From positions 1 to 64,000 of the forward strand of contig NZ_SNWX01000016.1 in assembly GCF_004362045.1 (NCBI RefSeq): a stretch of 64,000 nucleotides of DNA, in the 5' to 3' direction. Position numbers and translations under genes: made by a program. Each line of letters begins with the position of its first letter. Positions within the stretch are counted from its first letter, which is position 1. Of this stretch, positions 1-64,000 are shown piece by piece. Under the pieces are notes generated by a model. That model did no database searches. It saw only the letters and a program-made list of their open reading frames with translations, and had not been told where the DNA came from. This DNA is from Halanaerobium saccharolyticum. Its GTDB lineage: Bacteria; Bacillota; Halanaerobiia; Halanaerobiales; Halanaerobiaceae.

Positions 1-341
1 ATTTTATCAGATTATTTTAAGAAAAGGAAGAGCTTATTTCAATTTATTTTGATTAATATTTATCATTTTCTAATGGATTAATTTGATAGATAACACAATA
101 AGAAAGAGATGAGATTTTAATAAAAATTATTCCCACTCCAAATTTCTTGATTTCTTTGTGATCATCTCTCAAGAGTTTTCTCCCACTTTTGAGCTTTTAT
201 TGAGGCTGGTAATTTTCTTCTTTCTAACCACCTCCCTAATAAACTTTTCAATACTCTCTATTTTACTCTGCCTTCATTGTAACTCCTTCAGGATAAAATG
301 TTAATGATTTCGAAATTATCTTGATGATGCTGGAATGATGC
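1..341. other. Intergenic, no gene supported
   Basis: AT-rich sequence at the window edge. On the minus strand there are purine-rich ribosome-site-like stretches near 224-232 and 288-292, but the frames behind them close within about 30 codons. One minus-strand frame of about 29 codons near 170-265 is lysine/arginine-rich and could be a decayed gene tail. Nothing in it is recognisable. Confidence 0.4.
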
Positions 342-368
342 AAAAATCCCCACCAGATTGGTGAGGAT
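342..368 (-). terminator. Rho-independent terminator of the BTAD regulator
   Basis: On the minus strand ATCCTCACCA pairs with TGGTGGGGAT (one G-U pair) across a 3-base loop, followed by a short T run. It lies 27 bases beyond the stop codon of the regulator. Confidence 0.75.
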
Positions 369-395
369 TAAAGTATGTACTAAATGTTATCCTAT

Positions 396-1556
396 TTACA
401 ATTGATATCCTTTTTGTTCTAAAATCAGTTCTTCCGGCAGTTCAAATTTAGCCATAAATGAGTTTTTTAATCTTTTTAAAATCCGCTCTGCTTCCCCTTC
501 TAAAACATCTGTCATCAATATTATAAAATGTTTGCTGTTCCAGCGACAGACTACATCCCCGGAGCGTAATTGATCAGATAGTAATTTTAACATTTTATCT
601 CCACACATAATAATTTTTTCTCTCTCAAGTTTGCCAGTTAATCTCAGATGCGCTAGATAACGTTCTGATGTATTTCTCTGCAGCCTCCGTTTTTCCAGCT
701 CATAAATAGTGCTGAAAGTTTCGCGATCATTACAGATAAAAGCCCCTTCTACCTCATTATCTCTCTGAAAATATTCGACTAGAGATTCAGGATCATCATC
801 CATATTTCCCAGCTTTGACTCCAGCGCCTTAAGCTCAGGTGGAATCAGCAGATCATTTTCCTGATAGAGAGAAAGCACTTCCTGATATTTAAAGCGGGCC
901 ATCCCCCAGCGCTCATCCTTAATTAGAGCTTCAATTGCACCTTTGATTATTCTTTCGTCAAAATTTATCCGCTGCTGTACCAGATTATAAAGCTGCCACA
1001 ATTTATTATAACTATTTTTTTTCTCAAAATATTGATCCAGTTCCAGCATTGTGGAAACTAAAAGATCGCGATATTTATTGCGAACTGACCAGATCCACTC
1101 TTTGGAATTGGCATCTTCCAGATATTCTCCTTCATAAATCTCTATTGCATTTTCAAAATTGGAAATAGCGTTTTGAAAATCTCCCTCAATCATTTCTTTA
1201 GCCTGCTGACAGTGGTTTTCAAACTTCTCAATATCCAGCCAGTAATCCGTCTCAGTATTAAAAGTATAGGCCGTGCCAGTAGTTTTAATAAAATCAAGAT
1301 TCCGTCCACTGGAATTTAAAACTTTTCGCAGCCGATAAATCAAAGCTGATAAAGAGCCCTCTGGATCCTGGTTTTCATTTAATCCCAGATTCATAATTAG
1401 TTCTTCTCGAGCTACATCTCTCTTTCGAAAAGTAATCAAATACTGCAGCAGCTGCCAGCGTTTACTCATCTTCTTTTTCCCATTAGTTAAATTATCTCCA
1501 CCATTTAAAACCTTAAAGTTCCCCAAAGTGTAAATGCTTAGTCTCTCATTCTGCAT
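396..1556 (-). CDS. BTAD-domain (SARP-like) transcriptional regulator with a degenerate GGDEF-like C-terminus
   Basis: Predicted DNA-binding regulator of 386 residues. Residues 1-100 form an OmpR/SARP-type winged helix (YTLGNFKVL start, then KRWQLLQYL and ALIYRLRKVL helices). Residues 105-250 look like the all-helical bacterial transcriptional activator domain (TPR-like, with IEIYEGEYLED). The last 110 residues resemble a diguanylate cyclase fold: LRSGDVVCRWNSKHFIILM aligns with the GGDEF-site strand-turn, but the GG(D/E)EF signature reads WNSKHF, so catalysis is unlikely. It starts at ATG behind GGGGGTG. It is monocistronic between alkaline phosphatase and the window edge, and its target is unknown. 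Confidence 0.8.
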   Translation of the reverse strand: MQNERLSIYTLGNFKVLNGGDNLTNGKKKMSKRWQLLQYLITFRKRDVAREELIMNLGLNENQDPEGSLSALIYRLRKVLNSSGRNLDFIKTTGTAYTFNTETDYWLDIEKFENHCQQAKEMIEGDFQNAISNFENAIEIYEGEYLEDANSKEWIWSVRNKYRDLLVSTMLELDQYFEKKNSYNKLWQLYNLVQQRINFDERIIKGAIEALIKDERWGMARFKYQEVLSLYQENDLLIPPELKALESKLGNMDDDPESLVEYFQRDNEVEGAFICNDRETFSTIYELEKRRLQRNTSERYLAHLRLTGKLEREKIIMCGDKMLKLLSDQLRSGDVVCRWNSKHFIILMTDVLEGEAERILKRLKNSFMAKFELPEELILEQKGYQL

Positions 1557-1762
1557 GATTACACCCCCAAAAAGTAGCTGAAAACTAAAGATTATTCTAA
1601 GACTCAGTTTTTATTTAAATATTCTGACATCTGAACTCAAAAAATACTCCTTTTTATCTAATCTTTACTAAAAATAATTATAACATAAATCAAATTTATA
1701 ATAAAATTAATTTTTACTCAAACAGCATATTTTTCCAAAAATTTTGTCGTATTTTGTAAATA

Positions 1763-1802
1763 AAAAAGCGGTAAACCCTGTTTAGAAAGTCTACCGCTTT
1801 TT
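1763..1802 (-). terminator. Terminator of alkaline phosphatase
   Basis: Perfect 11-bp arms AAAAAGCGGTA and TACCGCTTTTT. On the minus strand the hairpin is followed by TTATTTAC. It sits 32 bases after the phoA stop codon. The symmetrical A and T tracts would allow two-way function. Confidence 0.85.
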
Positions 1803-1833
1803 AGTAATTACATTTTGAATTGTTTATTATTAC

Positions 1834-3201
1834 TTATGGACGCATTGCTTCGAATAAAATCTCAGCAAATTCAGTATTCTGCATCATACCATTAAACTTT
1901 TCAGTTTCAGGTCCAAAAGCAAAAATTGGGACTGAATTAAGTGTATGTCCTCCGGTATCAGATTTAGCTCTAACCTCTGCACTTACTACCCCAACATTGT
2001 TTTTCTCAGCAATAACCGATCCGATCTGCCACCCAACTTTATACTGATAATAAAGTGAGCCATCATCTTCATTAACAATATTACTATTGAATTCTCTGGC
2101 TTCAGCCTCTGTTAAACTAATATCAGCATATTTTTTAAATACTTTTTGAATGCTTTCAATTGTATAGGCATTTCCACTTTCAGTTTTCACAAGCTTTCCT
2201 GCCATATACTCTGGAGAAACCTTTATGTTCATTAAAGCTTCTTTCTTAATTGGCTCAGTTACAGAAAATCCTAAAGTTTCATGATCTGCTACTACAACAA
2301 CCATTGTATTTCCATGTTCTCTGGCCCAGTCAACAGCATATTTTACACTTGCATCAAAATCAAGAGTCTCTGCTACAACACCAGGAACATCTGCTGCATG
2401 GGCTGCGTGATCAATTCTTGCTCCTTCTGCCATCAGGAAAAATCCATCTTTATCTTCTGATAAGACATCAATTGCTTTAGTTGTCATTTCCAGAAGACTT
2501 GGCTCCTGAGAATCAACCTCTTCCCGATCCTGAATATAATTCATATAGGAATCATTAAATAGCCCCAAGATTTTACCATTCATGGGCACAACTCTTTTTA
2601 GCTGTTCTTCATTAGAAACATACTGATAACCCATTTCTTTAGCTTTTGCAATCAAATCTGTTCCCGCTTCTTCTTTCATAAAATCTTCACGACCACCCCC
2701 AAGCACAACTTCTACTTCATTATTCAGAATTTGTTTTGCAATTTTTCCTCCCATACCGCGATCTTTAACTGAGGCTGCAAATGTTGCTGGAGTAGCATCA
2801 GTGACAGTATTAGTACTGATAATTCCTGTTGATTTGTTTCTTACTTCAGCATAGTCAAGTACTGAATCAAGTTCAGCTCCATTTTTATTCACTGCTACTG
2901 CACCATTATATACTTTATGACCTGTTGCCATTGCTGTACCAGCTGCAGCCGAATCAGTAACACCTTCTGTGGAACTGGTCATCATTAAACCAACATTCGG
3001 TAATTTCATCAATTCTAATTTATGGTCTTTTCCCCCGGCCATATATCTTGTCATATCAATCTGACCGATACCCATGCCATCACCAATCATTAAAATAACA
3101 TTCTTTACCTCAGCCTGAACAGCTGCTGTAAAAATCAGAGCAAAAACTAAAAATAGTGAAGCAACCAGCATTAATCTTTTTGACTTTTTAAGCATAAACA
3201 T
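1834..3201 (-). CDS. phoA: Alkaline phosphatase (PhoA family), secreted
   Basis: Phosphomonoesterase of 455 residues, exported by a signal peptide (residues 1-30: KKSKR, hydrophobic core, AVQA cleavage site). Family landmarks are all present: metal ligand Asp41 in MIGDGMG, nucleophile Ser84 in TDSAAAGTA, Glu259/Asp264/His268 in AEGARIDHAAHA, Asp306-His307 in VVADHETLG, and His419 in GGHTLNS. The ATG at 3201 follows AAAGGAGGAG. It is monocistronic with its own terminator. The divergent FMN_bind-like gene begins about 310 bp away. No convincing Pho box was identified, so phosphate control is assumed from the family only. Confidence 0.93.
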   Translation of the reverse strand: MFMLKKSKRLMLVASLFLVFALIFTAAVQAEVKNVILMIGDGMGIGQIDMTRYMAGGKDHKLELMKLPNVGLMMTSSTEGVTDSAAAGTAMATGHKVYNGAVAVNKNGAELDSVLDYAEVRNKSTGIISTNTVTDATPATFAASVKDRGMGGKIAKQILNNEVEVVLGGGREDFMKEEAGTDLIAKAKEMGYQYVSNEEQLKRVVPMNGKILGLFNDSYMNYIQDREEVDSQEPSLLEMTTKAIDVLSEDKDGFFLMAEGARIDHAAHAADVPGVVAETLDFDASVKYAVDWAREHGNTMVVVVADHETLGFSVTEPIKKEALMNIKVSPEYMAGKLVKTESGNAYTIESIQKVFKKYADISLTEAEAREFNSNIVNEDDGSLYYQYKVGWQIGSVIAEKNNVGVVSAEVRAKSDTGGHTLNSVPIFAFGPETEKFNGMMQNTEFAEILFEAMRP

Positions 3202-3514
3202 AACTCCTCCTTTAAATTTTGTTTGTCAGACGACTGATGTCTGTCTATTATTAATTATTCAAGACAAATAGCGGAAATCCTTCTTTATTTTCTGATTTTT
3301 TTATTAATTCTGATTAAAATCATTTGTTTAAAATAATTTTGAAGTTACCAAAAATAGTTTGTGAAAATAGATTCGACTTAATTTTCTAAAAACATTGACA
3401 GAGACAGAATTAGCTGGTATAATTTCAATGTATTGTGATTATTATTACATAATACATATTTTTTTGAGATGTGACACTAGAACTGTCACTAAAAATACTA
3501 AGGGGGTAAACAAA
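3202..3514. other. Divergent intergenic region between phoA and the FMN_bind-like gene
   Basis: It contains the phoA ribosome site (AAAGGAGGAG), a short inverted repeat CAGAC/GTCTG near 3236-3252, and the plus-strand consensus promoter at 3395-3423. A leader hairpin lies at 3428-3457 (arms ATGTATT/AATACAT, extended by three more pairs) and a second inverted repeat, GTGACA/TGTCAC, at 3471-3489. No gene is seen here. Confidence 0.6.
3395..3423 (+). promoter_or_regulatory. Consensus sigma-A promoter for the FMN_bind-like gene
   Basis: -35 TTGACA (3395-3400), 17-bp spacer, -10 TATAAT (3418-3423). Both hexamers are perfect. Transcription should begin near 3430, so the message would start with the hairpin at 3428-3457. 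Confidence 0.88.
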
Positions 3515-4090
3515 ATGAAAAAAAGTTTAGTAGTTTCTCTGTTCTTAGTTTTTGTTTTAACATTTTCAGGTATGGCCTTTGCAACAACACACACACTTGA
3601 TGTAGTTGGAGGTGGAGAAAAACAGGAATTATCAACTGGTAGAACCGTTGAAGATTATGTAACAGCTTTAAAAGAATTAGTTGGAGCTGATGAAGCTGGA
3701 GATATCTTCTATCCCGAGGAAGACGAGGTAAAGTATCTTTTTGTACCTCTTTACAAGGATGGCAATCTAATTGGTTATGGCAGCTGGGTTAATACAATTA
3801 TTTATTCTCATCCAGAAGACTTTATTGCAGTAGTAAGTATGGCCAATAATTCCAAAAGTAAAGAAAGTATGGGTGTAATCAAGAAATGGAAGCCGCTTGA
3901 TGCCAATGATCATCATCCAGAAATGAAACAGGAAGAATTTTTAAGTAGATATTACGGGATGACTCTCGAATCTTCTTTTAATCCAGAAGTAGATATAATT
4001 TCTGGTTCTACTATTTCCAGTCAGACATTTTACTTTGAAATGAAAAATATGCTGCTTGTTTTTGAACAGTTTGGACCAGAAGCAGAATAA
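3515..4090 (+). CDS. Secreted protein with FMN-binding (FMN_bind)-like C-terminal motif
   Basis: The 191-residue protein starts at the ATG behind AGGGGG; an in-frame TTG at 3395 lies in the promoter and cannot be the start. It has a clear signal peptide (MKKSLVVSLFLVFVLTFSG, cleaved after MAFA). The C-terminal IISGSTISSQTFYFEM matches the SGAT-x-T region that is covalently flavinylated by ApbE in FMN_bind domains, with the key Thr retained. The middle (FVPLYKDGNLIGYGSWV) fits the same fold. No Rnf, Nqr or ApbE gene is nearby, so the redox partner is unknown. The domain call is inferred from the motif. Confidence 0.7.
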   Translation: MKKSLVVSLFLVFVLTFSGMAFATTHTLDVVGGGEKQELSTGRTVEDYVTALKELVGADEAGDIFYPEEDEVKYLFVPLYKDGNLIGYGSWVNTIIYSHPEDFIAVVSMANNSKSKESMGVIKKWKPLDANDHHPEMKQEEFLSRYYGMTLESSFNPEVDIISGSTISSQTFYFEMKNMLLVFEQFGPEAE

Positions 4091-4109
4091 ATATTTAATT
4101 AATTTAACT

Positions 4110-4133
4110 AGCCCACTTCAAATGAAGTGGGCT
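4110..4133 (+). terminator. Terminator of the FMN_bind-like gene
   Basis: Perfect 11-bp arms AGCCCACTTCA and TGAAGTGGGCT with a 2-base loop, followed by TAATTATTTG. It lies 19 bases after the stop codon. The T tract is broken, so strength is uncertain. Confidence 0.75.
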
Positions 4134-4157
4134 TAATTATTTGTATTGATTTATCTT

Positions 4158-4553
4158 TTAAAAATCATCTAAGATTTGATCTATATCCTCTTCAGCAATC
4201 TCTTCCTGTGTTTCTTCTTCAAACTTATATTTTGGACCATAGATATATATTCTATTTAAGTTCACTTCTTTTTTATCAAATCTAAATCTACAGTTAAAAG
4301 ACTTACTAAATATTATTGTCCTGGTCAGCATTGAATAATACTCATTCATTGTTTTCATTTTAACCGGTCCAAAACCATCATAACTCTCATTTTTAAACCA
4401 TTCTTCATAGCTACTGCCTAAATTATCCGGTCTAAACTCTGAATTTCCCAATATCTTATTGTAAACACTGCGGCCAGATTCTCCATAATAGAAGTCCTTA
4501 TACAACAGTAAATCCTCATCAGGCTGAGCTGCTACCTCTAAAGATAAAAACAA
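4158..4553 (-). CDS. Hypothetical protein, possibly an N-terminally shortened secreted protein
   Basis: A 131-residue frame starting at TTG, with no recognised family. It begins FLSLEVAAQPDED, which looks like the end of a signal peptide. The same frame stays open upstream through the terminator of the neighbouring gene without an ATG or GTG. The putative ribosome site GGAGAGGG is the 3' arm of that hairpin (4582-4592). The body (YKDFYYGESGRS, YIYGPKYKFEEE) has normal composition for a real protein, and the C-terminus is acidic. It may be an active gene with an unusual initiation region, or a truncated remnant. Confidence 0.5.
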   Translation of the reverse strand: MFLSLEVAAQPDEDLLLYKDFYYGESGRSVYNKILGNSEFRPDNLGSSYEEWFKNESYDGFGPVKMKTMNEYYSMLTRTIIFSKSFNCRFRFDKKEVNLNRIYIYGPKYKFEEETQEEIAEEDIDQILDDF

Positions 4554-4561
4554 AAAATTTA

Positions 4562-4592
4562 ATACCCTCTCCTTATAATTGGGAGAGGGTAT
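4562..4592 (-). terminator. Terminator of the nitroreductase-like gene, overlapping the next gene's initiation region
   Basis: 11-bp arms ATACCCTCTCC and GGAGAGGGTAT, followed on the minus strand by TAAATTTTTTGTTTTT. It lies 17 bases past the stop at 4610. The 3' arm carries the only Shine-Dalgarno-like sequence of the following small frame. Confidence 0.85.
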
Positions 4593-4609
4593 TAAAAAGA
4601 ATAAAATAT

Positions 4610-5407
4610 TTACTCAACCGCAAACCTTGCTACTTCTTTTCCTTCAAGATACTTCCAGCTGCCGCTGACACCTGCTTTTAAGGACCCTACCTCCAGATGC
4701 AGCATCGCAATTCCACAATCAAGATTTTTTGACCGCTCCTCATTTTTTTCTTCAGTGTCCAGCTGAATAGTTATCGAATTCTCTCCAAGTTTAAAACGCC
4801 AGGGCTGACGATTAACTGCCGAAGGTGCCAGGTGGGCTGTTTTTAGAGCTGTTTTAACCCATTCTGGTTCTTCTTCCAGATCTTTTTTATTAATTATCAG
4901 CTTATCTAAATCCATTCTTTTTTTGCTACTGATCACTGTTTTTAAAATTCTTTCCGAAATAGTAGGGTTTTCTTCTGGATACCCAAGAGGAGAAATTGCA
5001 TAAAGTTTTTCTGTTTCCTTTAAATCAAGATCTGCCAGGACTGCTTCTGCTTTAAAAGTCCCAGATACCCAGCAGGTTCCAAGCTCCAGAGCGGTGGCTT
5101 CTAAAATTACCGCTTCTCCTCCATAACCTATCTTTTCTTCCATATATGGAGTATCTTCTCTGCCCACAAAAGCCAGATAAGCTGGTGCTCCCGAGATTTT
5201 TCCATAACTGCCCAGCACTCCCGTAAATATCTCTTCCACATTTTTTTGGACCAGAATAATTCTTAAATCATCAAAATCATTATTTATTTTTTCGATCAGA
5301 TCATTTAGCTGCTTAATTTTTGGTTTTTCAATTATTTTAGAATAAAACTGGCGTCTTGAACTGCGCTCTTTTAATGCTTGATACCATCTTGCTGCAGGTA
5401 TTTTCAT
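4610..5407 (-). CDS. Nitroreductase-family protein (two-half, TM-nitroreductase-like)
   Basis: A 265-residue flavoprotein-like protein. It starts with a nitroreductase-type RSSRRQFYSKII segment (about residues 15-27) and has the FMN-loop segment HLAPSAVNRQPWRFKL near residue 190. A GYGGEAVILEATALELGTCWV helix (about 98-118) matches the family's second half. It has no membrane segment despite the family name. A paralogue lies at 10290-11048. The substrate is not deducible. The start is ATG behind AGGGGT. Confidence 0.75.
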   Translation of the reverse strand: MKIPAARWYQALKERSSRRQFYSKIIEKPKIKQLNDLIEKINNDFDDLRIILVQKNVEEIFTGVLGSYGKISGAPAYLAFVGREDTPYMEEKIGYGGEAVILEATALELGTCWVSGTFKAEAVLADLDLKETEKLYAISPLGYPEENPTISERILKTVISSKKRMDLDKLIINKKDLEEEPEWVKTALKTAHLAPSAVNRQPWRFKLGENSITIQLDTEEKNEERSKNLDCGIAMLHLEVGSLKAGVSGSWKYLEGKEVARFAVE

Positions 5408-5440
5408 TCTCTATCTACCCCTTATCTCATTATTTTAGAG

Positions 5441-5466
5441 AAAAAGCCCCTCCGAAAGGAGAGGCA
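5441..5466 (-). terminator. Terminator of the aldo/keto reductase gene
   Basis: On the minus strand GCCTCTCC pairs with GGAGGGGC (one G-U pair) over a TTTC loop, followed by TTTTTCTC. It lies 20 bases past the stop at 5487. Confidence 0.8.
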
Positions 5467-5486
5467 GTTTTGGTAAGTATTTCAAT

Positions 5487-6314
5487 TTAAGAACTAATCC
5501 CATAAGTTTCATCATCAAGAGTAATCATATATACTCGTTTTTCAGTGTCAATATTGTCAATTAAAGCCATATCTTCTGGACGAAGCTCCCAGTCAAACAG
5601 CTCTAAATTTTCTTCTATATGAGTTTTGCTCCTTGATTTTGGCAGAGGAACTATTCCCTTCTGCAGTTCCCATTTTAAAACAATCTGAGCGGGAGATTTA
5701 TCATATTTATCTGCCAGTTCAAGAATTGTTTCATCTTTTAGCACTTCAGTTCTGGCAAGAGGGGCAGAAGCTTCTACTATCACATCATTTTGATCACAGA
5801 CTTCAAGCAGTTCTTTTTGATATAACCAGGGATGGAATTCTACCTGATTAACTGTAATTGGCACCTGAGTAATTTTTAAGGCAAATTTCAATTGATAAAC
5901 CGAAAAGTTACTGACTCCAATATTTTTTACCATACCTTTATCCGATAAGTATTTCATTGCCTGCAGAGTTTCTCTTAAAGAAATTGCAGGGTTTGGCCAG
6001 TGAATTAAATATAAGTCAAGATAATCGGTACCTAATTTTTCTAAAGAACGCTCACAGGCCTTGATAACGCTTTCATAATTTAAGTTAGAAGGCAGAACTT
6101 TAGAAGTTATAAACAATTCTTCTCGGTCATAATCTTCTAAAACCTCTCCAATTCCTGCTTCATTATGATAACCCTCAGCAGTATCAATGTGATTATAACC
6201 TGCTTTTAAGGCAATTTCTACTTTTTCGCCTACATTTTCTTCAGCAATATCCCAGGTTCCATAGGCAATTACCGGAATCTCATCACCTGTCTTTAATTTG
6301 CGTGTTGGAATCAT
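5487..6314 (-). CDS. Aldo/keto reductase (AKR5-like)
   Basis: A 275-residue NAD(P)H-dependent carbonyl reductase with a TIM-barrel fold. The catalytic tetrad is visible: Asp and Tyr in HIDTAEGYHNE (residues 42-52), Lys in FITSKVLP (about 73) and His in YLIHWPNP (about 106). Cofactor segments GVSNFS and PLPKSRSKTHIEENL near the C-terminus fit the AKR3/AKR5 group. Start ATG behind AAAGGAGGAAT. It is monocistronic. The substrate is unknown; reduction of methylglyoxal or similar aldehydes is common for this group. Confidence 0.88.
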   Translation of the reverse strand: MIPTRKLKTGDEIPVIAYGTWDIAEENVGEKVEIALKAGYNHIDTAEGYHNEAGIGEVLEDYDREELFITSKVLPSNLNYESVIKACERSLEKLGTDYLDLYLIHWPNPAISLRETLQAMKYLSDKGMVKNIGVSNFSVYQLKFALKITQVPITVNQVEFHPWLYQKELLEVCDQNDVIVEASAPLARTEVLKDETILELADKYDKSPAQIVLKWELQKGIVPLPKSRSKTHIEENLELFDWELRPEDMALIDNIDTEKRVYMITLDDETYGISS

Positions 6315-6455
6315 TTTTATTCCTCCTTTTGAATTCTTTTGTTTAAATATATATGCACTATTATTTATTATTAAAGATTTTAGCTGTTTTTCCTGCTTTT
6401 ATTTTGAAATTTTATCTTGTCAAATTCCTGTAAAATTATTTATAAATCTAATATT

Positions 6456-7406
6456 TTAATCTTCTGTCATTTTTTCTCTCAGGGTAATAGCGGCTCTTTT
6501 TCCTCTTTTATCTTTAACTCCAGCTAACCAGGAGTCTGTAATTTTTAAATTATTTTTTATCCAGTTTTTTGCCAGTACCTGAGCATCCATATTCTTTTTT
6601 ACCAACTGATAGGTCCAGCTGCTCTGCATTTCCGAATTAACAGTAAAATTCTCCAAAAATTTATAGAGATTGGGATAATCCTCTTTAAAACCAGTCCTGA
6701 TAATTGTATCAACTTTTGATTCTGCCTGTCCCCAGATCTTTTTTGGATCTTTTAAATATTTAAAATCAATCACCAGGTTCATCCAGTGAGGTTCCCAGCC
6801 GGGAAAAACTACCCAGTCTTCATTTTTGATCTTCTTTTCCACCTGAGTTATGGTTGCAGGCCAGGAGGCATTTATTTTTTCCCAGTCTCCAAGTCCATAG
6901 ATATTATTTTTGATAGCTCTGGAAATCACTTCATCAGAACCACTCCCAGGTACACCTGCATATATTTTCTTGTTAAATTTAGCAGCATAATCGTCCAGAT
7001 CACTGTGACTTTTAACACCAGCTTCGTAAACATATTCTGGTACCGCTGAAATAAAGTAAGCCTCATCCAGATGTGTCCTCACAAACTCATAGTTCTCTGA
7101 ATATTCTTCCCGCAGAGACTTCTGGGCTGGCAGCCAGGAACCAAGCCAGATATCTATTTCTTCACCGGCCAGAGCTTCATAAATTAAGGGCATGGAAATA
7201 AGAGTTCTTTCAACATCATAACCAATAGCCTCCAGAATTTTTTCCACAATGGCATTCTTGGCCTGAATTCCCGGCCAACTTGCCTCGCCAAGTACTATTG
7301 TTTCTTCAAAATTGGCACTTTGAGCCTTAACATTCTGTTTAACCCCCAGAGAAAAAGAAATTAAAAGAACAAATAATAAAATTAAAATCAGATGATTTTT
7401 TCTCAT
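6456..7406 (-). CDS. Glycine betaine/choline-type ABC substrate-binding protein (OpuAC family)
   Basis: A 316-residue exported solute-binding protein. The ATG at 7406 is preceded by GGGAGGTGG; an in-frame GTG six codons upstream lies inside that site. A signal peptide covers residues 1-30 (MRKNHLILILLFVLLISFSL). OpuAC/ProX-type landmarks include GEASWPG, DIWLGSWLPAQ, VPGSGSDEVISRAI and VFPGWEPHWMN, the last two rich in the aromatic residues that cage quaternary ammonium. No permease or ATPase gene is adjacent, so it must work with a transporter encoded elsewhere or be a spare binding protein. It fits an osmoadapted organism. Confidence 0.88.
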   Translation of the reverse strand: MRKNHLILILLFVLLISFSLGVKQNVKAQSANFEETIVLGEASWPGIQAKNAIVEKILEAIGYDVERTLISMPLIYEALAGEEIDIWLGSWLPAQKSLREEYSENYEFVRTHLDEAYFISAVPEYVYEAGVKSHSDLDDYAAKFNKKIYAGVPGSGSDEVISRAIKNNIYGLGDWEKINASWPATITQVEKKIKNEDWVVFPGWEPHWMNLVIDFKYLKDPKKIWGQAESKVDTIIRTGFKEDYPNLYKFLENFTVNSEMQSSWTYQLVKKNMDAQVLAKNWIKNNLKITDSWLAGVKDKRGKRAAITLREKMTED

Positions 7407-7559
7407 TATTGTGCCACCTCCCACTGTTCATTATAATTATATTATAATAGGCCTAATAAAACAAATATTTATTATATTCTGAAATCAGAGAATTTAATTT
7501 AGCTGTCAGCTTAAAATATGTTATAATTACTTTAATCAACTCAGAAAGGAGGCGCTCTT

Positions 7560-9329
7560 ATCAAAAAAGCAGTGATTTTAACACTTATCTTTCTATGTAT
7601 TTTTGTCTTTTCTTTTCATCTCAAAGAAGAAATTTTGAAAAATGATTCAGTTAAAATATTTATTATAGATTCAAAAATAGATAAAGATTTTTTAAACAGT
7701 CCCGCCCTGAAAATTCAGCCCGAGAGCTCTCACGGCAGCAAAATAGCGGCAGTAATCCGCAGCCAGAGTCGGGTTAAGATTAAAACTTTATCTGCTGAAA
7801 ACCTCACAGGACGGATCGATGAAAATAACTATCTTGCCGCCTTAAGAGAAATCAAAAATTATGCGGTACTTCATCCCGAACAAAAAATAGTTGTCAACAT
7901 CAGCCTTGGTTTTGAAGAGTCCGGGTTTCAGCGGAAAATTATCAAAAAAATTAATGAACTTCAAAACATAGTTTTAGTGGCAGCGGCAGGTAATAATAAC
8001 CAGGAAAAGATCTCCTATCCGGCTAAATTCGAAAATGTAATAGCCGCTGCTGCTCTGGAAGGAAAAGGAAAAATGCCGGGCTCCAATTATGGTCAGGAGA
8101 TTGATTTCGCCGCCTCCGGGATTATAAAGATCACTCAGCGGTATTATCTGCCTGCATTTAATTTCAGTCGGAAATATAAATTAACAGGTACCTCCTTTGC
8201 AGCTCCTCAGGTTACAGCTTTAATTGCAGATGTTTTGAGTCTAAATCCAGAACTAAGTATTAAAGAAACTTTAAAAATTATCACAGCTACAGCTGATAAA
8301 ATTGCAGACCCTCTTTTTAGTAAAAACAAATTGGGAGCGGGCAGGATAGATAGATTTGAGGCCTTAAGTAAGGCCAGACCTCTTTATTTCTGGCTGCAGC
8401 TGGCAGTCTACAGCTCACTTATGCTTGCCGCTCTCTTTTTGCTCTATTTCTGCTGGCAGAAATATTCTATCAGTGGAATTTTTATATTTTTGATTGTTTC
8501 TGCCACTATATTTTTAATCCAGCCAATTTTGCTGCTGTTCTACTATCAATTTGGTCTCTTAAATATTATGCTTTTCCTTTTAAGCCTGGGGGCAATATAT
8601 GTTGTGTCTTTAAAGCTGCTTAAATTTTATCTTAAAAATTCCAGTAATTTTTCTTTAATGCTCAAAATTGGACCTCATTTAAATAATAAGCTGCAGGACC
8701 AGGTCGGCGAAAAAATCACCAGGTTTTTAACAGAAAATAATATCAACAAACAGAAATTGGAGCAAGCTATAATCAGCAGCCTGCGCCAGAGCTATTCTCA
8801 AAAAAAGATTGAATTTTATCTACAGCTTGCTGCTGCTTTTAAACTGCCACCGATAGCCTTAATTATAGAAAAAACTATGAATTCGAAAATTTCTGCCGGG
8901 GCTGCAGCTTCAAAATTAAATTTAGAACAAAAAAATAAAAAAGAGCAATTTATATTAATTGCTGAGCTGCTGGCAGTTATTTTTAATAATGACTATTCTG
9001 AAAAGAAAAAAGCTGCAGAAATTGCAGCAGCACTTAACTCAGCTTTGATTCTGATTCCTATAAAAAACACTCTTCAAAAAAGAAATCAGCTCCAGCTAAA
9101 TGATTCAGTTTTATTTTTTCTGCTGGATATCGTGGGTGGGTTTGCGGAAATGGCAGCCGATTTTACTCCTCTGCTTAAAGAAATAATTACTCAGGCAAGT
9201 AATCCCTGGCTTAAATTTCACGCTCTACAGGCTTATCAAACAGTTGGAATTGGGGATAGTGACTACCAGGAATTTATAAACAAAATAAAGGCAAAAGAAA
9301 AAGAGCCCGTTTTACTGGCTCTCAAATAA
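7560..9329 (+). CDS. Membrane-anchored subtilisin-like (S8) serine protease with helical cytosolic tail
   Basis: The peptidase has Asp (IIDSKID, about residue 37), His (SSHGSKIAAVI, about 58), oxyanion Asn (AAAGNNN, about 145) and Ser (GTSFAAPQVTAL, about 212). An N-terminal hydrophobic anchor is followed by the protease domain, three membrane segments (about 277-299, 306-328, 333-354) and about 230 residues of HEAT-like helices. The nearest ATG/GTG/TTG start is GTG at 7572, 19 bases from AAAGGAGG and too far. An ATC at 7560 is 7 bases from it and gives the typical IKKAVILTL N-terminus, so ATC is preferred. The propeptide usual in secreted subtilases is absent or very short. Confidence 0.82.
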   Translation: MKKAVILTLIFLCIFVFSFHLKEEILKNDSVKIFIIDSKIDKDFLNSPALKIQPESSHGSKIAAVIRSQSRVKIKTLSAENLTGRIDENNYLAALREIKNYAVLHPEQKIVVNISLGFEESGFQRKIIKKINELQNIVLVAAAGNNNQEKISYPAKFENVIAAAALEGKGKMPGSNYGQEIDFAASGIIKITQRYYLPAFNFSRKYKLTGTSFAAPQVTALIADVLSLNPELSIKETLKIITATADKIADPLFSKNKLGAGRIDRFEALSKARPLYFWLQLAVYSSLMLAALFLLYFCWQKYSISGIFIFLIVSATIFLIQPILLLFYYQFGLLNIMLFLLSLGAIYVVSLKLLKFYLKNSSNFSLMLKIGPHLNNKLQDQVGEKITRFLTENNINKQKLEQAIISSLRQSYSQKKIEFYLQLAAAFKLPPIALIIEKTMNSKISAGAAASKLNLEQKNKKEQFILIAELLAVIFNNDYSEKKKAAEIAAALNSALILIPIKNTLQKRNQLQLNDSVLFFLLDIVGGFAEMAADFTPLLKEIITQASNPWLKFHALQAYQTVGIGDSDYQEFINKIKAKEKEPVLLALK

Positions 9330-10241
9330 TTACTTTAGTTGAGAAATCTCAGCCAGCACCCAGTCTCTAAACTGCTTTTGATCAATTTCTACTGCCAGCT
9401 TAACATTTTTTGCGGCTGTATATCTTCCGGCTAAATCAGCAACTGTAGTTCCGGCCGCCGGGCCCTCAACAGCAACTTCCATTTGAGTTTCCTGAAATTT
9501 AAATATCTCCGGCTTCAGTAGATAGCAGATTGTGCAGATATCATGCATCATTAAACCGGCCTGATCTAAATCTCCACCGCGATAGTGGGTAAATAAAGAA
9601 TAAAGCATCTCTCCAGCTCTGCCCAGCGACTTTACTTTTTCGATATCAGTTCTAGTTAAAAGGGCTCTGGTAGTTACCCGCAAGCCAAAGATTGTAATCG
9701 GCAGACCGGAATTAATAACCATCTGGGCTGCATGAGGATCAACTTTTATGTTAAATTCCGCACTTGTATTAGTATTTCCACCAATGGTGGAACCACCCAT
9801 AATCACAATTTCTTCAATTTTTGGTTTAACTTCTGGGTACATACTGAGCAGCAGAGCCACATTTGTCAGGGGGCCAATTGTCACCAGAGTAACTTTTTCC
9901 TCACCCGCTAAAATTCTATTTTTAATCTCCACTGCTGCATGTTTGGGAAGCAGCTTACGGCTGCTCTCGGGAAAATCAAAACCATTCATCCCGGTTTCTC
10001 CGTGAAACTGACTTGCATCTTCGTATTCGCGCAGTATCGGTAGAGAATTACCCTTTGCCAGAGGAGTATCTTTTTCAAAAAAATCTAGAATTTTCTTTGC
10101 ATTTTCAGTTGTATAATCAAGATTAACATTTCCGGCGACTGTACTCAGCATTTCCACCTTCAGTTCCAGATTATTTAAAGCAATTGTTAAAGCTGCTGCA
10201 TCGTCTATTCCTGGATCTGTATCAATTATAATTTTTCTCAC
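9330..10241 (-). CDS. Inosine/uridine-preferring nucleoside hydrolase
   Basis: A 303-residue ribohydrolase that cleaves nucleosides to base and ribose. The N-terminal IIDTDPGIDDAAAL is the Ca2+-binding DxDxxxDD signature. VTIGPLTNVALLL, VIMGGSTIGGNTN and AEFNIKVDPHAA are the other family strands, and HDICTICYLLKP carries the C-terminal catalytic Asp. It starts at GTG behind AGGAGATG. It is 48 bases downstream of the nitroreductase-like gene on the same strand. Its stop abuts that of the convergent protease with no intervening base. Released ribose could feed the ribose locus at 20-28 kb. Confidence 0.9.
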   Translation of the reverse strand: MRKIIIDTDPGIDDAAALTIALNNLELKVEMLSTVAGNVNLDYTTENAKKILDFFEKDTPLAKGNSLPILREYEDASQFHGETGMNGFDFPESSRKLLPKHAAVEIKNRILAGEEKVTLVTIGPLTNVALLLSMYPEVKPKIEEIVIMGGSTIGGNTNTSAEFNIKVDPHAAQMVINSGLPITIFGLRVTTRALLTRTDIEKVKSLGRAGEMLYSLFTHYRGGDLDQAGLMMHDICTICYLLKPEIFKFQETQMEVAVEGPAAGTTVADLAGRYTAAKNVKLAVEIDQKQFRDWVLAEISQLK

Positions 10242-10289
10242 TAAATCATCTCCTGTTTGGTCATTAGTTATTCACTCTGATTAATTCAT

Positions 10290-11048
10290 TTATAGTTTAA
10301 CTGTACCCAGGTAATTATAATTTTCTACTGGAGCCGGACTTTTGTCCAGCTTTGTAAATTCAAATTTCTGATCATGTTCTTCTGCTGCCAGCCAGAGATG
10401 AGCTAGAGCTATTCCCATATCAATTCTATTCATTTTTTCATAGAAAAACTTCTTAATAAAATTAGGTTCCAGCTGATAAAGATGAATCCGCTCTGACTCT
10501 GTAATAAAATACCAGGGCTGACCATTAGTTGCCGAAGGGGCCAGTCTTGCTGCTTCCAGCAGATCATAATGCTGATTACCCTTTTTTATTTCTGCCAGCG
10601 GTTTACGATCAAAATCTTCAATGGAATCCCGCTGACTTGCTTCAGCAGGTCGACCAAAAACCAGGGTTATTACATATTCTAAATCAGATTCTGCTACAAT
10701 TTCCTTTTTGGGTTTGGCCATTCCAAACCAGCAGCTGCCTAAATTATTTGCAGTCAGATATAAATCAAGCTGCTGCAGGATAAAACCTGCATTTAAAAGA
10801 TAATCTCCCTTGGGCTCCGAAAAAAACTGCAGGTAATGAGGGGATTTAATTGGAAGCAGACTTTTTACTGCCTCTGAATTTACAATTTTAGCCTCGAATT
10901 TGATTTCTGGGTCTAACTCTTTTATCTGCTTTAAAAAATCAGTTATTTCTTTGAGCTCATTTTCGCTCAGCTTTTCCTCTTCGTATTTTCTGATTGACTT
11001 ACGCTTATAAATTGCCTGATACAGTTCTTCTAAATTGCGATCTTCCAT
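10290..11048 (-). CDS. Nitroreductase-family protein, second copy
   Basis: A 252-residue paralogue of the protein at 4610-5407. The N-terminal IYKRKSIRKYEEEKLS is the FMN-contact segment. AARLAPSATNGQPWYF (about residues 166-181) is the second FMN loop, and ANNLGSCWFGMAKP matches the GTCWV helix of the paralogue. Start ATG behind AAAGGAGAG. It lies between the SNF2 gene (87-base gap) and the nucleoside hydrolase. The substrate is unknown. Confidence 0.78.
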   Translation of the reverse strand: MEDRNLEELYQAIYKRKSIRKYEEEKLSENELKEITDFLKQIKELDPEIKFEAKIVNSEAVKSLLPIKSPHYLQFFSEPKGDYLLNAGFILQQLDLYLTANNLGSCWFGMAKPKKEIVAESDLEYVITLVFGRPAEASQRDSIEDFDRKPLAEIKKGNQHYDLLEAARLAPSATNGQPWYFITESERIHLYQLEPNFIKKFFYEKMNRIDMGIALAHLWLAAEEHDQKFEFTKLDKSPAPVENYNYLGTVKL

Positions 11049-11134
11049 CTTATCTCTCTCCTTTGGTTGGACCCGCTTTCGGATTTAAACTACTCCTGTT
11101 ACAGCAGTAAAAAATTTCTGATTTTAGATTAAAA

Positions 11135-14100
11135 CTAAAATGCCAGAAGTTCCTGAATGTCCTCCCAGTTAATAGCTTTAATTGGATTAACATTATTTTC
11201 AATTATATTATTGAAAAGGTCCTGTTTGCGCTCCTGCAGTTTTAACATTTTTTCTTCTACTGTGCCTCTGGTAATTAGCTTGTAGACCATCACCCGGTTC
11301 TCCTGGCCCAGACGGTGAGCTCGATCTGTGGCCTGGCGCTCGACCATTGGATTCCACCAGGGATCAACATGAACTACCATATCAGCAGCAGTTAGATTTA
11401 AGCCAACTCCACCCGCCTTGAGACTGATTAAAAATATTTTAACTTCCGGATTGCTGTTAAACTCTCTTACCTTTTCCATCCGTTTTCTGGTTGAGCCATC
11501 AAGATAGAGAAAATTAATCCCCTGCTGTTCTAAGTCATCTCTAATCAGCTTCAGCATTTTAACAAACTGACTGAAAACAATAATTTTATGGCCGCCACTT
11601 AAGGCATCAGACAGCAGTTCTCTTAAAGCATCAAGCTTACCTGAATTATGAGCCCTTCCTTCCTCTCCTAAAACTAAAGAGGGATGATTGCAAATCTGAC
11701 GCAGTTTAGTCAGGACTGCCAGCACATTAATCCGGGAACGATTAAAACCTTTTTCATCTACAGTCTGCTGCAGCTCTCCCCGGACTTCTTCCAGCACGGT
11801 CTGATAACTGTCTTCCTGCAGCTGGGTCATGCTGACCGGATGGACATTAACAATTTTTTCGGGAAGTTCTTTTAAAACCTCTCCCTTGCGGCGCCTTAAT
11901 ATAAAGGGCGCTACTCTTTCTTTAAGCTCTGTCATTTTAGCCTGCTCGTTGTTTTTGTTGATCGGTGTTAAAAAGTTTTTCTTAAAATAGCTGTAATTCC
12001 CGAGATAACCGGGCATCAAAAAATCAAAAATCGACCAGAGTTCTTCCACAGAATTCTCCAGTGGGGTTCCGGTTAAAGCCAGCCTTGATTCAGCCTGAAT
12101 ATTTTTGACCGCCTTTGCTCTTTTGGTCCGGTGATTTTTTATATGCTGGGCTTCATCTAAAATCGCAAAAGAAAAAATCCAGTTCTCCTGATTCAGCTCT
12201 TCCACATCTCTGCTGATAGTTGAATAAGAAGAAATTATTAGATCATAGTTATTAAAATTCTGACGCATTTCCTCTCTCTCAGCTGGAGTGCCATAATAAA
12301 CTAAAGTTTTTAAATCATCAAAAAACTTATCAGATTCCTCCTGCCAGTTATAAATCAAAGTTCTGGGACATAAAACTAAAGCAGGTCTCTCAGGCCTGAC
12401 ACTCTTCAGCAGAGTCAGCATCTGCAGGGTTTTTCCCAGACCCATATCATCTGCCAGAATTCCGCCAAAGTGATATTTATGCAGAAAACGCAGCCAGTTA
12501 TAACCATTTTTCTGATAATCACGCAGTTTACCTTTGACACCAGGTGGAATCTCTCTTTCTTTAACAACATTAAGACCGCTAATTTCATTTTCCAGTTCAT
12601 TAAATACTTTATTACCTTTAAAGTTAATACCACTTTTTTCTACCAGATTTTTATAATATAACAGATTATGGTAGGGAGCACGATAGCTGTCAGCCTGTGT
12701 TTCAGCATCTTTAAGCATCTGCTCAACTTTTTCTTCCTGAGCACCACTTTCTAAGATATAATACTGATTGTCCAGCTTAATATAAGCCTCTCCCTTTTTA
12801 TTGTAAGAAATCAGCTGCTGCAGCTCCTGGCGGCTGTAAGTCTGGCCGCCCAGATTATAGCTGATGGAAAAATCAAACCAGTTAATCCCTTTACTATCAT
12901 CAATCTCAACTATGGGCTCCAGCTTAACTTCCTTAATCTCAATCTGATCAAAACTCTGACTGCGCTCAACCTTCCAGTCTTCCGGAATATGAGTCATCCC
13001 ATCTGTTATAAACTCCTGGATCTCACTGTTATCCCGGAGAATAAAATGTTCGGGCCGAACTTTGAAATTATATTCCTCCAGAAATTCAATTACTTCAGCC
13101 AGAGCCTTGTTATCTCTGCCATACCAGAGTTCTGGATCTTCTTCATCCCTTTTATAAATGTTCTGGTCGGTATCTATACCAAGCAGCTCAGTGTTGCTGT
13201 ATTTTTCTCCGGCAAATTCCACTACCAGCTCACAGCTGATTTTTCCCTGTTCATAGTCCAGCTTCAAATCAAACTCAGGACTTTCTTTAATCAGTTCATA
13301 ATCCTGCAGCTCTTTTGAGCGCTCAAGTTCAAGATTTTTCTCAAGAGTTGGTAAGATTTCAAATAAAAATTCTCCCTGCCGCTGTTTAGGAATCAAAAAC
13401 TTAGCCGGCAGTTCAGAAAAATTATAAAAGTCAATTTTATGAACAGTATTTTCGATTAAAGTCCAGCGGCAGTCATTTTCGCTGCCCTGATAAATCGGAA
13501 AATCTTCCTCTTTTAAATCAATTGTAATCTCGTCCAGATCACCTTCCATTTTCAGCTCCGGCTTTAGAGTTTTTCCTTTTTTAATGATAACTCCATTTTC
13601 CTCCAGCTGCAGCTTGAAATTTTTACTTAACTCCAACAGAAAATCTAAGTTTTCTTCATTTTTGATTAAAAGCAGAGAACAGCCCCGACCTTTGCTTTTA
13701 AGCAGATCTGATAAATTCTCCAGAAGTTTTAATTCTCTGCCGTAAAAATGTTTCTGAAGCAGGCTTTCTTTATAATAAGCATAGCGCTGATCTTCATTTA
13801 AAGAATTTACAACTTCCTCCAGCTCCTGCTGGCTTAAATAATCGGAATCAAAAATCAATTTAAAATTTTTCAGGTCCTGATTTAAAATTCCCTTAACACT
13901 ATATTCCAGTTTGGGCATTTCGCTTTCATCATAATTTTTGGTGATTTCCAGCAGGCTCTTAAAACTGCGGTCAGCAATCCGCCGCTCAACAAGATCAGCT
14001 TCAGAACTCTTCGCTGAATCTTCGTTTGAGAATTTAAACTCTGATATTTCCTGCTCCTGATCAGCTGCAGGCTCATAATTAACCTTTGGTGAACGAAAAT

Positions 14101-14386
14101 CCTCCTCCATAAATTTATGGAGTACAGCCACCTCATGTTTGCAGTATTCTTCCCAGTCATAGGGACAGTCACAGCTGCTGTTAATCTCGATCATATCTTT
14201 TCGCAATCTAATTTCCGAATCAACTTTGTACTTTATTGTTCCCGATACCCGGGCAGAAATTTTGTAATAATTGGGCTCAACTTTATTAATCCTGTACTGT
14301 AAAACCCGTCCCATATTATAATAATTAATTCCGCGTTTATATATTTTATTTGAAACCAAATTTTTGATAAAATCTCTGCTGCTCAT
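11135..14386 (-). CDS. SNF2-family DEAD/DEAH-type helicase with SWIM zinc finger
   Basis: A 1083-residue Swi2/Snf2 ATPase. The start is ATG at 14386 behind AGGAGC; a further upstream ATG would run into the hepT gene. The SWIM zinc finger CDCPYDWEEYCKH is at about 72-84 (CxC, CxH). The motor holds motif I DDMGLGKT (about 647), DEAQ box (about 742), LTGTPLENS, and motif VI HRLGQENRV near the C-terminus. A 500-residue middle section of low similarity precedes the motor. It probably remodels protein-nucleic acid complexes. It directly follows hepT in the same orientation (19-base gap), which hints at a defence setting, but no known multi-gene defence partner is present. Confidence 0.88.
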   Translation of the reverse strand: MSSRDFIKNLVSNKIYKRGINYYNMGRVLQYRINKVEPNYYKISARVSGTIKYKVDSEIRLRKDMIEINSSCDCPYDWEEYCKHEVAVLHKFMEEDFRSPKVNYEPAADQEQEISEFKFSNEDSAKSSEADLVERRIADRSFKSLLEITKNYDESEMPKLEYSVKGILNQDLKNFKLIFDSDYLSQQELEEVVNSLNEDQRYAYYKESLLQKHFYGRELKLLENLSDLLKSKGRGCSLLLIKNEENLDFLLELSKNFKLQLEENGVIIKKGKTLKPELKMEGDLDEITIDLKEEDFPIYQGSENDCRWTLIENTVHKIDFYNFSELPAKFLIPKQRQGEFLFEILPTLEKNLELERSKELQDYELIKESPEFDLKLDYEQGKISCELVVEFAGEKYSNTELLGIDTDQNIYKRDEEDPELWYGRDNKALAEVIEFLEEYNFKVRPEHFILRDNSEIQEFITDGMTHIPEDWKVERSQSFDQIEIKEVKLEPIVEIDDSKGINWFDFSISYNLGGQTYSRQELQQLISYNKKGEAYIKLDNQYYILESGAQEEKVEQMLKDAETQADSYRAPYHNLLYYKNLVEKSGINFKGNKVFNELENEISGLNVVKEREIPPGVKGKLRDYQKNGYNWLRFLHKYHFGGILADDMGLGKTLQMLTLLKSVRPERPALVLCPRTLIYNWQEESDKFFDDLKTLVYYGTPAEREEMRQNFNNYDLIISSYSTISRDVEELNQENWIFSFAILDEAQHIKNHRTKRAKAVKNIQAESRLALTGTPLENSVEELWSIFDFLMPGYLGNYSYFKKNFLTPINKNNEQAKMTELKERVAPFILRRRKGEVLKELPEKIVNVHPVSMTQLQEDSYQTVLEEVRGELQQTVDEKGFNRSRINVLAVLTKLRQICNHPSLVLGEEGRAHNSGKLDALRELLSDALSGGHKIIVFSQFVKMLKLIRDDLEQQGINFLYLDGSTRKRMEKVREFNSNPEVKIFLISLKAGGVGLNLTAADMVVHVDPWWNPMVERQATDRAHRLGQENRVMVYKLITRGTVEEKMLKLQERKQDLFNNIIENNVNPIKAINWEDIQELLAF

Positions 14387-14405
14387 TCTTTCAGCTCCTG
14401 TGTTA

Positions 14406-14822
14406 CTAATTATTTTTGGCCATTTTTTGAAGCATTTTTTGAGAAAACTCTTCAATTCTCTCAATTTCATTTTCTATTATTGCCTCCACAATTTTTAAGT
14501 TTAACTTTTGGTACTCGTGAACTGCAATATTTCTAAATCCAACCATTGCTTTTAATTTCTCTGCCATTTTATCTTCAATCAGATTATTTTCTGATAAAAA
14601 TTGAAAAGCATCTCGACTATTTTGAGGTACCCCTAAATCAAGTTCTGCCACCAGGTGCATTGCAATATCAATTGCTGCCTCAGAGAGACGCTGAATATTT
14701 AAAATAATAGAATCCTGTTTGGTATAATTCTTTAGATTCTCAGGATTATTCTGATATTCTTCCTTAATTCGTTTAAGACAGCGTTTAACTGTTTCATTTT
14801 TATTAATTAAAATATCATCCAT
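14406..14822 (-). CDS. hepT: HepT-like HEPN toxin (DUF86)
   Basis: A 138-residue all-helical HEPN-domain ribonuclease-type toxin. The catalytic and modification motif Rx4HxY is present as RNIAVHEYQ. It starts at ATG 14822 behind AAGAGGTG and overlaps the 3' end of the mntA gene by 8 bases, so translation is coupled. In characterised HEPN/MNT pairs the antitoxin adds AMP groups to the motif Tyr, which is retained here. The antitoxin lies first in the operon, as expected. The SNF2 gene follows 19 bases later. Confidence 0.88.
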   Translation of the reverse strand: MDDILINKNETVKRCLKRIKEEYQNNPENLKNYTKQDSIILNIQRLSEAAIDIAMHLVAELDLGVPQNSRDAFQFLSENNLIEDKMAEKLKAMVGFRNIAVHEYQKLNLKIVEAIIENEIERIEEFSQKMLQKMAKNN

Positions 14823-15207
14823 TTCCAGCACCTCTTTCAATCTTTTCTATAATTTCTGTTCTTTCTTCATTGAGACGGGCATATTTTTTCAAGACTAAAA
14901 GTTCAAATTTCTGTTTCTGCTGTTTATTTTTAGCATAAAGAAGTTTCCCCTGAATAATCTGAGTCTTAAATACTGTAGAAGCCTTAGACAAATCAATTAA
15001 ATCCACTTCAATATTTAATTCGGAGGCCAACTTCTGGGCAGTTAAAAAACGCTGATAATCATCAATCTTTTTCGGAGTTAAAAATGCCAGGTCCAGATCA
15101 CTGTCATCTCTTACCTTACCGCTGGCATAGGACCCAAAAAGATAAATCAATTCAGCCTTCAGCTCCTCTATTAAAAATGATTTTATATAATCAAGATCTA
15201 AATCCAT
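14815..15207 (-). CDS. mntA: MntA-like nucleotidyltransferase antitoxin
   Basis: A 130-residue minimal nucleotidyltransferase. The signature GSYASGKVRDDSDLDL provides GSx10DxD with both metal Asp residues. It is predicted to neutralise HepT by AMPylating its Tyr. The C-terminal VFKTQIIQGKLLYAKN is typical of the group. Start ATG behind GGAGG. A plausible promoter, TTGTTC-17-TATAAT, lies about 40-70 bases upstream on the minus strand. Confidence 0.9.
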   Translation of the reverse strand: MDLDLDYIKSFLIEELKAELIYLFGSYASGKVRDDSDLDLAFLTPKKIDDYQRFLTAQKLASELNIEVDLIDLSKASTVFKTQIIQGKLLYAKNKQQKQKFELLVLKKYARLNEERTEIIEKIERGAGNG

Positions 15208-15311
15208 TTTTCAGGCCTCCAATTTAAAGTCTATATTTCATTATATTATATCTGATCGGGAAGAACAACAGGAAATGAGATTAAATTTGAGTCTGGATGG
15301 GAGTTTTGAAA

Positions 15312-15492
15312 TTAGTTGCTGTTCCATTTTTGGGATTGGGGGTTCCAAATTTGATTGAAATTTTCGTCATTATATATTGCATCATAAACAGGTTTTAAAA
15401 ATTCCTTAATATAATCTATTACATTTTCAAAACTTATATCAGCTTTATTAATTCTCTTCAGAAATAACTGCCACTGCTTAATTTTTACTCAT
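15312..15492 (-). pseudogene. Deleted AbiEii-type toxin: start codon plus C-terminal remnant
   Basis: The ATG at 15492 overlaps the AbiEi stop codon (ATGA arrangement), as in intact abiEi-abiEii pairs. Only MSKN is read before a stop at 15478. From 15479 a different frame continues for 55 codons to a TAA at 15312. It reads KQWQLFLKRI, then FENVIDYIKEFLKPVYDAI, which resembles the C-terminal end of AbiEii/AbiGii-type nucleotidyltransferase toxins. The simplest reading is an internal deletion of the whole catalytic part. The family assignment of the tail comes from its sequence style and from the adjacent antitoxin; no search was run. Confidence 0.7.
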
Positions 15493-16094
15493 ACCAAAAC
15501 CTCCAGATATTTCGAAATTTTATCTTCTGCAGAAGTTCCCTGAGCATATGTCAACAGTTTATTTATATTCTTTTCAGGAAGCTTAAGATATTCCTTTAAA
15601 CTTTCAATCAAAATGTCTTTGGGAATTTCATAACTATATCGGAAAGAGTCTGAAATACTTTTTTCAATATCATAAATTTTAATTAAATGTTGATTTACTT
15701 TAACTTTATTTATTCCCTGACTGTAATATTTTTCAGTAAAATAATAGAGGTTAATAGGAGGATAATCAACTTTATTTATTTTTTTGTCATTTGGTATAGC
15801 TATTTGATATTCAAGTGGTGTATAAGTTGTAAGATTATAATAAGACAAAGCTGTAGTTAGACAAATTACTCCTTCTGGAATAATTTTTGAAACATCCACT
15901 AGTTCATCTATCGAATTAAATTTTTCATTATTCCATTTATAAAGACCACGCTTAAGTTTAATAATTTCTCCACTTTCCAGTAAATCACTTAAATATTTGC
16001 GATGAATACCAGCCTCACTTATATCTTTAGCATGTGCATAACCGTTATTATTTAGAAAAATTTTTTTGATTTTTGCTTTAGTTTTATTTCGCAT
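15489..16094 (-). CDS. AbiEi-family antitoxin (type IV toxin-antitoxin), orphaned
   Basis: A 201-residue protein. The N-terminal winged helix (residues 5-60: GYAHAKDISEAGIHRKYLSDLLESG, split by a turn, then IKLKRGLYKW) matches the AbiEi DNA-binding domain. The rest (VICLTTALSYYNLTTYTP, IYDIEKSISDSFRY) is the AbiEi antitoxin domain. Start ATG behind CAAGGAGAG. AbiEi normally represses its operon and protects against AbiEii. Here the toxin is reduced to a scar (15312-15492), so the protein may persist only as a repressor or as protection against a related toxin on incoming DNA. Confidence 0.85.
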   Translation of the reverse strand: MRNKTKAKIKKIFLNNNGYAHAKDISEAGIHRKYLSDLLESGEIIKLKRGLYKWNNEKFNSIDELVDVSKIIPEGVICLTTALSYYNLTTYTPLEYQIAIPNDKKINKVDYPPINLYYFTEKYYSQGINKVKVNQHLIKIYDIEKSISDSFRYSYEIPKDILIESLKEYLKLPEKNINKLLTYAQGTSAEDKISKYLEVLV

Positions 16095-16190
16095 AATAAA
16101 CTCTCCTTGAACAAATTAACTGCTTTGATTAGATTGTCACAGTATTTTTGTTCATCTTTTATTTAATTATACCTCTCTCCAGGCTTAACA

Positions 16191-16856
16191 TCAACTATTT
16201 TTCAGGACCTGTTTTAGGTTGCGGATAAAGACTTCATTATCCGGCTCCTTTTCAATTGCTTTTTTAAAAAATTGAGCTGCCAGCTCTTTATTCCCAAGAT
16301 TATTATTATAAATTGCTCCAATCTGATTGTAAACATAACCTGTCTGGTCATAATAATCAACTGCATCTCTTAAAAGCTCAACACTCTGCTGCCAGTTTTC
16401 TTTTTTCTGTTCTTCAACTGATTCTTTGAGCAGCTTAAAATATTTAAGATAATTTTCTTTCAATTCCTCACTGCCACAGATTACTTCCTTTTTGCGCTCA
16501 TAAATTTCTTTCCCGGGCTCCAATTCTAAAGCTTTATTGATTGCTTTTTTGGCAGCCTCCCACTTTTTTTGCAAAATATTAACCTCAGCCAGGGTGGCCC
16601 AGAGAAAATCATGTTCCGCTTCAATCTCAATTGCTTTATTTAAATATTCTTCTCCCTCATCCAGTTTATCCTGTCCGATCAGGGCTCCAGCTAAATTAAA
16701 AAAGAGCATTTCTCTGTCAACCTGCTGGCTGTCTTCTATTTGAAATAAAATTTCTGCCGCTTCCTGATAATAACCGTCATCCAATTTTTTGATTCCCTGA
16801 TTGAAAAGTTTTTTGTCTTTAAATTTTTTGAAAAAGTTTTTAATTTTATTCAGCAT
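16191..16856 (-). CDS. Tetratricopeptide-repeat protein
   Basis: A 221-residue helical protein with about five TPR units. Examples are LFFNLAGALIGQDKLDEGEE, HDFLWATLAEVNILQKKWEA and GYVYNQIGAIYNNNLGNKEL. The N-terminus is basic (KIKNFFKKFKDKKL) without a signal peptide. Start ATG behind AAGGATGA. It lies 15 bases after the Fic gene and is probably co-transcribed. It probably serves as a protein-protein adaptor; the partner is unknown. Confidence 0.82.
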   Translation of the reverse strand: MLNKIKNFFKKFKDKKLFNQGIKKLDDGYYQEAAEILFQIEDSQQVDREMLFFNLAGALIGQDKLDEGEEYLNKAIEIEAEHDFLWATLAEVNILQKKWEAAKKAINKALELEPGKEIYERKKEVICGSEELKENYLKYFKLLKESVEEQKKENWQQSVELLRDAVDYYDQTGYVYNQIGAIYNNNLGNKELAAQFFKKAIEKEPDNEVFIRNLKQVLKNS

Positions 16857-16871
16857 TTTATCATCCTTTAG

Positions 16872-17951
16872 TTAGGTTTTTTGGTTAATATTTTTAATAA
16901 GTTTAAATAATCTAATATTCTTGTAAATTTTTTCTCTGCCAAGTTTTTCAGAACTTAAAAATCCTGCTTTTTCTAAAGTAGAAAGGTAATTTGAAGCAGT
17001 TTTACGGGTTACTCCCAGCCCTTCCTGAATAAATGAAATCTTTGTGTAAAATTCTATAAATAATAGCTCTAAAAGCTCTCTTGAATAAATTTTAGGTGTT
17101 TCAGCTTTCATATCCTCAGCAGTTTTTTCAATTAAATTATTAATTCTTTTTAATAAATTTAAACTTGCCGCTGCTGTTTCTTCAATCCCTTTTAAAATAT
17201 AAATAATCCATTCATCCCAGCTCCCATTTTCTCTTACTTCTTGAAATAAGGAATAATATTTATTTTTGTTTTCAATAATATACTTGCTCAAATATAAAAT
17301 AGGACTGTTTAAAATATCTTTTAAAACTAAATATAAGATATTGATAATTCTACCGGTTCTGCCGTTTCCATCATAAAAGGGATGAATTGACTCGAATTGA
17401 TAATGAATAACTGCCATTTTAACCAGTGGATCAACACCATCCGTATCCTCATTAATATAATTTTCTAGATTATTGAGTAATTCTCTGATTCTTGTTTCCG
17501 AATCAGGGGGAGTATAGATAATTTCTCCACTCTGAGGGTTTTTGAGAACTGTTCCCGGAACTTTTCTGATACCAGCGTTATTATTTTCTATCATACTCTG
17601 TATTTCTATAATCAGATTAGTAGTTAACAATTTTCTTTCTTTTATTAGCTCAAATCCCTGCCAGAGAGCTCTTCTATAATTCACTACTTCTTTAGCAGCA
17701 GGATTATTATAATTTTTTTTGCTCATTGCTTTAAATAATTCATCATGGGTTGTAATTATATTTTCAATTTCAGAACTATCCTTGGCTTCATTTATTATCA
17801 CAGAATTTATTAAAATATTTTTATTGGGAATTGTTTCCGAAAAACCCTTCAATTCAGCTAAAGCTTTATGTGATTGGATTAATTGCTTTAAAATTTGACT
17901 CTTTTCGGGATTCAAGTCCGGAGGCAGCATTTTTAAATTATTCTCATCCAT
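16872..17951 (-). CDS. Fic-family protein (class II, self-inhibited) with C-terminal winged helix
   Basis: A 359-residue predicted AMP-transferring enzyme. The active-site motif HPFYDGNGRTGR is at about 190-201, with catalytic His and Arg intact. An N-terminal inhibitory helix is visible as S59-S60-E-I-E63-N64, matching the (S/T)xxxE(G/N) rule for class II Fic proteins. The C-terminal 60 residues (GLGVTRKTASNYLSTLEKAG) form a winged helix. ATG 17951 sits 9 bases from AAGGAG; an in-frame ATG three codons upstream is too close to that site. Three TATGGGTAA repeats lie upstream of its promoter and may be bound by its own winged helix. The target protein is unknown. Confidence 0.9.
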   Translation of the reverse strand: MDENNLKMLPPDLNPEKSQILKQLIQSHKALAELKGFSETIPNKNILINSVIINEAKDSSEIENIITTHDELFKAMSKKNYNNPAAKEVVNYRRALWQGFELIKERKLLTTNLIIEIQSMIENNNAGIRKVPGTVLKNPQSGEIIYTPPDSETRIRELLNNLENYINEDTDGVDPLVKMAVIHYQFESIHPFYDGNGRTGRIINILYLVLKDILNSPILYLSKYIIENKNKYYSLFQEVRENGSWDEWIIYILKGIEETAAASLNLLKRINNLIEKTAEDMKAETPKIYSRELLELLFIEFYTKISFIQEGLGVTRKTASNYLSTLEKAGFLSSEKLGREKIYKNIRLFKLIKNINQKT

Positions 17952-17972
17952 TTTCAACATCTCCTTAGCCTT

Positions 17973-18001
17973 ATTATACAGGTAAATGCTACTGATTACA
18001 A
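17973..18001 (-). promoter_or_regulatory. Promoter of the Fic gene
   Basis: On the minus strand: -35 TTGTAA (17996-18001), 17-bp spacer, -10 TATAAT (17973-17978). The TATGGGTAA repeat array begins 5 bases upstream of the -35. Confidence 0.75.
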
Positions 18002-18005
18002 TAAA

Positions 18006-18055
18006 ATATGGGTAAAAAAATAAAAATATTACCCATATATCAATAGTATGGGTAA
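18006..18055. promoter_or_regulatory. Three TATGGGTAA repeats upstream of the Fic promoter
   Basis: The nonamer occurs at 18007-18015 (plus), 18029-18037 (minus) and 18047-18055 (plus), with centres about 22 and 18 bp apart, roughly two helical turns. Alternating orientation suggests cooperative binding by a winged-helix dimer, possibly the Fic protein's own C-terminal domain. The binding protein is inferred, not shown. Confidence 0.6.
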
Positions 18056-18115
18056 TGATTACAGCTATTATAAATTAATTAATAACAAAGCTTTGGTTTG
18101 TGAAATTACATACTT

Positions 18116-18151
18116 GTACCAGGTACAAAAACACGTTTTTGTACCTGGTAC
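18116..18151. repeat. Dispersed palindromic repeat, copy A
   Basis: Perfect 17-bp arms, GTACCAGGTACAAAAAC and its complement, with a 2-base centre. It lies 7 bases after the stop of the zinc-alcohol dehydrogenase. It shares the ACCAGGTAC / GTACCTGGT core with copies at 35072-35106 and 48317-48348. No T tract follows, so it is not a standard terminator. Confidence 0.85.
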
Positions 18152-18158
18152 CTAAATG

Positions 18159-19166
18159 TTAAATATTAATTATTGTTTTTACTGTTTCATTATTTAAAGT
18201 ATAATCAAAGGCTTCCTGCACCTCAGATAAATCAAATTCTGCACTTATAAAGTCATCAGGATTTATAACTCCTTTTTTAATGTTATTTAATGCAGCCGGA
18301 AAAAAGCGGTTTGGAATAGCATGAGTTGCTCTAATCTGAAGTTTATTAAGATGAATCTTATTAAAATTGAGTTTTACATTTTCGCTGCCATCAAAACTAA
18401 AACCAATATAGGTCAGGATTCCACCAAAACGAAGTATGGAAACTGCATCTTTAATAGTATATGGTGGGGCTGTAATTAAAACTCTGTCAAGTTCTATGTT
18501 TCTTTCTTTAAAAAATTCAACTGTATCTTCCTTATCAACCTCTATTATTCCATCCACTCCAATTTTTCTACTCAGTTCAAGCCGCTTCTGGCTGTGGCTT
18601 CTACCGGAAAGATAAATTCTGTTTACTCCCATCTTGCGGGCATAAGCTGCAGCCATTAAACCGATCGGTCCTGGGCCAAAAATTGCAATTTCCTGTCCTG
18701 GTCTAACATCAGCTGTCTCAATCATTTCTAAGGCTACTGTAAATGGTTCCGCCAGAGCAGCAGCCTGAAAAGAAAGATCCTTAAATTTATAAAGGCTTCT
18801 GGCGGGGACTGCTACATATTCCTGAAAGCTTAACCTCTCTTCCATTAAGAGATTTCTAATATCTGAACAATATTCCGGCTCCCCATTTTTGCAAAATTTA
18901 CAGACCCCACAGTTTGTAGCATTATCGATTACAACCTTATCACCTTTTTCAAAATCATAATCCCTACTTTTACTTTCCACAACTTCTCCACTTAATTCAT
19001 GTCCTAAGTGGTGAGAAAAAGCATTCACTTTTGCAAATATATGCATGTCAGTACCGCAGATCCCACCTGCTTTTACTTTAACTAAGACCTCTCCAGTATT
19101 CAGTTCCGGTTTATCGATGTCTATTACCTGCAAATTTTTTAGGGATTTTAAGCGAGCAGCTTTCAT
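18159..19166 (-). CDS. Zinc-dependent medium-chain alcohol/polyol dehydrogenase
   Basis: A 335-residue MDR-family NAD(P)-dependent dehydrogenase. Catalytic zinc ligands are in GGICGTDMHIF and HHLGHELSGEV. The structural zinc lobe is CGVCKFCKNGEPEYC (four Cys). Rossmann motif FGPGPIGLMAA is at about residue 168. The sequence style is that of sorbitol, galactitol-phosphate or threonine dehydrogenases. Start ATG behind AAGGAGG. It sits just after the terminator of the pentose operon and may act on a polyol or keto-sugar of that pathway, but it appears to be transcribed separately. Confidence 0.85.
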   Translation of the reverse strand: MKAARLKSLKNLQVIDIDKPELNTGEVLVKVKAGGICGTDMHIFAKVNAFSHHLGHELSGEVVESKSRDYDFEKGDKVVIDNATNCGVCKFCKNGEPEYCSDIRNLLMEERLSFQEYVAVPARSLYKFKDLSFQAAALAEPFTVALEMIETADVRPGQEIAIFGPGPIGLMAAAYARKMGVNRIYLSGRSHSQKRLELSRKIGVDGIIEVDKEDTVEFFKERNIELDRVLITAPPYTIKDAVSILRFGGILTYIGFSFDGSENVKLNFNKIHLNKLQIRATHAIPNRFFPAALNNIKKGVINPDDFISAEFDLSEVQEAFDYTLNNETVKTIINI

Positions 19167-19246
19167 CTAATTAAACCTCCTTCGTTTAGTTTGAAAATGG
19201 CTTTCTAGTACCAGCAATATAATCTATATAATTCAGCTTGAAAAAT

Positions 19247-19281
19247 AACAATCCTGCCTATATTATTTAAGCAGGATTGTT
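19247..19281 (-). terminator. Terminator of the ribose-type sugar operon
   Basis: 11-bp arms AACAATCCTGC and GCAGGATTGTT, followed on the minus strand by ATTTTTC. It lies 70 bases beyond the stop of the transaldolase-like gene and ends the long operon that starts at 28499. Confidence 0.85.
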
Positions 19282-19351
19282 GAGATTGCAGATTCCTTGA
19301 TTATACAAGCTTTGCTGAAAATTACCACGATTAAATATTAAAATTTAAGTT

Positions 19352-20023
19352 CTACTTCAATTTTGAATCAAGTTTAAATTCTGCAAATGTATTTATCCAG
19401 TCATCTCTAAACATTTCTACTGCCTGATCAGTTAAAGGATGCTGATTAGCCTGAATCAGAATTCCCGGGCTCAGGGTCATTGCCCGGGCCCCCGTTCTAA
19501 TAAGTTCTTTAACCTGATTTGCATTTTTTATACTGGCTGAAATAATTTTAGCTGAAAATCCATTAAGTTCAACCATTTCCTGCATTTCTCTAACCATTTT
19601 GACTCCAGACTGTTCGATTCTATCAAGCCTGCTCACATAAGGCGCCAGATAGGAAGCACCTGCTTTAGCTGCACTAAAGGCCTGAGTAACAGTAAAAATT
19701 GCAGTTGCTGTAACTTTTATTTTGTCAGTATCAAGTTCTTTAATTGCAGCCAGTCCTGCCTGACTAACTGGAATCTTAACAACAATTTTTTCAGACAAAG
19801 AATGAAGTTTATGTGCTTCCTTAATTATTTCTTCCTTTTTTTCTGATAAAACCTGGACATGTAAGTGCTTATTAGTTAATTTTAATAACTCTTCTAAGAG
19901 AGGAAATAGTTCTTTTTTCTCAGCGGCCACAATTGATGGATTAACAGTGACACCATCAAGGGGAAGCCATTGATTTAATTCCTTAATTATTTTTACATTA
20001 GCACTGTCAACATAAAGCTCCAT
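19352..20023 (-). CDS. Fructose-6-phosphate aldolase / transaldolase-like protein
   Basis: A 223-residue small transaldolase (FSA/TalC type, much shorter than classical transaldolase). ELYVDSANVKII is the N-terminal Asp strand, DGVTVNPSIV the second, and IVVKIPVS carries the Schiff-base Lys. TATAIFTVTQAFSAAKAG and YLAPYVSRLDR complete the barrel. The family either transfers dihydroxyacetone or cleaves fructose 6-phosphate into dihydroxyacetone and glyceraldehyde 3-phosphate. It is the last gene of the pentose operon, 14 bases after rbsD. It could draw on fructose 6-phosphate made by the PHI encoded nearby. Confidence 0.88.
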   Translation of the reverse strand: MELYVDSANVKIIKELNQWLPLDGVTVNPSIVAAEKKELFPLLEELLKLTNKHLHVQVLSEKKEEIIKEAHKLHSLSEKIVVKIPVSQAGLAAIKELDTDKIKVTATAIFTVTQAFSAAKAGASYLAPYVSRLDRIEQSGVKMVREMQEMVELNGFSAKIISASIKNANQVKELIRTGARAMTLSPGILIQANQHPLTDQAVEMFRDDWINTFAEFKLDSKLK

Positions 20024-20037
20024 ATAATACCTCCTGG

Positions 20038-20544
20038 CTATTCTTCACTTTTATAAAACATATCTCTCTTACCTGTTTGCTCAATATCTTTAATTCTTTT
20101 TTTATAAAAATCTGGCATTTTTAAGCCTTCTTTTTCAAACCAGGCATAAGGATCAGTTCCTGCCTGCAGCACAATATTTCCCCAGGGATTGTAGTCACCG
20201 GTTCTGATTATTGCCCGCGCTTCATAGGCAATTTCATTTAAAATTCTCTCATGTGAAATTTCTTCAAAGTCAACCTCTGGAAAAATTTTTTCCAGTTCAG
20301 CATATAGAGGTTGATTATTCTCAGGCACCTCAAAAGCAAACATGACTTTTTCACTGATAAACTCTTCGTTAATTGTACTTAACACAGTCGGCAGATCAGG
20401 TATTCCTTTTTTTAAAGACAGATCAACACAATCTGCTTCTGCTGGAATCGGAAATCCTGCGTCACAGACTAACAAGTACTGGCCGTGCCCCATACTGGCA
20501 AGAATTCTACTGATTTCACGGTTTAAAATACCTTTACGTTTCAT
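20038..20544 (-). CDS. rbsD: RbsD-family sugar mutarotase (D-ribose pyranase-like)
   Basis: A 168-residue RbsD/FucU-fold protein that interconverts pyranose and furanose anomers before kinase action. SMGHGQYLLVCDAGFP holds the catalytic His and Asp region. ARAIIRTGDYNPWGNIVLQAG matches the C-terminal RTGExxPYxN strand, with Trp replacing the usual Tyr. It is about 30 residues longer than a typical RbsD because of a C-terminal tail (YAWFEKEGL, then basic residues). Start ATG behind AAAGGGG. The anomeric substrate could be ribose or another pentose. Confidence 0.87.
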   Translation of the reverse strand: MKRKGILNREISRILASMGHGQYLLVCDAGFPIPAEADCVDLSLKKGIPDLPTVLSTINEEFISEKVMFAFEVPENNQPLYAELEKIFPEVDFEEISHERILNEIAYEARAIIRTGDYNPWGNIVLQAGTDPYAWFEKEGLKMPDFYKKRIKDIEQTGKRDMFYKSEE

Positions 20545-20674
20545 AAAAATTCGACCCCTTTCCTTTAAATTATATTTTAGATATTAATGTTTATTAATAG
20601 TTATTACTGAACATTGAACTTATTAATAATAGGTCTAAATGATTAATTGCCTTTTAGTAAAAGTTGTTATAATT

Positions 20675-21637
20675 TTAAGGCTCCAAAACAGCATCTATTT
20701 TCTTTACTATCTCAGAATCAAGCTCCCAGTCAAATGCTCGTACATTTTCTCTGATTTCTTCCACATTTGTTGGGCCAGCAATAATAGTTGAAATCCCTTT
20801 TTTAGCAGCTGTCCAGTTTAAAACCAGCTGTACAGTTGATTTTCCCAATTCTTTTGCAATTTTACGCACTTCAGCAGCTTTTTTCAAATTACGCTGCAGC
20901 TTTTCGCCTCTAAGTTCGGGGTTAGCTGCCCTTACATCACCATTGTCAAGTTTTTCGATTTCAAAACTATCAGTTAGAAGCCCCTGACAGAGTGGGCTAT
21001 AAGGAATAACACCCAGGTTGTTTTCTGCTGCATAGGGAAGTATTTCAGCCTCTGTTCTATAATTTAAAGGTAGGTCATGGTAGTGATCAGAATTTCTATC
21101 AATCATATTATATAAAACCTGGTTACTGACAATCTCACCATATTTTTTGGCTTCATTAATTAAAAATACATTATAATTGCTGAGCCCGATATTACGAATC
21201 TTACCTTTTTCTTTTAGTTCATTTAAAGTTGTAATAGTCTCCTCTAAAGGAGTATTGGGATCAGGCCAGTGAAGCTGGTATAAATCCAGATATTCTACAC
21301 CAAGTCTACCTAATGTCAAATCAATTTCTTCCAAGATACTTTCTCGCGAAAGATTACGAGTTATGTTTTTAGAATCATCCCAGCGTAGACCGCATTTGCT
21401 GGCAATATAGATTTGATCTCTTTTTCCCTTTATTGCCTTTCCCAGAACTTTTTCTGCATGTCCAAAACCATAAACTGGAGCAACATCGAAAAAATTTATA
21501 CCTAAATCAATGGCCTCTCTAATTGTTTCAATTGAACTTTTATCATTTGCTTCCGTCCATTCATTTCCAACAGGCCAGCAGCCAAATCCCAGAACTGAGA
21601 CCTCCAAATCTGAACTCCCTAATTTTCTATAAAGCAA
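20675..21637 (-). CDS. Aldo/keto reductase (Tas/YajO-like)
   Basis: A 320-residue protein starting at TTG 21637, 6 bases after GGAGGG, giving MLYRKLGSSDLEVSVLGFG; an upstream ATG has no ribosome site. Catalytic residues: Asp in NFFDVAPVYG, Tyr in VAPVYGFGHAE, Lys in IASKCGLRW, His in YQLHWPDP. C-terminal AGPTNVEEIRENVRA is the cofactor phosphate loop. In the pentose operon it may reduce or oxidise a free sugar or an aldehyde released by an aldolase (for example acetaldehyde from DeoC). The role is inferred from context. Confidence 0.87.
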   Translation of the reverse strand: MLYRKLGSSDLEVSVLGFGCWPVGNEWTEANDKSSIETIREAIDLGINFFDVAPVYGFGHAEKVLGKAIKGKRDQIYIASKCGLRWDDSKNITRNLSRESILEEIDLTLGRLGVEYLDLYQLHWPDPNTPLEETITTLNELKEKGKIRNIGLSNYNVFLINEAKKYGEIVSNQVLYNMIDRNSDHYHDLPLNYRTEAEILPYAAENNLGVIPYSPLCQGLLTDSFEIEKLDNGDVRAANPELRGEKLQRNLKKAAEVRKIAKELGKSTVQLVLNWTAAKKGISTIIAGPTNVEEIRENVRAFDWELDSEIVKKIDAVLEP

Positions 21638-21700
21638 TTTAATCCCTCCAATTTTTCTAAATCTCAAACTAGATGCGCAACTACTTTTTAACTACTTAAT

Positions 21701-23227
21701 TTAGTCAATCTCTGATAGTCTGTCATAAATACCAGTCAGAGAAGAATAGGCATCTTTAAACACCGGATAAAGTTTACTGTATTTTTCAACATTTTCTGGA
21801 TCTGGAGTCTGTCTTTCAATAATTGGATTTAATTCTTCTGCAACCTCAACTCCAGAGAAAATCCCTACACCAACTCCTCCTGCTATTGCAGCACCTAAAG
21901 AAGTTGCTTCTTCCAAAATTTCTGGCATTAAAACTTCTTTGTTATAAACATCAGCCATTATTTTACGCCAGGTTTTGCCTTTTGCCCCTCCCCCAATTAC
22001 TCTGATTTTTGAGAAATCAATTTCATTTTCAAAGATTTCACTGATGATTTTAAGGTTAAAAGTAACCCCTTCAAGAACAGATCTGATTATATCTTTTCTT
22101 GTATGTCTTAAAGTAAGTCCAATAAAAGCTCCTTTTGCATTTGGATTCCAGTGGGGACTTCTCTCTCCCATCAGATAAGGTAAATATAATAGATTATTTG
22201 CACCAGGTTTTACAGCTTCTACAGAAAGATTCATTAACTCATAAACACTTAAATCTAAGTTTTGTGCTGCCTGCTGTTCTGCCTGGCATAAGGTGTTTTT
22301 TAGCCAGTTATAGGAAGCACCGGCTGTCTGCATAGTTCCACAGGGCATATACATCTCAGGATCCATATGGATCCAGTTAAATGTCTGCTGTTTTTGATCC
22401 AAAATTGGTTTTTTAGCAGCCAGTGCTATCCAGGAGGAGGATCCAATGTAATTATAGGCACTTCCCTCTCTAACAACTGCAGCTCCTACTCCAGCAGCAG
22501 CTCCATCTCCGGCTCCCAATACTACCGGAGTTCCAGCTTTAAGTCCTACTTCTTCTGCAATGTTTTTGTCTACTTTACCTATTACATCAAATGAAGATCT
22601 CACTTCCGGCAGTTTATCTTTATCAAGTCCAATTGCAGAAATAATTTCGGGAGACCAGCGTTTTTTATTAATATCATAAAGATTCATGCCTGAGGCATCA
22701 GAATAATCTGTTACAAATTCCCCTGTCAATCTATTAACTATATAATCTTTTGCATGAACAAATTTATATGTCTTTTCGTAAACTTCCGGCTGCTTATCCA
22801 TAATCCACATTATTTTTTCTACAGAATAAGCCGGACTAATTCGATGACCTGTTATTTGATAAACTTTATCTGCTCCAACTTTTTCTCTTAACTTTTGTGC
22901 CTGCTTGACACTTCTTTGATCTGCCCAGATAATCGAACGACGCAGAGGATTCCCATTTTTATCTAAAGGCAGACATCCCATCATCTGAGCACTAAAACTT
23001 ATAACAGCTATTTCTTCCTTTTTAATTCCACTTTCAGAAATTAACTTTTTTGTTGATTTACAGACTGCTTTCCACCAGTCGGCAGGGTCTTGTTCCGCCC
23101 AGTTTACATCTAAATAAAAGGTTTCATATTCAGATAAATGGCTGCCGATAAGCTTTCCTTCACTATTATATAAAGTTGCCTTATTTCCAGTTGTACCAAA
23201 ATCATGGGCTAAAATATATTTTCCCAT
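21701..23227 (-). CDS. FGGY-family pentulose kinase (xylulokinase/ribulokinase-like)
   Basis: A 508-residue sugar kinase. The ATPase-fold phosphate loop is ILAHDFGTTGNKA; FSAQMMGCLPLD and WADQRS form the sugar site; GAGDGAAAGVGA is the FGGY adenosine segment; RVIGGGAKGKTW is the C-terminal nucleotide motif. General similarity is to XylB. With an L-fucose/D-arabinose isomerase at 31457, a D-ribulose substrate giving ribulose 5-phosphate is a reasonable alternative to xylulose. Start ATG behind AGGAGG, within the pentose operon. Confidence 0.87.
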   Translation of the reverse strand: MGKYILAHDFGTTGNKATLYNSEGKLIGSHLSEYETFYLDVNWAEQDPADWWKAVCKSTKKLISESGIKKEEIAVISFSAQMMGCLPLDKNGNPLRRSIIWADQRSVKQAQKLREKVGADKVYQITGHRISPAYSVEKIMWIMDKQPEVYEKTYKFVHAKDYIVNRLTGEFVTDYSDASGMNLYDINKKRWSPEIISAIGLDKDKLPEVRSSFDVIGKVDKNIAEEVGLKAGTPVVLGAGDGAAAGVGAAVVREGSAYNYIGSSSWIALAAKKPILDQKQQTFNWIHMDPEMYMPCGTMQTAGASYNWLKNTLCQAEQQAAQNLDLSVYELMNLSVEAVKPGANNLLYLPYLMGERSPHWNPNAKGAFIGLTLRHTRKDIIRSVLEGVTFNLKIISEIFENEIDFSKIRVIGGGAKGKTWRKIMADVYNKEVLMPEILEEATSLGAAIAGGVGVGIFSGVEVAEELNPIIERQTPDPENVEKYSKLYPVFKDAYSSLTGIYDRLSEID

Positions 23228-23253
23228 CTGCCAGACCTCCTCTTGCTAACTTT

Positions 23254-24171
23254 TTAATCAATTTCTTTTTCAAATTCTTCTCTTGTGTAGAATGATTTTT
23301 GAGTTCCCGTACTTAGTGTTGAAAATGCTGCATATTTATTTGCTAATTTCATGGCCTTAATAATATCTCCAGATTCTGCATAAAAAGTTGCAAAACTACC
23401 GATAAAAGCATCCCCAGCCCCTGTTGTATCTTTAGGATCTACTTTAAAAGCAAAAATCAATTCTGTTTTTTCTTTAGAGACCAGTAGAGAACCCTTTTCA
23501 CCAAGGGTAACTATTATCTTCTTTAAATCTTTTGTTAGAAGTGACTGCGCAGCTTTTTTAATATTTTCTAAGCTGTCAACTGGCATCCCGCTAATTGTTT
23601 CCAGTTCCGTCTCATTTGGAACAAATATTGAAGCTTTTTTTACATAATTAAAATCAAGGTCTGCTGCTGGAGCCGGATTCAAAATAACTGGAATCTCATT
23701 TTCAGCTCCAAACTCAATAGCATAGTAAACTGTCTCCAGGGGAATCTCTAACTGTAAAAGAATAAAGTCACTGTTTAAAATCTTATCTTTTGCCTGATCA
23801 ATAGCTTCCGGTTTAAGATGGGCATTAGCACCTTTAACAATCAAAATTCTGTTGTTACCATCCTGATCAACAAAAATTGGAGCAACTCCACTGGTCGTAT
23901 TTTCGACAACTTTTACATATTCGGTGTCAATACCATGACTATCAAAGTTTTTAATTACTTCTCTACCAAACAAGCCATCTCCAACCCTGGAAACCATTAC
24001 TACCTCAGCTCCTGTCTTGCAGGCTGCCACTGCCTGATTGGCACCTTTACCACCAAAACCAAGATCAAAATCTGGAGCTTCAATAGTCTCTCCCGAACGA
24101 GGCATCCGATTGATATTTGTAATTAAATCCATCATATTGCTGCCGATAACTGTAATTTTTGGATTAGCCAA
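23254..24171 (-). CDS. rbsK: Ribokinase-type PfkB kinase
   Basis: A 305-residue kinase starting at TTG 24171, 6 bases from AGGAGGG; the longer frame would overlap rbsC. N-terminal ITVIGSNMMDLI, sugar-binding GFGGKGANQAVAA (the first PfkB signature), and DTTGAGDAFIGSF (the second, with the catalytic Asp). It phosphorylates ribose or, given deoC in the same operon, deoxyribose. The adjacency to rbsC, rbsA and rbsD supports ribose; the two substrates cannot be separated by eye. Confidence 0.9.
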   Translation of the reverse strand: MANPKITVIGSNMMDLITNINRMPRSGETIEAPDFDLGFGGKGANQAVAACKTGAEVVMVSRVGDGLFGREVIKNFDSHGIDTEYVKVVENTTSGVAPIFVDQDGNNRILIVKGANAHLKPEAIDQAKDKILNSDFILLQLEIPLETVYYAIEFGAENEIPVILNPAPAADLDFNYVKKASIFVPNETELETISGMPVDSLENIKKAAQSLLTKDLKKIIVTLGEKGSLLVSKEKTELIFAFKVDPKDTTGAGDAFIGSFATFYAESGDIIKAMKLANKYAAFSTLSTGTQKSFYTREEFEKEID

Positions 24172-24190
24172 ATTAATCCCTCCTGACTGA

Positions 24191-25156
24191 CTATTGTTTT
24201 TTACGGACCTGATCAAATAATACTGCCAGAACTATTAAAAGTCCTGTTGCCATTCTTAACCAGAAAGGGTCAACCCCCAGTAAGTTTCCGCCATTGCGAA
24301 GAGTGGACATAATCAAAGCACCAATAATAGTCCCTAAAACCGAACCTTCAGCACCTGATAAACTGGCTCCCCCAATTACAACAGAGGCAATAGCATCTAA
24401 CTCATACATATTTCCCGAAGTAGGAATCCCCGAAGAAAGTCGTGAAGTAAGCATAATCCCTGCTATCCCAGATAGAAAAGCATTTAACATATAAATAGCA
24501 TAATAGTTAACTCTCATATTAATTCCCGAGAGCCTTGCTACTTCATCACTACTGCCAATTGTATAGACATTTCGGCCAAAACGGGTTCTTGTTAAAACAA
24601 AAAATGCCAGGGCTACAACAATAATTAAAACAATGGTTAACATTGGGATTCCTAAAAATGTAATCTGAGCAAAACTAATAAACGCTCCCGGCAGTCCAGT
24701 TAAAATCTGGCCTCCACTTAAAAGCAGAGCAAGTCCACGTGCCATACTCATCATACCCAGAGTAGCAATAAAAGGAGGTACATTACCTTCGTAAATAAAC
24801 ATTCCCGTTACTGCCCCCAATAATAAAGTAACCAGGAGAGTAATTACAATCGCTAAAATAATCGGAACTCCATTAAGCAGTAACATACTTACAATAATAC
24901 CACTAACCCCTACAATTGAACCAACTGATAAATCAATACCTCCAGAAATGATTACAAAAGTCATACCAGTTGCTACAACTGCAATAACAGAAGTCTGTCT
25001 GACTAAGTTGAAAATATTGTTATAAGTTAAGAAATAGGGACTCAAAATTGATAATATTCCCCACATTGCAAATAGTACTAAAAACAGAGTGGCTTTTGAA
25101 ACATTATTTTTAAAATAATTCAATAATTTATTTTCCTGAATTGTTTGCTCTTCCAC
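24191..25156 (-). CDS. rbsC: Ribose-type ABC transporter permease (RbsC)
   Basis: A 321-residue inner-membrane protein with about eight to ten hydrophobic segments. The GGIDLSVGSIVGVSG, PPFIATLGMMSMARG and GRNVYTIGSSDEVARLSGI segments are hallmarks of the CUT2 permease family, as is AIASVVIGGASLSGAEGSV. It starts at GTG behind AAGGAAGG. It is coupled with rbsA upstream (24-base gap). Confidence 0.92.
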   Translation of the reverse strand: MEEQTIQENKLLNYFKNNVSKATLFLVLFAMWGILSILSPYFLTYNNIFNLVRQTSVIAVVATGMTFVIISGGIDLSVGSIVGVSGIIVSMLLLNGVPIILAIVITLLVTLLLGAVTGMFIYEGNVPPFIATLGMMSMARGLALLLSGGQILTGLPGAFISFAQITFLGIPMLTIVLIIVVALAFFVLTRTRFGRNVYTIGSSDEVARLSGINMRVNYYAIYMLNAFLSGIAGIMLTSRLSSGIPTSGNMYELDAIASVVIGGASLSGAEGSVLGTIIGALIMSTLRNGGNLLGVDPFWLRMATGLLIVLAVLFDQVRKKQ

Positions 25157-25180
25157 TTTAAAAACACCTTCCTTTATAAT

Positions 25181-26677
25181 TTATACGGTAGCTAATTGAA
25201 GTAATTTTTCTTCAGTTGCTTCTTCTCTATCCAAAATACCTGTTATCTTTCCCTCAGAAATAACAGCAATTCTGTCACAAACTCCAAGTAATTCAGGTAG
25301 ATATGAAGAAATAAAAATTATAGCTTTATCCTCTTTTAATAATTCAGCCATCAGTTTATAAATTTCTTTTTTGGCCCCCACATCGATACCAACTGTTGAT
25401 TCGTCAAAGAATAAGATAGAAGCATCAACATTTAACCATTTTGCGATAACTACTTTTTGCTGATTACCACCACTTAAAAACTGGACTTTTTGCTTGATTG
25501 ATGGCGTTTTAATATTTAAATCCTCAACATTTCTTCTGGTCTCTTTTTCTTCGGACTTTTTGTCAAGAACTCCAAGATTACTTGAGTACATAGAACTAAC
25601 CAGGCTGCAGTTATCCTGGACACTGAGGGGTAAGGCTAATCCCTGTTTTTGACGATCCTCTGGTATTAATCCGATTCCAGCATTAATTGAGTCAACCGGT
25701 TTATTTATCTTAACATCTTTTTGGTTTATTTTTATTTCTCCGGAATCAATTTTATCAGCACCAAAAATTGTACGGAGCAGTTCAGTTCTTCCAGCTCCAA
25801 TTAAGCCAAAAAATCCTAATACCTCTCCCTTATGCAGCTCAAAAGAGGCATCTATAACTTTTTTACCACTGTTTAAATTATTTACCTCTAGAATTTTTTC
25901 TCCCTTATCAATCTCCTCTTTATAATATAGATCTCCTATTTCTCGACCAACCATCATTGTTATTAAATCATCTTCTCTTACCTCAGAAATTTCTCTTGTA
26001 CCTACATATTCACCATCTCTGAGAACTGTCACCCGGTCACAAACTTCAAATACCTCATCAAGTCTATGATTAACATAAATAATTGAAACCCCTTTTTCTT
26101 TTAATTCCAGCATTGTCTTATGCAGTTCTTCTGTTTCTTTTTCTGCCAGTAACGCTGTTGGCTCATCAAAAATCAATATATTAGCATCATGAGAAACTGC
26201 TTTAGCAATTGCCACCATTTCCTGCTGAACATTTGTTAAAGAGTCTAATCTGGATTTAGGATTTATTTCAGTTAAATTTAGCGAATCTAAATGTTTGCGG
26301 GTTTCTTTATACATATAATCCCAGTTAACAATGCCATTTTTAGTTGGCTGCTCTCCTAAAAATATATTCTCTGCAACAGATAACTTGGGAGCTAACATCA
26401 TATGCTGATAAACTGCAGCCAGTCCATATTTTTCTGCCATTATTGGATTATTTATATTAGCTTTTTCTCCATTTAACAATATATCTCCACTTTCAGAATC
26501 TTTTTGATGGACCCCCATTAGGATTTTTAATAAAGTTGACTTACCTGCACCATTTTCACCTACTAATCCATGAATCTCTCCTTTTTTAACTTTAAAATCA
26601 ACCTGATCAAGTGCTTTAACACCAGGAAAAGTTTTGGTAATTTGATTCATTTCTACTGCGTATTTTTCATCAGGCAA
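25181..26677 (-). CDS. rbsA: Ribose-type ABC transporter ATPase (RbsA, two ABC domains)
   Basis: A 498-residue tandem ATPase of the CUT2 sugar family. The N-half Walker A is GENGAGKSTLL, followed by the Walker B region LIFDEPTALLAEKE. The C-half has FGLIGAGRTELLR in place of a canonical Walker A, signature LSGGNQQKVVIAKWL, and ILFFDESTVGIDVGAKKEIY. This asymmetry is normal for RbsA. It starts at TTG behind GGAGAGGAGG. It partners RbsC and the binding protein at 27492. Confidence 0.93.
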   Translation of the reverse strand: MPDEKYAVEMNQITKTFPGVKALDQVDFKVKKGEIHGLVGENGAGKSTLLKILMGVHQKDSESGDILLNGEKANINNPIMAEKYGLAAVYQHMMLAPKLSVAENIFLGEQPTKNGIVNWDYMYKETRKHLDSLNLTEINPKSRLDSLTNVQQEMVAIAKAVSHDANILIFDEPTALLAEKETEELHKTMLELKEKGVSIIYVNHRLDEVFEVCDRVTVLRDGEYVGTREISEVREDDLITMMVGREIGDLYYKEEIDKGEKILEVNNLNSGKKVIDASFELHKGEVLGFFGLIGAGRTELLRTIFGADKIDSGEIKINQKDVKINKPVDSINAGIGLIPEDRQKQGLALPLSVQDNCSLVSSMYSSNLGVLDKKSEEKETRRNVEDLNIKTPSIKQKVQFLSGGNQQKVVIAKWLNVDASILFFDESTVGIDVGAKKEIYKLMAELLKEDKAIIFISSYLPELLGVCDRIAVISEGKITGILDREEATEEKLLQLATV

Positions 26678-26710
26678 TGATTTTCCTCCTCTCCTAAATT
26701 ATCAATCCAT

Positions 26711-27379
26711 TTATTCTTCTAACTCTGCAATGATTTTCAGTCCTGAACTACTACCAATTCTTGAAGCCCCTGCATTTATCATTTTCTTGTAATCTGCAAG
26801 AGATCTAATTCCACCGGCAGCTTTAACTTTTTTATGATCTCCAACCACCTCTTTCATCAGCTTTACATTTTCCACAGTCGCTCCCTCTGGACCAAAACCG
26901 GTTGAGGTTTTAATATAATCAAGCTTATCAATTTTCAGACAAATTTCTGCTAATTTTTTAATTTCTGCTTCTGTTAAATAACAGGTTTCGAAAATAACTT
27001 TAAAAGTGATATCTCCACAAACTTCAGCCACCTGTTCTATATCAGCTTTAACTTTTTCCCAGTCATGATCTTTAACAGCCACAATATTAACTACCATGTC
27101 TAACTCTGTTGCTCCCAATTCAATTGCCTCTTTAGCTTCAAAAACTTTTGTTGCTGTTGTGTGATAACCGAGGGGAAAACCAACAGTGCCATCAATTTCT
27201 ACCCCTGTACCAGCAAGCTTTTCAGCTGCATATTCAACAAAGTCAGGCCCAATAGCTACAGAAGCAAATCCATATTCAGCAGCTTCTTCACATAACTTTT
27301 TTATATCTTCTCTTTTACCATCTGGATTTAAAAATGTATGGTCAATAGTTTTAGCAATTTCTTTTTTCGTAAAATTCAT
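26711..27379 (-). CDS. deoC: Deoxyribose-phosphate aldolase
   Basis: A 222-residue class I aldolase that splits 2-deoxyribose 5-phosphate into acetaldehyde and glyceraldehyde 3-phosphate. TIDHTFLNPDGKREDI is the N-terminal family motif, ELDMVVNI holds the proton-relay Asp, and DYIKTSTGFGPEGAT holds the Schiff-base Lys; KAAGGIRSLADY follows. ATG 27379 is preceded by GGGGG; the in-frame TTG five codons upstream lies next to that site. Its place between the binding protein and rbsA suggests the transporter may import deoxyribose or nucleoside-derived sugar. Confidence 0.93.
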   Translation of the reverse strand: MNFTKKEIAKTIDHTFLNPDGKREDIKKLCEEAAEYGFASVAIGPDFVEYAAEKLAGTGVEIDGTVGFPLGYHTTATKVFEAKEAIELGATELDMVVNIVAVKDHDWEKVKADIEQVAEVCGDITFKVIFETCYLTEAEIKKLAEICLKIDKLDYIKTSTGFGPEGATVENVKLMKEVVGDHKKVKAAGGIRSLADYKKMINAGASRIGSSSGLKIIAELEE

Positions 27380-27455
27380 ATTTAAAACCCCCAATTTATA
27401 GGCTTATGATAAATGAATCAAAAAACAAAAACTTTTGCTTCTAAATAAAATTTAG

Positions 27456-27484
27456 ATATACCGCCCTGAAAAAGGGCGGTATAT
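27456..27484 (-). terminator. Intra-operon hairpin after the sugar-binding protein gene
   Basis: 12-bp arms ATATACCGCCCT and AGGGCGGTATAT with a GAAAA-type loop, in the gap between the binding protein gene and deoC. The downstream tract on the minus strand (CTAAATTTTATTT) is imperfect, which suits partial termination or 3'-end protection. This would leave more binding-protein message than downstream message. Confidence 0.75.
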
Positions 27485-27491
27485 ATGATTA

Positions 27492-28499
27492 TTATTCAGC
27501 TAATTCAGCTTCGGCTCTCATATCAGGATTTAGTAAGTTCTGGATTTCAGGATTATTCATATTAGCCTGTGTTACTGCTGTAACTCCAGTATTAACAAAC
27601 TCTGGTAATTCTTCGCCTTCAATAGCTCTAACTGCAAATTGAACACCTTTAAAGCCCATACCAAAAGGATCCTGGACAATTAATGCATCAATTGTACCTT
27701 CTTCGAGAGCTCTCTTTTCAGCGTCATCAGCATCAAAAGCTACTACAGGCATTTCATCTGCAATATCTCTTTCCGCAATTGCTCTAGCAACACCAGCACC
27801 AGTGTGATTATTATCAGCAAAAAATCCTACTAATTCTTCTGGATGACTTGTCAGAATATCTTCCGCAGTACTTAAAGCTTCCGGGATTCTATTGTCAACA
27901 TATCTGGTTTCTAGAATTTCTAAGCCAGGTGCATATTCATTTAAACCCTGGATAAATCCTTGATCACGATCAGCAAGCACCTGAACCCCGGCCATAGCAC
28001 TTATTAAACCAACCTTACCGGAATCTACTGATTTACCATGCTGCTTGGCCATTTCTACAAATGTCTCTGCTGCCAATTTACCTCCAGCTATATTATCAGT
28101 TGCTAAGTGAGAATGAATCTTATCAGTGTTTACTTTATTGTCAATTGTAATAATTTTAATTCCCTGATCATAAGCTCTTTCCAGAGCAGGAACACTAGCA
28201 TCTGAACTGGTAGAAGCCATTACAATCGCATCTGGCTGTCTGGTTATAACATTTTCTAAAATAGCTACCTGTTCAGCAATTTGTGATTCAGAAGTAGGAC
28301 CATGAGTGGTAATAGTTACATTATCTAACTTCTCGTCTGCTGTTCTGGCACCAGTTAATACATCCTGCCAGAAACCTGAATCAGTAGCTTTAATTATAAC
28401 AGCAATATTATATTCCTGAGCAAAAGAACCTGCGGTAAAAACAAAAGCAAAGACCATAACCAGTGCTAAAATAGTTAGTAATTTTGAATTTTTAATCAT
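27492..28499 (-). CDS. Ribose-type sugar-binding protein (CUT2, RbsB-like)
   Basis: A 335-residue exported protein with signal peptide 1-27 (KNSKLLTILALVMVFAFVFT). Periplasmic-binding-protein fold type I: YNIAVIIKATDSGFWQDVL, VITRQPDAIVMASTS, GIKIITIDNKVNTD, GFFADNNHTGAGVARAI, VVAFDADDAEKRALEEG and ALIVQDPFGMGFKGV cover both lobes. Start ATG behind AAGGGGG. It is the first gene of the long pentose operon, with a 390-base leader and paired LacI-type operators. The sugar specificity (ribose, deoxyribose or another pentose) is not certain. Confidence 0.9.
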   Translation of the reverse strand: MIKNSKLLTILALVMVFAFVFTAGSFAQEYNIAVIIKATDSGFWQDVLTGARTADEKLDNVTITTHGPTSESQIAEQVAILENVITRQPDAIVMASTSSDASVPALERAYDQGIKIITIDNKVNTDKIHSHLATDNIAGGKLAAETFVEMAKQHGKSVDSGKVGLISAMAGVQVLADRDQGFIQGLNEYAPGLEILETRYVDNRIPEALSTAEDILTSHPEELVGFFADNNHTGAGVARAIAERDIADEMPVVAFDADDAEKRALEEGTIDALIVQDPFGMGFKGVQFAVRAIEGEELPEFVNTGVTAVTQANMNNPEIQNLLNPDMRAEAELAE

Positions 28500-28849
28500 T
28501 TGAAAACTACCCCCTTATTTGTTTTGAAAAAATTCTGACTTCAATAACCAACAATATTCTTTTGGTTTTTTAGATTTAACCCCCTTTCGGCTAAACAAAT
28601 ATTTTAAAAAGTAGTGCAAAAATGTAATTAAAGATCAACCCAATTTTTGTCTGATGATTAACATTATTCACACTATTTTTCTCAAAATAATTTGAAGGAA
28701 CTGCTTTTAATCTGGATATCTGAATACAGCCTGAGTACTCCAGATCACCTCCTTTTGTTTTTAACTTTTAAATCTCTTATGCTTTTGCTTCAACATAAGT
28801 CTTATTAATACCAGGCTATTATTAGAGCCCTACAGATTTAACAATCAAT

Positions 28850-28869
28850 TTATGGGATCGGTTCCACAT
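28850..28869. promoter_or_regulatory. LacI-family operator, promoter-proximal copy
   Basis: TTATGGGATCGGTTCCACAT, a near-palindrome around a central CG, as LacI-family regulators use. It is the inverted near-copy (19 of 20) of the site at 28940-28959. It lies just downstream of the candidate start point of the sugar operon. Confidence 0.8.
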
Positions 28870-28890
28870 CAAATGCAAAAAGTAGATCGA

Positions 28891-28919
28891 GTCATATTAT
28901 TACTATTTAATAATTGTAA
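28891..28919 (-). promoter_or_regulatory. Candidate promoter of the pentose operon
   Basis: Minus strand: -35 TTACAA (28914-28919), 17-bp spacer, -10 TATGAC (28891-28896). The hexamers are weak. The position between two operators, matching the layout of the fucI and SorC promoters, raises confidence. Confidence 0.5.
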
Positions 28920-28939
28920 GATCTTCACTAACTGATAAT

Positions 28940-28959
28940 ATGTGGAACCGGTCCCATAA
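28940..28959. promoter_or_regulatory. LacI-family operator, upstream copy
   Basis: ATGTGGAACCGGTCCCATAA, with the CCGG centre flanked by GGA/TCC. It is the inverted near-copy of the site at 28850-28869, with centres 90 bp apart. It lies 31 bases past the stop codon of the LacI-family gene, the likely binder. Confidence 0.8.
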
Positions 28960-28989
28960 AATTTAAATAAAGATATTATTTAATCAAAA

Positions 28990-30012
28990 TTATATATATA
29001 ATTCTGATCCGAGCAATTTTAACTTAGAATCTATAATAACTTTCTCATAAGGCTTATCAGGATGCTCAAATCTTTTTAATAATAATTCCATAGCCTTTTT
29101 CCCCATTTTACGAACATCTCTCTCTACATAACTATATTTCATATTAAATAATTCCTGCCCGGCTACTTTATCAAAAACAACAAAAGCAATGTCCTCTGGA
29201 ATTTTTAAGTTTTTTTCAAAAACAGCCCTTAAAAATCCAATACAGCTTAAATTATTACTGATAAAAAAAGCTGTCGGCAGTTCTGCTTCAGAATTTAATA
29301 AATCTATCATCAGATTGTAAGTAGTATCAGCATCAAAATTACCTGGAACAATGTAATGATCATTTATCTCCAGTCCATAAGCTTCTAATGCTTTTTTATA
29401 TCCTGCAAGACGCTCACGTCCAATTGAAAGACTGAGATCTCCCTGGATAATTCCAATCCTACTGTGCCCTGCTTTAATTAAAGCTTCTGTTGCCAGATAA
29501 GAACTGGTAAAATTATCAGAATAAACTCCATCAGTAGTAAAACCTTCAATAGAACGATCTAAAAGCACAATTGGACAGTTAATTTTTTCAATTAAATTAT
29601 TCAGCTTTTTAAACTGTTTTTTATTATAATTTCCTGCAGGAGTAAAAATCAATCCCTTAGATCGCTGCCTTAACATAACCTGCAGAGATCTAAAATCCTT
29701 TTCAATCTCGTTTGCTGTATTACACAAAATTAATGTTAGGTCATTTTCATCTATACTCTGACTTACTCCACTTAATATCTCCCCAAAAAATGGGTTATTT
29801 GCTTCTGGTATTATAAGTCCAATAGTATCACTTTCTTGCTTTGAAAGAGATCGAGCAACAGCTGAAGGAAAATAATTGTTTTCCTCCATGACCTTTTCAA
29901 TTTTTTTTCTAGTTTCAGAACTTACATAACCAGAACCATTAATTACTCTAGATACTGTCGACTTACCCACACCTGCTTCTTTCGCTATATCATTTATTGT
30001 TATTTCTGACAC
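28990..30012 (-). CDS. LacI-family transcriptional regulator of the pentose locus
   Basis: A 340-residue regulator with an N-terminal LacI helix-turn-helix (ITINDIAKEAGVGKSTVSRV, residues 4-23), hinge helix PSAVARSL, then a sugar-binding core (TIGLIIPEANNPFFGEIL, CIGFLRAVFEKNL). It starts behind GAGGGTAA. It lies between the fucI-HPS-PHI genes and the binding-protein operon, immediately upstream of the two matching operators, so it probably controls the operon at 28499 and perhaps itself. The effector is unknown. Confidence 0.92.
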   Translation of the reverse strand: MSEITINDIAKEAGVGKSTVSRVINGSGYVSSETRKKIEKVMEENNYFPSAVARSLSKQESDTIGLIIPEANNPFFGEILSGVSQSIDENDLTLILCNTANEIEKDFRSLQVMLRQRSKGLIFTPAGNYNKKQFKKLNNLIEKINCPIVLLDRSIEGFTTDGVYSDNFTSSYLATEALIKAGHSRIGIIQGDLSLSIGRERLAGYKKALEAYGLEINDHYIVPGNFDADTTYNLMIDLLNSEAELPTAFFISNNLSCIGFLRAVFEKNLKIPEDIAFVVFDKVAGQELFNMKYSYVERDVRKMGKKAMELLLKRFEHPDKPYEKVIIDSKLKLLGSELYI

Positions 30013-30151
30013 AATTACCCTCTTCTTTGAATAATATTATATAATTTTTCTATGCTTAATTATACAATTAACTAATTATTTTGTCAAATCTTTTTATTAT
30101 TCAGAATTTTAAATCATAAATAGGTGCCAGCTGAATCTGTAAAATATTATT

Positions 30152-30706
30152 TTATTCCAAATTTGCATGAAGTTCGAAAAGCCTTGCTGTTTCAATGTTT
30201 TTTCCCGCTGCTAAATTAATAATCAAATTATCACCTAAAACCAAAAGTCCTGTTTCAAAATAACTTCCACCGGGAAGAGTACCTCCATTTTTATTTTCTT
30301 TCTCAAAATTTTCTGCAGGAATTTGAACTATCACATCTGCTAATTCTGCCAGAGTTGATTTTTTTGCTCCTGTAAACGCTGCAACTCTACCTTTTTTATT
30401 TTTAGCCTTTCTAACATTGAGAAGAGTACCCTCTGTTTCCCCAGAAGCACTGGCTGCTAATAATAAATCTCCTTTTCTAAAAGCAGGGGTATTAGTTTCA
30501 CCAACTAGATAAACTTCAAAACCAAACTGCATAAACCTCATTGCAATAGACTTCATAATTAAAAGCGAACGTCCTCTTCCTGTAAAAAATAATCTTTCTG
30601 CTGAAAAAATTTCTTTTTTTAATAAATCAAGTTCTGAAATTTCAATTCTAGAAATTATCCTTTTTAAATCTTCCAGGGTTTTTAAACTATTTTCTACAAT
30701 ATCCAT
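30152..30706 (-). CDS. hxlB: 6-phospho-3-hexuloisomerase (SIS domain)
   Basis: A 184-residue sugar isomerase. The SIS fold includes FFTGRGRSLLIMKSIAMRF, AASASGETEGTL and SYFETGLLVLGDNLI. It interconverts arabino-3-hexulose 6-phosphate and fructose 6-phosphate, following HPS in the ribulose monophosphate pathway. It lies 15 bases after the HPS gene, in the classical hxlA-hxlB order. Start ATG behind GGGG. In a pentose locus it may run in either direction. Confidence 0.88.
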   Translation of the reverse strand: MDIVENSLKTLEDLKRIISRIEISELDLLKKEIFSAERLFFTGRGRSLLIMKSIAMRFMQFGFEVYLVGETNTPAFRKGDLLLAASASGETEGTLLNVRKAKNKKGRVAAFTGAKKSTLAELADVIVQIPAENFEKENKNGGTLPGGSYFETGLLVLGDNLIINLAAGKNIETARLFELHANLE

Positions 30707-30721
30707 TTTGATACCCCACTC

Positions 30722-31351
30722 TCAATAGTTATCAATTATTTTTCTCATTTTTTCTGCTACATATTCTGGTTTTTCGTTTTTATAGACTGCCCCACCCACT
30801 ATTATAATATCTGCACTACTTTTACAGGCTTTTTCAAAATTATTTAAGTTAATTCCTCCAGCAACTGCTTTTTTTGCCTTAATATTTTTAAGAAATTTAA
30901 TGTTTTTAAGCGGATCTATTTCCTCCATTTTCATGTCAGCTGCCCGGTGAACACTAATATAGGCAGGAGAAAAGCGATCAATCTCTTCAGCTCTTTTTTT
31001 TATCTTGCTGACCGAACACATATCAATTAAAATCTCCTTTTTAAATTCTGCTGCACTTTTAATTGAAGCTTTAATGGTACTGTTATTTGCAGCTGCCAGT
31101 ACAGACACCATATCAGCTCCCTTTTGAAAAGCCAGGTCGGGTATTATTCCACCACCATCCATTACTTTTAGATCAGCAAAAACTATTTTTTCTGGATAAA
31201 GTTCTTTAATAACGGGAATTATAGAAAGTCCTTCAGAAATAATTAACGGTGTTCCAAGTTCTATAATCTCAAAATAATCAGCTACTTTTTTTAGCAGTTT
31301 CAGACTGGATTTTAAATCAAATAAATCAATCGCTAATTGTAATTTTTTAAT
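30722..31351 (-). CDS. hxlA: 3-hexulose-6-phosphate synthase
   Basis: A 209-residue TIM-barrel lyase of the KGPDC/HPS superfamily. It joins formaldehyde to ribulose 5-phosphate, or does the reverse. The frame is open with conserved sequence upstream of the first ATG (31162): KKLQLAIDLFDL, EIIELGTPLI and FADLKVMDGGG (Asp60, Lys62, Asp65 active site). The family start falls at an ATT (31351), 6 bases after GGGGGAG; no ATG, GTG or TTG is available. The phosphate-binding AVAGGINL and IIVGGAVY are present. The HRAAD segment differs from the usual HTG-type segment of HPS, so substrate detail is uncertain. Confidence 0.83.
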   Translation of the reverse strand: MKKLQLAIDLFDLKSSLKLLKKVADYFEIIELGTPLIISEGLSIIPVIKELYPEKIVFADLKVMDGGGIIPDLAFQKGADMVSVLAAANNSTIKASIKSAAEFKKEILIDMCSVSKIKKRAEEIDRFSPAYISVHRAADMKMEEIDPLKNIKFLKNIKAKKAVAGGINLNNFEKACKSSADIIIVGGAVYKNEKPEYVAEKMRKIIDNY

Positions 31352-31389
31352 AATTAACTCCCCCTTAATTTTAAAAATTTAGTAAATTA

Positions 31390-31444
31390 ATGAGATTCCT
31401 CGAAACCGCCAGTTTAACCTTCAAAAGTCAGGAAGAATCTCATT
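31390..31444 (-). terminator. Hairpin between fucI and HPS genes
   Basis: Arms AATGAGATTC and GAATCTCATT, with further CCT/AGG pairing inside, enclose about 30 bases. The following minus-strand tract is AT-rich but lacks a clean T run. It may be a partial terminator or a processing site after fucI. Confidence 0.5.
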
Positions 31445-31456
31445 GTTAAAATATTT

Positions 31457-33262
31457 TTAGCTATATAATGGCCCAAAATTTTTACAGGCCCTGTAGTCCG
31501 CGCTTTCTAAATCTTTAGTGCCAAATAGGTTCCAGGCATCCGGCCTGAATATCCTTTCTTCTTCAACATTGTGCATGTTGACCGGTATTCTGAGCATTGA
31601 AGCTAAAATAATTAACTGATCACCTATGTGGCCAAAACTAATTGCTCCATGATTTGAGCCCCAGTTGTTCATGACTGAATAGACATCTTTAAAAGCTCCT
31701 TCTCCTGTCAGCTCTGGCACAAACCAGGTTGTGGGCCAGGTAGGATCTGTTCTCTGATTTAGGACTTCATGGATTTCTGGTTCTATGTCTACTGTATATC
31801 CTTCTGCTATCTGTAATACAGGTCCCAGGCCTTTTACTATGTTCATTCTGGCCATTGTGACCGGCATTCCACCTTCTGATAAAAACTGCGAGGAAAAGCC
31901 TCCACCTCTAAAGTAGCCTAAATTTGCAGGCCGCCATTCTGTTGCTTTAAGGCAGGCATCTACCTCTTCTTCACTGATATTCCAGAATTCCTTCATAACT
32001 GAATTACCAGCTTCATCCTTCATCTTGCCAGTGCCATCAAGAGTTGTAGAGCCTGAGTTAATTAAGTGAATTATTCCATTCTCAGCTCTGCCTGTTAGTT
32101 TTTTACCAGTTACTCTCTCAACTGCTTCTGGACTCCAGAAGGTTCTTACATCAGAAAAGATCTGGGCTCTGTTTGTTAAGAGATGGTTAAAGAGCATGGG
32201 GACCGCATTTAAACTGTCATTTTCTGTGGCCATCATATAGGCTTCTCTAATCCCATTCCAGTCAAAAGATGAATTTAGGATTGCTTCCATAAAATCTCCA
32301 TTGGGGAAATGATCTGTCCACTGCCTCTGCCCCTGGAAACCGGCTGCTATTGCATTATGACCATTTGCTTCTTCTCCATAACCCATCTCTTTAAGTTTAG
32401 GATTACCAACCATCAAATCTCTTGCTATAATAGTCATTTTAACAACGAATTCCCACTGCTCATCTTTCTCTTCACGGCTGAACTGTTCTGCTTCTGGATT
32501 ATTATCCTGACCTTCAATACAATTTTCTTTAACCCAGGCTAATGCTTTTTCGAATTCTTCCTGATCATAAATTTCTTCTTCTATTCGACGGGTAAACTCA
32601 CTCATGTCTATATATTCGTTTCTCATGCCTAAGTAATCCTGAAAAACTTCTTCGTCTACAATTGAACCTGCTATTCCCATGGAAACTCCGCCCATTGATA
32701 GATAGGATTTACCTCTCATTGTTGCTGCTGCCAGACCAGCTTTAGCAAACTTGAGTATTTTTTCTTTTACATCCTCCGGTATACTTTCAGTTCCTGCATC
32801 CTGTACATTTTCTCCATAAATTTTAAAAACAGGAAGTCCTTTCTGGTTGTGTCCTGCTGCAGCTGCAGCCAGGTAAACTGCTCCCGGTCTTTCTGAACCA
32901 TTAAAACCCCAGATTGCTTTTGGCCGCAAAGGATTTTGGTCAATAGTTTCAGTTCCATAACACCAGGAAGGAGTTACAGTTAAGGAGACACCTACACCTT
33001 CCCGCTGAAACTTCTCTTCAGCTTTTGCTGCTTCTGCCACTCCACCAATAGTGCTGTCAGCTATTACACATTCTACTGGTAAACCATTGGGATGTCGTAA
33101 ATTTTTCTCTAAAAGTTCAGCCACACTTTCAGCTAAGCCCATAGTCTGGGCTTCTAAAGATTCTCTAACCCCTCTTTCTCTACCATCAATTGTTGGTCTG
33201 ATACCAATTTTGGGTATTGAGCCAATTAGTCTTTTTTTACCTTTTTCTTTACTCATTTTCAT
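31457..33262 (-). CDS. fucI: L-fucose/D-arabinose isomerase
   Basis: A 601-residue Mn2+-dependent aldose-ketose isomerase, close to the usual 590-610. Family blocks: [57 protein letters not shown] (with metal Glu), [12 protein letters not shown] and [16 protein letters not shown]. It acts on L-fucose, D-arabinose and sometimes L-xylo sugars. With no fuculose-phosphate aldolase here but with an FGGY kinase and HPS, D-arabinose to D-ribulose is the likelier role. Two ATGs two codons apart follow GGAGGGG; either may be used. The promoter is flanked by paired AT-rich operators. Confidence 0.93.
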
Positions 33263-33302
33263 TTCCCCTCCAATTTAATAGAATTATTCTGAGAGATTTA
33301 AA

Positions 33303-33324
33303 ATTATAATTTAAATTATTAAAT
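33303..33324. promoter_or_regulatory. AT-rich operator-like repeat, fucI-proximal copy
   Basis: 22 bases: ATTATAATTTAAATT, one variable base, then TTAAAT. It contains the palindrome AATTTAAATT. It differs from the copy at 33395-33416 in one base, in the same orientation. It sits just downstream of the fucI start point. Confidence 0.65.
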
Positions 33325-33337
33325 TATCTTTACATTC

Positions 33338-33367
33338 ATTATATTAAAAAAAATACTTAAATTGCAA
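33338..33367 (-). promoter_or_regulatory. fucI promoter
   Basis: Minus strand: -35 TTGCAA (33362-33367), 18-bp T-rich spacer, -10 TATAAT (33338-33343). It is bracketed by the two operator-like repeats. Confidence 0.75.
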
Positions 33368-33394
33368 AATTATTTTTATATTATTCAAAATTAT

Positions 33395-33416
33395 ATTATA
33401 ATTTAAATTCTTAAAT
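33395..33416. promoter_or_regulatory. AT-rich operator-like repeat, upstream copy
   Basis: Second copy of the 22-base element (21 of 22 identical to 33303-33324), 92 bp away in the same orientation, upstream of the fucI -35. It is unlike the CCGG-centred LacI sites at 28.9 kb, so a different regulator is likely. Confidence 0.65.
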
Positions 33417-33436
33417 TTCAATTAACACTCAACATA

Positions 33437-33474
33437 AAAAAACTACCCATATCTCAGAGACATGGGTGGTTTTT
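33437..33474 (-). terminator. Terminator of ywbE / arsM-arsR unit
   Basis: Arms AAAAACTACCCAT and ATGGGTGGTTTTT (one G-U pair). On the minus strand it ends TTTTTTTATG. It lies 8 bases past the ywbE stop. A-T symmetry could let it work both ways. Confidence 0.88.
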
Positions 33475-33481
33475 ACTCATA

Positions 33482-33676
33482 TTATTCAATTATTTCTTTG
33501 ACTCTGCCAACTTTCCCATTTTCGAGCATTACCTTAATCCCGTGAGGATGAGCTGCAGAATTTGTTAAAATCCTCTTAACCACACCTTCTGTCAAATTCC
33601 CACTGCGCTGATCCTTTTTCTGAACCACTTTAACCTTTAGACCCTTTTTGATATTAGATCTCTTGTTTCCACTCAT
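33482..33676 (-). CDS. ywbE: YwbE-family small protein (DUF2196)
   Basis: 64 residues, very basic, with NIKKGLKVKVVQKKDQRSG followed by LTEGVVKRILTNSAAHPHGI, the conserved YwbE block that looks like a small SH3/KOW-type beta barrel. The function is unknown in the family. Start ATG behind AAAGGGTG. It follows arsR at 80 bases, with a 20-base tandem repeat in the gap. Confidence 0.88.
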   Translation of the reverse strand: MSGNKRSNIKKGLKVKVVQKKDQRSGNLTEGVVKRILTNSAAHPHGIKVMLENGKVGRVKEIIE

Positions 33677-33695
33677 AATTTCACCCTTTAGCTAT

Positions 33696-33735
33696 TTAGA
33701 TTTTCATTCTATTAATTAGATTTTCATTCTATTAA
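33696..33735. repeat. 20-bp tandem duplication between arsR and ywbE
   Basis: TTAGATTTTCATTCTATTAA occurs twice head to tail (33696-33715, 33716-33735) without mismatch. This points to a recent slippage or duplication event in the non-coding gap. Confidence 0.9.
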
Positions 33736-33756
33736 AATGTAATCTTCAAATTAAGA

Positions 33757-34083
33757 TTACAGTGTTTTAAACAGACGATCAAGCTGAACAATATATTTCG
33801 AAAATATTTCTTCATTAATACAGTAACAGACACGCGGGCCATCAATTCTTCCTTCTATCCAGCCAGTATCTTTTAATATTTTAAGATGCTGAGAGACAGT
33901 AGACTGAGCAATCGGCAGCTGATCAACTATACTGCTGACCATACACTGGTTTTCCGAAGGCAGCTCAGCCAGAATTTTAATTATTCTGAGCCGGTGCGGA
34001 TGGCTTAAACCTCTGGCCAGCTCAGCTAACTCATCATAATTTTCATTTTTAGTCTCTTTCTGCTTGAGTTCTTCTTTCATCAT
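33757..34083 (-). CDS. arsR: ArsR-family repressor
   Basis: A 108-residue metalloid-type winged-helix repressor. LARGLSHPHRLRIIKILAEL and LPIAQSTVSQHLKILKDTGW give the helix-turn-helix; GRIDGPRVCYCINEEIF is the wing and dimer edge. Cys residues lie at QCMV and CYC, which could bind arsenite, but the classical CVCxLC in the recognition helix is absent. ATG 34083 follows AGAGGTG. It lies downstream of arsM, whose promoter carries an inverted repeat in the -35. Confidence 0.87.
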   Translation of the reverse strand: MMKEELKQKETKNENYDELAELARGLSHPHRLRIIKILAELPSENQCMVSSIVDQLPIAQSTVSQHLKILKDTGWIEGRIDGPRVCYCINEEIFSKYIVQLDRLFKTL

Positions 34084-34199
34084 GTTCACCTCTAGCTTCT
34101 AAGATTGCAGTTTTTAGTTGTACATTAAAATCAAAGTTTTATAAAGAATATCAGGCAAAATAGCTTTAATTACTAAAATACAATTTAGATTTACTTGAA

Positions 34200-34997
34200 C
34201 TATTTTTCAGCTCTAATGTAGGCAGAATAAATATAATTATTAATATCGACTCCCGAAATCCAGTCTTCTACTATCTGATCACTGTGGCTTTTTCTTTCCA
34301 CCTCAATATTTTTAAATTCCAGTTCCTCTAAAATTGATATTAATTTTTCTCTGGCAATACTGCCGGTTACACAGCTGCTGTAATTATCAAGATTGGCCTT
34401 AAGCTCTTCTGGGAATTCTTCTGCTTTTAAGATATCAGAAATTGCAAGTCTGCCTCCATTTTTGAGTACTCTTTTTGCTTCAGCAAATACTTTAGCTTTA
34501 TTTGGTGACAAATTGATAACACAATTTGAAATTATTACATCAACACTGTTATCAGCTAAAGGAAGATCTTCAATTTCTCCTAAGATAAATTCTACATTTT
34601 CCACATTATTTTTTTGAGCATTATTTCTTGCCTTATTGATCATTGCCTCGGTCATATCAATGCCAATAACTCTGCCCTCTTTACCAACCTTTCTGGCTGC
34701 CAAAAAGACATCAAAACCGGCACCAGAGCCTAAATCAAGAACAGTCTCCCCTTTTTTTAAATTTGCAATTGCTCCCGGATTACCACAGCCGAGTCCATAA
34801 TTTGATTCTGCAAAAGCTGAATCCAATTCTTCTTTGTTGTAATCCATTTTTTCAGCAAGCTTTTTTGCTTTATCTTCTTCCTTTTCTGAACTTCCACAGC
34901 AGGATGAGCTGCAGCAGCCACCACTGTTATCTTCTTCCACTACTTTACTATAATTTTTCCTAACATTATCCTTTATCTTTGCTTCTTTATTCTGCAT
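34200..34997 (-). CDS. arsM: Arsenite S-adenosylmethionine methyltransferase
   Basis: A 265-residue class I methyltransferase that methylates arsenite. The SAM site VLDLGSGAGFDVFLAA is at about residues 86-101, with GIDMTEAMI following. The arsenic-binding Cys residues are retained in YGLGCGNPG, ISNCVINLSPNK and YSSCVTGSI. An N-terminal CCSSSCCG cluster (about 28-35) is an additional thiol patch, common in bacterial ArsM. Start ATG behind GGAGGG. It heads an arsM-arsR unit with its own promoter. Confidence 0.93.
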   Translation of the reverse strand: MQNKEAKIKDNVRKNYSKVVEEDNSGGCCSSSCCGSSEKEEDKAKKLAEKMDYNKEELDSAFAESNYGLGCGNPGAIANLKKGETVLDLGSGAGFDVFLAARKVGKEGRVIGIDMTEAMINKARNNAQKNNVENVEFILGEIEDLPLADNSVDVIISNCVINLSPNKAKVFAEAKRVLKNGGRLAISDILKAEEFPEELKANLDNYSSCVTGSIAREKLISILEELEFKNIEVERKSHSDQIVEDWISGVDINNYIYSAYIRAEK

Positions 34998-35018
34998 AGT
35001 TAATCCCTCCTAATTTTC

Positions 35019-35047
35019 ATTATAGCATAGTTATCGTTAATCGTAAA
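35019..35047 (-). promoter_or_regulatory. arsM promoter
   Basis: Minus strand: -35 TTTACG (35042-35047), exactly 17-bp spacer, -10 TATAAT (35019-35024). The -35 lies inside the inverted repeat at 35037-35058, which explains repression by ArsR. Confidence 0.8.
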
Positions 35048-35058
35048 TAGGCGATTAA
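35037..35058. promoter_or_regulatory. Putative ArsR operator
   Basis: Perfect arms TTAATCG and CGATTAA separated by 8 bases, overlapping the arsM -35. The geometry suits a winged-helix dimer. The binder is inferred to be the product of arsR. Confidence 0.7.
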
Positions 35059-35071
35059 TATAATAAATTAA

Positions 35072-35106
35072 TACCTGGTACCGAAAACCATTTCGGGTAC
35101 CAGGTG
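35072..35106. repeat. Dispersed palindromic repeat, copy B
   Basis: Arms ACCTGGTACC-GAAA and TTTCGGGTACCAGGT (one unpaired base) around a 4-base centre. It shares the ACCAGGTAC core with copies A and C but has a different inner stem. It lies 25 bases after the stop of the P-type ATPase gene. Confidence 0.75.
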
Positions 35107-35130
35107 CAAGTGAATCAATACACAAAGAGT

Positions 35131-37812
35131 TTAATTTGAACTCTTCCAGTTTAAGAACTGAATAATCGCCATCGGGATAATTACTGCTACCACTCCAGGC
35201 AGCCAGAGTGAAGCTGCAATTGGCACAGTAGATAAGATTCCCTGTAGTGCAGGTAGATAAATTGCTGCCAGCTGAAAGATAAAGCCGATTCCTACAGCAA
35301 GCCAGAGATATTTATTTTTTAAGACAGTCCTATCAAAGGCCAGTCCTGACTTGCGGCGGGCATTAAAGACATGGAAAAGCTGAATAAAAGCCAGCACAGA
35401 AAAACTTAGAGTCCGGCTCAGTTCCAGACTATAGCCGCTGTTTAAGGCCCAGACATATAAGATCATTGGTCCAGCAGCCAGAATCAGACTGTGCAGAGCG
35501 ACTTTCTTTTTAAAGTCCTTATCCATAATATTTCTTTCTGTTTTTGCTTCTTTTTCCATTATATTATCTTCTTCAACCTCCCAGGCCAGTGACAAGGCCG
35601 GGAAAACATCAATCACAACATTAATCCATAAGATCTGCATTGCAATTAAGGGCAGCGGCAGATTGAAAATGATTCCAATAAAAATATAGATTATTTTGCT
35701 CAGATTATTTGAGAAAAGATAATAAATGAACTTTTGAATATTATCAAAAATAACCCTACCTTCTCGAACAGCGGTTACTATTGTAGCAAAATCATCATCA
35801 AGCAGCACCATATCTGATGCTTCCCGGGCAACCTGAGTTCCTCTTTCCCCCATTGAAACACCGATATCTGCCTTTTTGAGTGCAGGTGCATCATTAACTC
35901 CATCACCTGTCATTGCTGTGATTTCCTGATCCTCATTTAAGACATCTATAATCTGCAGTTTATTTGCCGGTGTAACTCGAGAGAAAACTGAATTATTTTT
36001 TATGAGATCTTTTACTTCAGAATCAGAAGCTGCCGAAATCTGCTGACCGCTGATAACATTGTCACTGCCTGCAATACCGACCTTGCCGGCAATAGCTGCC
36101 GCTGTATCAGTCTGGTCACCGGTAAGCATCTTAATTGTAATTCCTGCTTTTTTGGTATCTTCTATTGCTTTTTTAACCGACTGACGTGGTGGATCAATGA
36201 TTGCTGTCAGGGCCAGGAAAGTTAAACCTTCTTCAATATTATCCTTAAGCGCTTCTTCAGAATTCAGGTTTTCTCCCGCATTAAAAGCGACTCCCAGAAT
36301 TCTTAAACCTTCTTCACCCAGCTTTTTATTTGCCTTTCGAATTTTATCTTTTTCATCTTCACTTAATTCTTTTATTTCTCCATCAATTAAAATCGAATCA
36401 CACATCTCCAGTACAACATCAGGTGAACCCTTTAAATAAAGTTGTTTTTCCTGCTCAGGTGTAGCATAAGAAACAGCCATATACATATTATCAGAGCTGA
36501 AAGGAATTCCGGCAAGCTGCTGATAGCCTTCCTCTTTTAAACTCTCTTTGGAAAAGCCAGCCTTTCTGCCGGCTGTTAAAAGAGCTCCCTCAGTTGCTTC
36601 TCCCAGCACCTTATACTGTCCATCTTCTTTAGTTAATTCAGCTGAAGTACAGAGCATCGCAGCTTTTAGCGCCAGCTTCAGATCATTTGCCTGACTTAAA
36701 TCTATTTTGCTGCCAGCTGCAGAAAACTCACCCTCCGGTTTGTAGCCGGTACCGCTAATTTCTATTTCCTGATCATTTAAAAACATTTTGCTCAGAGTCA
36801 TCTGATTTTCAGTAATTGTTCCAGTTTTATCTGTACAGATGGTTGTTACTGAGCCCAGAGTTTCAACTGCCAGGAGCTCTCTAACCAGAGCATTATGCTC
36901 AACCATCTTTTTCATTCCAATTGCAAGGGTGATTGTAGCAATAATTGGCAGCCCTTCCGGTACCGCTGCAATGGCAAGGGCAATCCCAGTTTTTACTGTT
37001 TCATAAACGGGACGACCCATAATTATCCCAAGCACAGTCAAAATTGCTATTACCACCAGCGTAATTACAACCAGAGATTTACCGAGTTTATCAAGCCTCT
37101 TCTCCAGTGGGGTTTTTCCTTCTTTGGTTTCATCCAACATGGCTCCGATTTTCCCAATTTCGGTATCCTCGGCAGTAGCTGTAACAATTGCTTTCCCTTT
37201 ACCGCGAGCGGCTGTTGTTCCCATGTAAACCATATTGTTTCTGTCAGCCAGAGTTTTTTCTTCTTCAAATTGGGCTTCAGCATCTTTACTCACACTCTCA
37301 GACTCTCCGGTTAAAGAAGCCTCGTTAACTGTCAGATTTTGAGCTTCAATCAGTCGGGAATCAGCCGGTATCTGATCTCCTTCTTTGATAAAAAAGATAT
37401 CTCCCGGCACCAGCTTTTGAGCTTCAATTTCCTTTTTTCTGCCAGAACGAAGAACTATCGCTTTTTTGCTAAGTACATTTTTTAAAGAAGAAACAGCTTT
37501 CTGAGCCTGATATTCAGTCACAAAACCTATAATTGTATTAAAAACTATAACTGCTAAAATTGCAAATCCTTCCAGACTATCACCAATTAAAAAGGCCAGT
37601 GCACCAGCTATAATAAGGATGATAATTATCAGATCTTTAAGCTGATTTAAGAGGATTTTCCAGAATGAAACTCCCTTAGATTCCCGCAGCTTATTTTCTC
37701 CGTACTTTTCTCGCTTTTTTTCTACAGCCTCCTGGCTGAGACCCTGCTCAGGATCTGTATCAAACTCTTTAACTATCTCATCTATTTTCTTTCTATAATA
37801 ATTTTGACTCAA
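35131..37812 (-). CDS. P-type Ca2+-transporting ATPase (type IIA)
   Basis: An 893-residue membrane cation pump with about ten transmembrane helices. Phosphorylation motif DKTGTITEN, actuator TGES in SLTGESESVS, hinge GDGVNDAPAL, and M4 cation site AVPEGLPI with the Glu of SERCA-type pumps. In M6, ILWINVVIDVFPAL keeps the Asn and Asp ligands. The N-terminal cation-ATPase domain (EFDTDPEQGLSQEAVEKKRE) is present. It exports Ca2+, or possibly Mn2+. It is monocistronic. Start ATG behind GGAGGTT. Confidence 0.92.
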   Translation of the reverse strand: MSQNYYRKKIDEIVKEFDTDPEQGLSQEAVEKKREKYGENKLRESKGVSFWKILLNQLKDLIIIILIIAGALAFLIGDSLEGFAILAVIVFNTIIGFVTEYQAQKAVSSLKNVLSKKAIVLRSGRKKEIEAQKLVPGDIFFIKEGDQIPADSRLIEAQNLTVNEASLTGESESVSKDAEAQFEEEKTLADRNNMVYMGTTAARGKGKAIVTATAEDTEIGKIGAMLDETKEGKTPLEKRLDKLGKSLVVITLVVIAILTVLGIIMGRPVYETVKTGIALAIAAVPEGLPIIATITLAIGMKKMVEHNALVRELLAVETLGSVTTICTDKTGTITENQMTLSKMFLNDQEIEISGTGYKPEGEFSAAGSKIDLSQANDLKLALKAAMLCTSAELTKEDGQYKVLGEATEGALLTAGRKAGFSKESLKEEGYQQLAGIPFSSDNMYMAVSYATPEQEKQLYLKGSPDVVLEMCDSILIDGEIKELSEDEKDKIRKANKKLGEEGLRILGVAFNAGENLNSEEALKDNIEEGLTFLALTAIIDPPRQSVKKAIEDTKKAGITIKMLTGDQTDTAAAIAGKVGIAGSDNVISGQQISAASDSEVKDLIKNNSVFSRVTPANKLQIIDVLNEDQEITAMTGDGVNDAPALKKADIGVSMGERGTQVAREASDMVLLDDDFATIVTAVREGRVIFDNIQKFIYYLFSNNLSKIIYIFIGIIFNLPLPLIAMQILWINVVIDVFPALSLAWEVEEDNIMEKEAKTERNIMDKDFKKKVALHSLILAAGPMILYVWALNSGYSLELSRTLSFSVLAFIQLFHVFNARRKSGLAFDRTVLKNKYLWLAVGIGFIFQLAAIYLPALQGILSTVPIAASLWLPGVVAVIIPMAIIQFLNWKSSN

Positions 37813-37936
37813 TTTAGAACCTCCTCTACTCTAATAATTTTAGCTTCGTATTAATTATATTTTTCTACAAAATATGGAATTTCCCTTGTTTTAAAAAGAA
37901 AAATCCTCTAACTAGATTTTTTTATAAAACAAAAAT

Positions 37937-37955
37937 GCCCGCCTTAAAGACGGAC
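37937..37955 (-). terminator. Terminator of the GH31 operon
   Basis: On the minus strand GTCCGTC pairs with GGCGGGC (two G-U pairs) over a 5-base loop, then ATTTTTGTTTT. It lies about 75 bases past the stop of the last GH31 gene. Confidence 0.8.
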
Positions 37956-38028
37956 ACCCAATTAAAATATTATTTTACTCTATACATAAAAACTATCTAT
38001 AGCAAAAATTTGATCCTGTTTTTATAAT

Positions 38029-40398
38029 TTAAGCTTTAATCAATTCAACTTTGCTAAAGTCACCATCAATATTAAAAAGTATGCTTTGAGATCCTTTTTC
38101 AAAATCAATTTTTTGAGTATCAACTCTTACTTCATCTATTTTTGTATTAAAAAATTCAATTTTAAAACTACTGTAAAGTTCATCATATCGCTGTTTTTTG
38201 AGATCCAAAGTCACTTCATAGCTCTGATCATTTTCCTCCTGAATAAATTTATATAAATTAAATTCACCCTCTCTATAAGCAAAGCTTTGACCATCATCCT
38301 GATAATGGAGGTAATCACCCTCACCAGGATAAATTTTAAGTTTGAGCTCATCCATTTTCTTTTCGCCAATATAATTTTGGACCTCATAATTTGGAATAAT
38401 GCTGCCTTTTTTAATATACATCGGCAGAGTATCTAAAGGGCTTTCTTTTAAAATATAATTATTACCCTGATGTTCTTCTCCCGTCCAGTAGTCTAGCCAT
38501 TTTCCGTCTGGTAAATACACTTTTCTATACTTCTGGCCCTGCTGTACTACTGGAGCCATCAATATATTTTCTCCGGCAAGGAACTGATCATTTAAATTAT
38601 AGGTGTTGCTGTCACTCTGATTATGTAAAAAGAGCGGCCTCATAACAGGCAGTCCAGTTTTTTTTCCCTGCCAGAGTAAATCATAGAGATAAGGAATAAA
38701 TTTATATCTTAATTTTATATATTTTTTTGAAATTTCTTCAACCTCTTGCTTAAAAGCCCAGGGTTCCTGATCTCTACTGCCTATACTGCTGTGATTGCGA
38801 AATAGAGGTGTAAAAATACTTGCCTGATACCAGCGTGTTAATAATTCTGCAGTAGCATCAGAACCAAAACCTCCTATATCAGTTCCAGAAAAGCTAAGTC
38901 CACTAAGCCCCATATTCATCAGCATCGGAAGTGCCATCCGCAAATGCTGCCAAAGGCTATGATTATCTCCCGTCCAGAAGGTAGAATATTTTTGAGTTCC
39001 AGCATAAGAGGCACGGGTAATTACAAAAGGACGTTTATTACTTACTTTATTTATACCTTCATAGGTGGATTTCGACATTAAATGTCCATAAATATTGTGT
39101 GCTTCTTTATGCTCCATTTTCTGACCATCATTATCAAAGCGCACATCTTCAGGTAAAGGTCCATTAAAACTGGCAGGTTCATTCATATCATTCCAGATAC
39201 CATCTATTCCAATTTCCAATAATTTTTGATGATTATTACCCCACCACGCTCTGCAGTCTGAATTAATAAAATCAGGGAAAATACATTCTCCGGGCCAGAC
39301 TTCATTAACATAGGGAATTCCATCCTGATCGGTTAAATAAAATCCATTTTCAAGACACTGATCATAAACCTGATATCCTTTTTCTTTTTTGACACCGGGA
39401 TCAATAATTGTAACAACTTTAAAACCCTTTTGGTGGAGATTTTCAATCATTTCCTTCATATTTTTAAACTTATTATCATCCCAGGTAAAAACCTTATAAT
39501 CATCCATATAATCAATATCTAAATAAATTACATCACAGGGAATATCTTTTTTTCTAAAGTTATCAGCAATCTCCTCAACTCGCTCACGACTGTGATAACT
39601 CCAGCGGCTCTGCTGATTCCCCAGAGTCCATTTTTGTGGCAGGGGAGTTTTCCCTGTTAATTTAGTATAGGAATCTATTACTTTTTTAGCTGAAGGACCG
39701 TTAATGAAATAATAATTCAAACTGCCGCCTTCAGCAGCATAATAAAAATAGTCGTCATTCTCTTTGCCAAAATCAAAATAGGATCTAAAAGTATTATCAA
39801 AAAACAAACCATAAGCATAATCACCTTTCAATCCCAGTATAAAGGGGATTGACTTATACAAAACTTCAAAACTCTCTACATGGGGTGAAGGGTCATCAGT
39901 GTTCCAGAGCTGATAACTGTAGCCTTTTTTATTTAAATGACCGGTTCTATCTCCTAAACCATAAAATTTTTCTTCAGCAGTTATTTCTTTTAATACTTCA
40001 ACAGGCTGATTCTTTAATTCTTCCTGCAATTTATGTCCCTCTTCTTCTGCAATATTACTACTTTTTCTTCTGATAAAGGGATCTCTTTTCTTGGAATAAT
40101 CTTTAGAAATCGGATTATGATCTAAATCATAAAAATCCACTTTGAAATCATTTTTTATTTCAATAATTAGTTCTGCTGTAGTTATTATCAATTTACCTTT
40201 TTTATTCTCAACTTCAAAGTCAAGCTCCGCAGAATTAAAATTATTATCCTCAACCGCAAAAGAATTATAATCTTTGTAATCTGCTTCAAAAAGTTGAATA
40301 ACTCCTGCTTCAATTATTTTAATAAAATAAATCTGAGATTCATAAACTAATTTAATTTGATTATTTTCAACTTGATAGTCTTTTAATTTAGCTGCCAA
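38029..40398 (-). CDS. GH31 alpha-glucosidase-type glycosidase
   Basis: A 789-residue protein starting at TTG 40398, behind TTAGGAGTG, overlapping the previous gene's end by 11 bases. The catalytic (beta/alpha)8 barrel carries the nucleophile Asp in WNDMNEPASF (about residue 404) and the acid Asp in TFWTGDNHS (about 477); GLSFSGTDIGGF follows. These are GH31 retaining alpha-glucosidase signatures. It has no signal peptide, so it should act in the cytoplasm on imported oligosaccharides. It is the last gene of the SorC-controlled operon. Confidence 0.92.
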   Translation of the reverse strand: MAAKLKDYQVENNQIKLVYESQIYFIKIIEAGVIQLFEADYKDYNSFAVEDNNFNSAELDFEVENKKGKLIITTAELIIEIKNDFKVDFYDLDHNPISKDYSKKRDPFIRRKSSNIAEEEGHKLQEELKNQPVEVLKEITAEEKFYGLGDRTGHLNKKGYSYQLWNTDDPSPHVESFEVLYKSIPFILGLKGDYAYGLFFDNTFRSYFDFGKENDDYFYYAAEGGSLNYYFINGPSAKKVIDSYTKLTGKTPLPQKWTLGNQQSRWSYHSRERVEEIADNFRKKDIPCDVIYLDIDYMDDYKVFTWDDNKFKNMKEMIENLHQKGFKVVTIIDPGVKKEKGYQVYDQCLENGFYLTDQDGIPYVNEVWPGECIFPDFINSDCRAWWGNNHQKLLEIGIDGIWNDMNEPASFNGPLPEDVRFDNDGQKMEHKEAHNIYGHLMSKSTYEGINKVSNKRPFVITRASYAGTQKYSTFWTGDNHSLWQHLRMALPMLMNMGLSGLSFSGTDIGGFGSDATAELLTRWYQASIFTPLFRNHSSIGSRDQEPWAFKQEVEEISKKYIKLRYKFIPYLYDLLWQGKKTGLPVMRPLFLHNQSDSNTYNLNDQFLAGENILMAPVVQQGQKYRKVYLPDGKWLDYWTGEEHQGNNYILKESPLDTLPMYIKKGSIIPNYEVQNYIGEKKMDELKLKIYPGEGDYLHYQDDGQSFAYREGEFNLYKFIQEENDQSYEVTLDLKKQRYDELYSSFKIEFFNTKIDEVRVDTQKIDFEKGSQSILFNIDGDFSKVELIKA

Positions 40399-41194
40399 AT
40401 TTATCACTCCTAATATCACTTTTAATATAATCAGATAACAAATCAATTGTATTTCTTTGAGAAGAATTAATTATTTTGCTTAGATAATCATTTAAAAAGC
40501 CTAATATTTTTTCAGCTGCTGAAAACAGTTCAGCTGCAATGATTTGATTAATCTCTAAAGTCAATTCAGGATAATTATATTCAAATCTTCTAAATGGGTC
40601 AAGGTTATCTAAATTATTTAACTCAGAACTTTCAATATTCTTTTCTATTAACAATAATAATTGCCTTAATGCTTTTTCTTTAATAAAATAATGCGCACTA
40701 ATCTTTTCGCCTCTTTTATATCTTCCAATCCCAATAAAAATATTTGTCAACAAATTACCCATCAAAACCTTATTATCTTCCAATAAATTAGAAGATTCAG
40801 AAGTATCATTTCTTATTTTTTCTATATAATCTGTAATCTCAAATTTATCAATTAAAAGTCTATAACTATTGATTTTAAGATTTTTTAAATTTTCTAATTC
40901 AAAGACAGCATATTCAATTAAGTGCATATTTTCAAAAATTATTTTTCTGCTGTTGGCCGACTCTTTATAGGTAAAAAGAACTTCTTCATTATCTGGAATC
41001 CAGAAAAGATTATTTATATACTTCTCTTGACTGCCCTTTTTTACAATTATAGAAAAATCATGATCAGACCAGAGATCTGGATCATGATCTTTCTCAGCCA
41101 TAGAACCAAGTGCCAAAAGTGCTATAATATCATTCTCAGGTTTCAGGTTCTGACACAATTTTTTTGTGAATTTATGATAATTTTTTAATTCCAT
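40388..41194 (-). CDS. Nucleotidyltransferase-fold protein inside the glycosidase operon
   Basis: 268 residues. LLALGSMAEKDHDPDLWSDH, followed by DF, gives a polymerase-beta-type nucleotidyltransferase site (GS followed by DxD). The remainder is helical, resembling streptomycin/lincosamide adenylyltransferase-like proteins. It lies 5 bases after one GH31 gene and overlaps the next by 11, so it is co-translated with them. Why a nucleotidyltransferase should accompany sugar hydrolases is unclear. Start ATG, without a strong Shine-Dalgarno site. Confidence 0.7.
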   Translation of the reverse strand: MELKNYHKFTKKLCQNLKPENDIIALLALGSMAEKDHDPDLWSDHDFSIIVKKGSQEKYINNLFWIPDNEEVLFTYKESANSRKIIFENMHLIEYAVFELENLKNLKINSYRLLIDKFEITDYIEKIRNDTSESSNLLEDNKVLMGNLLTNIFIGIGRYKRGEKISAHYFIKEKALRQLLLLIEKNIESSELNNLDNLDPFRRFEYNYPELTLEINQIIAAELFSAAEKILGFLNDYLSKIINSSQRNTIDLLSDYIKSDIRSDKFGS

Positions 41195-41199
41195 TTAAA

Positions 41200-43869
41200 T
41201 CACTCATTAGTTATTTTATAGACAAAGAAATCACTATTATTTTTCGTTTTAGAAATTAAAGTGTTGTCAAATCTATCTTCTTTAGCTATTATATATATTT
41301 CTTTTAAATCTCCTTTAAAATTCGCCTTTATTTTATTACCGGATTGAGTTAATATAATCTGATTATTTAAATCATCTTCAAATGTGTATTCTTCTATATT
41401 TCCATTGACCCAGAAAGTAAGTCTCTCATATTCATCTAAATCATTACCTATAAAATTACCAATCTCAAAATCATGATTCAGATTAAGTGGAATAACAGAA
41501 TTATTCTTTATAAAAACAGGTATTTTCTCTAAATTTGCTAAATGCTTAATTAACTGATTACCCTGATATTCTCTTCCGTTCCAGAAATCAATCCACTCAC
41601 CTGCTGGTAAATATATATCTCTCTGACGAGAATCTTTTTCTACTATCGGAGCAATTAACAATTGTCTGCCAAATAAGTACTGATCTTCAATATTTTTTAC
41701 ATAATTATCTTCAGGATAATCATAGACAAGAGGTCTCATCATTGGCTCATAATTTTTCGCTGCCTTATCTGCTTCCTGGTAAATATATGGTATTAAATTC
41801 ATTCTCAAATTTGCATAATCTCTATAAATATTTAAAACTTCTTCACTCTCTGTTCTTTCCGCAATATTCCAGGGGCTGCGGTCCCAGTTATCTGTTTCAA
41901 GATAATTTTCAGAGTGAAACTGCATTACCGGACAAAAAACCGCCATTTGAGTTGAGCGGATAAATAATTCTGCTGTTGGAATTTCGCCAGAAAAACCGCC
42001 AATATCCCAGCCCCAAAAAGGGTTACCAGAGATATTCATTGATAGCCCGGCAACAATCATATTTTTTAATGTCTCAAAATCTGAGATCTGATCTCCACCC
42101 CAGTAAATAGGATATTTTTGAGCACCACTAAAACCCGCTCGACTAAAGGTGATTCTCTCATCTCCTATAAAATCATTATAGGCTTTAATATAGCTAATTG
42201 GATATTCATTTCTCATTTCCATACCAGTTTTACCATCAGCAAATTTTATATTTTCATCAAAAACAAATTCTCCTCCATCTGTTTTAAAACCATCTACATC
42301 AAGATCATCAATTAAATAATTTCTTTTTTCAAACCACCATTTTACTGCCTTAGGATTATTAAAGTCTAAAAGCAGACTACCTTTAAACCAGCCATCAAGT
42401 ATTCTATAAGGACTCCCATCTTCATTTAAAACACAGTAATTATTCTCTATCACAAATTTTTCATCATTTAGGTGCTGCTGATTATTATTTTCTGGTTTTC
42501 TGATAATCGGAATCTGCCATAAAATAAATTTTAAGTTATTCTGATGAATATTTTCTACCATAGCTTTCGGATCAGGCCATTTTCCTTCTTTACTAAAATC
42601 AAAATCATCATAATCAAAACTTTCTTTTCCATCTTTTAAATTATATTCAGCCTCATTAAAGATATAGAAAGTTGATTCATCACTCCAGGCTTCAGCTACA
42701 ATAACAGTTGCAGGAATTTCAAATTTATTCATTAATTCCATCTGTTTGGTAATGATATCCTGACTACTCCAGCTATTACCTGACATCCAGGGTCCAAAAA
42801 CCCATTTAGGCGGCAATTTTGCCCCACCTACTTTTTGTAGATATTTCTTTAAAATTGATTTAGGATTTCCGGTAAATAAGTCAAAGTCTAGATTCGTGCT
42901 ATTACTATTCAGCTGGGTCTTGATTTTTAAGATTTTATTACCTTGATTTAAGGAAAATTTAATGTAATTTGGAGTATTAATATTTAATCCAAAACCACTT
43001 AAAGTAAAGAAAAATGGCACTGGTATATAAGTTTTATCTTCCTGATACAAATATTCGTTATAAACACAAATATCTGGTGCTAATTCTTTTTGATTTAAAC
43101 AGTTATATCTTTCTCCAAAACCAAAGAAATCTTCTGCATTATTTTTAAAATTAATTTTTAGCTCAAACTTACCATTAAAATAATCAACTAATTCAAAAGG
43201 AGCTAAAATTTCGTTCTCTGATTCTAATAACACTTCTTTCTTTTTCTTAATAATTATCTTGAAAGCTTCTTTAGTAATTTGAACTATAATTCCAGTCCTA
43301 TTATCTTTTAATGAGTATTTATCATTAGTTTTATTAAATTCACATCTTTCTTCTCCTTTAATGTTTATTTTCTCTAAAGAAAAAGAACTGCGTAAATTGC
43401 CCTTATCAAAATAAAAATAAATTCTGGGGTTTATATTTAATATCTCTGAGAAAACAACTTCTAAAAAATTATTTTCTTTATTATAATTAACTTTTTTAAT
43501 AGTATCTACTTTATAATTTTTTCCAGTAATAAACTCAAATTTATCAGAGTTAATATTAACATGTTTATTATTAATACTAATATTATATTCAATTTTATCT
43601 TCAGCAGAAAATCTTCCTAATTCAAACTTGTAATATTTTTTTTCATTCACATGATCAATTACGATCTCAGAATTTATGCTTTTCTGTTCTTTTCCATTCA
43701 ATTTCCAATTCAAAAAAACATCTTTTTCAGGTATATTATTTGGTTCAATAACTGCTTTTACAATTACAAAATCATCTTTAATAGGCTTTCTAGGTATTCT
43801 TTCAAAATCAAAACTCCTATATGGATCATTAAAACCTTCGGGTATATGTTTAATATTATATTCTTTCAT
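41200..43869 (-). CDS. GH31-family glycosidase with N-terminal accessory domain
   Basis: 889 residues, larger and more divergent than the GH31 at 38029. The N-terminal 100 residues form a beta-rich accessory domain (NIPEKDVFLNWKLNGKEQ). The barrel shows the nucleophile Asp in DGFKTDGGEF (about 529) and the acid in YWGGDQISDF (about 590), then SGNPFWGWDIGGFSGE. The KTDGGE variant occurs in alpha-xylosidase/sulfoquinovosidase-like branches, so the specificity may differ from the second enzyme. No signal peptide. Start ATG behind AGGAGAG. Confidence 0.88.
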   Translation of the reverse strand: MKEYNIKHIPEGFNDPYRSFDFERIPRKPIKDDFVIVKAVIEPNNIPEKDVFLNWKLNGKEQKSINSEIVIDHVNEKKYYKFELGRFSAEDKIEYNISINNKHVNINSDKFEFITGKNYKVDTIKKVNYNKENNFLEVVFSEILNINPRIYFYFDKGNLRSSFSLEKINIKGEERCEFNKTNDKYSLKDNRTGIIVQITKEAFKIIIKKKKEVLLESENEILAPFELVDYFNGKFELKINFKNNAEDFFGFGERYNCLNQKELAPDICVYNEYLYQEDKTYIPVPFFFTLSGFGLNINTPNYIKFSLNQGNKILKIKTQLNSNSTNLDFDLFTGNPKSILKKYLQKVGGAKLPPKWVFGPWMSGNSWSSQDIITKQMELMNKFEIPATVIVAEAWSDESTFYIFNEAEYNLKDGKESFDYDDFDFSKEGKWPDPKAMVENIHQNNLKFILWQIPIIRKPENNNQQHLNDEKFVIENNYCVLNEDGSPYRILDGWFKGSLLLDFNNPKAVKWWFEKRNYLIDDLDVDGFKTDGGEFVFDENIKFADGKTGMEMRNEYPISYIKAYNDFIGDERITFSRAGFSGAQKYPIYWGGDQISDFETLKNMIVAGLSMNISGNPFWGWDIGGFSGEIPTAELFIRSTQMAVFCPVMQFHSENYLETDNWDRSPWNIAERTESEEVLNIYRDYANLRMNLIPYIYQEADKAAKNYEPMMRPLVYDYPEDNYVKNIEDQYLFGRQLLIAPIVEKDSRQRDIYLPAGEWIDFWNGREYQGNQLIKHLANLEKIPVFIKNNSVIPLNLNHDFEIGNFIGNDLDEYERLTFWVNGNIEEYTFEDDLNNQIILTQSGNKIKANFKGDLKEIYIIAKEDRFDNTLISKTKNNSDFFVYKITNE

Positions 43870-43899
43870 AGTTAATCTCTCCTAAATTTATAAAATTAT

Positions 43900-43958
43900 T
43901 AAGAGGTAGTATATATAAACTTTAACAGTTATTAAGATTGTTGATATACTACCTCTTA
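43900..43958 (-). terminator. Long intra-operon hairpin after the sugar-binding protein gene
   Basis: Perfect 15-bp arms TAAGAGGTAGTATAT and ATATACTACCTCTTA enclose 29 bases, between the binding protein stop (43985) and the GH31 start (43869). No proper T tract follows. It parallels the hairpin after the other binding-protein gene (27456-27484) and may set the relative message level. Confidence 0.75.
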
Positions 43959-43984
43959 TGCTTATTAACTTATTAAATTAGTTA

Positions 43985-45241
43985 TTAATTAATTTCTATA
44001 GTTGATTCTAATTGCTCTTGAGCTTTATTTAAAGCTTCTGTAGGGGTTTTTAAGCCATCTCTTGCTGCCTGAATCTGCTGATTAATTATATCTGCCATCT
44101 CAGCAAATTGTTCAATAACCGGAGGAGTTACCAGATAATTAAGTGATTCAAATACTGCTTGTCTATTTTCAGGAGGTGTTTTCTCTATATATTCTTTTAA
44201 AATATCCTGATCTGTAATAGCAGGAAGTTCCCAATTATTTTCAACTCTAATTTGAGCTGCCTCTTTACTTGCTGATAAGAAGCTCATCCACTTAAAGGCT
44301 TCATCAACTTTGTCAGTTTTTTGATTCATAACTAAACCATTAGCAAAAAAGTGAGTTGCTTTTTGAGTGTTACCTGGTTCTACTTCTATATTCCATTCAA
44401 AATCAATATTTTCTGTAAAGTCAGGAAAAGCCCAGATACCAGTTACAATCATGCCTACTCGTCCAGATTTAAATAGATCCCAGTCCTGCATACCAGACAG
44501 TTGTGCTTCTGTAGGCATTACATTACTATCTTGAACTCTATCTACCATATATTCTAGAGTCTCAATATTTTGCGGTGAATTAATAACAAATTTATTTTTC
44601 TCATTATCAATTATTGTGCCACCATTTTGTTCAACCATTTTGTAAAATTCCCAAAAAGTTACTGGTTGATAAATTCCAAATATATTGCTCCCTAGGTTTC
44701 TAATTTGTTTAGCTGCTGCTAAAGAATCCTCCCATTTCCAGTCTCTACTGGGATAATCAATTCCAGCCTGATCAAATAATTCTTCATTATAAAACAGAAC
44801 TACATTTGAAAAACTAAAGGGTAAGCCGTACTGATTATCATTTATCTGAAAAGCATTTAAAGCCTTTTCATTTAATTGAGATTCATCAAATTCAGCTGCA
44901 GAAATTGTATCATCTAATTCTTTTAATACATTTTTCTTGGCATAGGTAACAAAATTTTCATAATTTAATTCATAAACATCGGGAGCCAGCCCACCAGCGA
45001 TTTTGGTCTGTAAATTAACAAAGTAGTCCTCATATCCAACTGTGATGATATTAATTTCAATATCTGGATTTTCTTTTTCAAATTCATCTTTCATCTGATT
45101 TAAGTATTCTAAATTTGCACCGCTACCAGAAAAAGTCATAAAATCTACTTCCACAGTTTCCTGAGCCAGAACACCTGAATTAAAGCCTAGTAAAGCTATA
45201 AAAATACTCACCATTAATAATATAGATACTCTTTTAAACAT
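43985..45241 (-). CDS. Extracellular sugar-binding protein (CUT1, MalE-like)
   Basis: A 418-residue secreted binding protein with a signal peptide (residues 1-26, ending VLAQ). Family-1 solute-binding features: VDFMTFSGSGANLEYLNQM, DVYELNYENFVTYAKKNVL, NQYGLPFSFSNVVLFYNEEL, GRVGMIVTGIWAFPDF. It has no lipobox Cys. It works with the permeases at 45339 and 46156; the ATPase is not encoded here and is probably a shared MsmK-type subunit. Start ATG behind GGGAGGAAAAAG. Confidence 0.92.
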   Translation of the reverse strand: MFKRVSILLMVSIFIALLGFNSGVLAQETVEVDFMTFSGSGANLEYLNQMKDEFEKENPDIEINIITVGYEDYFVNLQTKIAGGLAPDVYELNYENFVTYAKKNVLKELDDTISAAEFDESQLNEKALNAFQINDNQYGLPFSFSNVVLFYNEELFDQAGIDYPSRDWKWEDSLAAAKQIRNLGSNIFGIYQPVTFWEFYKMVEQNGGTIIDNEKNKFVINSPQNIETLEYMVDRVQDSNVMPTEAQLSGMQDWDLFKSGRVGMIVTGIWAFPDFTENIDFEWNIEVEPGNTQKATHFFANGLVMNQKTDKVDEAFKWMSFLSASKEAAQIRVENNWELPAITDQDILKEYIEKTPPENRQAVFESLNYLVTPPVIEQFAEMADIINQQIQAARDGLKTPTEALNKAQEQLESTIEIN

Positions 45242-45338
45242 TCTTTTTCCTCCCTATTAATCCATTATTTTTAAGCCACTATCATTAAAATATTTAACTA
45301 AATCTGAAAAGTTTACTTTTCCACCTCCAGTTATTTCT

Positions 45339-46166
45339 TTAGCCTTTAATTCCTCCAACACTTAAACCTTTTTCAAAATATTTCTGCGCAAAAATATAAA
45401 CCAGCAACATCGGAATAATTGAAATTAAACTTCCAGCCATTAATAAATTATACTGTTCTCCATACTGACCATTTAATAAGCTTAAACCAACAGGAAGCGT
45501 CATTTTACTTCTATCTGTAAGCACTATTAAGGGCCAGAGATATCTGTTCCAGGCTTCCATAAATGTAATTACTGTTAAGGTAGCCAGAGTTGGTTTTACA
45601 AGTGGTAAAACTATGTCTTTAAAAATTTTAAATTGTGACGAACCTTCCATAATTGCTGCTTCAATATAAGAATTAGGAACAGTTTTAATGTTCTGCCGCA
45701 GCATAAATGTAGCAAAAGCATTAAATAAGGACGGAAGCATTAAACCTGTAAATGTATTTAACAATCCAAATTCTCTAATTATCAAAAAATTAGGGATCAT
45801 GGTTACCTGTTTTGGAATCATTAAAGTTGCAAGATAAAGTGAAAATAAAATTTCACGACCCTTAAATTCAAATTTCGCAAAAATATATGCTGCCATTGCT
45901 GCTGATAAGACTGTAATCAAGGTCGTTACAACTGCCACAAAAACACTATTAAAGATAGCTCTAGCAAAAGGGAAAATATTGAAAACTCTTATATAAGCAT
46001 CTAAACTTGGATTTTCAGGTATCCACTTGATTGGAATTGTCATTACTGCTCCACTATTTTTTAGGGAGGTACTGATCATCCAGAAAAAAGGTAAAAGCAT
46101 AAATATTGCTATAAGAGTTGCTAAACTATAAAAAATTATCCCTCTTTTCAGTTTACTATGATTCAT
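45339..46166 (-). CDS. CUT1 sugar ABC permease, MalG type
   Basis: A 275-residue inner-membrane permease with six hydrophobic segments. The EAA loop reads YIEAAIMEGSSQFKIF; LMIPKQVTMIPNF and the C-terminal FEKGLSVGGIKG are typical of MalG. It overlaps the MalF-type gene by 11 bases. Substrate: probably alpha-linked gluco-oligosaccharides, judging by the GH31 genes. Confidence 0.92.
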   Translation of the reverse strand: MNHSKLKRGIIFYSLATLIAIFMLLPFFWMISTSLKNSGAVMTIPIKWIPENPSLDAYIRVFNIFPFARAIFNSVFVAVVTTLITVLSAAMAAYIFAKFEFKGREILFSLYLATLMIPKQVTMIPNFLIIREFGLLNTFTGLMLPSLFNAFATFMLRQNIKTVPNSYIEAAIMEGSSQFKIFKDIVLPLVKPTLATLTVITFMEAWNRYLWPLIVLTDRSKMTLPVGLSLLNGQYGEQYNLLMAGSLISIIPMLLVYIFAQKYFEKGLSVGGIKG

Positions 46167-47043
46167 AATGAACCCACCTTTTCTGCAATTTCATCTGTAA
46201 GAGTGTCACAACAAAAACTATAATAAATAATAACCAGGAAAAAGCTGAAGCATATCCCATTTTATAATACTGAAAAGCATATTTATAAATTCTTTCCACC
46301 ATTACTTGAGTTGCACCATTTGGACCTCCCTGAGTCATAATCATAACCTGTGGAAAAAGTTGAAAAGAATTAATTAAAGAAATTATAATTACGAATAATA
46401 AGGTGGGAGATATTAAGGGCAGTGTTATACTTTTAAATCTCTGCCAGCTATTAGCTCCATCGATTTCTGCCGCTTCATAATAAGTTGGTGAAATCCCTCT
46501 TAAACCTGAAAATAAAATTAGACCAAAAAAACCAACATCTTTCCAGATACTAGCAAGCACTATCCCCGGCATAGCCCAGCTCTGATCATAAAGCCAGCCA
46601 GGCCCCTGTAAACCAATAAAATTAAGAAGATTATTTAAAACTCCGAATTGAGGATTTAAAACAATTTTCCAGATTAATGAACCAGCTACCCAGGAAGTAA
46701 TTACTGGAATATAATATAAAGTTCTATAAATTTTTATACCCTTAAATTTATTATTTAATAAAAGAGCTAGAGAAAGTGATGAAATTAAAATCAATGGAAT
46801 ATAGAGAATAATGTAATACAATATATTATTTAAAACTCGCCAGAACTCGTTTCCTTTTAAAATATTTATAAAGTTATCTAATCCTATAAGTTTTGGTGGG
46901 CCACTTATAATATCCCATTCAGAAAAACTAAGAGTTAAAGATCCCAACATTGGCAAAATTCCGAAAATAATCAGCCCCAGTACACTGGGGAGCAAAAATA
47001 AAAATATAGTTAAATATTTATTTTTTTTATTATAAAAGATCAT
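46156..47043 (-). CDS. CUT1 sugar ABC permease, MalF type
   Basis: A 295-residue inner-membrane permease. FLLPSVLGLIIFGILPML is the first membrane segment and YEAAEIDGANSWQRF the EAA loop. PGIVLASIWKDVGFFGLI and MTQGGPNGATQVM are standard for the family. It pairs with the MalG-type gene. It lies 17 bases after the SorC-family regulator. Start ATG after the AT-rich region behind AGGAGTA. Confidence 0.92.
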   Translation of the reverse strand: MIFYNKKNKYLTIFLFLLPSVLGLIIFGILPMLGSLTLSFSEWDIISGPPKLIGLDNFINILKGNEFWRVLNNILYYIILYIPLILISSLSLALLLNNKFKGIKIYRTLYYIPVITSWVAGSLIWKIVLNPQFGVLNNLLNFIGLQGPGWLYDQSWAMPGIVLASIWKDVGFFGLILFSGLRGISPTYYEAAEIDGANSWQRFKSITLPLISPTLLFVIIISLINSFQLFPQVMIMTQGGPNGATQVMVERIYKYAFQYYKMGYASAFSWLLFIIVFVVTLLQMKLQKRWVHYES

Positions 47044-47060
47044 TTAGATTACTCCTTTAA

Positions 47061-48038
47061 TTAGTTATTTTGCTCTAAAAAATCTTCCTGTTGAAAAATA
47101 ATTTCTTCAACTGTTTTTTCATCACTGACTAATACGTCAAGAAATCCATTTCTCAACCCTCCTAAAATAGCTTCTGTAGTATCTAATGAGGTTGCAACTC
47201 CAATTACTGTTTCTATATTTTTAAGATCATTCAATGAGATACTTAAAACTCTATCATCAATTGACTGACTGCAAACATCTCCATTTATATCGTAAAATCT
47301 AAAACAACTCTGACCTACTGCACCATTTTTATCAAGCAAATCTAAATCCTCTTCTGTCAAATTATCTACCTGAACTAAAGATCTATGTTTCCACAAAGCA
47401 TCAAGTCCCATTAAAGCAATATCAACATTTTTAGCTCTTTCTAATATTCCACCAATTTCTTTATCTTTTTTTAAATTATCTACTAAAGTTGAATTGCTTA
47501 CAAATCCAGGTGCATGCATTAAATGTGATTGTCCTTCTAAAATATTGGAAAGTTGATTTACCAGACTAAATGATTGCAAAGTTGTAGAAGTCTGACCAAG
47601 TCCACCTATTAACTGAACAACTTCTATTCCTGTTGTTTCGGCTAAGTTTAATGATTTCATTGATTTAATCATCTCATATACTGAAATTCCCCAGGATACA
47701 CCAATATTTTGATTACTTTTAATAATACTGTTTAGATAATTTGCTGCTGCCTGACCGACAACCTGTCTAATCATATCTGGAATGTAACTGGTAGTTGGAA
47801 CAACAATTGCATCTTTTAAACCAAAATATTTTTTTAAAGATTCCTCCAAATGTTCACAGGAATCCACTGTATCCAAAATTGTAATCTTAACTATACCTTC
47901 ATTTTTTGCCTCGGTTAACATTCGTGAGATTTGAGAGCGGGAAACCTCAACTATATTAGCGATTTCTTTTTGATTCATGTTCTTTTCATAGTATAAATGT
48001 GCTACTTTCTTTAATTTTCTCATTCTTTCTCTGTCGAT
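47061..48038 (-). CDS. SorC/DeoR-type sugar-responsive regulator
   Basis: About 325 residues. The helix-turn-helix LYYEKNMNQKEIANIVEVSR (then SQISRML) is near the N-terminus; the rest is the SorC sugar-binding domain (GVSWGISVYEMIKS, VVQLIGGLG, LGGLRNGFLDVLVSDE). The start is uncertain. GTG 48047 lies within the Shine-Dalgarno GAGGTG; ATC 48038 is 6 bases after it and gives MDRERMRKLKKV, matching the usual family start; ATG 48023 is 21 bases away. ATC is preferred. It is the first gene of its own operon, under a consensus promoter bracketed by two like operators. Confidence 0.87.
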   Translation of the reverse strand: MDRERMRKLKKVAHLYYEKNMNQKEIANIVEVSRSQISRMLTEAKNEGIVKITILDTVDSCEHLEESLKKYFGLKDAIVVPTTSYIPDMIRQVVGQAAANYLNSIIKSNQNIGVSWGISVYEMIKSMKSLNLAETTGIEVVQLIGGLGQTSTTLQSFSLVNQLSNILEGQSHLMHAPGFVSNSTLVDNLKKDKEIGGILERAKNVDIALMGLDALWKHRSLVQVDNLTEEDLDLLDKNGAVGQSCFRFYDINGDVCSQSIDDRVLSISLNDLKNIETVIGVATSLDTTEAILGGLRNGFLDVLVSDEKTVEEIIFQQEDFLEQNN

Positions 48039-48064
48039 TTTAATCACCTCTGTTCATATTTTTA

Positions 48065-48087
48065 ACATATGTGATAATATTTTTGTG
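48065..48087. promoter_or_regulatory. SorC-type operator, promoter-proximal
   Basis: ACATATGTGATAAT, then ATTTTTGTG. It lies about 15-35 bases downstream of the predicted start point. It matches the copy at 48161-48182 apart from one inserted T and the central AT order, in the same orientation. Confidence 0.75.
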
Positions 48088-48107
48088 TATTTCTTTACTG
48101 TATTTAA

Positions 48108-48137
48108 ATTATAATACTAAATTATGGGCTTTGTCAA
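48108..48137 (-). promoter_or_regulatory. Consensus promoter of the SorC-GH31 operon
   Basis: Minus strand: -35 TTGACA (48132-48137), 18-bp spacer, -10 TATAAT (48108-48113). Both hexamers are perfect, so repression must be strong to keep the operon off. Confidence 0.88.
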
Positions 48138-48160
48138 GAAATTTTCAGATATATTTATAC

Positions 48161-48182
48161 ACATATGTGAATATATTTTGTG
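48161..48182. promoter_or_regulatory. SorC-type operator, upstream
   Basis: ACATATGTGAATAT, then ATTTTGTG, preceded by CAC so that CACATATGTG is a perfect palindrome. It is 96 bp from its partner across the promoter. Confidence 0.75.
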
Positions 48183-48235
48183 AATTAAGTGCTAATTAGC
48201 ATTATTATGCATGATAATCACTAATATCAAAAAAT

Positions 48236-48263
48236 AACCTGCTCCTAAAATAGGAAACAGGCT
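48236..48263 (-). terminator. Second terminator-like hairpin of the Gfo/epimerase operon
   Basis: On the minus strand AGCCTG-TT-TCCTA pairs with TAGGA-G-CAGGTT, then ATTTTTTG follows. It lies beyond repeat copy C and may act as a backup stop protecting the SorC promoter. Confidence 0.6.
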
Positions 48264-48316
48264 AAAAATAATATGAATCTTATTTAATTCTTCTATTTGT
48301 GAAATATTTTACTTTA

Positions 48317-48348
48317 ACCAGGTACAAAACAATCGTTTTGTACCTGGT
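48317..48348. repeat. Dispersed palindromic repeat, copy C
   Basis: Perfect 14-bp arms ACCAGGTACAAAAC and GTTTTGTACCTGGT around a 4-base AATC centre. It is nearly the same as copy A (18116-18151) in the stem. It is flanked by two terminator-like hairpins. Confidence 0.85.
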
Positions 48349-48366
48349 ACCAAAAATATTAAAAAT

Positions 48367-48397
48367 AAATCCCTCCTGAATTTAACAGAAGGGATTT
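48367..48397 (-). terminator. Terminator of the Gfo/epimerase operon
   Basis: On the minus strand AAATCCCTTCTG pairs with CAGGAGGGATTT (one G-U pair), then ATTTTTAATATTTTTGG. It lies 9 bases past the stop at 48406. Confidence 0.82.
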
Positions 48398-48405
48398 AAA
48401 AACTT

Positions 48406-49395
48406 CTATTTTTCCATCGAATCATCAAAAGCTAGATCTGAAGGCTTAAAATCTATATCTCGGACAAAACTCAAGGCTTCTTTAGCACCATAAATCCGGT
48501 CCATACCGCTGTCTTCCCATTCTACAGAAAGTGGGCCGGTATAATTCATCTGATTTAATTCCCTTATAATTTCATCAAAATCAATATCTCCATGTCCGAG
48601 AGAGCGGAAGTCCCAGCCCCGGTGGCGGTCACCGAAGGGAAGATGAGAACCCAAAATTCCTTCTCTGCCGTTTAAGCTTACAGCTGCATCCTTCATGTGC
48701 ACATGATAAATTCTTTCGCTGAAGTCGCGCAGAAAGAGATGTGGAGTCAGCCCCTGCCAGATTAAGTGGCTGGGGTCAAAGTTAATCCCAAATTCAGAGC
48801 GCCAGCCAAATTTATCCAAAAGTTTTAAGGTTGTATAATAATCAAAGGCTATTTCGGTTGGGTGGACTTCCAGCGCAAATTTGATCCCGTTTTCTTTAAA
48901 AACATCGAGAATTGGATTCCAGAGTTCAACTATCTGATCAAAACCTGCTTCGATCATCTCCTCAGTTGTCTGGGGGAAGGAATAAAAGAACTTCCAGATT
49001 GGAGAGCCGGTAAAACCGGTAACTGTATCCACTCCCAGATTCCTGGCAGCTACTGCTGTCATCTTCATCTCTTCTACAGCCCATTTTCTAATTTCCTCAG
49101 GTTTTCCCGCATATTTTTCGGGAGCAAAATTATCCAGGCGGGGATCATAGCGGGCTCCAACACACTGCCCGGCAAGATGATTGCCGACAGCCCAGACCCC
49201 AAGATTATATTTATCAAGTATTTCCAGCTTTTTTTCTACATAAGAGCTGTCTTCTGCTGCCTTCTGCACATCTAAATGATCTCCCCAGCAGGCAATTTCC
49301 AGTCCATCATAACCGATCTCACTTACTGTCTGGGCTAATTTTTCAAACTCCATATCTGCCCACTGTCCGGTAAACAAAGTCACTTTTCGGCCCAT
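48406..49395 (-). CDS. Sugar phosphate isomerase/epimerase-type TIM-barrel protein
   Basis: A 329-residue AP-endonuclease-2/xylose-isomerase-like barrel. ATG 49395 follows AAGGAGTG; a longer frame lacks a ribosome site. YDGLEIACWGDHLD, ALEVHPTEIAF (metal Glu and His), GINFDPSHLIWQGL, YHVHMKDAA and GHGDIDFDEII are the metal-binding strands. Relatives include inosose dehydratase-, hexulose epimerase- and 3-keto-sugar-type enzymes. It is the last gene of the operon, partnered with the Gfo/Idh gene 84 bases upstream. Confidence 0.85.
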   Translation of the reverse strand: MGRKVTLFTGQWADMEFEKLAQTVSEIGYDGLEIACWGDHLDVQKAAEDSSYVEKKLEILDKYNLGVWAVGNHLAGQCVGARYDPRLDNFAPEKYAGKPEEIRKWAVEEMKMTAVAARNLGVDTVTGFTGSPIWKFFYSFPQTTEEMIEAGFDQIVELWNPILDVFKENGIKFALEVHPTEIAFDYYTTLKLLDKFGWRSEFGINFDPSHLIWQGLTPHLFLRDFSERIYHVHMKDAAVSLNGREGILGSHLPFGDRHRGWDFRSLGHGDIDFDEIIRELNQMNYTGPLSVEWEDSGMDRIYGAKEALSFVRDIDFKPSDLAFDDSMEK

Positions 49396-49479
49396 AGTCC
49401 ACACTCCTTGAATTTTATAGTTTTTGCAATAAATTTTTGCGGAACACAAATATTTCAATATGAATTTAGACTTCAACAG

Positions 49480-50625
49480 TTATTCAATTTCAACCCATTT
49501 TTCTTCCCTACTGCTTTTTAAAATAGCTTCTGTAATCTTAACTTCCTGCTGCCCATCAGCAAAAGTGGCAAAATCATAATCAGCTGGATTTCCTTTTTCT
49601 AAAATGCAGTCATAAAAATCTTTAATTGAATTTTTTAATCCCTCTGACCAGCCTTCAATATGGCCGCCCGGGTAATAGCAGCGCTCTGCCGCTTTTCCTT
49701 TTAAAAGAGCTGGATCGCGAACTAAATTCTGATTGGCCTGATCACGATAACCGATAAATAACTGGTTGGCATGCTCTTGTGACCAGCTTAAGCTTTTTTT
49801 GCTGCCGCTGATTTCAATAAATAAATCATTTTTGTGGCCGGCATCGACCTGGGAAACAGTAAAATTACCGGCTGTACCATCTTCCAGCTCAAACAGTATA
49901 GAAGCATAATCTTCAGTCTCTACCTGATATTCTTCGTATTCTGCTTCCTGATCAGTCTGGGCAAAACTCTTGATTTTCGAAAGCGGCTTTTTCCGCTCCG
50001 GGTGAACAATTTTTGTATTGGCAATTAACCTTGTGATTTTCCTGCCGGTAAGATACTGCAGCAGGTCACAGAAATGAGAGCCGATATCAGCCACAACTCT
50101 TGATTTTCCTCCTTTTTCAGGATCAACCCTCCAGCTGTAATCAGTATCAAAAAGCATCCAGTCCTGAAGGTAATAACCCCGAACATGAAAAAGTTTGCCG
50201 GCTTCCTCCCGCACTTTCTGCTGCATCTCTTTAACAAGTGGATAGTGGCGGTAATTATAATTTACTCCTGCATAAATATCTTCAGCTTCCAGAATTTCCA
50301 AAAGCTCTCTGCCCTCTTTAGAATTCATCACCAGCGGTTTTTCGGAAAAAACATGGACTCCGGCCTCCATAAAGGCTTTATTAATAGGGAAGTGAAGATT
50401 ATTTGGAGTGCAGTTGTGGACTACATCTAAATCTTCTTCTGCCAGCATCTGCTGATAATCAGCATAATAGTTGGGAACTCCTAATTTCTCTGCAGCCTTT
50501 TTTGAAGATTCGAGGCTGCTGGCTACAACAGCTCTGACCTCAACATTACCGAGCCGTCTTAAAGCTTCAACATGGGCCTCACCAACAAAACCGGTGCCGA
50601 TAATTCCTGCTTTTAATTTAGCCAT
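49480..50625 (-). CDS. Gfo/Idh/MocA-family oxidoreductase
   Basis: A 381-residue NAD(P)-dependent sugar or cyclitol dehydrogenase. ATG 50625 follows GAGGAGTG. Rossmann motif KAGIIGTGFVGEAHVEAL at the N-terminus; FSEKPLVMNSKEG carries the conserved EKP Lys; VVADIGSHFCDLLQYLTG holds the Asp-xx-xHxxD catalytic segment. It resembles inositol dehydrogenase and 3-keto-glycoside-forming enzymes. A second, different member lies at 54330. Confidence 0.88.
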   Translation of the reverse strand: MAKLKAGIIGTGFVGEAHVEALRRLGNVEVRAVVASSLESSKKAAEKLGVPNYYADYQQMLAEEDLDVVHNCTPNNLHFPINKAFMEAGVHVFSEKPLVMNSKEGRELLEILEAEDIYAGVNYNYRHYPLVKEMQQKVREEAGKLFHVRGYYLQDWMLFDTDYSWRVDPEKGGKSRVVADIGSHFCDLLQYLTGRKITRLIANTKIVHPERKKPLSKIKSFAQTDQEAEYEEYQVETEDYASILFELEDGTAGNFTVSQVDAGHKNDLFIEISGSKKSLSWSQEHANQLFIGYRDQANQNLVRDPALLKGKAAERCYYPGGHIEGWSEGLKNSIKDFYDCILEKGNPADYDFATFADGQQEVKITEAILKSSREEKWVEIE

Positions 50626-50652
50626 CAAATCACTCCTCAAATTTTTAATTAT

Positions 50653-51702
50653 TTAAACTGTTTTCTGCTTTTTCTGCATTAGTACTGCTCCAATTAAAAT
50701 TAAACCTTTAAAAGCTTCTCTTAAGAATGGAGGAACTCCCAGCAAATTGAGCAGATTATTCATTACTGCAATAATTAATACACCCAAAATTGTTCCCAAT
50801 ACAGTCCCTCGACCACCGCTCATACTGGTTCCACCAACAACTGCAGCCGCAATTGCTTCCATCTCATAACCACTGCCGGCATTTGCATAGTCCATAGATC
50901 CAATTCGAGAAACCTGGATAATGGCTGCAAAGGAAACTAAGAGACCTGTAATCGCATAAACCCGGCGCTTAACTTTTTTAACATTAACTCCTGATAAATT
51001 GGCTGAGCGCTCATTTGAGCCAACCGCAATAATCTGACGGCCAAAAGTAGTCCTTTTAGAAATAAAGTAGAGTCCAGCTGCAATCAAAAGCCAGTATATA
51101 ATAGGCATTACTCTATAACTTCCAATTTGAAAATTTGAAATCGGTAAAAATTCCAGAGGAACCCTTGGATTATAGCCCTGCATAAAATGCTGAGTCACAC
51201 TGCGGTAGAGCTTCATTGTTGCCAGAGTAACCACAAAGGGAGGTATTCCACCTCTGGTAATTAATATTCCATTTAAGTTTCCGAGAAAATAACCAAAAAC
51301 CAGTGAGAGTAATATCGCTATCAAAATTGCTGGGATGCCTTCAATTCCTAAATTGATTAAAATACCATTAGGTCCTCTGTCAATCAGCATCATTAAAGCT
51401 GCTCCAACGGCAACCATAGTTGAACCAACAGAAAGATCAATCCCTGCTGACATAATTACAAAGGACATTCCCAGTGCAATTAAACCAACCCCTGCATTAT
51501 TCCGCAGAATATTTACCCAGTTATTAGTCCAGGTGAAAAACCAGCTGCCAAAAGAATCATAATCAAAACCAAGACTCCAGGTCTGTAATACAATCATCAC
51601 TATTAAGGCAATCCCGGTACTGAAAATTGGTTCAGTTGACCATTTTTTTAAAAACCACTGTAGAAAACCCTGTTCTGTATTTTGACTTTTATCCTTCTGC
51701 AT
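50653..51702 (-). CDS. CUT2 sugar ABC permease (RbsC-like)
   Basis: A 349-residue inner-membrane permease. SAGIDLSVGSTMVAVGAALM, GGIPPFVVTLATMKLYRSV, AVGSNERSANLSGVNVKKV and AIAAAVVGGTSMSGGRGTVL are the family blocks. A roughly 25-residue cytoplasmic N-terminus precedes the first membrane helix. It lies 1 base after the ATPase gene, with which it is translated. Confidence 0.92.
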   Translation of the reverse strand: MQKDKSQNTEQGFLQWFLKKWSTEPIFSTGIALIVMIVLQTWSLGFDYDSFGSWFFTWTNNWVNILRNNAGVGLIALGMSFVIMSAGIDLSVGSTMVAVGAALMMLIDRGPNGILINLGIEGIPAILIAILLSLVFGYFLGNLNGILITRGGIPPFVVTLATMKLYRSVTQHFMQGYNPRVPLEFLPISNFQIGSYRVMPIIYWLLIAAGLYFISKRTTFGRQIIAVGSNERSANLSGVNVKKVKRRVYAITGLLVSFAAIIQVSRIGSMDYANAGSGYEMEAIAAAVVGGTSMSGGRGTVLGTILGVLIIAVMNNLLNLLGVPPFLREAFKGLILIGAVLMQKKQKTV

Positions 51703-51703
51703 C

Positions 51704-53209
51704 TTATGCCCCCTCCTGCACTGAATTCATCCCGGCACCAGTCGCCAGCCGCATAATTTCATGTTCATTCATTGTTTTATCTTTTACCTCACCCTGGATT
51801 ACCCCGTGATACATTACAAGAGCTCGGTCACAAATTCTCACAATTTCTTTTGCCTCACTTGATAAAATCACGACTGCTATATCCTCTTCAGCCAGCTCCA
51901 AAATAATATCATAAATATCTTCTTTTGCTCCAACATCAACACCCTGTGTGGGATTATCGAGAATAAATATCTCAGGATTTGCACTCAACCATTTGGCCAG
52001 CACAATTTTTTGCTGGTTCCCACCAGAGAGGCTGTTGATCGGATCACTTCTTTTTCTCATCTTTATTCTAAGCTTTTTCACCTGCTCTTCAAATTTTCGC
52101 TCCTGTTTTTCCTGATCAATAACTCCCAGATGATCAAATAGAGGCCAGGTTACAATTGAAGCATTTTCAAAAACATTCAAATCCTTAATAATTCCATTTT
52201 CTTTACGGTTTCGAGGCAGATAACCAATTCCCCTTTGCAGAGCATCTGCAGTATTTTTAATCTGAACCTTTTGATTATTTAAATATAAGCTGCCGGACTC
52301 AATCTGACCACTGCCGAATATAGCCTGGAAAAGTTCTCGTCTGCCGTCTCCTAGAAGTCCGGTAACTCCAAGAATCTCTCCCTTATGCACAGAAAAAGAA
52401 ATGTTTTTAAAATCATTATTATAGCTTAAATCTTCCACCCGCAGTACTTCTGCACCCTTTTCTTTTTTTATCTGCAGAGATATTGTTCTCAGTTCATGTC
52501 CGACCATTGATTTTGCCAGCTGGTCAACATCAACATCTTTAACCAGACCTTCAGCCACCAGTTCTCCGTTTCTAAGTACTGAATAGCGGTCACAGAATTC
52601 GATTACTTCATTTAATTTATGAGAGATAAAAACAATACCCACATTCTGCCTTTTTAAGGTTCCCATCATTTCGAAAACCCGCTCAATTTCCTGATCGGTT
52701 AGTGAGGATGTCGGCTCATCCATAATAATAATCGAAGCATCCATCATAATTGCCCGAGAAATCTCAACAATCTGCTTATATGAGGTATCAAGATCTCTAA
52801 CCATGGTCTTTGGGTCTAGCTTAATCTCCATTGCATCAAAAACATTCTGAGTTTTTTCAACCATCTTTTCTAAATCTAGAATTCCTCCCTTTTTCTTCAA
52901 CTCTCTTCCGAGAAACATATTTTCATAAATAGGAAGGTCATTGATCAGATTTAATTCCTGGTGAATAAAGGCAATTCCTGCACTCAAAGAATCAGCCGGC
53001 CTGTTAAAGTCAACCTGCTGGCCGTCAACTAGTATTTTCCCCTTATCAGCCGGCAGCACTCCCCCCAGAATGTTCATTAAAGTAGATTTTCCGGCACCAT
53101 TTTCACCGATTAGGGCACAGACTTCTCCACCTGCAACTGAAAAAGATACATCTTTTACAGCTTCAGTTGCCCCAAAGCTTTTATAGATATTTTTCATTTC
53201 TATTTTCAT
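51704..53209 (-). CDS. CUT2 sugar ABC ATPase (RbsA/MglA-like, two domains)
   Basis: 501 residues. ATG 53209 (MKIEMKNIYK) follows GGGGTGTG; a longer frame includes that site. First Walker A GENGAGKSTLMN, Walker B IIMDEPTSSLTDQE; second half GLLGDGRRELFQ, LSGGNQQKIVLAKWL, FILDNPTQGVDVGAKEDIY. Asn replaces the Glu of the second Walker B (LDNPT), a frequent degenerate site in this family. It partners the permease at 50653. Confidence 0.93.
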   Translation of the reverse strand: MKIEMKNIYKSFGATEAVKDVSFSVAGGEVCALIGENGAGKSTLMNILGGVLPADKGKILVDGQQVDFNRPADSLSAGIAFIHQELNLINDLPIYENMFLGRELKKKGGILDLEKMVEKTQNVFDAMEIKLDPKTMVRDLDTSYKQIVEISRAIMMDASIIIMDEPTSSLTDQEIERVFEMMGTLKRQNVGIVFISHKLNEVIEFCDRYSVLRNGELVAEGLVKDVDVDQLAKSMVGHELRTISLQIKKEKGAEVLRVEDLSYNNDFKNISFSVHKGEILGVTGLLGDGRRELFQAIFGSGQIESGSLYLNNQKVQIKNTADALQRGIGYLPRNRKENGIIKDLNVFENASIVTWPLFDHLGVIDQEKQERKFEEQVKKLRIKMRKRSDPINSLSGGNQQKIVLAKWLSANPEIFILDNPTQGVDVGAKEDIYDIILELAEEDIAVVILSSEAKEIVRICDRALVMYHGVIQGEVKDKTMNEHEIMRLATGAGMNSVQEGA

Positions 53210-53290
53210 CAAATCACACCCCATCAATTCAAATCAGAGGTCATGGAAACCATAACCTCTGACTACTTGGAATATTTAATTGCTTCAATT

Positions 53291-54229
53291 TTAATATGGA
53301 GAATCAGGATCTAAAAATTGTTTGTAATTTGTGCGGTCAACAATAGTTGTAGGAATAATGGTTTCTTTTGGTACTTTTTCTCCCTCTAATAATTTAACTG
53401 CTACATCAACTGCATCTTTAACCATTGCGGGAGAATATAGGGCAGACTGCAGCCAGATATCTTCATATTTAGGCATCATCTCAAAATATTCCTGCATACC
53501 TCCACCACCAGTTACAACTTTAATATCTTCCCGACCGGCTTCTTCGATTGCCTTGACAACTCCGATTGAGGTTTCATCATCCATAGAATATACCGCATCA
53601 ATATGATCATGTCTGATTAAAATATCTGACATATCACTTAAACCTGCTGCTCTGGTAAACTGAGTTGCATAGGTGTGCAGCTCATAGTCAGCACCAATTT
53701 CTTCTAAAGTATCTAGAAATCCTGCTTTGCGAAGTTCAGAAACTGAGCCAGCTGTCGGTACTTCAAGGATAACAACTGTTCCTTCTTTACCAATTTTATC
53801 TGCAATATAGTGAGCTCCCTCAACTCCCATATCATAATTGTCACCAGCTACTCGATAAACACCATCAACATTAATTTCAATATCAAAATTAACTACTTCT
53901 ATACCATCCTGAATAGCCATTCTAATTGGAACTTCCATACCTGTCCACTGAGGGAAAGCAACTACAGCTTCTGCTCCCCAGGTTTTCAAATCATCAAGCT
54001 GTGAAGTCATTTCGGAAGCATTACTGCTGGTCTGAATTCGATATTCAATCTTATCAGATAATTCTTCACAGCGAGCTTCAGCATGATAGGCAACAGCAGC
54101 AACCCAGCCGTGAGTAACTGCAGGAGCTAAAATACCAATCTTGTGCTTATCTTGAGCACTTACTCCACCAGCAAAGACAAGAGTTAACAGCAGGGAAAGC
54201 ATAACTAAAAACACTAAAGATTTTTTCAT
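53291..54229 (-). CDS. CUT2 sugar/cyclitol-binding protein
   Basis: A 312-residue secreted protein with a signal peptide (KKSLVFLVMLSLLLTLVFAG, cleaved near VSAQ). Type I binding fold: HKIGILAPAVTHGWVAAVAY, LKTWGAEAVVAFPQWTG, GAHYIADKIGKEGTVVILE, AVYSMDDETSIGVVKAI, VTGGGGMQEYFEMM. It is divergent from the ribose-type protein at 27492. The ligand is unknown; context suggests a cyclitol or glycoside-type sugar. Start ATG behind AAGGAGG. Confidence 0.9.
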   Translation of the reverse strand: MKKSLVFLVMLSLLLTLVFAGGVSAQDKHKIGILAPAVTHGWVAAVAYHAEARCEELSDKIEYRIQTSSNASEMTSQLDDLKTWGAEAVVAFPQWTGMEVPIRMAIQDGIEVVNFDIEINVDGVYRVAGDNYDMGVEGAHYIADKIGKEGTVVILEVPTAGSVSELRKAGFLDTLEEIGADYELHTYATQFTRAAGLSDMSDILIRHDHIDAVYSMDDETSIGVVKAIEEAGREDIKVVTGGGGMQEYFEMMPKYEDIWLQSALYSPAMVKDAVDVAVKLLEGEKVPKETIIPTTIVDRTNYKQFLDPDSPY

Positions 54230-54329
54230 AAATCATTTCCTCCTTAATTTTAGTTGACTATGATCTGCAAATTACTCAGCAAAGTTGAAGTCAAGACTAC
54301 CTAATACCATAGGACTGAGACCTTAATTC

Positions 54330-55313
54330 TTAGACATCATCCCCTTCTAAACCAGCTATTTCTTCTAAAATATCAACTGTATTAATCAGCTGTTCTTTTG
54401 TGATTTTATCTGAAGCAATTCCTTTTTCTGCACAGTCAATAAAATGAGAAAGCTCATTATAAAACATTGCAGTTGGCGGCAGGTTAATTCCTGTTTCAAT
54501 CTTTGGCTCAGCCTCTGTCTCAAATTTTAATGCTTCTCCCTCTGGTGGATAAAAAATAAGCTGATCTTCATTAACTAAAAGTCCCTCCTCAAAATAGACC
54601 CGCCAGCGGGCAGTAAAAGGATAGCCGGCATGATACCAGGCCGCCTCTGCCCCCACTTTAAAATCTTTATAATTATAGCTGAAGCGGTAATGTTCTTTAA
54701 ATGGACTTTCTTTTCTTCCAGCTGCAGTAAAGCTGAAGCTTTCAGGACTGCCAAAAAGGCTGACAATTAAATCAAGGTCATGAATGTGTAAGTCAAAAGG
54801 TAGCAGTCCGCTTTTTTCCTTATCAAAGAGCCAGCCACCTGCTGACCAGTCAGGAGCTGCAGTCAGCCTGGTAAAATAGGCATCTAAAACCCGACCGTAT
54901 TTACCGCTTTTTACAGCTTCTTTTAAAATTTCTACTTCTTTAGTAAAATGCAGCACCTGACCCACAAAAACCAGAGCCTCATTTTCTGAAGCCAGAGCAA
55001 AAATCCTTTCTGCATCTTCTCTGTGCAGGGCAATTGGTTTCTCAATAATCACATTTTTGCCTGCACTCAAAGCTGTAAGTGCATGTTCAAGATGAAGATA
55101 GCTTGGAGTACAGATATCGACTATATCGATTTCTTCAGCAGTCAGCAGTTCTTTGATATCAGGATAAATTTCAACTCCCCATTTTGCTGCTTTTTCTCGA
55201 TCAGCTTCCGAAGGTCCGACAACTGCTCTGACTTCTGCCTTTTCAATCTGAGCATAGTTATTAAAATGTACTGTTCCCATCCCCCCTACACCGACAATCG
55301 CAATTTTTTGCAT
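54330..55313 (-). CDS. Gfo/Idh/MocA-family oxidoreductase, second member
   Basis: 327 residues. AIVGVGGMGTVHFNNYAQI is the Rossmann motif; IIEKPIALHREDAERIF carries the EKP Lys; FDLHIHDLDLIVSLFG gives the DxHxxD catalytic region. It differs clearly from the member at 49480, so the two probably oxidise and reduce different positions or substrates. Start ATG behind GGGGGGAG. It is followed by the binding protein gene 100 bases later. Confidence 0.87.
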   Translation of the reverse strand: MQKIAIVGVGGMGTVHFNNYAQIEKAEVRAVVGPSEADREKAAKWGVEIYPDIKELLTAEEIDIVDICTPSYLHLEHALTALSAGKNVIIEKPIALHREDAERIFALASENEALVFVGQVLHFTKEVEILKEAVKSGKYGRVLDAYFTRLTAAPDWSAGGWLFDKEKSGLLPFDLHIHDLDLIVSLFGSPESFSFTAAGRKESPFKEHYRFSYNYKDFKVGAEAAWYHAGYPFTARWRVYFEEGLLVNEDQLIFYPPEGEALKFETEAEPKIETGINLPPTAMFYNELSHFIDCAEKGIASDKITKEQLINTVDILEEIAGLEGDDV

Positions 55314-55394
55314 CTGCTCCCCCCTTAACTAATTTTTTTCAGCCAAATAATATTGTCAAAGAGACCGTTTGTTTAAATTTAAACTGCTTAAAAA

Positions 55395-56213
55395 TCAAAT
55401 TTTAAAACCTGCCTCTTTCAGAAAATCATAAGAATCCTTTACTGCCTGATTAACCTCTTCTAAATCTGAAGGTCCCTCTTCTTCAAACTCAATTTCAATA
55501 CTGAAGGGTGAATTATTATCATTTTTTTCTAAAATCTCAAAAAGTGGTTTAAAATTTATATTCCCCTTCCCTAAAGCGGGAAAGTTCCATTCAGTCTGAG
55601 CTCCAGCTTTATCTTTGAGATGAAGATGTCCAACCTTTTCAACAGCAGTTTTCAGGTCAGCTGCCAGATCAAGATCCTTTCCTCCATAAAAAATAGCATT
55701 TGCCGTATCATAATTTATTACAACCCGTTCAGAATCAATCAGATCAACAATCTCTATTAGCCGCTTACCTGTTCCGTGTTTACCGTGGTTTTCAAGTCCT
55801 AAAATAAGATTATAATCTTCCAGATATGGAATTAAATTTTTAATATTTGCTGCAACCTTCTGATCTGAAGCTTCTGCCTTATCTTCCAGGTGAGCTTCTC
55901 CAATTGAAGAGATTATATATTTACAGCCAAAAAAATGGGCCAGCCGAATATTGGCAATAAAATCATCCAGGCGATCATTATCCATCAGGTTGGTGTGGCC
56001 GCTTAAAGAAATTGGAATTAGCTCTGCCTCTATCAGCCGATCTTCAATCTCATATAACTCATTTAAAGACATCGTCGGAAAAACATGTTCTGTCCAGCCT
56101 TTAGTAGCAGTAAGTTCGATATAATTAAAGCCCGCTGCTTTAATTCCTTTAATTGCTTCTGCAAGAGAAAAATCGTGATAAGTATTTGAATTAACAGCAA
56201 TTATTCTTTTCAA
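55395..56213 (-). CDS. Sugar phosphate isomerase/epimerase-type TIM-barrel protein, second member
   Basis: 272 residues, starting at TTG behind GGGGAGGGG. AAGFNYIELTATKGW, LILGLENHGKHGTG (metal Glu), VVINYDTANAIFYGG (Asp), GHLHLKDKAG (His) and FSIEIEFEEE complete the metal-site strands. It is the first gene of the operon. It may open or epimerise a 3-keto-sugar or an inosose. The paralogue at 48406 is at the other end. Confidence 0.85.
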   Translation of the reverse strand: MKRIIAVNSNTYHDFSLAEAIKGIKAAGFNYIELTATKGWTEHVFPTMSLNELYEIEDRLIEAELIPISLSGHTNLMDNDRLDDFIANIRLAHFFGCKYIISSIGEAHLEDKAEASDQKVAANIKNLIPYLEDYNLILGLENHGKHGTGKRLIEIVDLIDSERVVINYDTANAIFYGGKDLDLAADLKTAVEKVGHLHLKDKAGAQTEWNFPALGKGNINFKPLFEILEKNDNNSPFSIEIEFEEEGPSDLEEVNQAVKDSYDFLKEAGFKI

Positions 56214-56347
56214 ATTATCCCCTCCCCACTGACAAAATTTTTTGATAAATGAAAATTATTGTTTTTAATCTAGTTATTAATATAATTCTATACTAATTGA
56301 AATAATCCTTTTAATATTCTGAAAATATACAGCCGATTAATTAATTT

Positions 56348-56375
56348 TTGAGTCGATTTTAAAGGAAAATAAAAT
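56348..56375 (+). promoter_or_regulatory. Candidate promoter of the TM1266-like gene
   Basis: -35 TTGAGT (56348-56353), 16-bp spacer, -10 TAAAAT (56370-56375). Moderate match in AT-rich sequence. Confidence 0.45.
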
Positions 56376-56426
56376 TTAATAGATAAATAATAAAATATAA
56401 ACATAATTTAAATAGGGGGTGATATA

Positions 56427-56681
56427 ATGGAACATTCTATGATCATGGCAATTTTAATTGACAAAAGAACTGATGCTGCTCCAAGGGTTCAGGAAATATT
56501 GACCGAACACGGCTGTCTAATTAAAACCCGTCTTGGAATGCACGAAAGCAGTACCTGTGCTGATGAAGGAATGATCATCTTTGATTTAACAGCAGAAAAT
56601 ACTGAAGTTGAGGCCTTAGAGGCAGAATTAAAGTCAGTGGAAGGTGTAAAGGTTAAGAGTATGGTGCTGGATTTTGAATAA
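56427..56681 (+). CDS. TM1266-like small protein (iron-only hydrogenase system regulator family)
   Basis: An 84-residue ferredoxin-like (ACT/NikR-C-type) domain protein. ILIDKRTDAAPRVQEILTEH, IKTRLGMHESST, GMIIFDLTAENTEVEALEAE and VEGVKVKSMVLDF match the TM1266 pattern. Two Cys residues (HGC, STC) are an addition. Start ATG behind AGGGGGTG. No hydrogenase maturation genes are nearby, so the link to hydrogenase rests on the family only. Confidence 0.77.
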   Translation: MEHSMIMAILIDKRTDAAPRVQEILTEHGCLIKTRLGMHESSTCADEGMIIFDLTAENTEVEALEAELKSVEGVKVKSMVLDFE

Positions 56682-56708
56682 AAATAATCGCTAACTTTTT
56701 TATGAAGT

Positions 56709-56755
56709 GGCTGCTCTCTCAATTAGTAAGTTAATTGTGATTTGTTAGAGTAGCC
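56709..56755 (+). terminator. Hairpin downstream of the TM1266-like gene
   Basis: Arms GGCTGCTCT and AGAGTAGCC (one G-U pair) with an inner CAATTA/TAATTG stem. The following bases (TGCTTTATAC) are a poor T tract, so this is a weak candidate. It lies between two convergent genes. Confidence 0.4.
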
Positions 56756-56829
56756 TGCTTTATACAGAATATCTTGATACCATTAAAAATATAATCATAT
56801 TCATTAAAACTAATTACTATTAAAAATTT

Positions 56830-57963
56830 TTAAATTTCAAATCTAGTATCTGCCTCAATAACTTTTGAACCAATTATTGTTTTTAATGGTCTCAAGTAAT
56901 TATGAAGACATAAACTGTTGTTATTTGAATCAAAAACTTCAACTTCACATTCTTCTTCTCTAAAAACTGTAAATCGAGCCTTTTTATCAAAAAATTCATT
57001 TTGATAAGTTTCTACTCCTAAAATATCAGCAGCATTAACTGTTACAGCCTCTATAACCTGTTCCAGCTCCATTCCCAGTTCTTTTAATTTAGACATGGTT
57101 AAACTTAAATCCCAGACAGGACCATCAATATTCTCAGTATGGAGATCAGTGCTGATAGTATCCGGAAAATATTCAGCGGCAAAAGCCTTTCTGGCAACAT
57201 CATAATTAAAACTTGCTACTCCATGTCCCACATCAAACTTTATACCTTTTTCAATCGCTACTTTATATTCATTTAAAAATTCTCCCTTGCGGTATATTCC
57301 CCAGCGCTTACCGTGATAAACATGTGTCACAATATCTCCTGGATCTAAATAAGGCAAAATATCTTCTAATAATGGCAGAGGTTCTCCTACATGAACCATT
57401 AAAGGAAGTGATACTTCTCTAGCAGCCTCCTTTGCCAGTTTAACAATATCTGAATTCATTCCCTGCAGAATGACTCCACTTGCTCTTAACTTAATTCCTT
57501 TTATATAATCTCTATTCTCCTCAATTCTCTGATATAAATTATCAAGGTCAATCATATTCAAACTATTTAGCTCACTTATTTGATTTGATTTTATCAGACC
57601 GGTTGAGCCAAGATTGATAAATGAATAAATCGGATAATCACGTGGCTCAATAATATATTTTTTAAAGCCTAAAAAATTAGCTTCACCGGCACTTCCGGTA
57701 TCATTTAAAACTGTCACTCCAGTTTTAGGACCAATCAAATCAGGGTTTAAACCTAGATTTGAAACTCCATAATAGATATGAGTATGAAGATCAATCCAGC
57801 CTGGAGAAAGATAACTATCTTTAAGATCTAAAACTTTTAATTCAGACATCTCAGTCTCAATTTTATCTCTAATATATCCCTGATCATCCAGATAAAATTC
57901 TTTAATATCCTTAAATTGACTTGGAAATCCTATCAACTTAAAATTTTTAATTAATTTTGCCAT
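56830..57963 (-). CDS. Amidohydrolase/deacetylase-type metallohydrolase (EF_0837/Atu3266-like)
   Basis: 377 residues. The binuclear amidohydrolase site is seen as DLHTHIYYG, carboxylated Lys in GIKLRASG (about residue 150), His in MVHVGEPLP and VTHVYHGK, and Asp in STDLHTENIDG. It hydrolyses amide or ester bonds of small acyl compounds; the substrate is uncertain. It lies 28 bases after the DppF-type gene, the last gene of the D-aminoacylase operon. Start ATG behind GGAGGTTAAG. Confidence 0.85.
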   Translation of the reverse strand: MAKLIKNFKLIGFPSQFKDIKEFYLDDQGYIRDKIETEMSELKVLDLKDSYLSPGWIDLHTHIYYGVSNLGLNPDLIGPKTGVTVLNDTGSAGEANFLGFKKYIIEPRDYPIYSFINLGSTGLIKSNQISELNSLNMIDLDNLYQRIEENRDYIKGIKLRASGVILQGMNSDIVKLAKEAAREVSLPLMVHVGEPLPLLEDILPYLDPGDIVTHVYHGKRWGIYRKGEFLNEYKVAIEKGIKFDVGHGVASFNYDVARKAFAAEYFPDTISTDLHTENIDGPVWDLSLTMSKLKELGMELEQVIEAVTVNAADILGVETYQNEFFDKKARFTVFREEECEVEVFDSNNNSLCLHNYLRPLKTIIGSKVIEADTRFEI

Positions 57964-57990
57964 CTTAACCTCCTGCTCAATTCTTTAAAC

Positions 57991-58965
57991 TTACTTATCT
58001 AATAAATGACAGGCCACAAAATGTTCAGCACCATATTCTTTAAACTCTGGCTCAACTTTTGGACATGGGTCAAAAGCTTTTGGACAGCGGGGATGAAATC
58101 TGCAGCCAGATGGAGGATCTACCGGTGAAGGTACATCTCCTTCTAAGATAATTCTATCTTTTTTCTTTCTCGGATCAGCTTCTGGAATAGCAGATAATAG
58201 TGATTGGGTATAGGGATGAATTGGATTCTTAAATAGTTCTTTTTTATCTGTTAACTCCACAATCTTACCGAGATACATTACTGCTACTCGATCACTGATG
58301 TGCTTAACTACACTTAAGTCATGGGCAATAAATAGATAGGTTAAACCAAACTCTTTCTGTAAGTCCTGCAGCAGATTAATAACCTGAGCCTGGACTGATA
58401 CATCAAGTGCAGATACCGGCTCATCAGCAATGATTAGCTTGGGATCTACTGCTAAAGCTCTGGCTACACCTATCCGCTGACGCTGTCCTCCACTAAATTC
58501 ATGGGGATAGCGGTTCATATATTCTTCACCCATACCAACATTTTCTAATATTTCTTTCACTCTCTCATTTTTTTCTTCCTTATTTTCAACCAGTTTGTGA
58601 ATAATAAGCGGTTCACCTACAATATCAGCTACTGTCATTCTGGGATTAAGTGAGGCATAGGGATCCTGGAAAATAATCTGCATATCGCGCCTGATAGCGC
58701 GCAGATCTTTTTTATCTAGGTCCATCACACTTTTACCTTCAAATATTACCTCTCCAGCTGTAGCTTCCAGCAGGCGAAGGATTGTTCTTCCTGTTGTTGA
58801 CTTACCACAACCTGATTCTCCTACCAGACCGAGTGTTTCTCCTTTTTTTACTGCAAAGGATATATCATCAACCGCTTTTACATAATCTACTGTTCGTTTA
58901 AATATTCCTGCTTTAACCGGAAAATATTTTTTTAGATTATTAACTTCTAATAAGTTCTCAGCCAT
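57991..58965 (-). CDS. Oligo/dipeptide ABC ATPase, DppF/OppF type
   Basis: 324 residues. Walker [14 protein letters not shown], signature [15 protein letters not shown], Walker [19 protein letters not shown]. The C-terminal Cys-rich [14 protein letters not shown] is usual for this peptide-transporter subfamily. It overlaps dppD by one base (TAATG-type junction). It partners DppD and DppC. Confidence 0.93.
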
Positions 58966-59993
58966 TATTTTTGAACACCTCGATCCTCGTAAATTCTTTC
59001 TCCCCGTTTCTTGATCTCCTCTAAATCTTTATATCTCCAGCAGCGAACCATATGATTTCCGTCTGCATCCTCTAAAGGTGGCTCCTGATCATAACATTTG
59101 CCTTCTGCCAGAGGACAGCGGGTATTAAACTTACACCCATCTGGAAAGTTAAGTGGAGAAGGTACACTTCCTGGAATAGCTTCCAGGCGATCAACATCCT
59201 TATCCAGCTTAGGAATTGAGTTCATCAAACCCCAGGTATATGGATGTTTTGGATCTTCAAATAGTGTATTTACATCTGTATATTCTACTACCTTACCAGC
59301 ATACATTACTGCTACTCTATCTGAAACTTCAGCAATTACCCCTAAGTCATGAGTAATCATCATAATTGACATGCCATAACTTTCTTTTAAAGAGTTCATC
59401 AGCTCTAAGATCTGAGCCTGAATTGTTACATCAAGTGCTGTAGTCGGCTCATCAGCAATCAGAAGCTGTGGATCACAGCTTAAAGCCATAGCGATCATCA
59501 CCCGCTGCCTCATACCTCCAGATAACTGATGGGGATATTCGTCAACACGCTGCTCAGGTAGAGGAATACCTACCTTGGTCAGCATATCAATTGCCTGACG
59601 TCTTGCTTCTTTTCTATCAACCTGTTTATGAAGTATAATCGCTTCCATTATCTGATCTCCTACAGTATAAACAGGATTTAGAGAAGTCATCGGCTCCTGG
59701 AAAATCATTGAAATATCATTACCACGAATTTTTCTCATTTCTTTTTCAGGAATTTTGGTTAAATCTCTACCGCCAAAGTTTATTTCTCCAGCTTCAATTC
59801 TGCCGGGAGGTGATTCGACAAGCCTCATAATTGATAATGAGGTAACACTTTTACCACAGCCAGACTCACCCACTACTCCCAGGGTTTCTCCAGGGTATAT
59901 TTCAAAATCTACCCCATCAACAGCTTTGACTACACCTTCCTCAACATAGAAGTATGTTTTTAAATTTTTAACTTCTACCAACTTTTCAGCCAT
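58965..59993 (-). CDS. Oligo/dipeptide ABC ATPase, DppD/OppD type
   Basis: 342 residues. Walker [14 protein letters not shown], signature [15 protein letters not shown], Walker [19 protein letters not shown]. The C-terminal [14 protein letters not shown] is the Cys motif of the subfamily. It energises the DppB/DppC-type channel whose DppC gene starts past the window edge. It lies 14 bases after ridA. Confidence 0.93.
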
Positions 59994-60007
59994 TTTTTAC
60001 ACCTCAA

Positions 60008-60469
60008 TCATTTTTTTACTTTTACAATCATTTCTAATTCAACTGGGATATCATCTGGAAGAACTGAAGTTCCTAGAGCAGCTCTGGCGTGGCGCCCTTT
60101 TTCACCGAAAATCTTAACCAGTAATTCCGAAGCTCCATTAACTACTTTTGGCTGCTCCAAAAAATCATCTGTACTGTTAACAAAACCTCTTAGTTTAACT
60201 ATATCTTCTATTTCATCAAGTGAACCCACCACTGATTTGACTGCTGCTAAAGCATTTAAACAGCACTGCTGAGCACACTGATAGCCCTCTTCCAAACTTA
60301 CACTGCCTCCTACTTTACCGATATAGATAAACTCACCGTCTTTAATTGGTCCCTGCCCTGAAACATAAACTAAGTCATTTACCTTTTTAGCAGGTATATA
60401 TTCAGCTATTGGTTCTGGAGCTTCAGGTAATTCTAAACCAAGTTCCTTAATTTTTTCTTCAACACTCAT
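60008..60469 (-). CDS. RidA-family (YjgF/UK114) imine/enamine deaminase
   Basis: 153 residues. NDLVYVSGQGPIKDGEFIYI is the N-terminal strand, ALAAVKSVVGSLDEIEDIVK the helix, and HARAALGTSVLPDDIPVELE carries the catalytic Arg and Glu. It belongs to a longer Rid branch (about 25 residues more than RidA proper). RidA proteins destroy reactive 2-aminoacrylate-type products of PLP enzymes. It lies 3 bases after the SelA-like gene, consistent with cleaning up that enzyme's product. Start ATG behind GGAGGAAT. Confidence 0.9.
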   Translation of the reverse strand: MSVEEKIKELGLELPEAPEPIAEYIPAKKVNDLVYVSGQGPIKDGEFIYIGKVGGSVSLEEGYQCAQQCCLNALAAVKSVVGSLDEIEDIVKLRGFVNSTDDFLEQPKVVNGASELLVKIFGEKGRHARAALGTSVLPDDIPVELEMIVKVKK

Positions 60470-60472
60470 TAA

Positions 60473-61600
60473 TTATTCCTCCTTTATGATATCTTTAAAT
60501 TTTTTAACAATAATTTTTTCTTCTCCCCTCTGAAGCATATGTGGATTAATTAAAAGATGGTTTTTATCAGTTTCTACAATTACCACAGGCTCATCCTGGG
60601 CTAATTTATCTCTCAGCTGTTCTTTATTAAAGCCTAAAATTTCTTCATCAACTTCAATAAACAAGCGTGGAATTGAAGCAGGCTGAGTTAAAGGCTGATC
60701 TGGATATCCAAGCTCTATTTCGAATGCCTCAATATTTTTAAGTTTTTCATACATAAAATCTGTCTGCTCCTCCCACTGTTCCATCCTTGCTTTTTGATCT
60801 TCATTTAAATAGAGCTCGATAGCTGTAGTCAATCCCATAATAGTTTCCTTGTCTAACTTCATTGGTCTACCTAAAGCATGGTTTGGATAACCATTTGCCC
60901 TACATTTATCTAAAAGCTCCTGGCGTCCCAGCATCAATCCTGAAGATTGTGGTCCTCTTAAGTCTTTCCCCCCACTAAAAAGAACAATGTCTGCACCCTG
61001 GTTGACAAATTTAGTTAAATTTTCTTTTGGAGGTAGTTCAGCTGCAGCATCAACAATCACAGGTAGATTATGACGATGAGCAATTTCTATAATCTTTTTT
61101 AAAGTTAAAGACGCACGAAACATATCTGACTGGACAAAGAAAAATACTCCGGCTGTTTTTTCATTAACAGCACCTTCCAGCTCCCAGCCAAAAGTCTCAA
61201 TCGCATTTCCAATTTCAACAAATTTACCTCCAGCAGTAATTACAGCCTGATCATAGGGATTACGATGTGATTTCATGACGATAAATTCGTTTTTAAGACC
61301 ATCACTTAGAGGAAGCTGCCGAGAAAGATACTTATTATTACCAGCAATACAAGCAGCTGTAGAAAGCGCCAGACCTGCTGCCGCACCGGCAGTTATTAAA
61401 GCAGCTTCTACATCTAAAAGACCAGCAATATACTGTCCACTTTTAGTGAGCAGTTCATCTATGTCTACAAACTGTTTTGAAGCTTTTTTCATAGCATCTA
61501 AAACTTCTTCTTTCATCAAAGAACCACTGTATTTGGTATAGGTACCAGCAGCATTTATAATCTTTTTTACTCCAAGCTTATTATAAGTTACCATAATCAT
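60473..61600 (-). CDS. SelA-like PLP-dependent enzyme (lyase/transferase)
   Basis: 375 residues. INAAGTYTKYSGSLMKEEVL is the SelA-type N-terminus, ALITAGAAAGLALSTAACIAG the phosphate-binding part, VIVDAAAELPP the PLP Asp strand, and LFSGGKDLRGPQSSG the Schiff-base Lys. The N-terminal SelA domain that binds tRNA is missing, so selenocysteine synthesis is unlikely. Relatives include D-glucosaminate-6-phosphate ammonia-lyase (DgaE)-type enzymes. In this operon it may act on a D-amino acid. ATG 61600 or 61594 could start it. Confidence 0.85.
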   Translation of the reverse strand: MIMVTYNKLGVKKIINAAGTYTKYSGSLMKEEVLDAMKKASKQFVDIDELLTKSGQYIAGLLDVEAALITAGAAAGLALSTAACIAGNNKYLSRQLPLSDGLKNEFIVMKSHRNPYDQAVITAGGKFVEIGNAIETFGWELEGAVNEKTAGVFFFVQSDMFRASLTLKKIIEIAHRHNLPVIVDAAAELPPKENLTKFVNQGADIVLFSGGKDLRGPQSSGLMLGRQELLDKCRANGYPNHALGRPMKLDKETIMGLTTAIELYLNEDQKARMEQWEEQTDFMYEKLKNIEAFEIELGYPDQPLTQPASIPRLFIEVDEEILGFNKEQLRDKLAQDEPVVIVETDKNHLLINPHMLQRGEEKIIVKKFKDIIKEE

Positions 61601-61606
61601 TCTCCT

Positions 61607-63202
61607 TTAACTTAAAATTAATTTACCAGCCTTAACCTCCTGGTATTCACTATCTAAAACAGCAATTTTACCATTTACTATTACAGCTGAAATCCCCTGA
61701 GGATAAAAATCTGGGTTAGAAAAAGTCGGTGATTTTATCTGATCTAGATCAAAAATTACAAGATCAGCAATTTTATTTTGTTCAATCAAACCCCGGTTTT
61801 TAAGATTAAATTTTTGGGCTGGCAGTGAGGTCATTTTTCTAACTGCTTCTTCCAGATTAAGAATTTTTTTATCCCTCACATATTTACTTAAAACTTCAGT
61901 ATAACTTCCATAATTTCTGGGATGAGGGTTACCAGATGCTAAAACTCCAGAATTAGATAAAGAAACTCCATCACTGCTGACCATAGATGCATAGTACTGC
62001 ATAAAATTAACCACATCATCTTCATTTAAGGCTCTAGAAATCCAATCACCTGCCAGGTATTCTGTCAGCATTTTAAATAAAGCATCTACCGGCTCTACAT
62101 CCCAGCTGTCAGCAATCTCTTTTAAAGTCATTCCCTCCAGACTGTGATCAGCTGGATAATTAGCAATAATCTGATTTTCTGCCCCACCTCTTCTTTTAAT
62201 ATTTAAGGCTACAATATCCCTTAATTCAGCCCGCACACTCTCCTGTTTCAATTCTGTCATTGCTTCTTGATTACTTTTATTACTTAAAAATTCATTTGGC
62301 AGTACATCACTGGCCATTAATCCACCTGTAGCAAGATAGGGGTACTGGTCCGCTGTCACTTCCAGCCCTCTTTCTCTTGCTTTTTCTATTAAATCTAGAA
62401 CTTCTCTGGAACTTCCCCAGACATCAGGACCAAAGGCCTTAAGATGAGAAATTTCCAGAGAAACTTCAGCCTTTTCAGCAATTTCAATAATTTCCTTAAC
62501 AGCATTAATAAAACCTATAGATTTAACTCCTTCATCTCGAATATGACTGGTTAGAACTCCATTTTTAGAACTTATAACTTCTGCCAGAGCAATCAATTCT
62601 GATTGATCAGCAAAATTGCCCGGAGAAAAATATAAACCCGTTGACATCCCTCTATAACCTAAATCCAGAGCTTGAGCTAAAATTTCTTGCATCTTCTTTA
62701 ACTCAGCAGAAGTGGCTTCGCGGTTATCCATTCCCATTACATAGGCCCGAAGAGTCCCATGACCTAAAAGTGGAGTTAAATTAACTGTTTTTTCTACCGC
62801 TGCTAAAGCAGTTAAAAATTCTTCTGGGCTTTCCCATTCAGCTTCAAATCCATAAGTAAAACTTTTAACCTGATCAGCTGACAATTCATTATATGGAGCA
62901 CCACTAATTCCACAATTACCTATGACTTCTGTTGTAACTCCCTGACGCAATTTACTCTGTGCATCAGAATCTAGAAAAAATACAAAGTCAGAATGACTGT
63001 GTACATCAATAAAACCAGGACTTAAAAATTTATTTTGGGCATCAATTATTTTTGCAGCCTCATATTTCTTCAAATTTTCAGGATCATTATCTCTAATAAC
63101 CTCAACAATTTCATCTCCCTCAACGGCTAGACTTCCGTAATACCAGGGATTAGATGTACCATCAATAATCTTAGCATTTTTTATAAGCAGATCAATTTTC
63201 AT
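61607..63202 (-). CDS. N-acyl-D-amino-acid deacylase
   Basis: A 531-residue zinc amidohydrolase. ATG 63202 follows GGAGATG; a longer frame would overlap the permease gene. SPGFIDVHSHSDFVF is the HxH metal motif, VIGNCGISGAP holds the metal Cys, and TSHIRDEG and EISHLKAFG follow. SSDGVSLSNSGVLASG and HPRNYGSYTEVL are D-aminoacylase signatures. It releases free D-amino acids from N-acyl forms. It lies downstream of the DppC-type permease (16-base gap). Confidence 0.92.
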   Translation of the reverse strand: MKIDLLIKNAKIIDGTSNPWYYGSLAVEGDEIVEVIRDNDPENLKKYEAAKIIDAQNKFLSPGFIDVHSHSDFVFFLDSDAQSKLRQGVTTEVIGNCGISGAPYNELSADQVKSFTYGFEAEWESPEEFLTALAAVEKTVNLTPLLGHGTLRAYVMGMDNREATSAELKKMQEILAQALDLGYRGMSTGLYFSPGNFADQSELIALAEVISSKNGVLTSHIRDEGVKSIGFINAVKEIIEIAEKAEVSLEISHLKAFGPDVWGSSREVLDLIEKARERGLEVTADQYPYLATGGLMASDVLPNEFLSNKSNQEAMTELKQESVRAELRDIVALNIKRRGGAENQIIANYPADHSLEGMTLKEIADSWDVEPVDALFKMLTEYLAGDWISRALNEDDVVNFMQYYASMVSSDGVSLSNSGVLASGNPHPRNYGSYTEVLSKYVRDKKILNLEEAVRKMTSLPAQKFNLKNRGLIEQNKIADLVIFDLDQIKSPTFSNPDFYPQGISAVIVNGKIAVLDSEYQEVKAGKLILS

Positions 63203-63218
63203 TTTGAATTCATCTCCA

Positions 63219-64000
63219 TTAAAGTTCATCTTTAAACTTCGGATCAAGTCTATCTCTTAAAGCATCACCAAAAAGATTAAAAGAAAGCACCGTAATTACA
63301 ATAAATATCCCAGGGAACAGCAGCAGCCATGGTGCTCTAGTTATATAGTCCTGACTTGAGCTGAGCATATTTCCCCAGCTTGGTATCTGCGGTGGAATAC
63401 CTACACCTAAAAAATCAAGTGCCGCCATCTGCAGTAGAGCAAAGGCAAAAGTGAAAGTAGCCTGAACAATAATAGGTGAAATTAAATTTGGTATGATATG
63501 CATAAATAAAACTCTTGCATTACTTGCTCCTTCCGCTACCGCTGCTTCCACAAAGGCATCTTTTCTAATTTTTAAGGTAAGTCCATATGTTATTCGAGCT
63601 GTCCTGGTCAAATAAACCGCACCTACAGCAACAATAACATTTATTATACCCTGACCTAAAATTGCCACTAAGGCCAGAGCCAGCATAATTGGAGGAAAAG
63701 CCATCACAACATCTATGATTCTCATGATAAACATCCCAAGAGTGTCAAAATAACCAGAAAGCGAACCTAAAATTACACCAAAAACTATAGAAAATATAAC
63801 AACTCCAAAACCGCTGAGCACAGTAATTCTCGCTCCATAAATAATCCTGCTGAAAATATCTCGACCAAAATTATCTGTACCAAACCAGTGGGTAGAATTT
63901 GGTTTCTGCAGTCTGTCAATCGGATTTATTTTCATAGGATCATAAGGTGCAATCAGAGGGGAAAGCAGTGCCATCGAAATAATAATAAATAGAATTACAG
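63219..64000 (-). CDS. Peptide ABC permease, DppC/OppC type (5' end beyond the window)
   Basis: The partial gene runs off the window at 64000. The open frame continues upstream of the internal ATG (63974) with VILFIIISMALL, part of the first membrane helix, so the real start is outside. HWFGTDNFGRDIFSRIIYGAR is a classical DppC block (GTDxxGRD); EAAVAEGASNARVLFMHIIP is the EAA loop; FNLFGDALRDRLDPK ends the protein. It serves the DppD/DppF ATPases in the same operon. Confidence 0.93.
   Translation of the reverse strand, partial: VILFIIISMALLSPLIAPYDPMKINPIDRLQKPNSTHWFGTDNFGRDIFSRIIYGARITVLSGFGVVIFSIVFGVILGSLSGYFDTLGMFIMRIIDVVMAFPPIMLALALVAILGQGIINVIVAVGAVYLTRTARITYGLTLKIRKDAFVEAAVAEGASNARVLFMHIIPNLISPIIVQATFTFAFALLQMAALDFLGVGIPPQIPSWGNMLSSSQDYITRAPWLLLFPGIFIVITVLSFNLFGDALRDRLDPKFKDEL

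Follow-up and report, generated by a model that had tools for sequence, protein, structure and literature searches.

The window, 64,000 nucleotides of a contig (NZ_SNWX01000016.1) of the salt-loving Halanaerobium saccharolyticum, has near its end a minus-strand operon in which the ORF list places the following genes, given here in the order DppC, D-aminoacylase, SelA-like, Rid, DppD, DppF, COG3964-type amidohydrolase:

63219..63998, minus strand: DppC-type permease of a Dpp/Opp ABC transporter (ORF list; runs beyond the window end)
61607..63202, minus strand: D-aminoacylase-family amidohydrolase, ATG start (ORF list, profile matches)
60473..61600, minus strand: SelA-like PLP enzyme of 375 aa, a proposed Rid-coupled ammonia-lyase (profiles, alignment, tree, model)
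60008..60469, minus strand: Rid protein (PF14588) of 153 aa with the conserved Arg R129 (ORF list, Pfam)
58965..59993, minus strand: DppD-type ATPase (named from its sequence and its likeness to annotated transporter genes)
57991..58965, minus strand: DppF-type ATPase (named in the same way)
56830..57963, minus strand: COG3964-type amidohydrolase (profile matches; relative of PDB 2ogj, 279 bits)

DppB is on the contig past the window end, beyond DppC, which is upstream of the D-aminoacylase; an alternative, longer D-aminoacylase frame starts from a TTG at 63247 (ORF list). There are 6 bases between the D-aminoacylase and the SelA-like gene, 3 between the SelA-like gene and Rid (60469/60473), with AGGAGG ahead of the Rid start, 14 between Rid and DppD, and 27 between DppF and the amidohydrolase, while DppD and DppF overlap by 1 base. 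An earlier, sequence-only reading of this DNA had described the same order and the 3-base gap, and the ORF coordinates agree with it. The families are PF03841 plus a TIGR01437-like match for the SelA-like protein, PF14588/PF01042 for Rid, and the amidohydrolase family for both hydrolases, whose COG numbers we take to be COG3653 and COG3964. This order is not a matter of chance, because it recurs in Halanaerobium kushneri (L005/L024), where the SelA-like protein is 83% identical, and in a third Halanaerobium genome (L025), except that DppD/DppF are not in that place there. The D-aminoacylase/SelA-like/Rid trio, whose conservation elsewhere had been proposed as a check, is thus found in both.

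The SelA-like protein is not a selenocysteine synthase. Its PF03841 match of 58.7 bits is over the cut-off, but it scores only 71.6 bits with the SelA model (TIGR00474, cut-off 267.9), over profile positions 71-454 of 455, and the N-terminal part of SelA is absent. The genome also has its own 471-aa SelA-like gene, followed by a SelB-like GTPase (L105; both judged from sequence), and we give practically no credence to a SelA or a tRNA-acting paralogue here. The best subfamily model is TIGR01437 (selA_rel) with 251.8 bits, under its cut-off of 385.3; a further score is 215 bits, and the curated cut-offs of 385 and 600 bits are both missed.

In structure alignments with the AlphaFold model (mean pLDDT 87.7), the closest fold was that of Cap15 (Z 41.6), which has a role in capuramycin, followed 1.3 lower by DGL (Z 40.3) and far lower by SelA (Z 27-29). 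The entry title for Cap15 (PDB 8t7j) describes it as oxygen- and PLP-dependent. Given this nearest match, and the phosphonate-type or other genes around the SelA-like relatives at L045 and L074, the enzyme might catalyse a different PLP reaction (as a racemase, an aldolase, or, like Cap15, an O2-dependent decarboxylase), and Rid would then clear an imine formed as a by-product. We consider this improbable: Cap15 keeps the Arg triad discussed below and falls in the DgaF-linked part of the tree, outside the clade of the window. Halanaerobium is an anaerobe, so an O2-dependent reaction is unlikely.

DGL (PDB 7lc0) resembles the SelA-like enzyme in fold, length, PLP lysine, and one of three phosphate-site arginines. 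The residues that bear on this comparison are:

60965..60967, minus strand: codon of K212, the PLP-binding lysine in SGGKDLRGP, which lines up with position 213 of the DGL chain
61112..61132, minus strand: loop QSDMFRA, residues 157-163, replacing the SHHCVQK loop of DGL; no histidine proton donor
60665..60667, minus strand: R312, counterpart of DGL Arg301, kept (alignment)
60572..60574, minus strand: E343, where DGL has its phosphate-site Arg332; the arginine is lost (alignment)
60539..60541, minus strand: H354, where DGL has its phosphate-site Arg346; the arginine is lost (alignment)

The lysine, which the sequence-only reading had already picked out, is invariant in a 15-row alignment of relatives. 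Both DGL His162 and His163 are absent from the SelA-like protein, in a loop where residues 159-162 are modelled with pLDDT <50, and DGL Arg301/332/346, where the DGL phosphate was placed through manual docking (PMC9529869), read R/E/H. At the position of DGL Arg226, near the docked carboxylate, the window has Arg, and three of the four nearest orthologues have Lys or Asn. In the H163A variant of DGL, free enamine is released (PMC9529869), and a transient is seen near 293 nm. Membership of the putative enzyme in the DGL branch of D-amino-acid ammonia-lyases, in a clade separate from DGL, is supported by these comparisons. D-glucosaminate-6-phosphate as its substrate is nevertheless very improbable: TIGR01437 is the top subfamily model and one phosphate-site Arg is retained, but the curated cut-offs are missed, both His and two of the three phosphate-site Args are gone, and neither DgaF nor a PTS gene is among the operon genes of the window, L024, or L025. 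A phosphosugar context (DgaF/DgaE), named beforehand as what would speak against a D-amino-acid route, does exist in the neighbouring clade but not in the window's own.

We compared the neighbourhoods of 40 loci, 39 scored by script and the window labelled by hand, counting genes as neighbours when their midpoints were <8 kb apart. H. kushneri was entered once, as L024 (L005 matches that contig in length and coordinates); L040, being a fragment, and L041, which at 469 aa was judged to be SelA-type, were left out, a DgaF neighbour split over two ORFs in L068 was counted, and a weak D-aminoacylase label in L037 (23 bits) was disregarded. The references and profile used to find Rid neighbours were drawn in part from these same loci; seven of the neighbours carry a Rid/YjgF annotation in their records (L044, L046, L069, L072, L073, L077, L109). 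A DgaF aldolase neighbour was present at 11 loci, all 11 with the His pair and the Arg triad (HH, RRR), and a Rid neighbour at 15, none with the triad, while none of the 40 loci had both neighbours. It is the Arg triad, not the His pair, that distinguishes Rid-linked from DgaF-linked loci, although the Fisher value for this difference (1.3e-7) cannot be read as counting independent events, since the tree places the split on a single branch and needs one change, not repeated ones. We rejected loss of the His pair as a simple predictor of a Rid neighbour: 8/15 Rid-linked loci retain both histidines, and of the 14 loci that have no Rid and no DgaF neighbour, 11 lack the pair. On plasmids of alpha/betaproteobacteria, Rid is near the SelA-like gene at eight loci, five of them with COG3964 and Dpp genes as well.

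By alignment, the window Rid carries what would be the deaminase-type conserved Arg: the column of R129, which we take to be Arg105 of RidA, is Arg in 7/8 aligned Rid proteins, and in the remaining one, from Granulicella, the Arg is shifted by one column. Its best structure matches, 3d01 (122 bits) and 2otm (94 bits), are both uncharacterised. We know of no dedicated partner enzyme for the Rid1 proteins PA0814 and ACIAD3089. These resemble the window Rid (91 and 69 bits), have the conserved Arg, and accept varied imines in vitro (PMC5619798; PDB 9bk9, 9bkb). In a Halanaerobiales search for the window's Rid type alone, in which other Rid types may be missed, this type occurred in 4/5 genomes with a SelA-like gene versus 2/33 without (Fisher p 0.001, uncorrected for kinship). 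At L027, where the SelA-like protein is 59% identical, the neighbourhood lacks a Rid gene, and the window's Rid type gave no hit in that genome at E 1e-5. The same Rid type also lies beside a threonine-synthase-like PLP enzyme in two other genomes, with a D-aminoacylase adjacent in L101 (G326) and a few genes further in L100 (G305).

A similar set of enzymes is known from the ong cluster for N-acetylglucosaminate, which encodes a D-aminoacylase-like deacetylase (OngB), a PLP deaminase (OngC), and a RidA-family protein (OngD) on which growth on GlcNAc1A depends, although its role was reported as unknown (PMC9537276). The novelty claimed for the route is therefore lower. Known enzymes catalyse similar chemistry, and the window route would parallel the ong pathway with an unrelated PLP fold: the three-part logic is the same, with an unphosphorylated substrate and a KDG product inferred for the window, but OngC is a fold-III enzyme and the SelA-like protein fold-I, the transporters are unlike, and the window operon has neither the OngB specificity residues nor a KDG kinase. 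In the window D-aminoacylase, the OngB metal ligands Cys97/His222/His252 are aligned and an SSDG motif aligns with the catalytic Asp368, while Ala193 is replaced by Tyr, Ala256 by Phe, and Ser290-292 by T-G-G; the insertion-domain region aligns unreliably and no counterpart of Gln298 was assigned. The anchor set reported as strictly conserved in OngB and D-aminoacylases alike is Leu116, Tyr194, Lys254, Tyr285, and Ser291 (PMC12017989), of which the window protein keeps Lys254 and Tyr285 and has Phe, Phe, and Gly at 116, 194, and 291. From these substitutions its pocket looks more hydrophobic than that of OngB, and with Y, F, T, and G at the specificity residues, an OngB-type GlcNAc1A deacetylase is not supported.

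The Tyr and Phe at OngB positions 193 and 256, where the hydrophobic D-aminoacylase AfDam has Phe and Met, fit a lyase whose substrates are beta-substituted D-amino acids, ordinary or hydrophobic (of the D-serine, D-threonine, or phenylserine type), set free from D-peptides or N-acyl-D-amino acids; Rid would then dispose of enamines of the 2-aminoacrylate type. Consistent with this are the Dpp type of the transporter, the pairing of the same Rid type with a threonine-synthase-like enzyme and a D-aminoacylase, and the deamination of D-Ser and D-Thr by OngC (PMC9537276). We nevertheless consider it rather unlikely, because the characterised ammonia-lyase of the family has a sugar-acid substrate and because of the contexts of several relatives. 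In L026, from another Halanaerobiales family, the SelA-like protein (60-61% identical) and Rid (68%) are in a cluster with an amino-acid-type ABC transporter, a KDPG aldolase (268 bits, cut-off 238), a PfkB kinase whose nearest models are KDG kinases with scores under their cut-offs, and an IclR regulator (KdgR 202, BhcR 199, both under cut-off). Some haloarchaeal contexts are of polysaccharide or amino-sugar type: Halorussus L109 has an ABC transporter, a PIG-L deacetylase, the SelA-like gene, a glucose 1-dehydrogenase, and Rid, and Halomontanus L106 has a D-aminoacylase, the SelA-like gene, heparinases, GH20, and PIG-L. Rid is within 8 kb of the SelA-like gene at one of eight haloarchaeal loci (L109) and absent there from L106. 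Only in L026 do a KDG kinase and aldolase adjoin the SelA-like gene, and not in the Halanaerobium operon; an NCBIfam scan of 18 window proteins (8 at E 0.001, 10 at E 1e-20) gave neither name, and homologues of both are elsewhere in the genome (C14:65994-68151).

Dpp-type transporters are not limited to peptides in their cargo. From the gene order, families, fold, residue losses, neighbours, and KDG gene homologues, we infer a route in which the transporter would import an unphosphorylated 2-amino-2-deoxy sugar acid, either free or N-acylated, and one or both amidohydrolases would take off the acyl group; the likeliest such acid is D-glucosaminate or a near relative. The SelA-like enzyme would then form an aldimine through K212 and eliminate the C3 hydroxyl, and it would probably let the resulting enamine go free, because it has neither the His163 donor nor the phosphate site of DGL. 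The adjacent Rid would convert the enamine/imine to a 2-keto-3-deoxy acid (KDG) and ammonia, and KDG could enter glycolysis via homologues of KDG kinase and KDPG aldolase from another part of the genome. Of the route originally put forward, a beta-elimination that yields an enamine for Rid to hydrolyse is plausible and fits H163A DGL (PMC9529869); the DGL-branch membership and the recurrent Rid neighbour also speak for that part. Ordinary D-amino acids from D-peptides are a less favoured source, and the informative relatives (L026, L106, L109) have amino-sugar or KDG contexts.

We think it quite probable that the SelA-like protein acts, coupled to Rid, as an ammonia-lyase on some unphosphorylated D-amino acid. 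That this substrate is a glucosaminate-type sugar acid, with the operon degrading a D-glucosaminate-like 2-amino-2-deoxy-aldonate to KDG, we regard as evenly balanced. More tentatively, and with less likelihood, the protein and its Rid may form a dedicated pair, in which a fold-type-I ammonia-lyase acting on D-glucosaminate-type acids without a phosphate would have lost the C3 proton donor and would pass free enamine on to the Rid encoded with it. Rid would then stay constant across a modular degradation scheme while the PLP enzyme changes between folds I (SelA-like), II (threonine-synthase-like, L100/L101), and III (OngC), and in haloarchaeal amino-sugar use the pair would take D-glucosaminate to KDG without a kinase. 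Rid proteins are commonly viewed as general clean-up enzymes. A lyase without the enamine-retaining residue of DGL, encoded beside a Rid gene, would allow Rid to be tested directly as an obligate pathway step, and labels such as "selenium transferase" or DgaE for such genes are called into question. So is the kinase postulated for haloarchaeal glucosaminate use (PMC12343721). That study had already put the SelA-like/Rid neighbourhood in print for haloarchaea, with a DGL homologue and a RutC-family gene together, the latter read as a repressor (PMC12343721). No title among the matches listed in open-licence PMC concerned a SelA-like plus Rid operon, and in a term search PMC4433059 proved to mention neither SelA nor glucosaminate nor aminoacylase.

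The window D-aminoacylase is 36% identical to that of L106 and 42% to that of G320 (L087), a genome with no SelA-like match at E 1e-20; because the L106 protein is no closer than that of G320, the D-aminoacylase/SelA-like pairing may have arisen separately. D-aminoacylase presence is a small signal within the order, with a match at E 1e-20 in 20/38 genomes. The COG3964-type amidohydrolase scores 347 bits with NF006689, near the cut-off of 371, and 269 bits with TIGR03583 (cut-off 432). Its relative 2ogj, which we take to be Atu3266 of Agrobacterium, reportedly acts best on acetyl-(R)-mandelate and weakly on N-acetyl-D-serine. An Aminobacter homologue (770 bits) is itself encoded in a Dpp/COG3964/Rid/SelA-like cluster.

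ORF calls bore out the gene order and coordinates of the operon that the sequence-only reading had described, in which a D-aminoacylase, a SelA-like PLP enzyme and a RidA-family protein (Rid) would degrade N-acyl-D-amino acids or D-peptides by way of an enamine. The minus-strand order is DppC, D-aminoacylase, SelA-like enzyme, Rid, DppD, DppF and a COG3964-type amidohydrolase, with intergenic distances of 16, 6, 3, 14, -1 and 27 bases, and DppB lies on the contig beyond the window end, after DppC. Halanaerobium kushneri has the same genes, preceded by a substrate-binding protein, DppB and DppC.

Operon genes called as ORFs in the window
61607-63202, minus strand, D-aminoacylase
60473-61600, minus strand, SelA-like PLP enzyme
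60008-60469, minus strand, Rid
56830-57963, minus strand, amidohydrolase

On the minus strand, 53291-56213 holds a separate group of sugar genes (TIM-barrel isomerase-like, Gfo/Idh/MocA dehydrogenase, ribose-type binding protein), and 56427-56681 on the plus strand encodes an 84-aa CPF_0552 family protein (107 bits, cut-off 85), which also matches, less strongly, the model for the TM1266 hydrogenase-system regulator.

In Pfam the SelA-like protein matches SelA, at 58.7 bits. Against NCBIfam models it scored 252 bits for TIGR01437, a subfamily related to DgaE (cut-off 385), 215 bits for the equivalog model of D-glucosaminate-6-phosphate ammonia-lyase, DGL (cut-off 600), and 71.6 bits for SelA (cut-off 268). 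Its AlphaFold model (mean pLDDT 87.7) aligned with Z values of 41.6 to Cap15 (8t7j), 40.3 to DGL (7lc0) and 27-29 to SelA, and the genome has a second SelA-like gene of 471 aa followed by a SelB-like GTPase, assigned from sequence. Because of these model scores, structural values and the separate SelA-like gene with its GTPase, the window protein is a DGL-branch enzyme, not SelA.

By alignment, its PLP lysine is K212, matching 7lc0 chain position 213, the residue numbered Lys-217 in PMC9529869. That paper describes C3 protonation by DGL His163, an H163A enzyme that is still active and releases free enamine, RidA being brought up in connection with this release, and manual docking in which the phosphate of the substrate came close to Arg301, 332 and 346. 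The DGL loop SHHCVQK is replaced by QSDMFRA in the window protein, whose residues at the three arginine positions are R/E/H; pLDDT falls below 50 at 159-162, within this loop, and at 303-305. At the position of DGL Arg226, close to where the carboxylate was docked, the window protein has Arg, and its four nearest orthologues have Lys, Asn, Lys and Arg.

We gathered 42 loci: the window, 4 Halanaerobiales, 14 further genomes (the ones giving a match in a sample of 299 from the phylum) and, from plasmids, 23 loci (18 picked out of 237 records and 5 out of 28). Leaving out L040 and L041, we counted 40 loci with a neighbour limit of 8 kb. The aldolase DgaF was found in 11/40, all 11 with His162/163 and the full Arg triad, while a Rid gene was found in 15/40 (the window labelled by hand), none with the full triad. 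No locus had both, and the triad occurred in 3 of the 14 with neither. In a maximum-likelihood tree (43 rows) a single branch (support 85/76) sets the DgaF loci apart, and the pattern is therefore a single evolutionary split. The His pair does not track Rid, being kept in eight alpha- and betaproteobacterial Rid-linked proteins, which have Cys for Arg346. Beside an Enterococcus DgaE, a DgaF-like gene is split in two ORFs of 163 and 84 aa (L068:9108-9862), with no feature in the record's annotation table. The Klebsiella record CP125156.1 (L067; 5.37 Mb) is filed as a plasmid, and its size suggests a chromosome.

The best structure matches of Rid are the uncharacterised 3d01 and 2otm, followed by PA0814 and ACIAD3089, which PMC5619798 places in Rid1; the same paper reports that members of Rid1-3 have deaminase activity. 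Seven of eight aligned Rid proteins keep Arg in the conserved column, and in the eighth an Arg lies one column off. Among 38 Halanaerobiales genomes, 6 have the Rid type of the window at E 1e-5, 5 have the SelA-like gene at E 1e-20, and 4 have both. In the two with Rid and no SelA-like match at E 1e-20, Rid adjoins a threonine-synthase-like fold-II PLP enzyme; a D-aminoacylase adjoins this pair in one (L101) and lies a few genes away in the other (L100). Since these loci pair the same Rid type with a fold-II enzyme, Rid may be the constant part and the PLP lyases exchangeable, which is our boldest reading, from few loci. Also near these pairs are an IclR regulator with a TRAP transporter (L100:6103-12284) and an IclR regulator with a DHDPS-like gene (L101:1-2273).

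The most telling locus for substrate is L026, from another family of Halanaerobiales, whose SelA-like protein and Rid are 60-61% and 68% identical to those of the window. Its order is polar-amino-acid-type ABC transporter, Rid, SelA-like gene, KDPG aldolase (268 bits, above the cut-off of 238), PfkB kinase and IclR regulator. For the kinase, the KDG/KDGal kinase model of haloarchaea gave 255 bits (cut-off 440) and a KDPG-aldolase/kinase fusion model 528 (cut-off 700); the regulator scored 202 for KdgR and 199 for BhcR, each under its cut-off. With a KDG-type kinase and KDPG aldolase alongside, the product of this lyase would most simply be KDG (the 2-keto-3-deoxy acid).

A Halorussus aquaticus plasmid (L109:1-10699) carries an ABC transporter, PIG-L deacetylase, SelA-like gene, glucose 1-dehydrogenase and Rid, which could be a kinase-free route from glucosamine to KDG. 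Haloarchaeal chitinase clusters are described in PMC12343721 with DGL homologues, glucose dehydrogenase and a RutC-family protein, and a kinase of no known identity has to be assumed there; RutC is a Rid-family name, counted among E. coli Rid proteins in PMC5619798. Rid lies within 8 kb in one of eight haloarchaeal loci. The Halomontanus locus L106 has a D-aminoacylase, fumarylacetoacetase-family protein, SelA-like gene, two heparinase II/III proteins, PIG-L and GH20, and Rid was not found in reach of the SelA-like gene. COG3964 and Dpp genes recur in 5/8 alpha/betaproteobacterial Rid-linked loci (L069, L072, L073, L075, L077), and the Aminobacter COG3964-type protein matches 2ogj (Atu3266) at 770 bits. 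At L027:6138-15665 a SelA-like orthologue (59% identical) has no Rid nearby, and the genes after it encode GH38, GH4-type, sulfatase and BNR-repeat proteins. At L034:9082-14251 a SelA-like gene shares one cluster with Rid, a DHDPS-like gene and a PLP enzyme resembling D-cysteate sulfo-lyase (256 bits, cut-off 450).

The window operon shares its pathway logic with the ong cluster for N-acetylglucosaminate (PMC9537276) but differs in its PLP enzyme. Homologues of KDG kinase and KDPG aldolase lie together on contig C14 of the genome. The proposed lyase, enamine and Rid chemistry is likely; for the substrate, an unphosphorylated amino sugar acid is a better guess than a D-peptide origin. Pocket changes in the D-aminoacylase are evidence against a sugar for the window operon itself. 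Relative to the OngB pocket given in PMC12017989, the window enzyme and two Halanaerobium orthologues retain the metal ligands and have Tyr for Ala193, Phe for Ala256 and Thr-Gly-Gly for Ser290-292; positions 116, 194 and 291, described there as strictly conserved in both OngB and D-aminoacylases, are altered. The pocket looks more hydrophobic than that of OngB. The changes may point to a different acyl amino acid as the substrate, or the other amidohydrolase may carry out the deacylation. The Halomontanus D-aminoacylase (L106:5585-7183) has Asp at the OngB metal-ligand Cys position, either a real change or an alignment slip.
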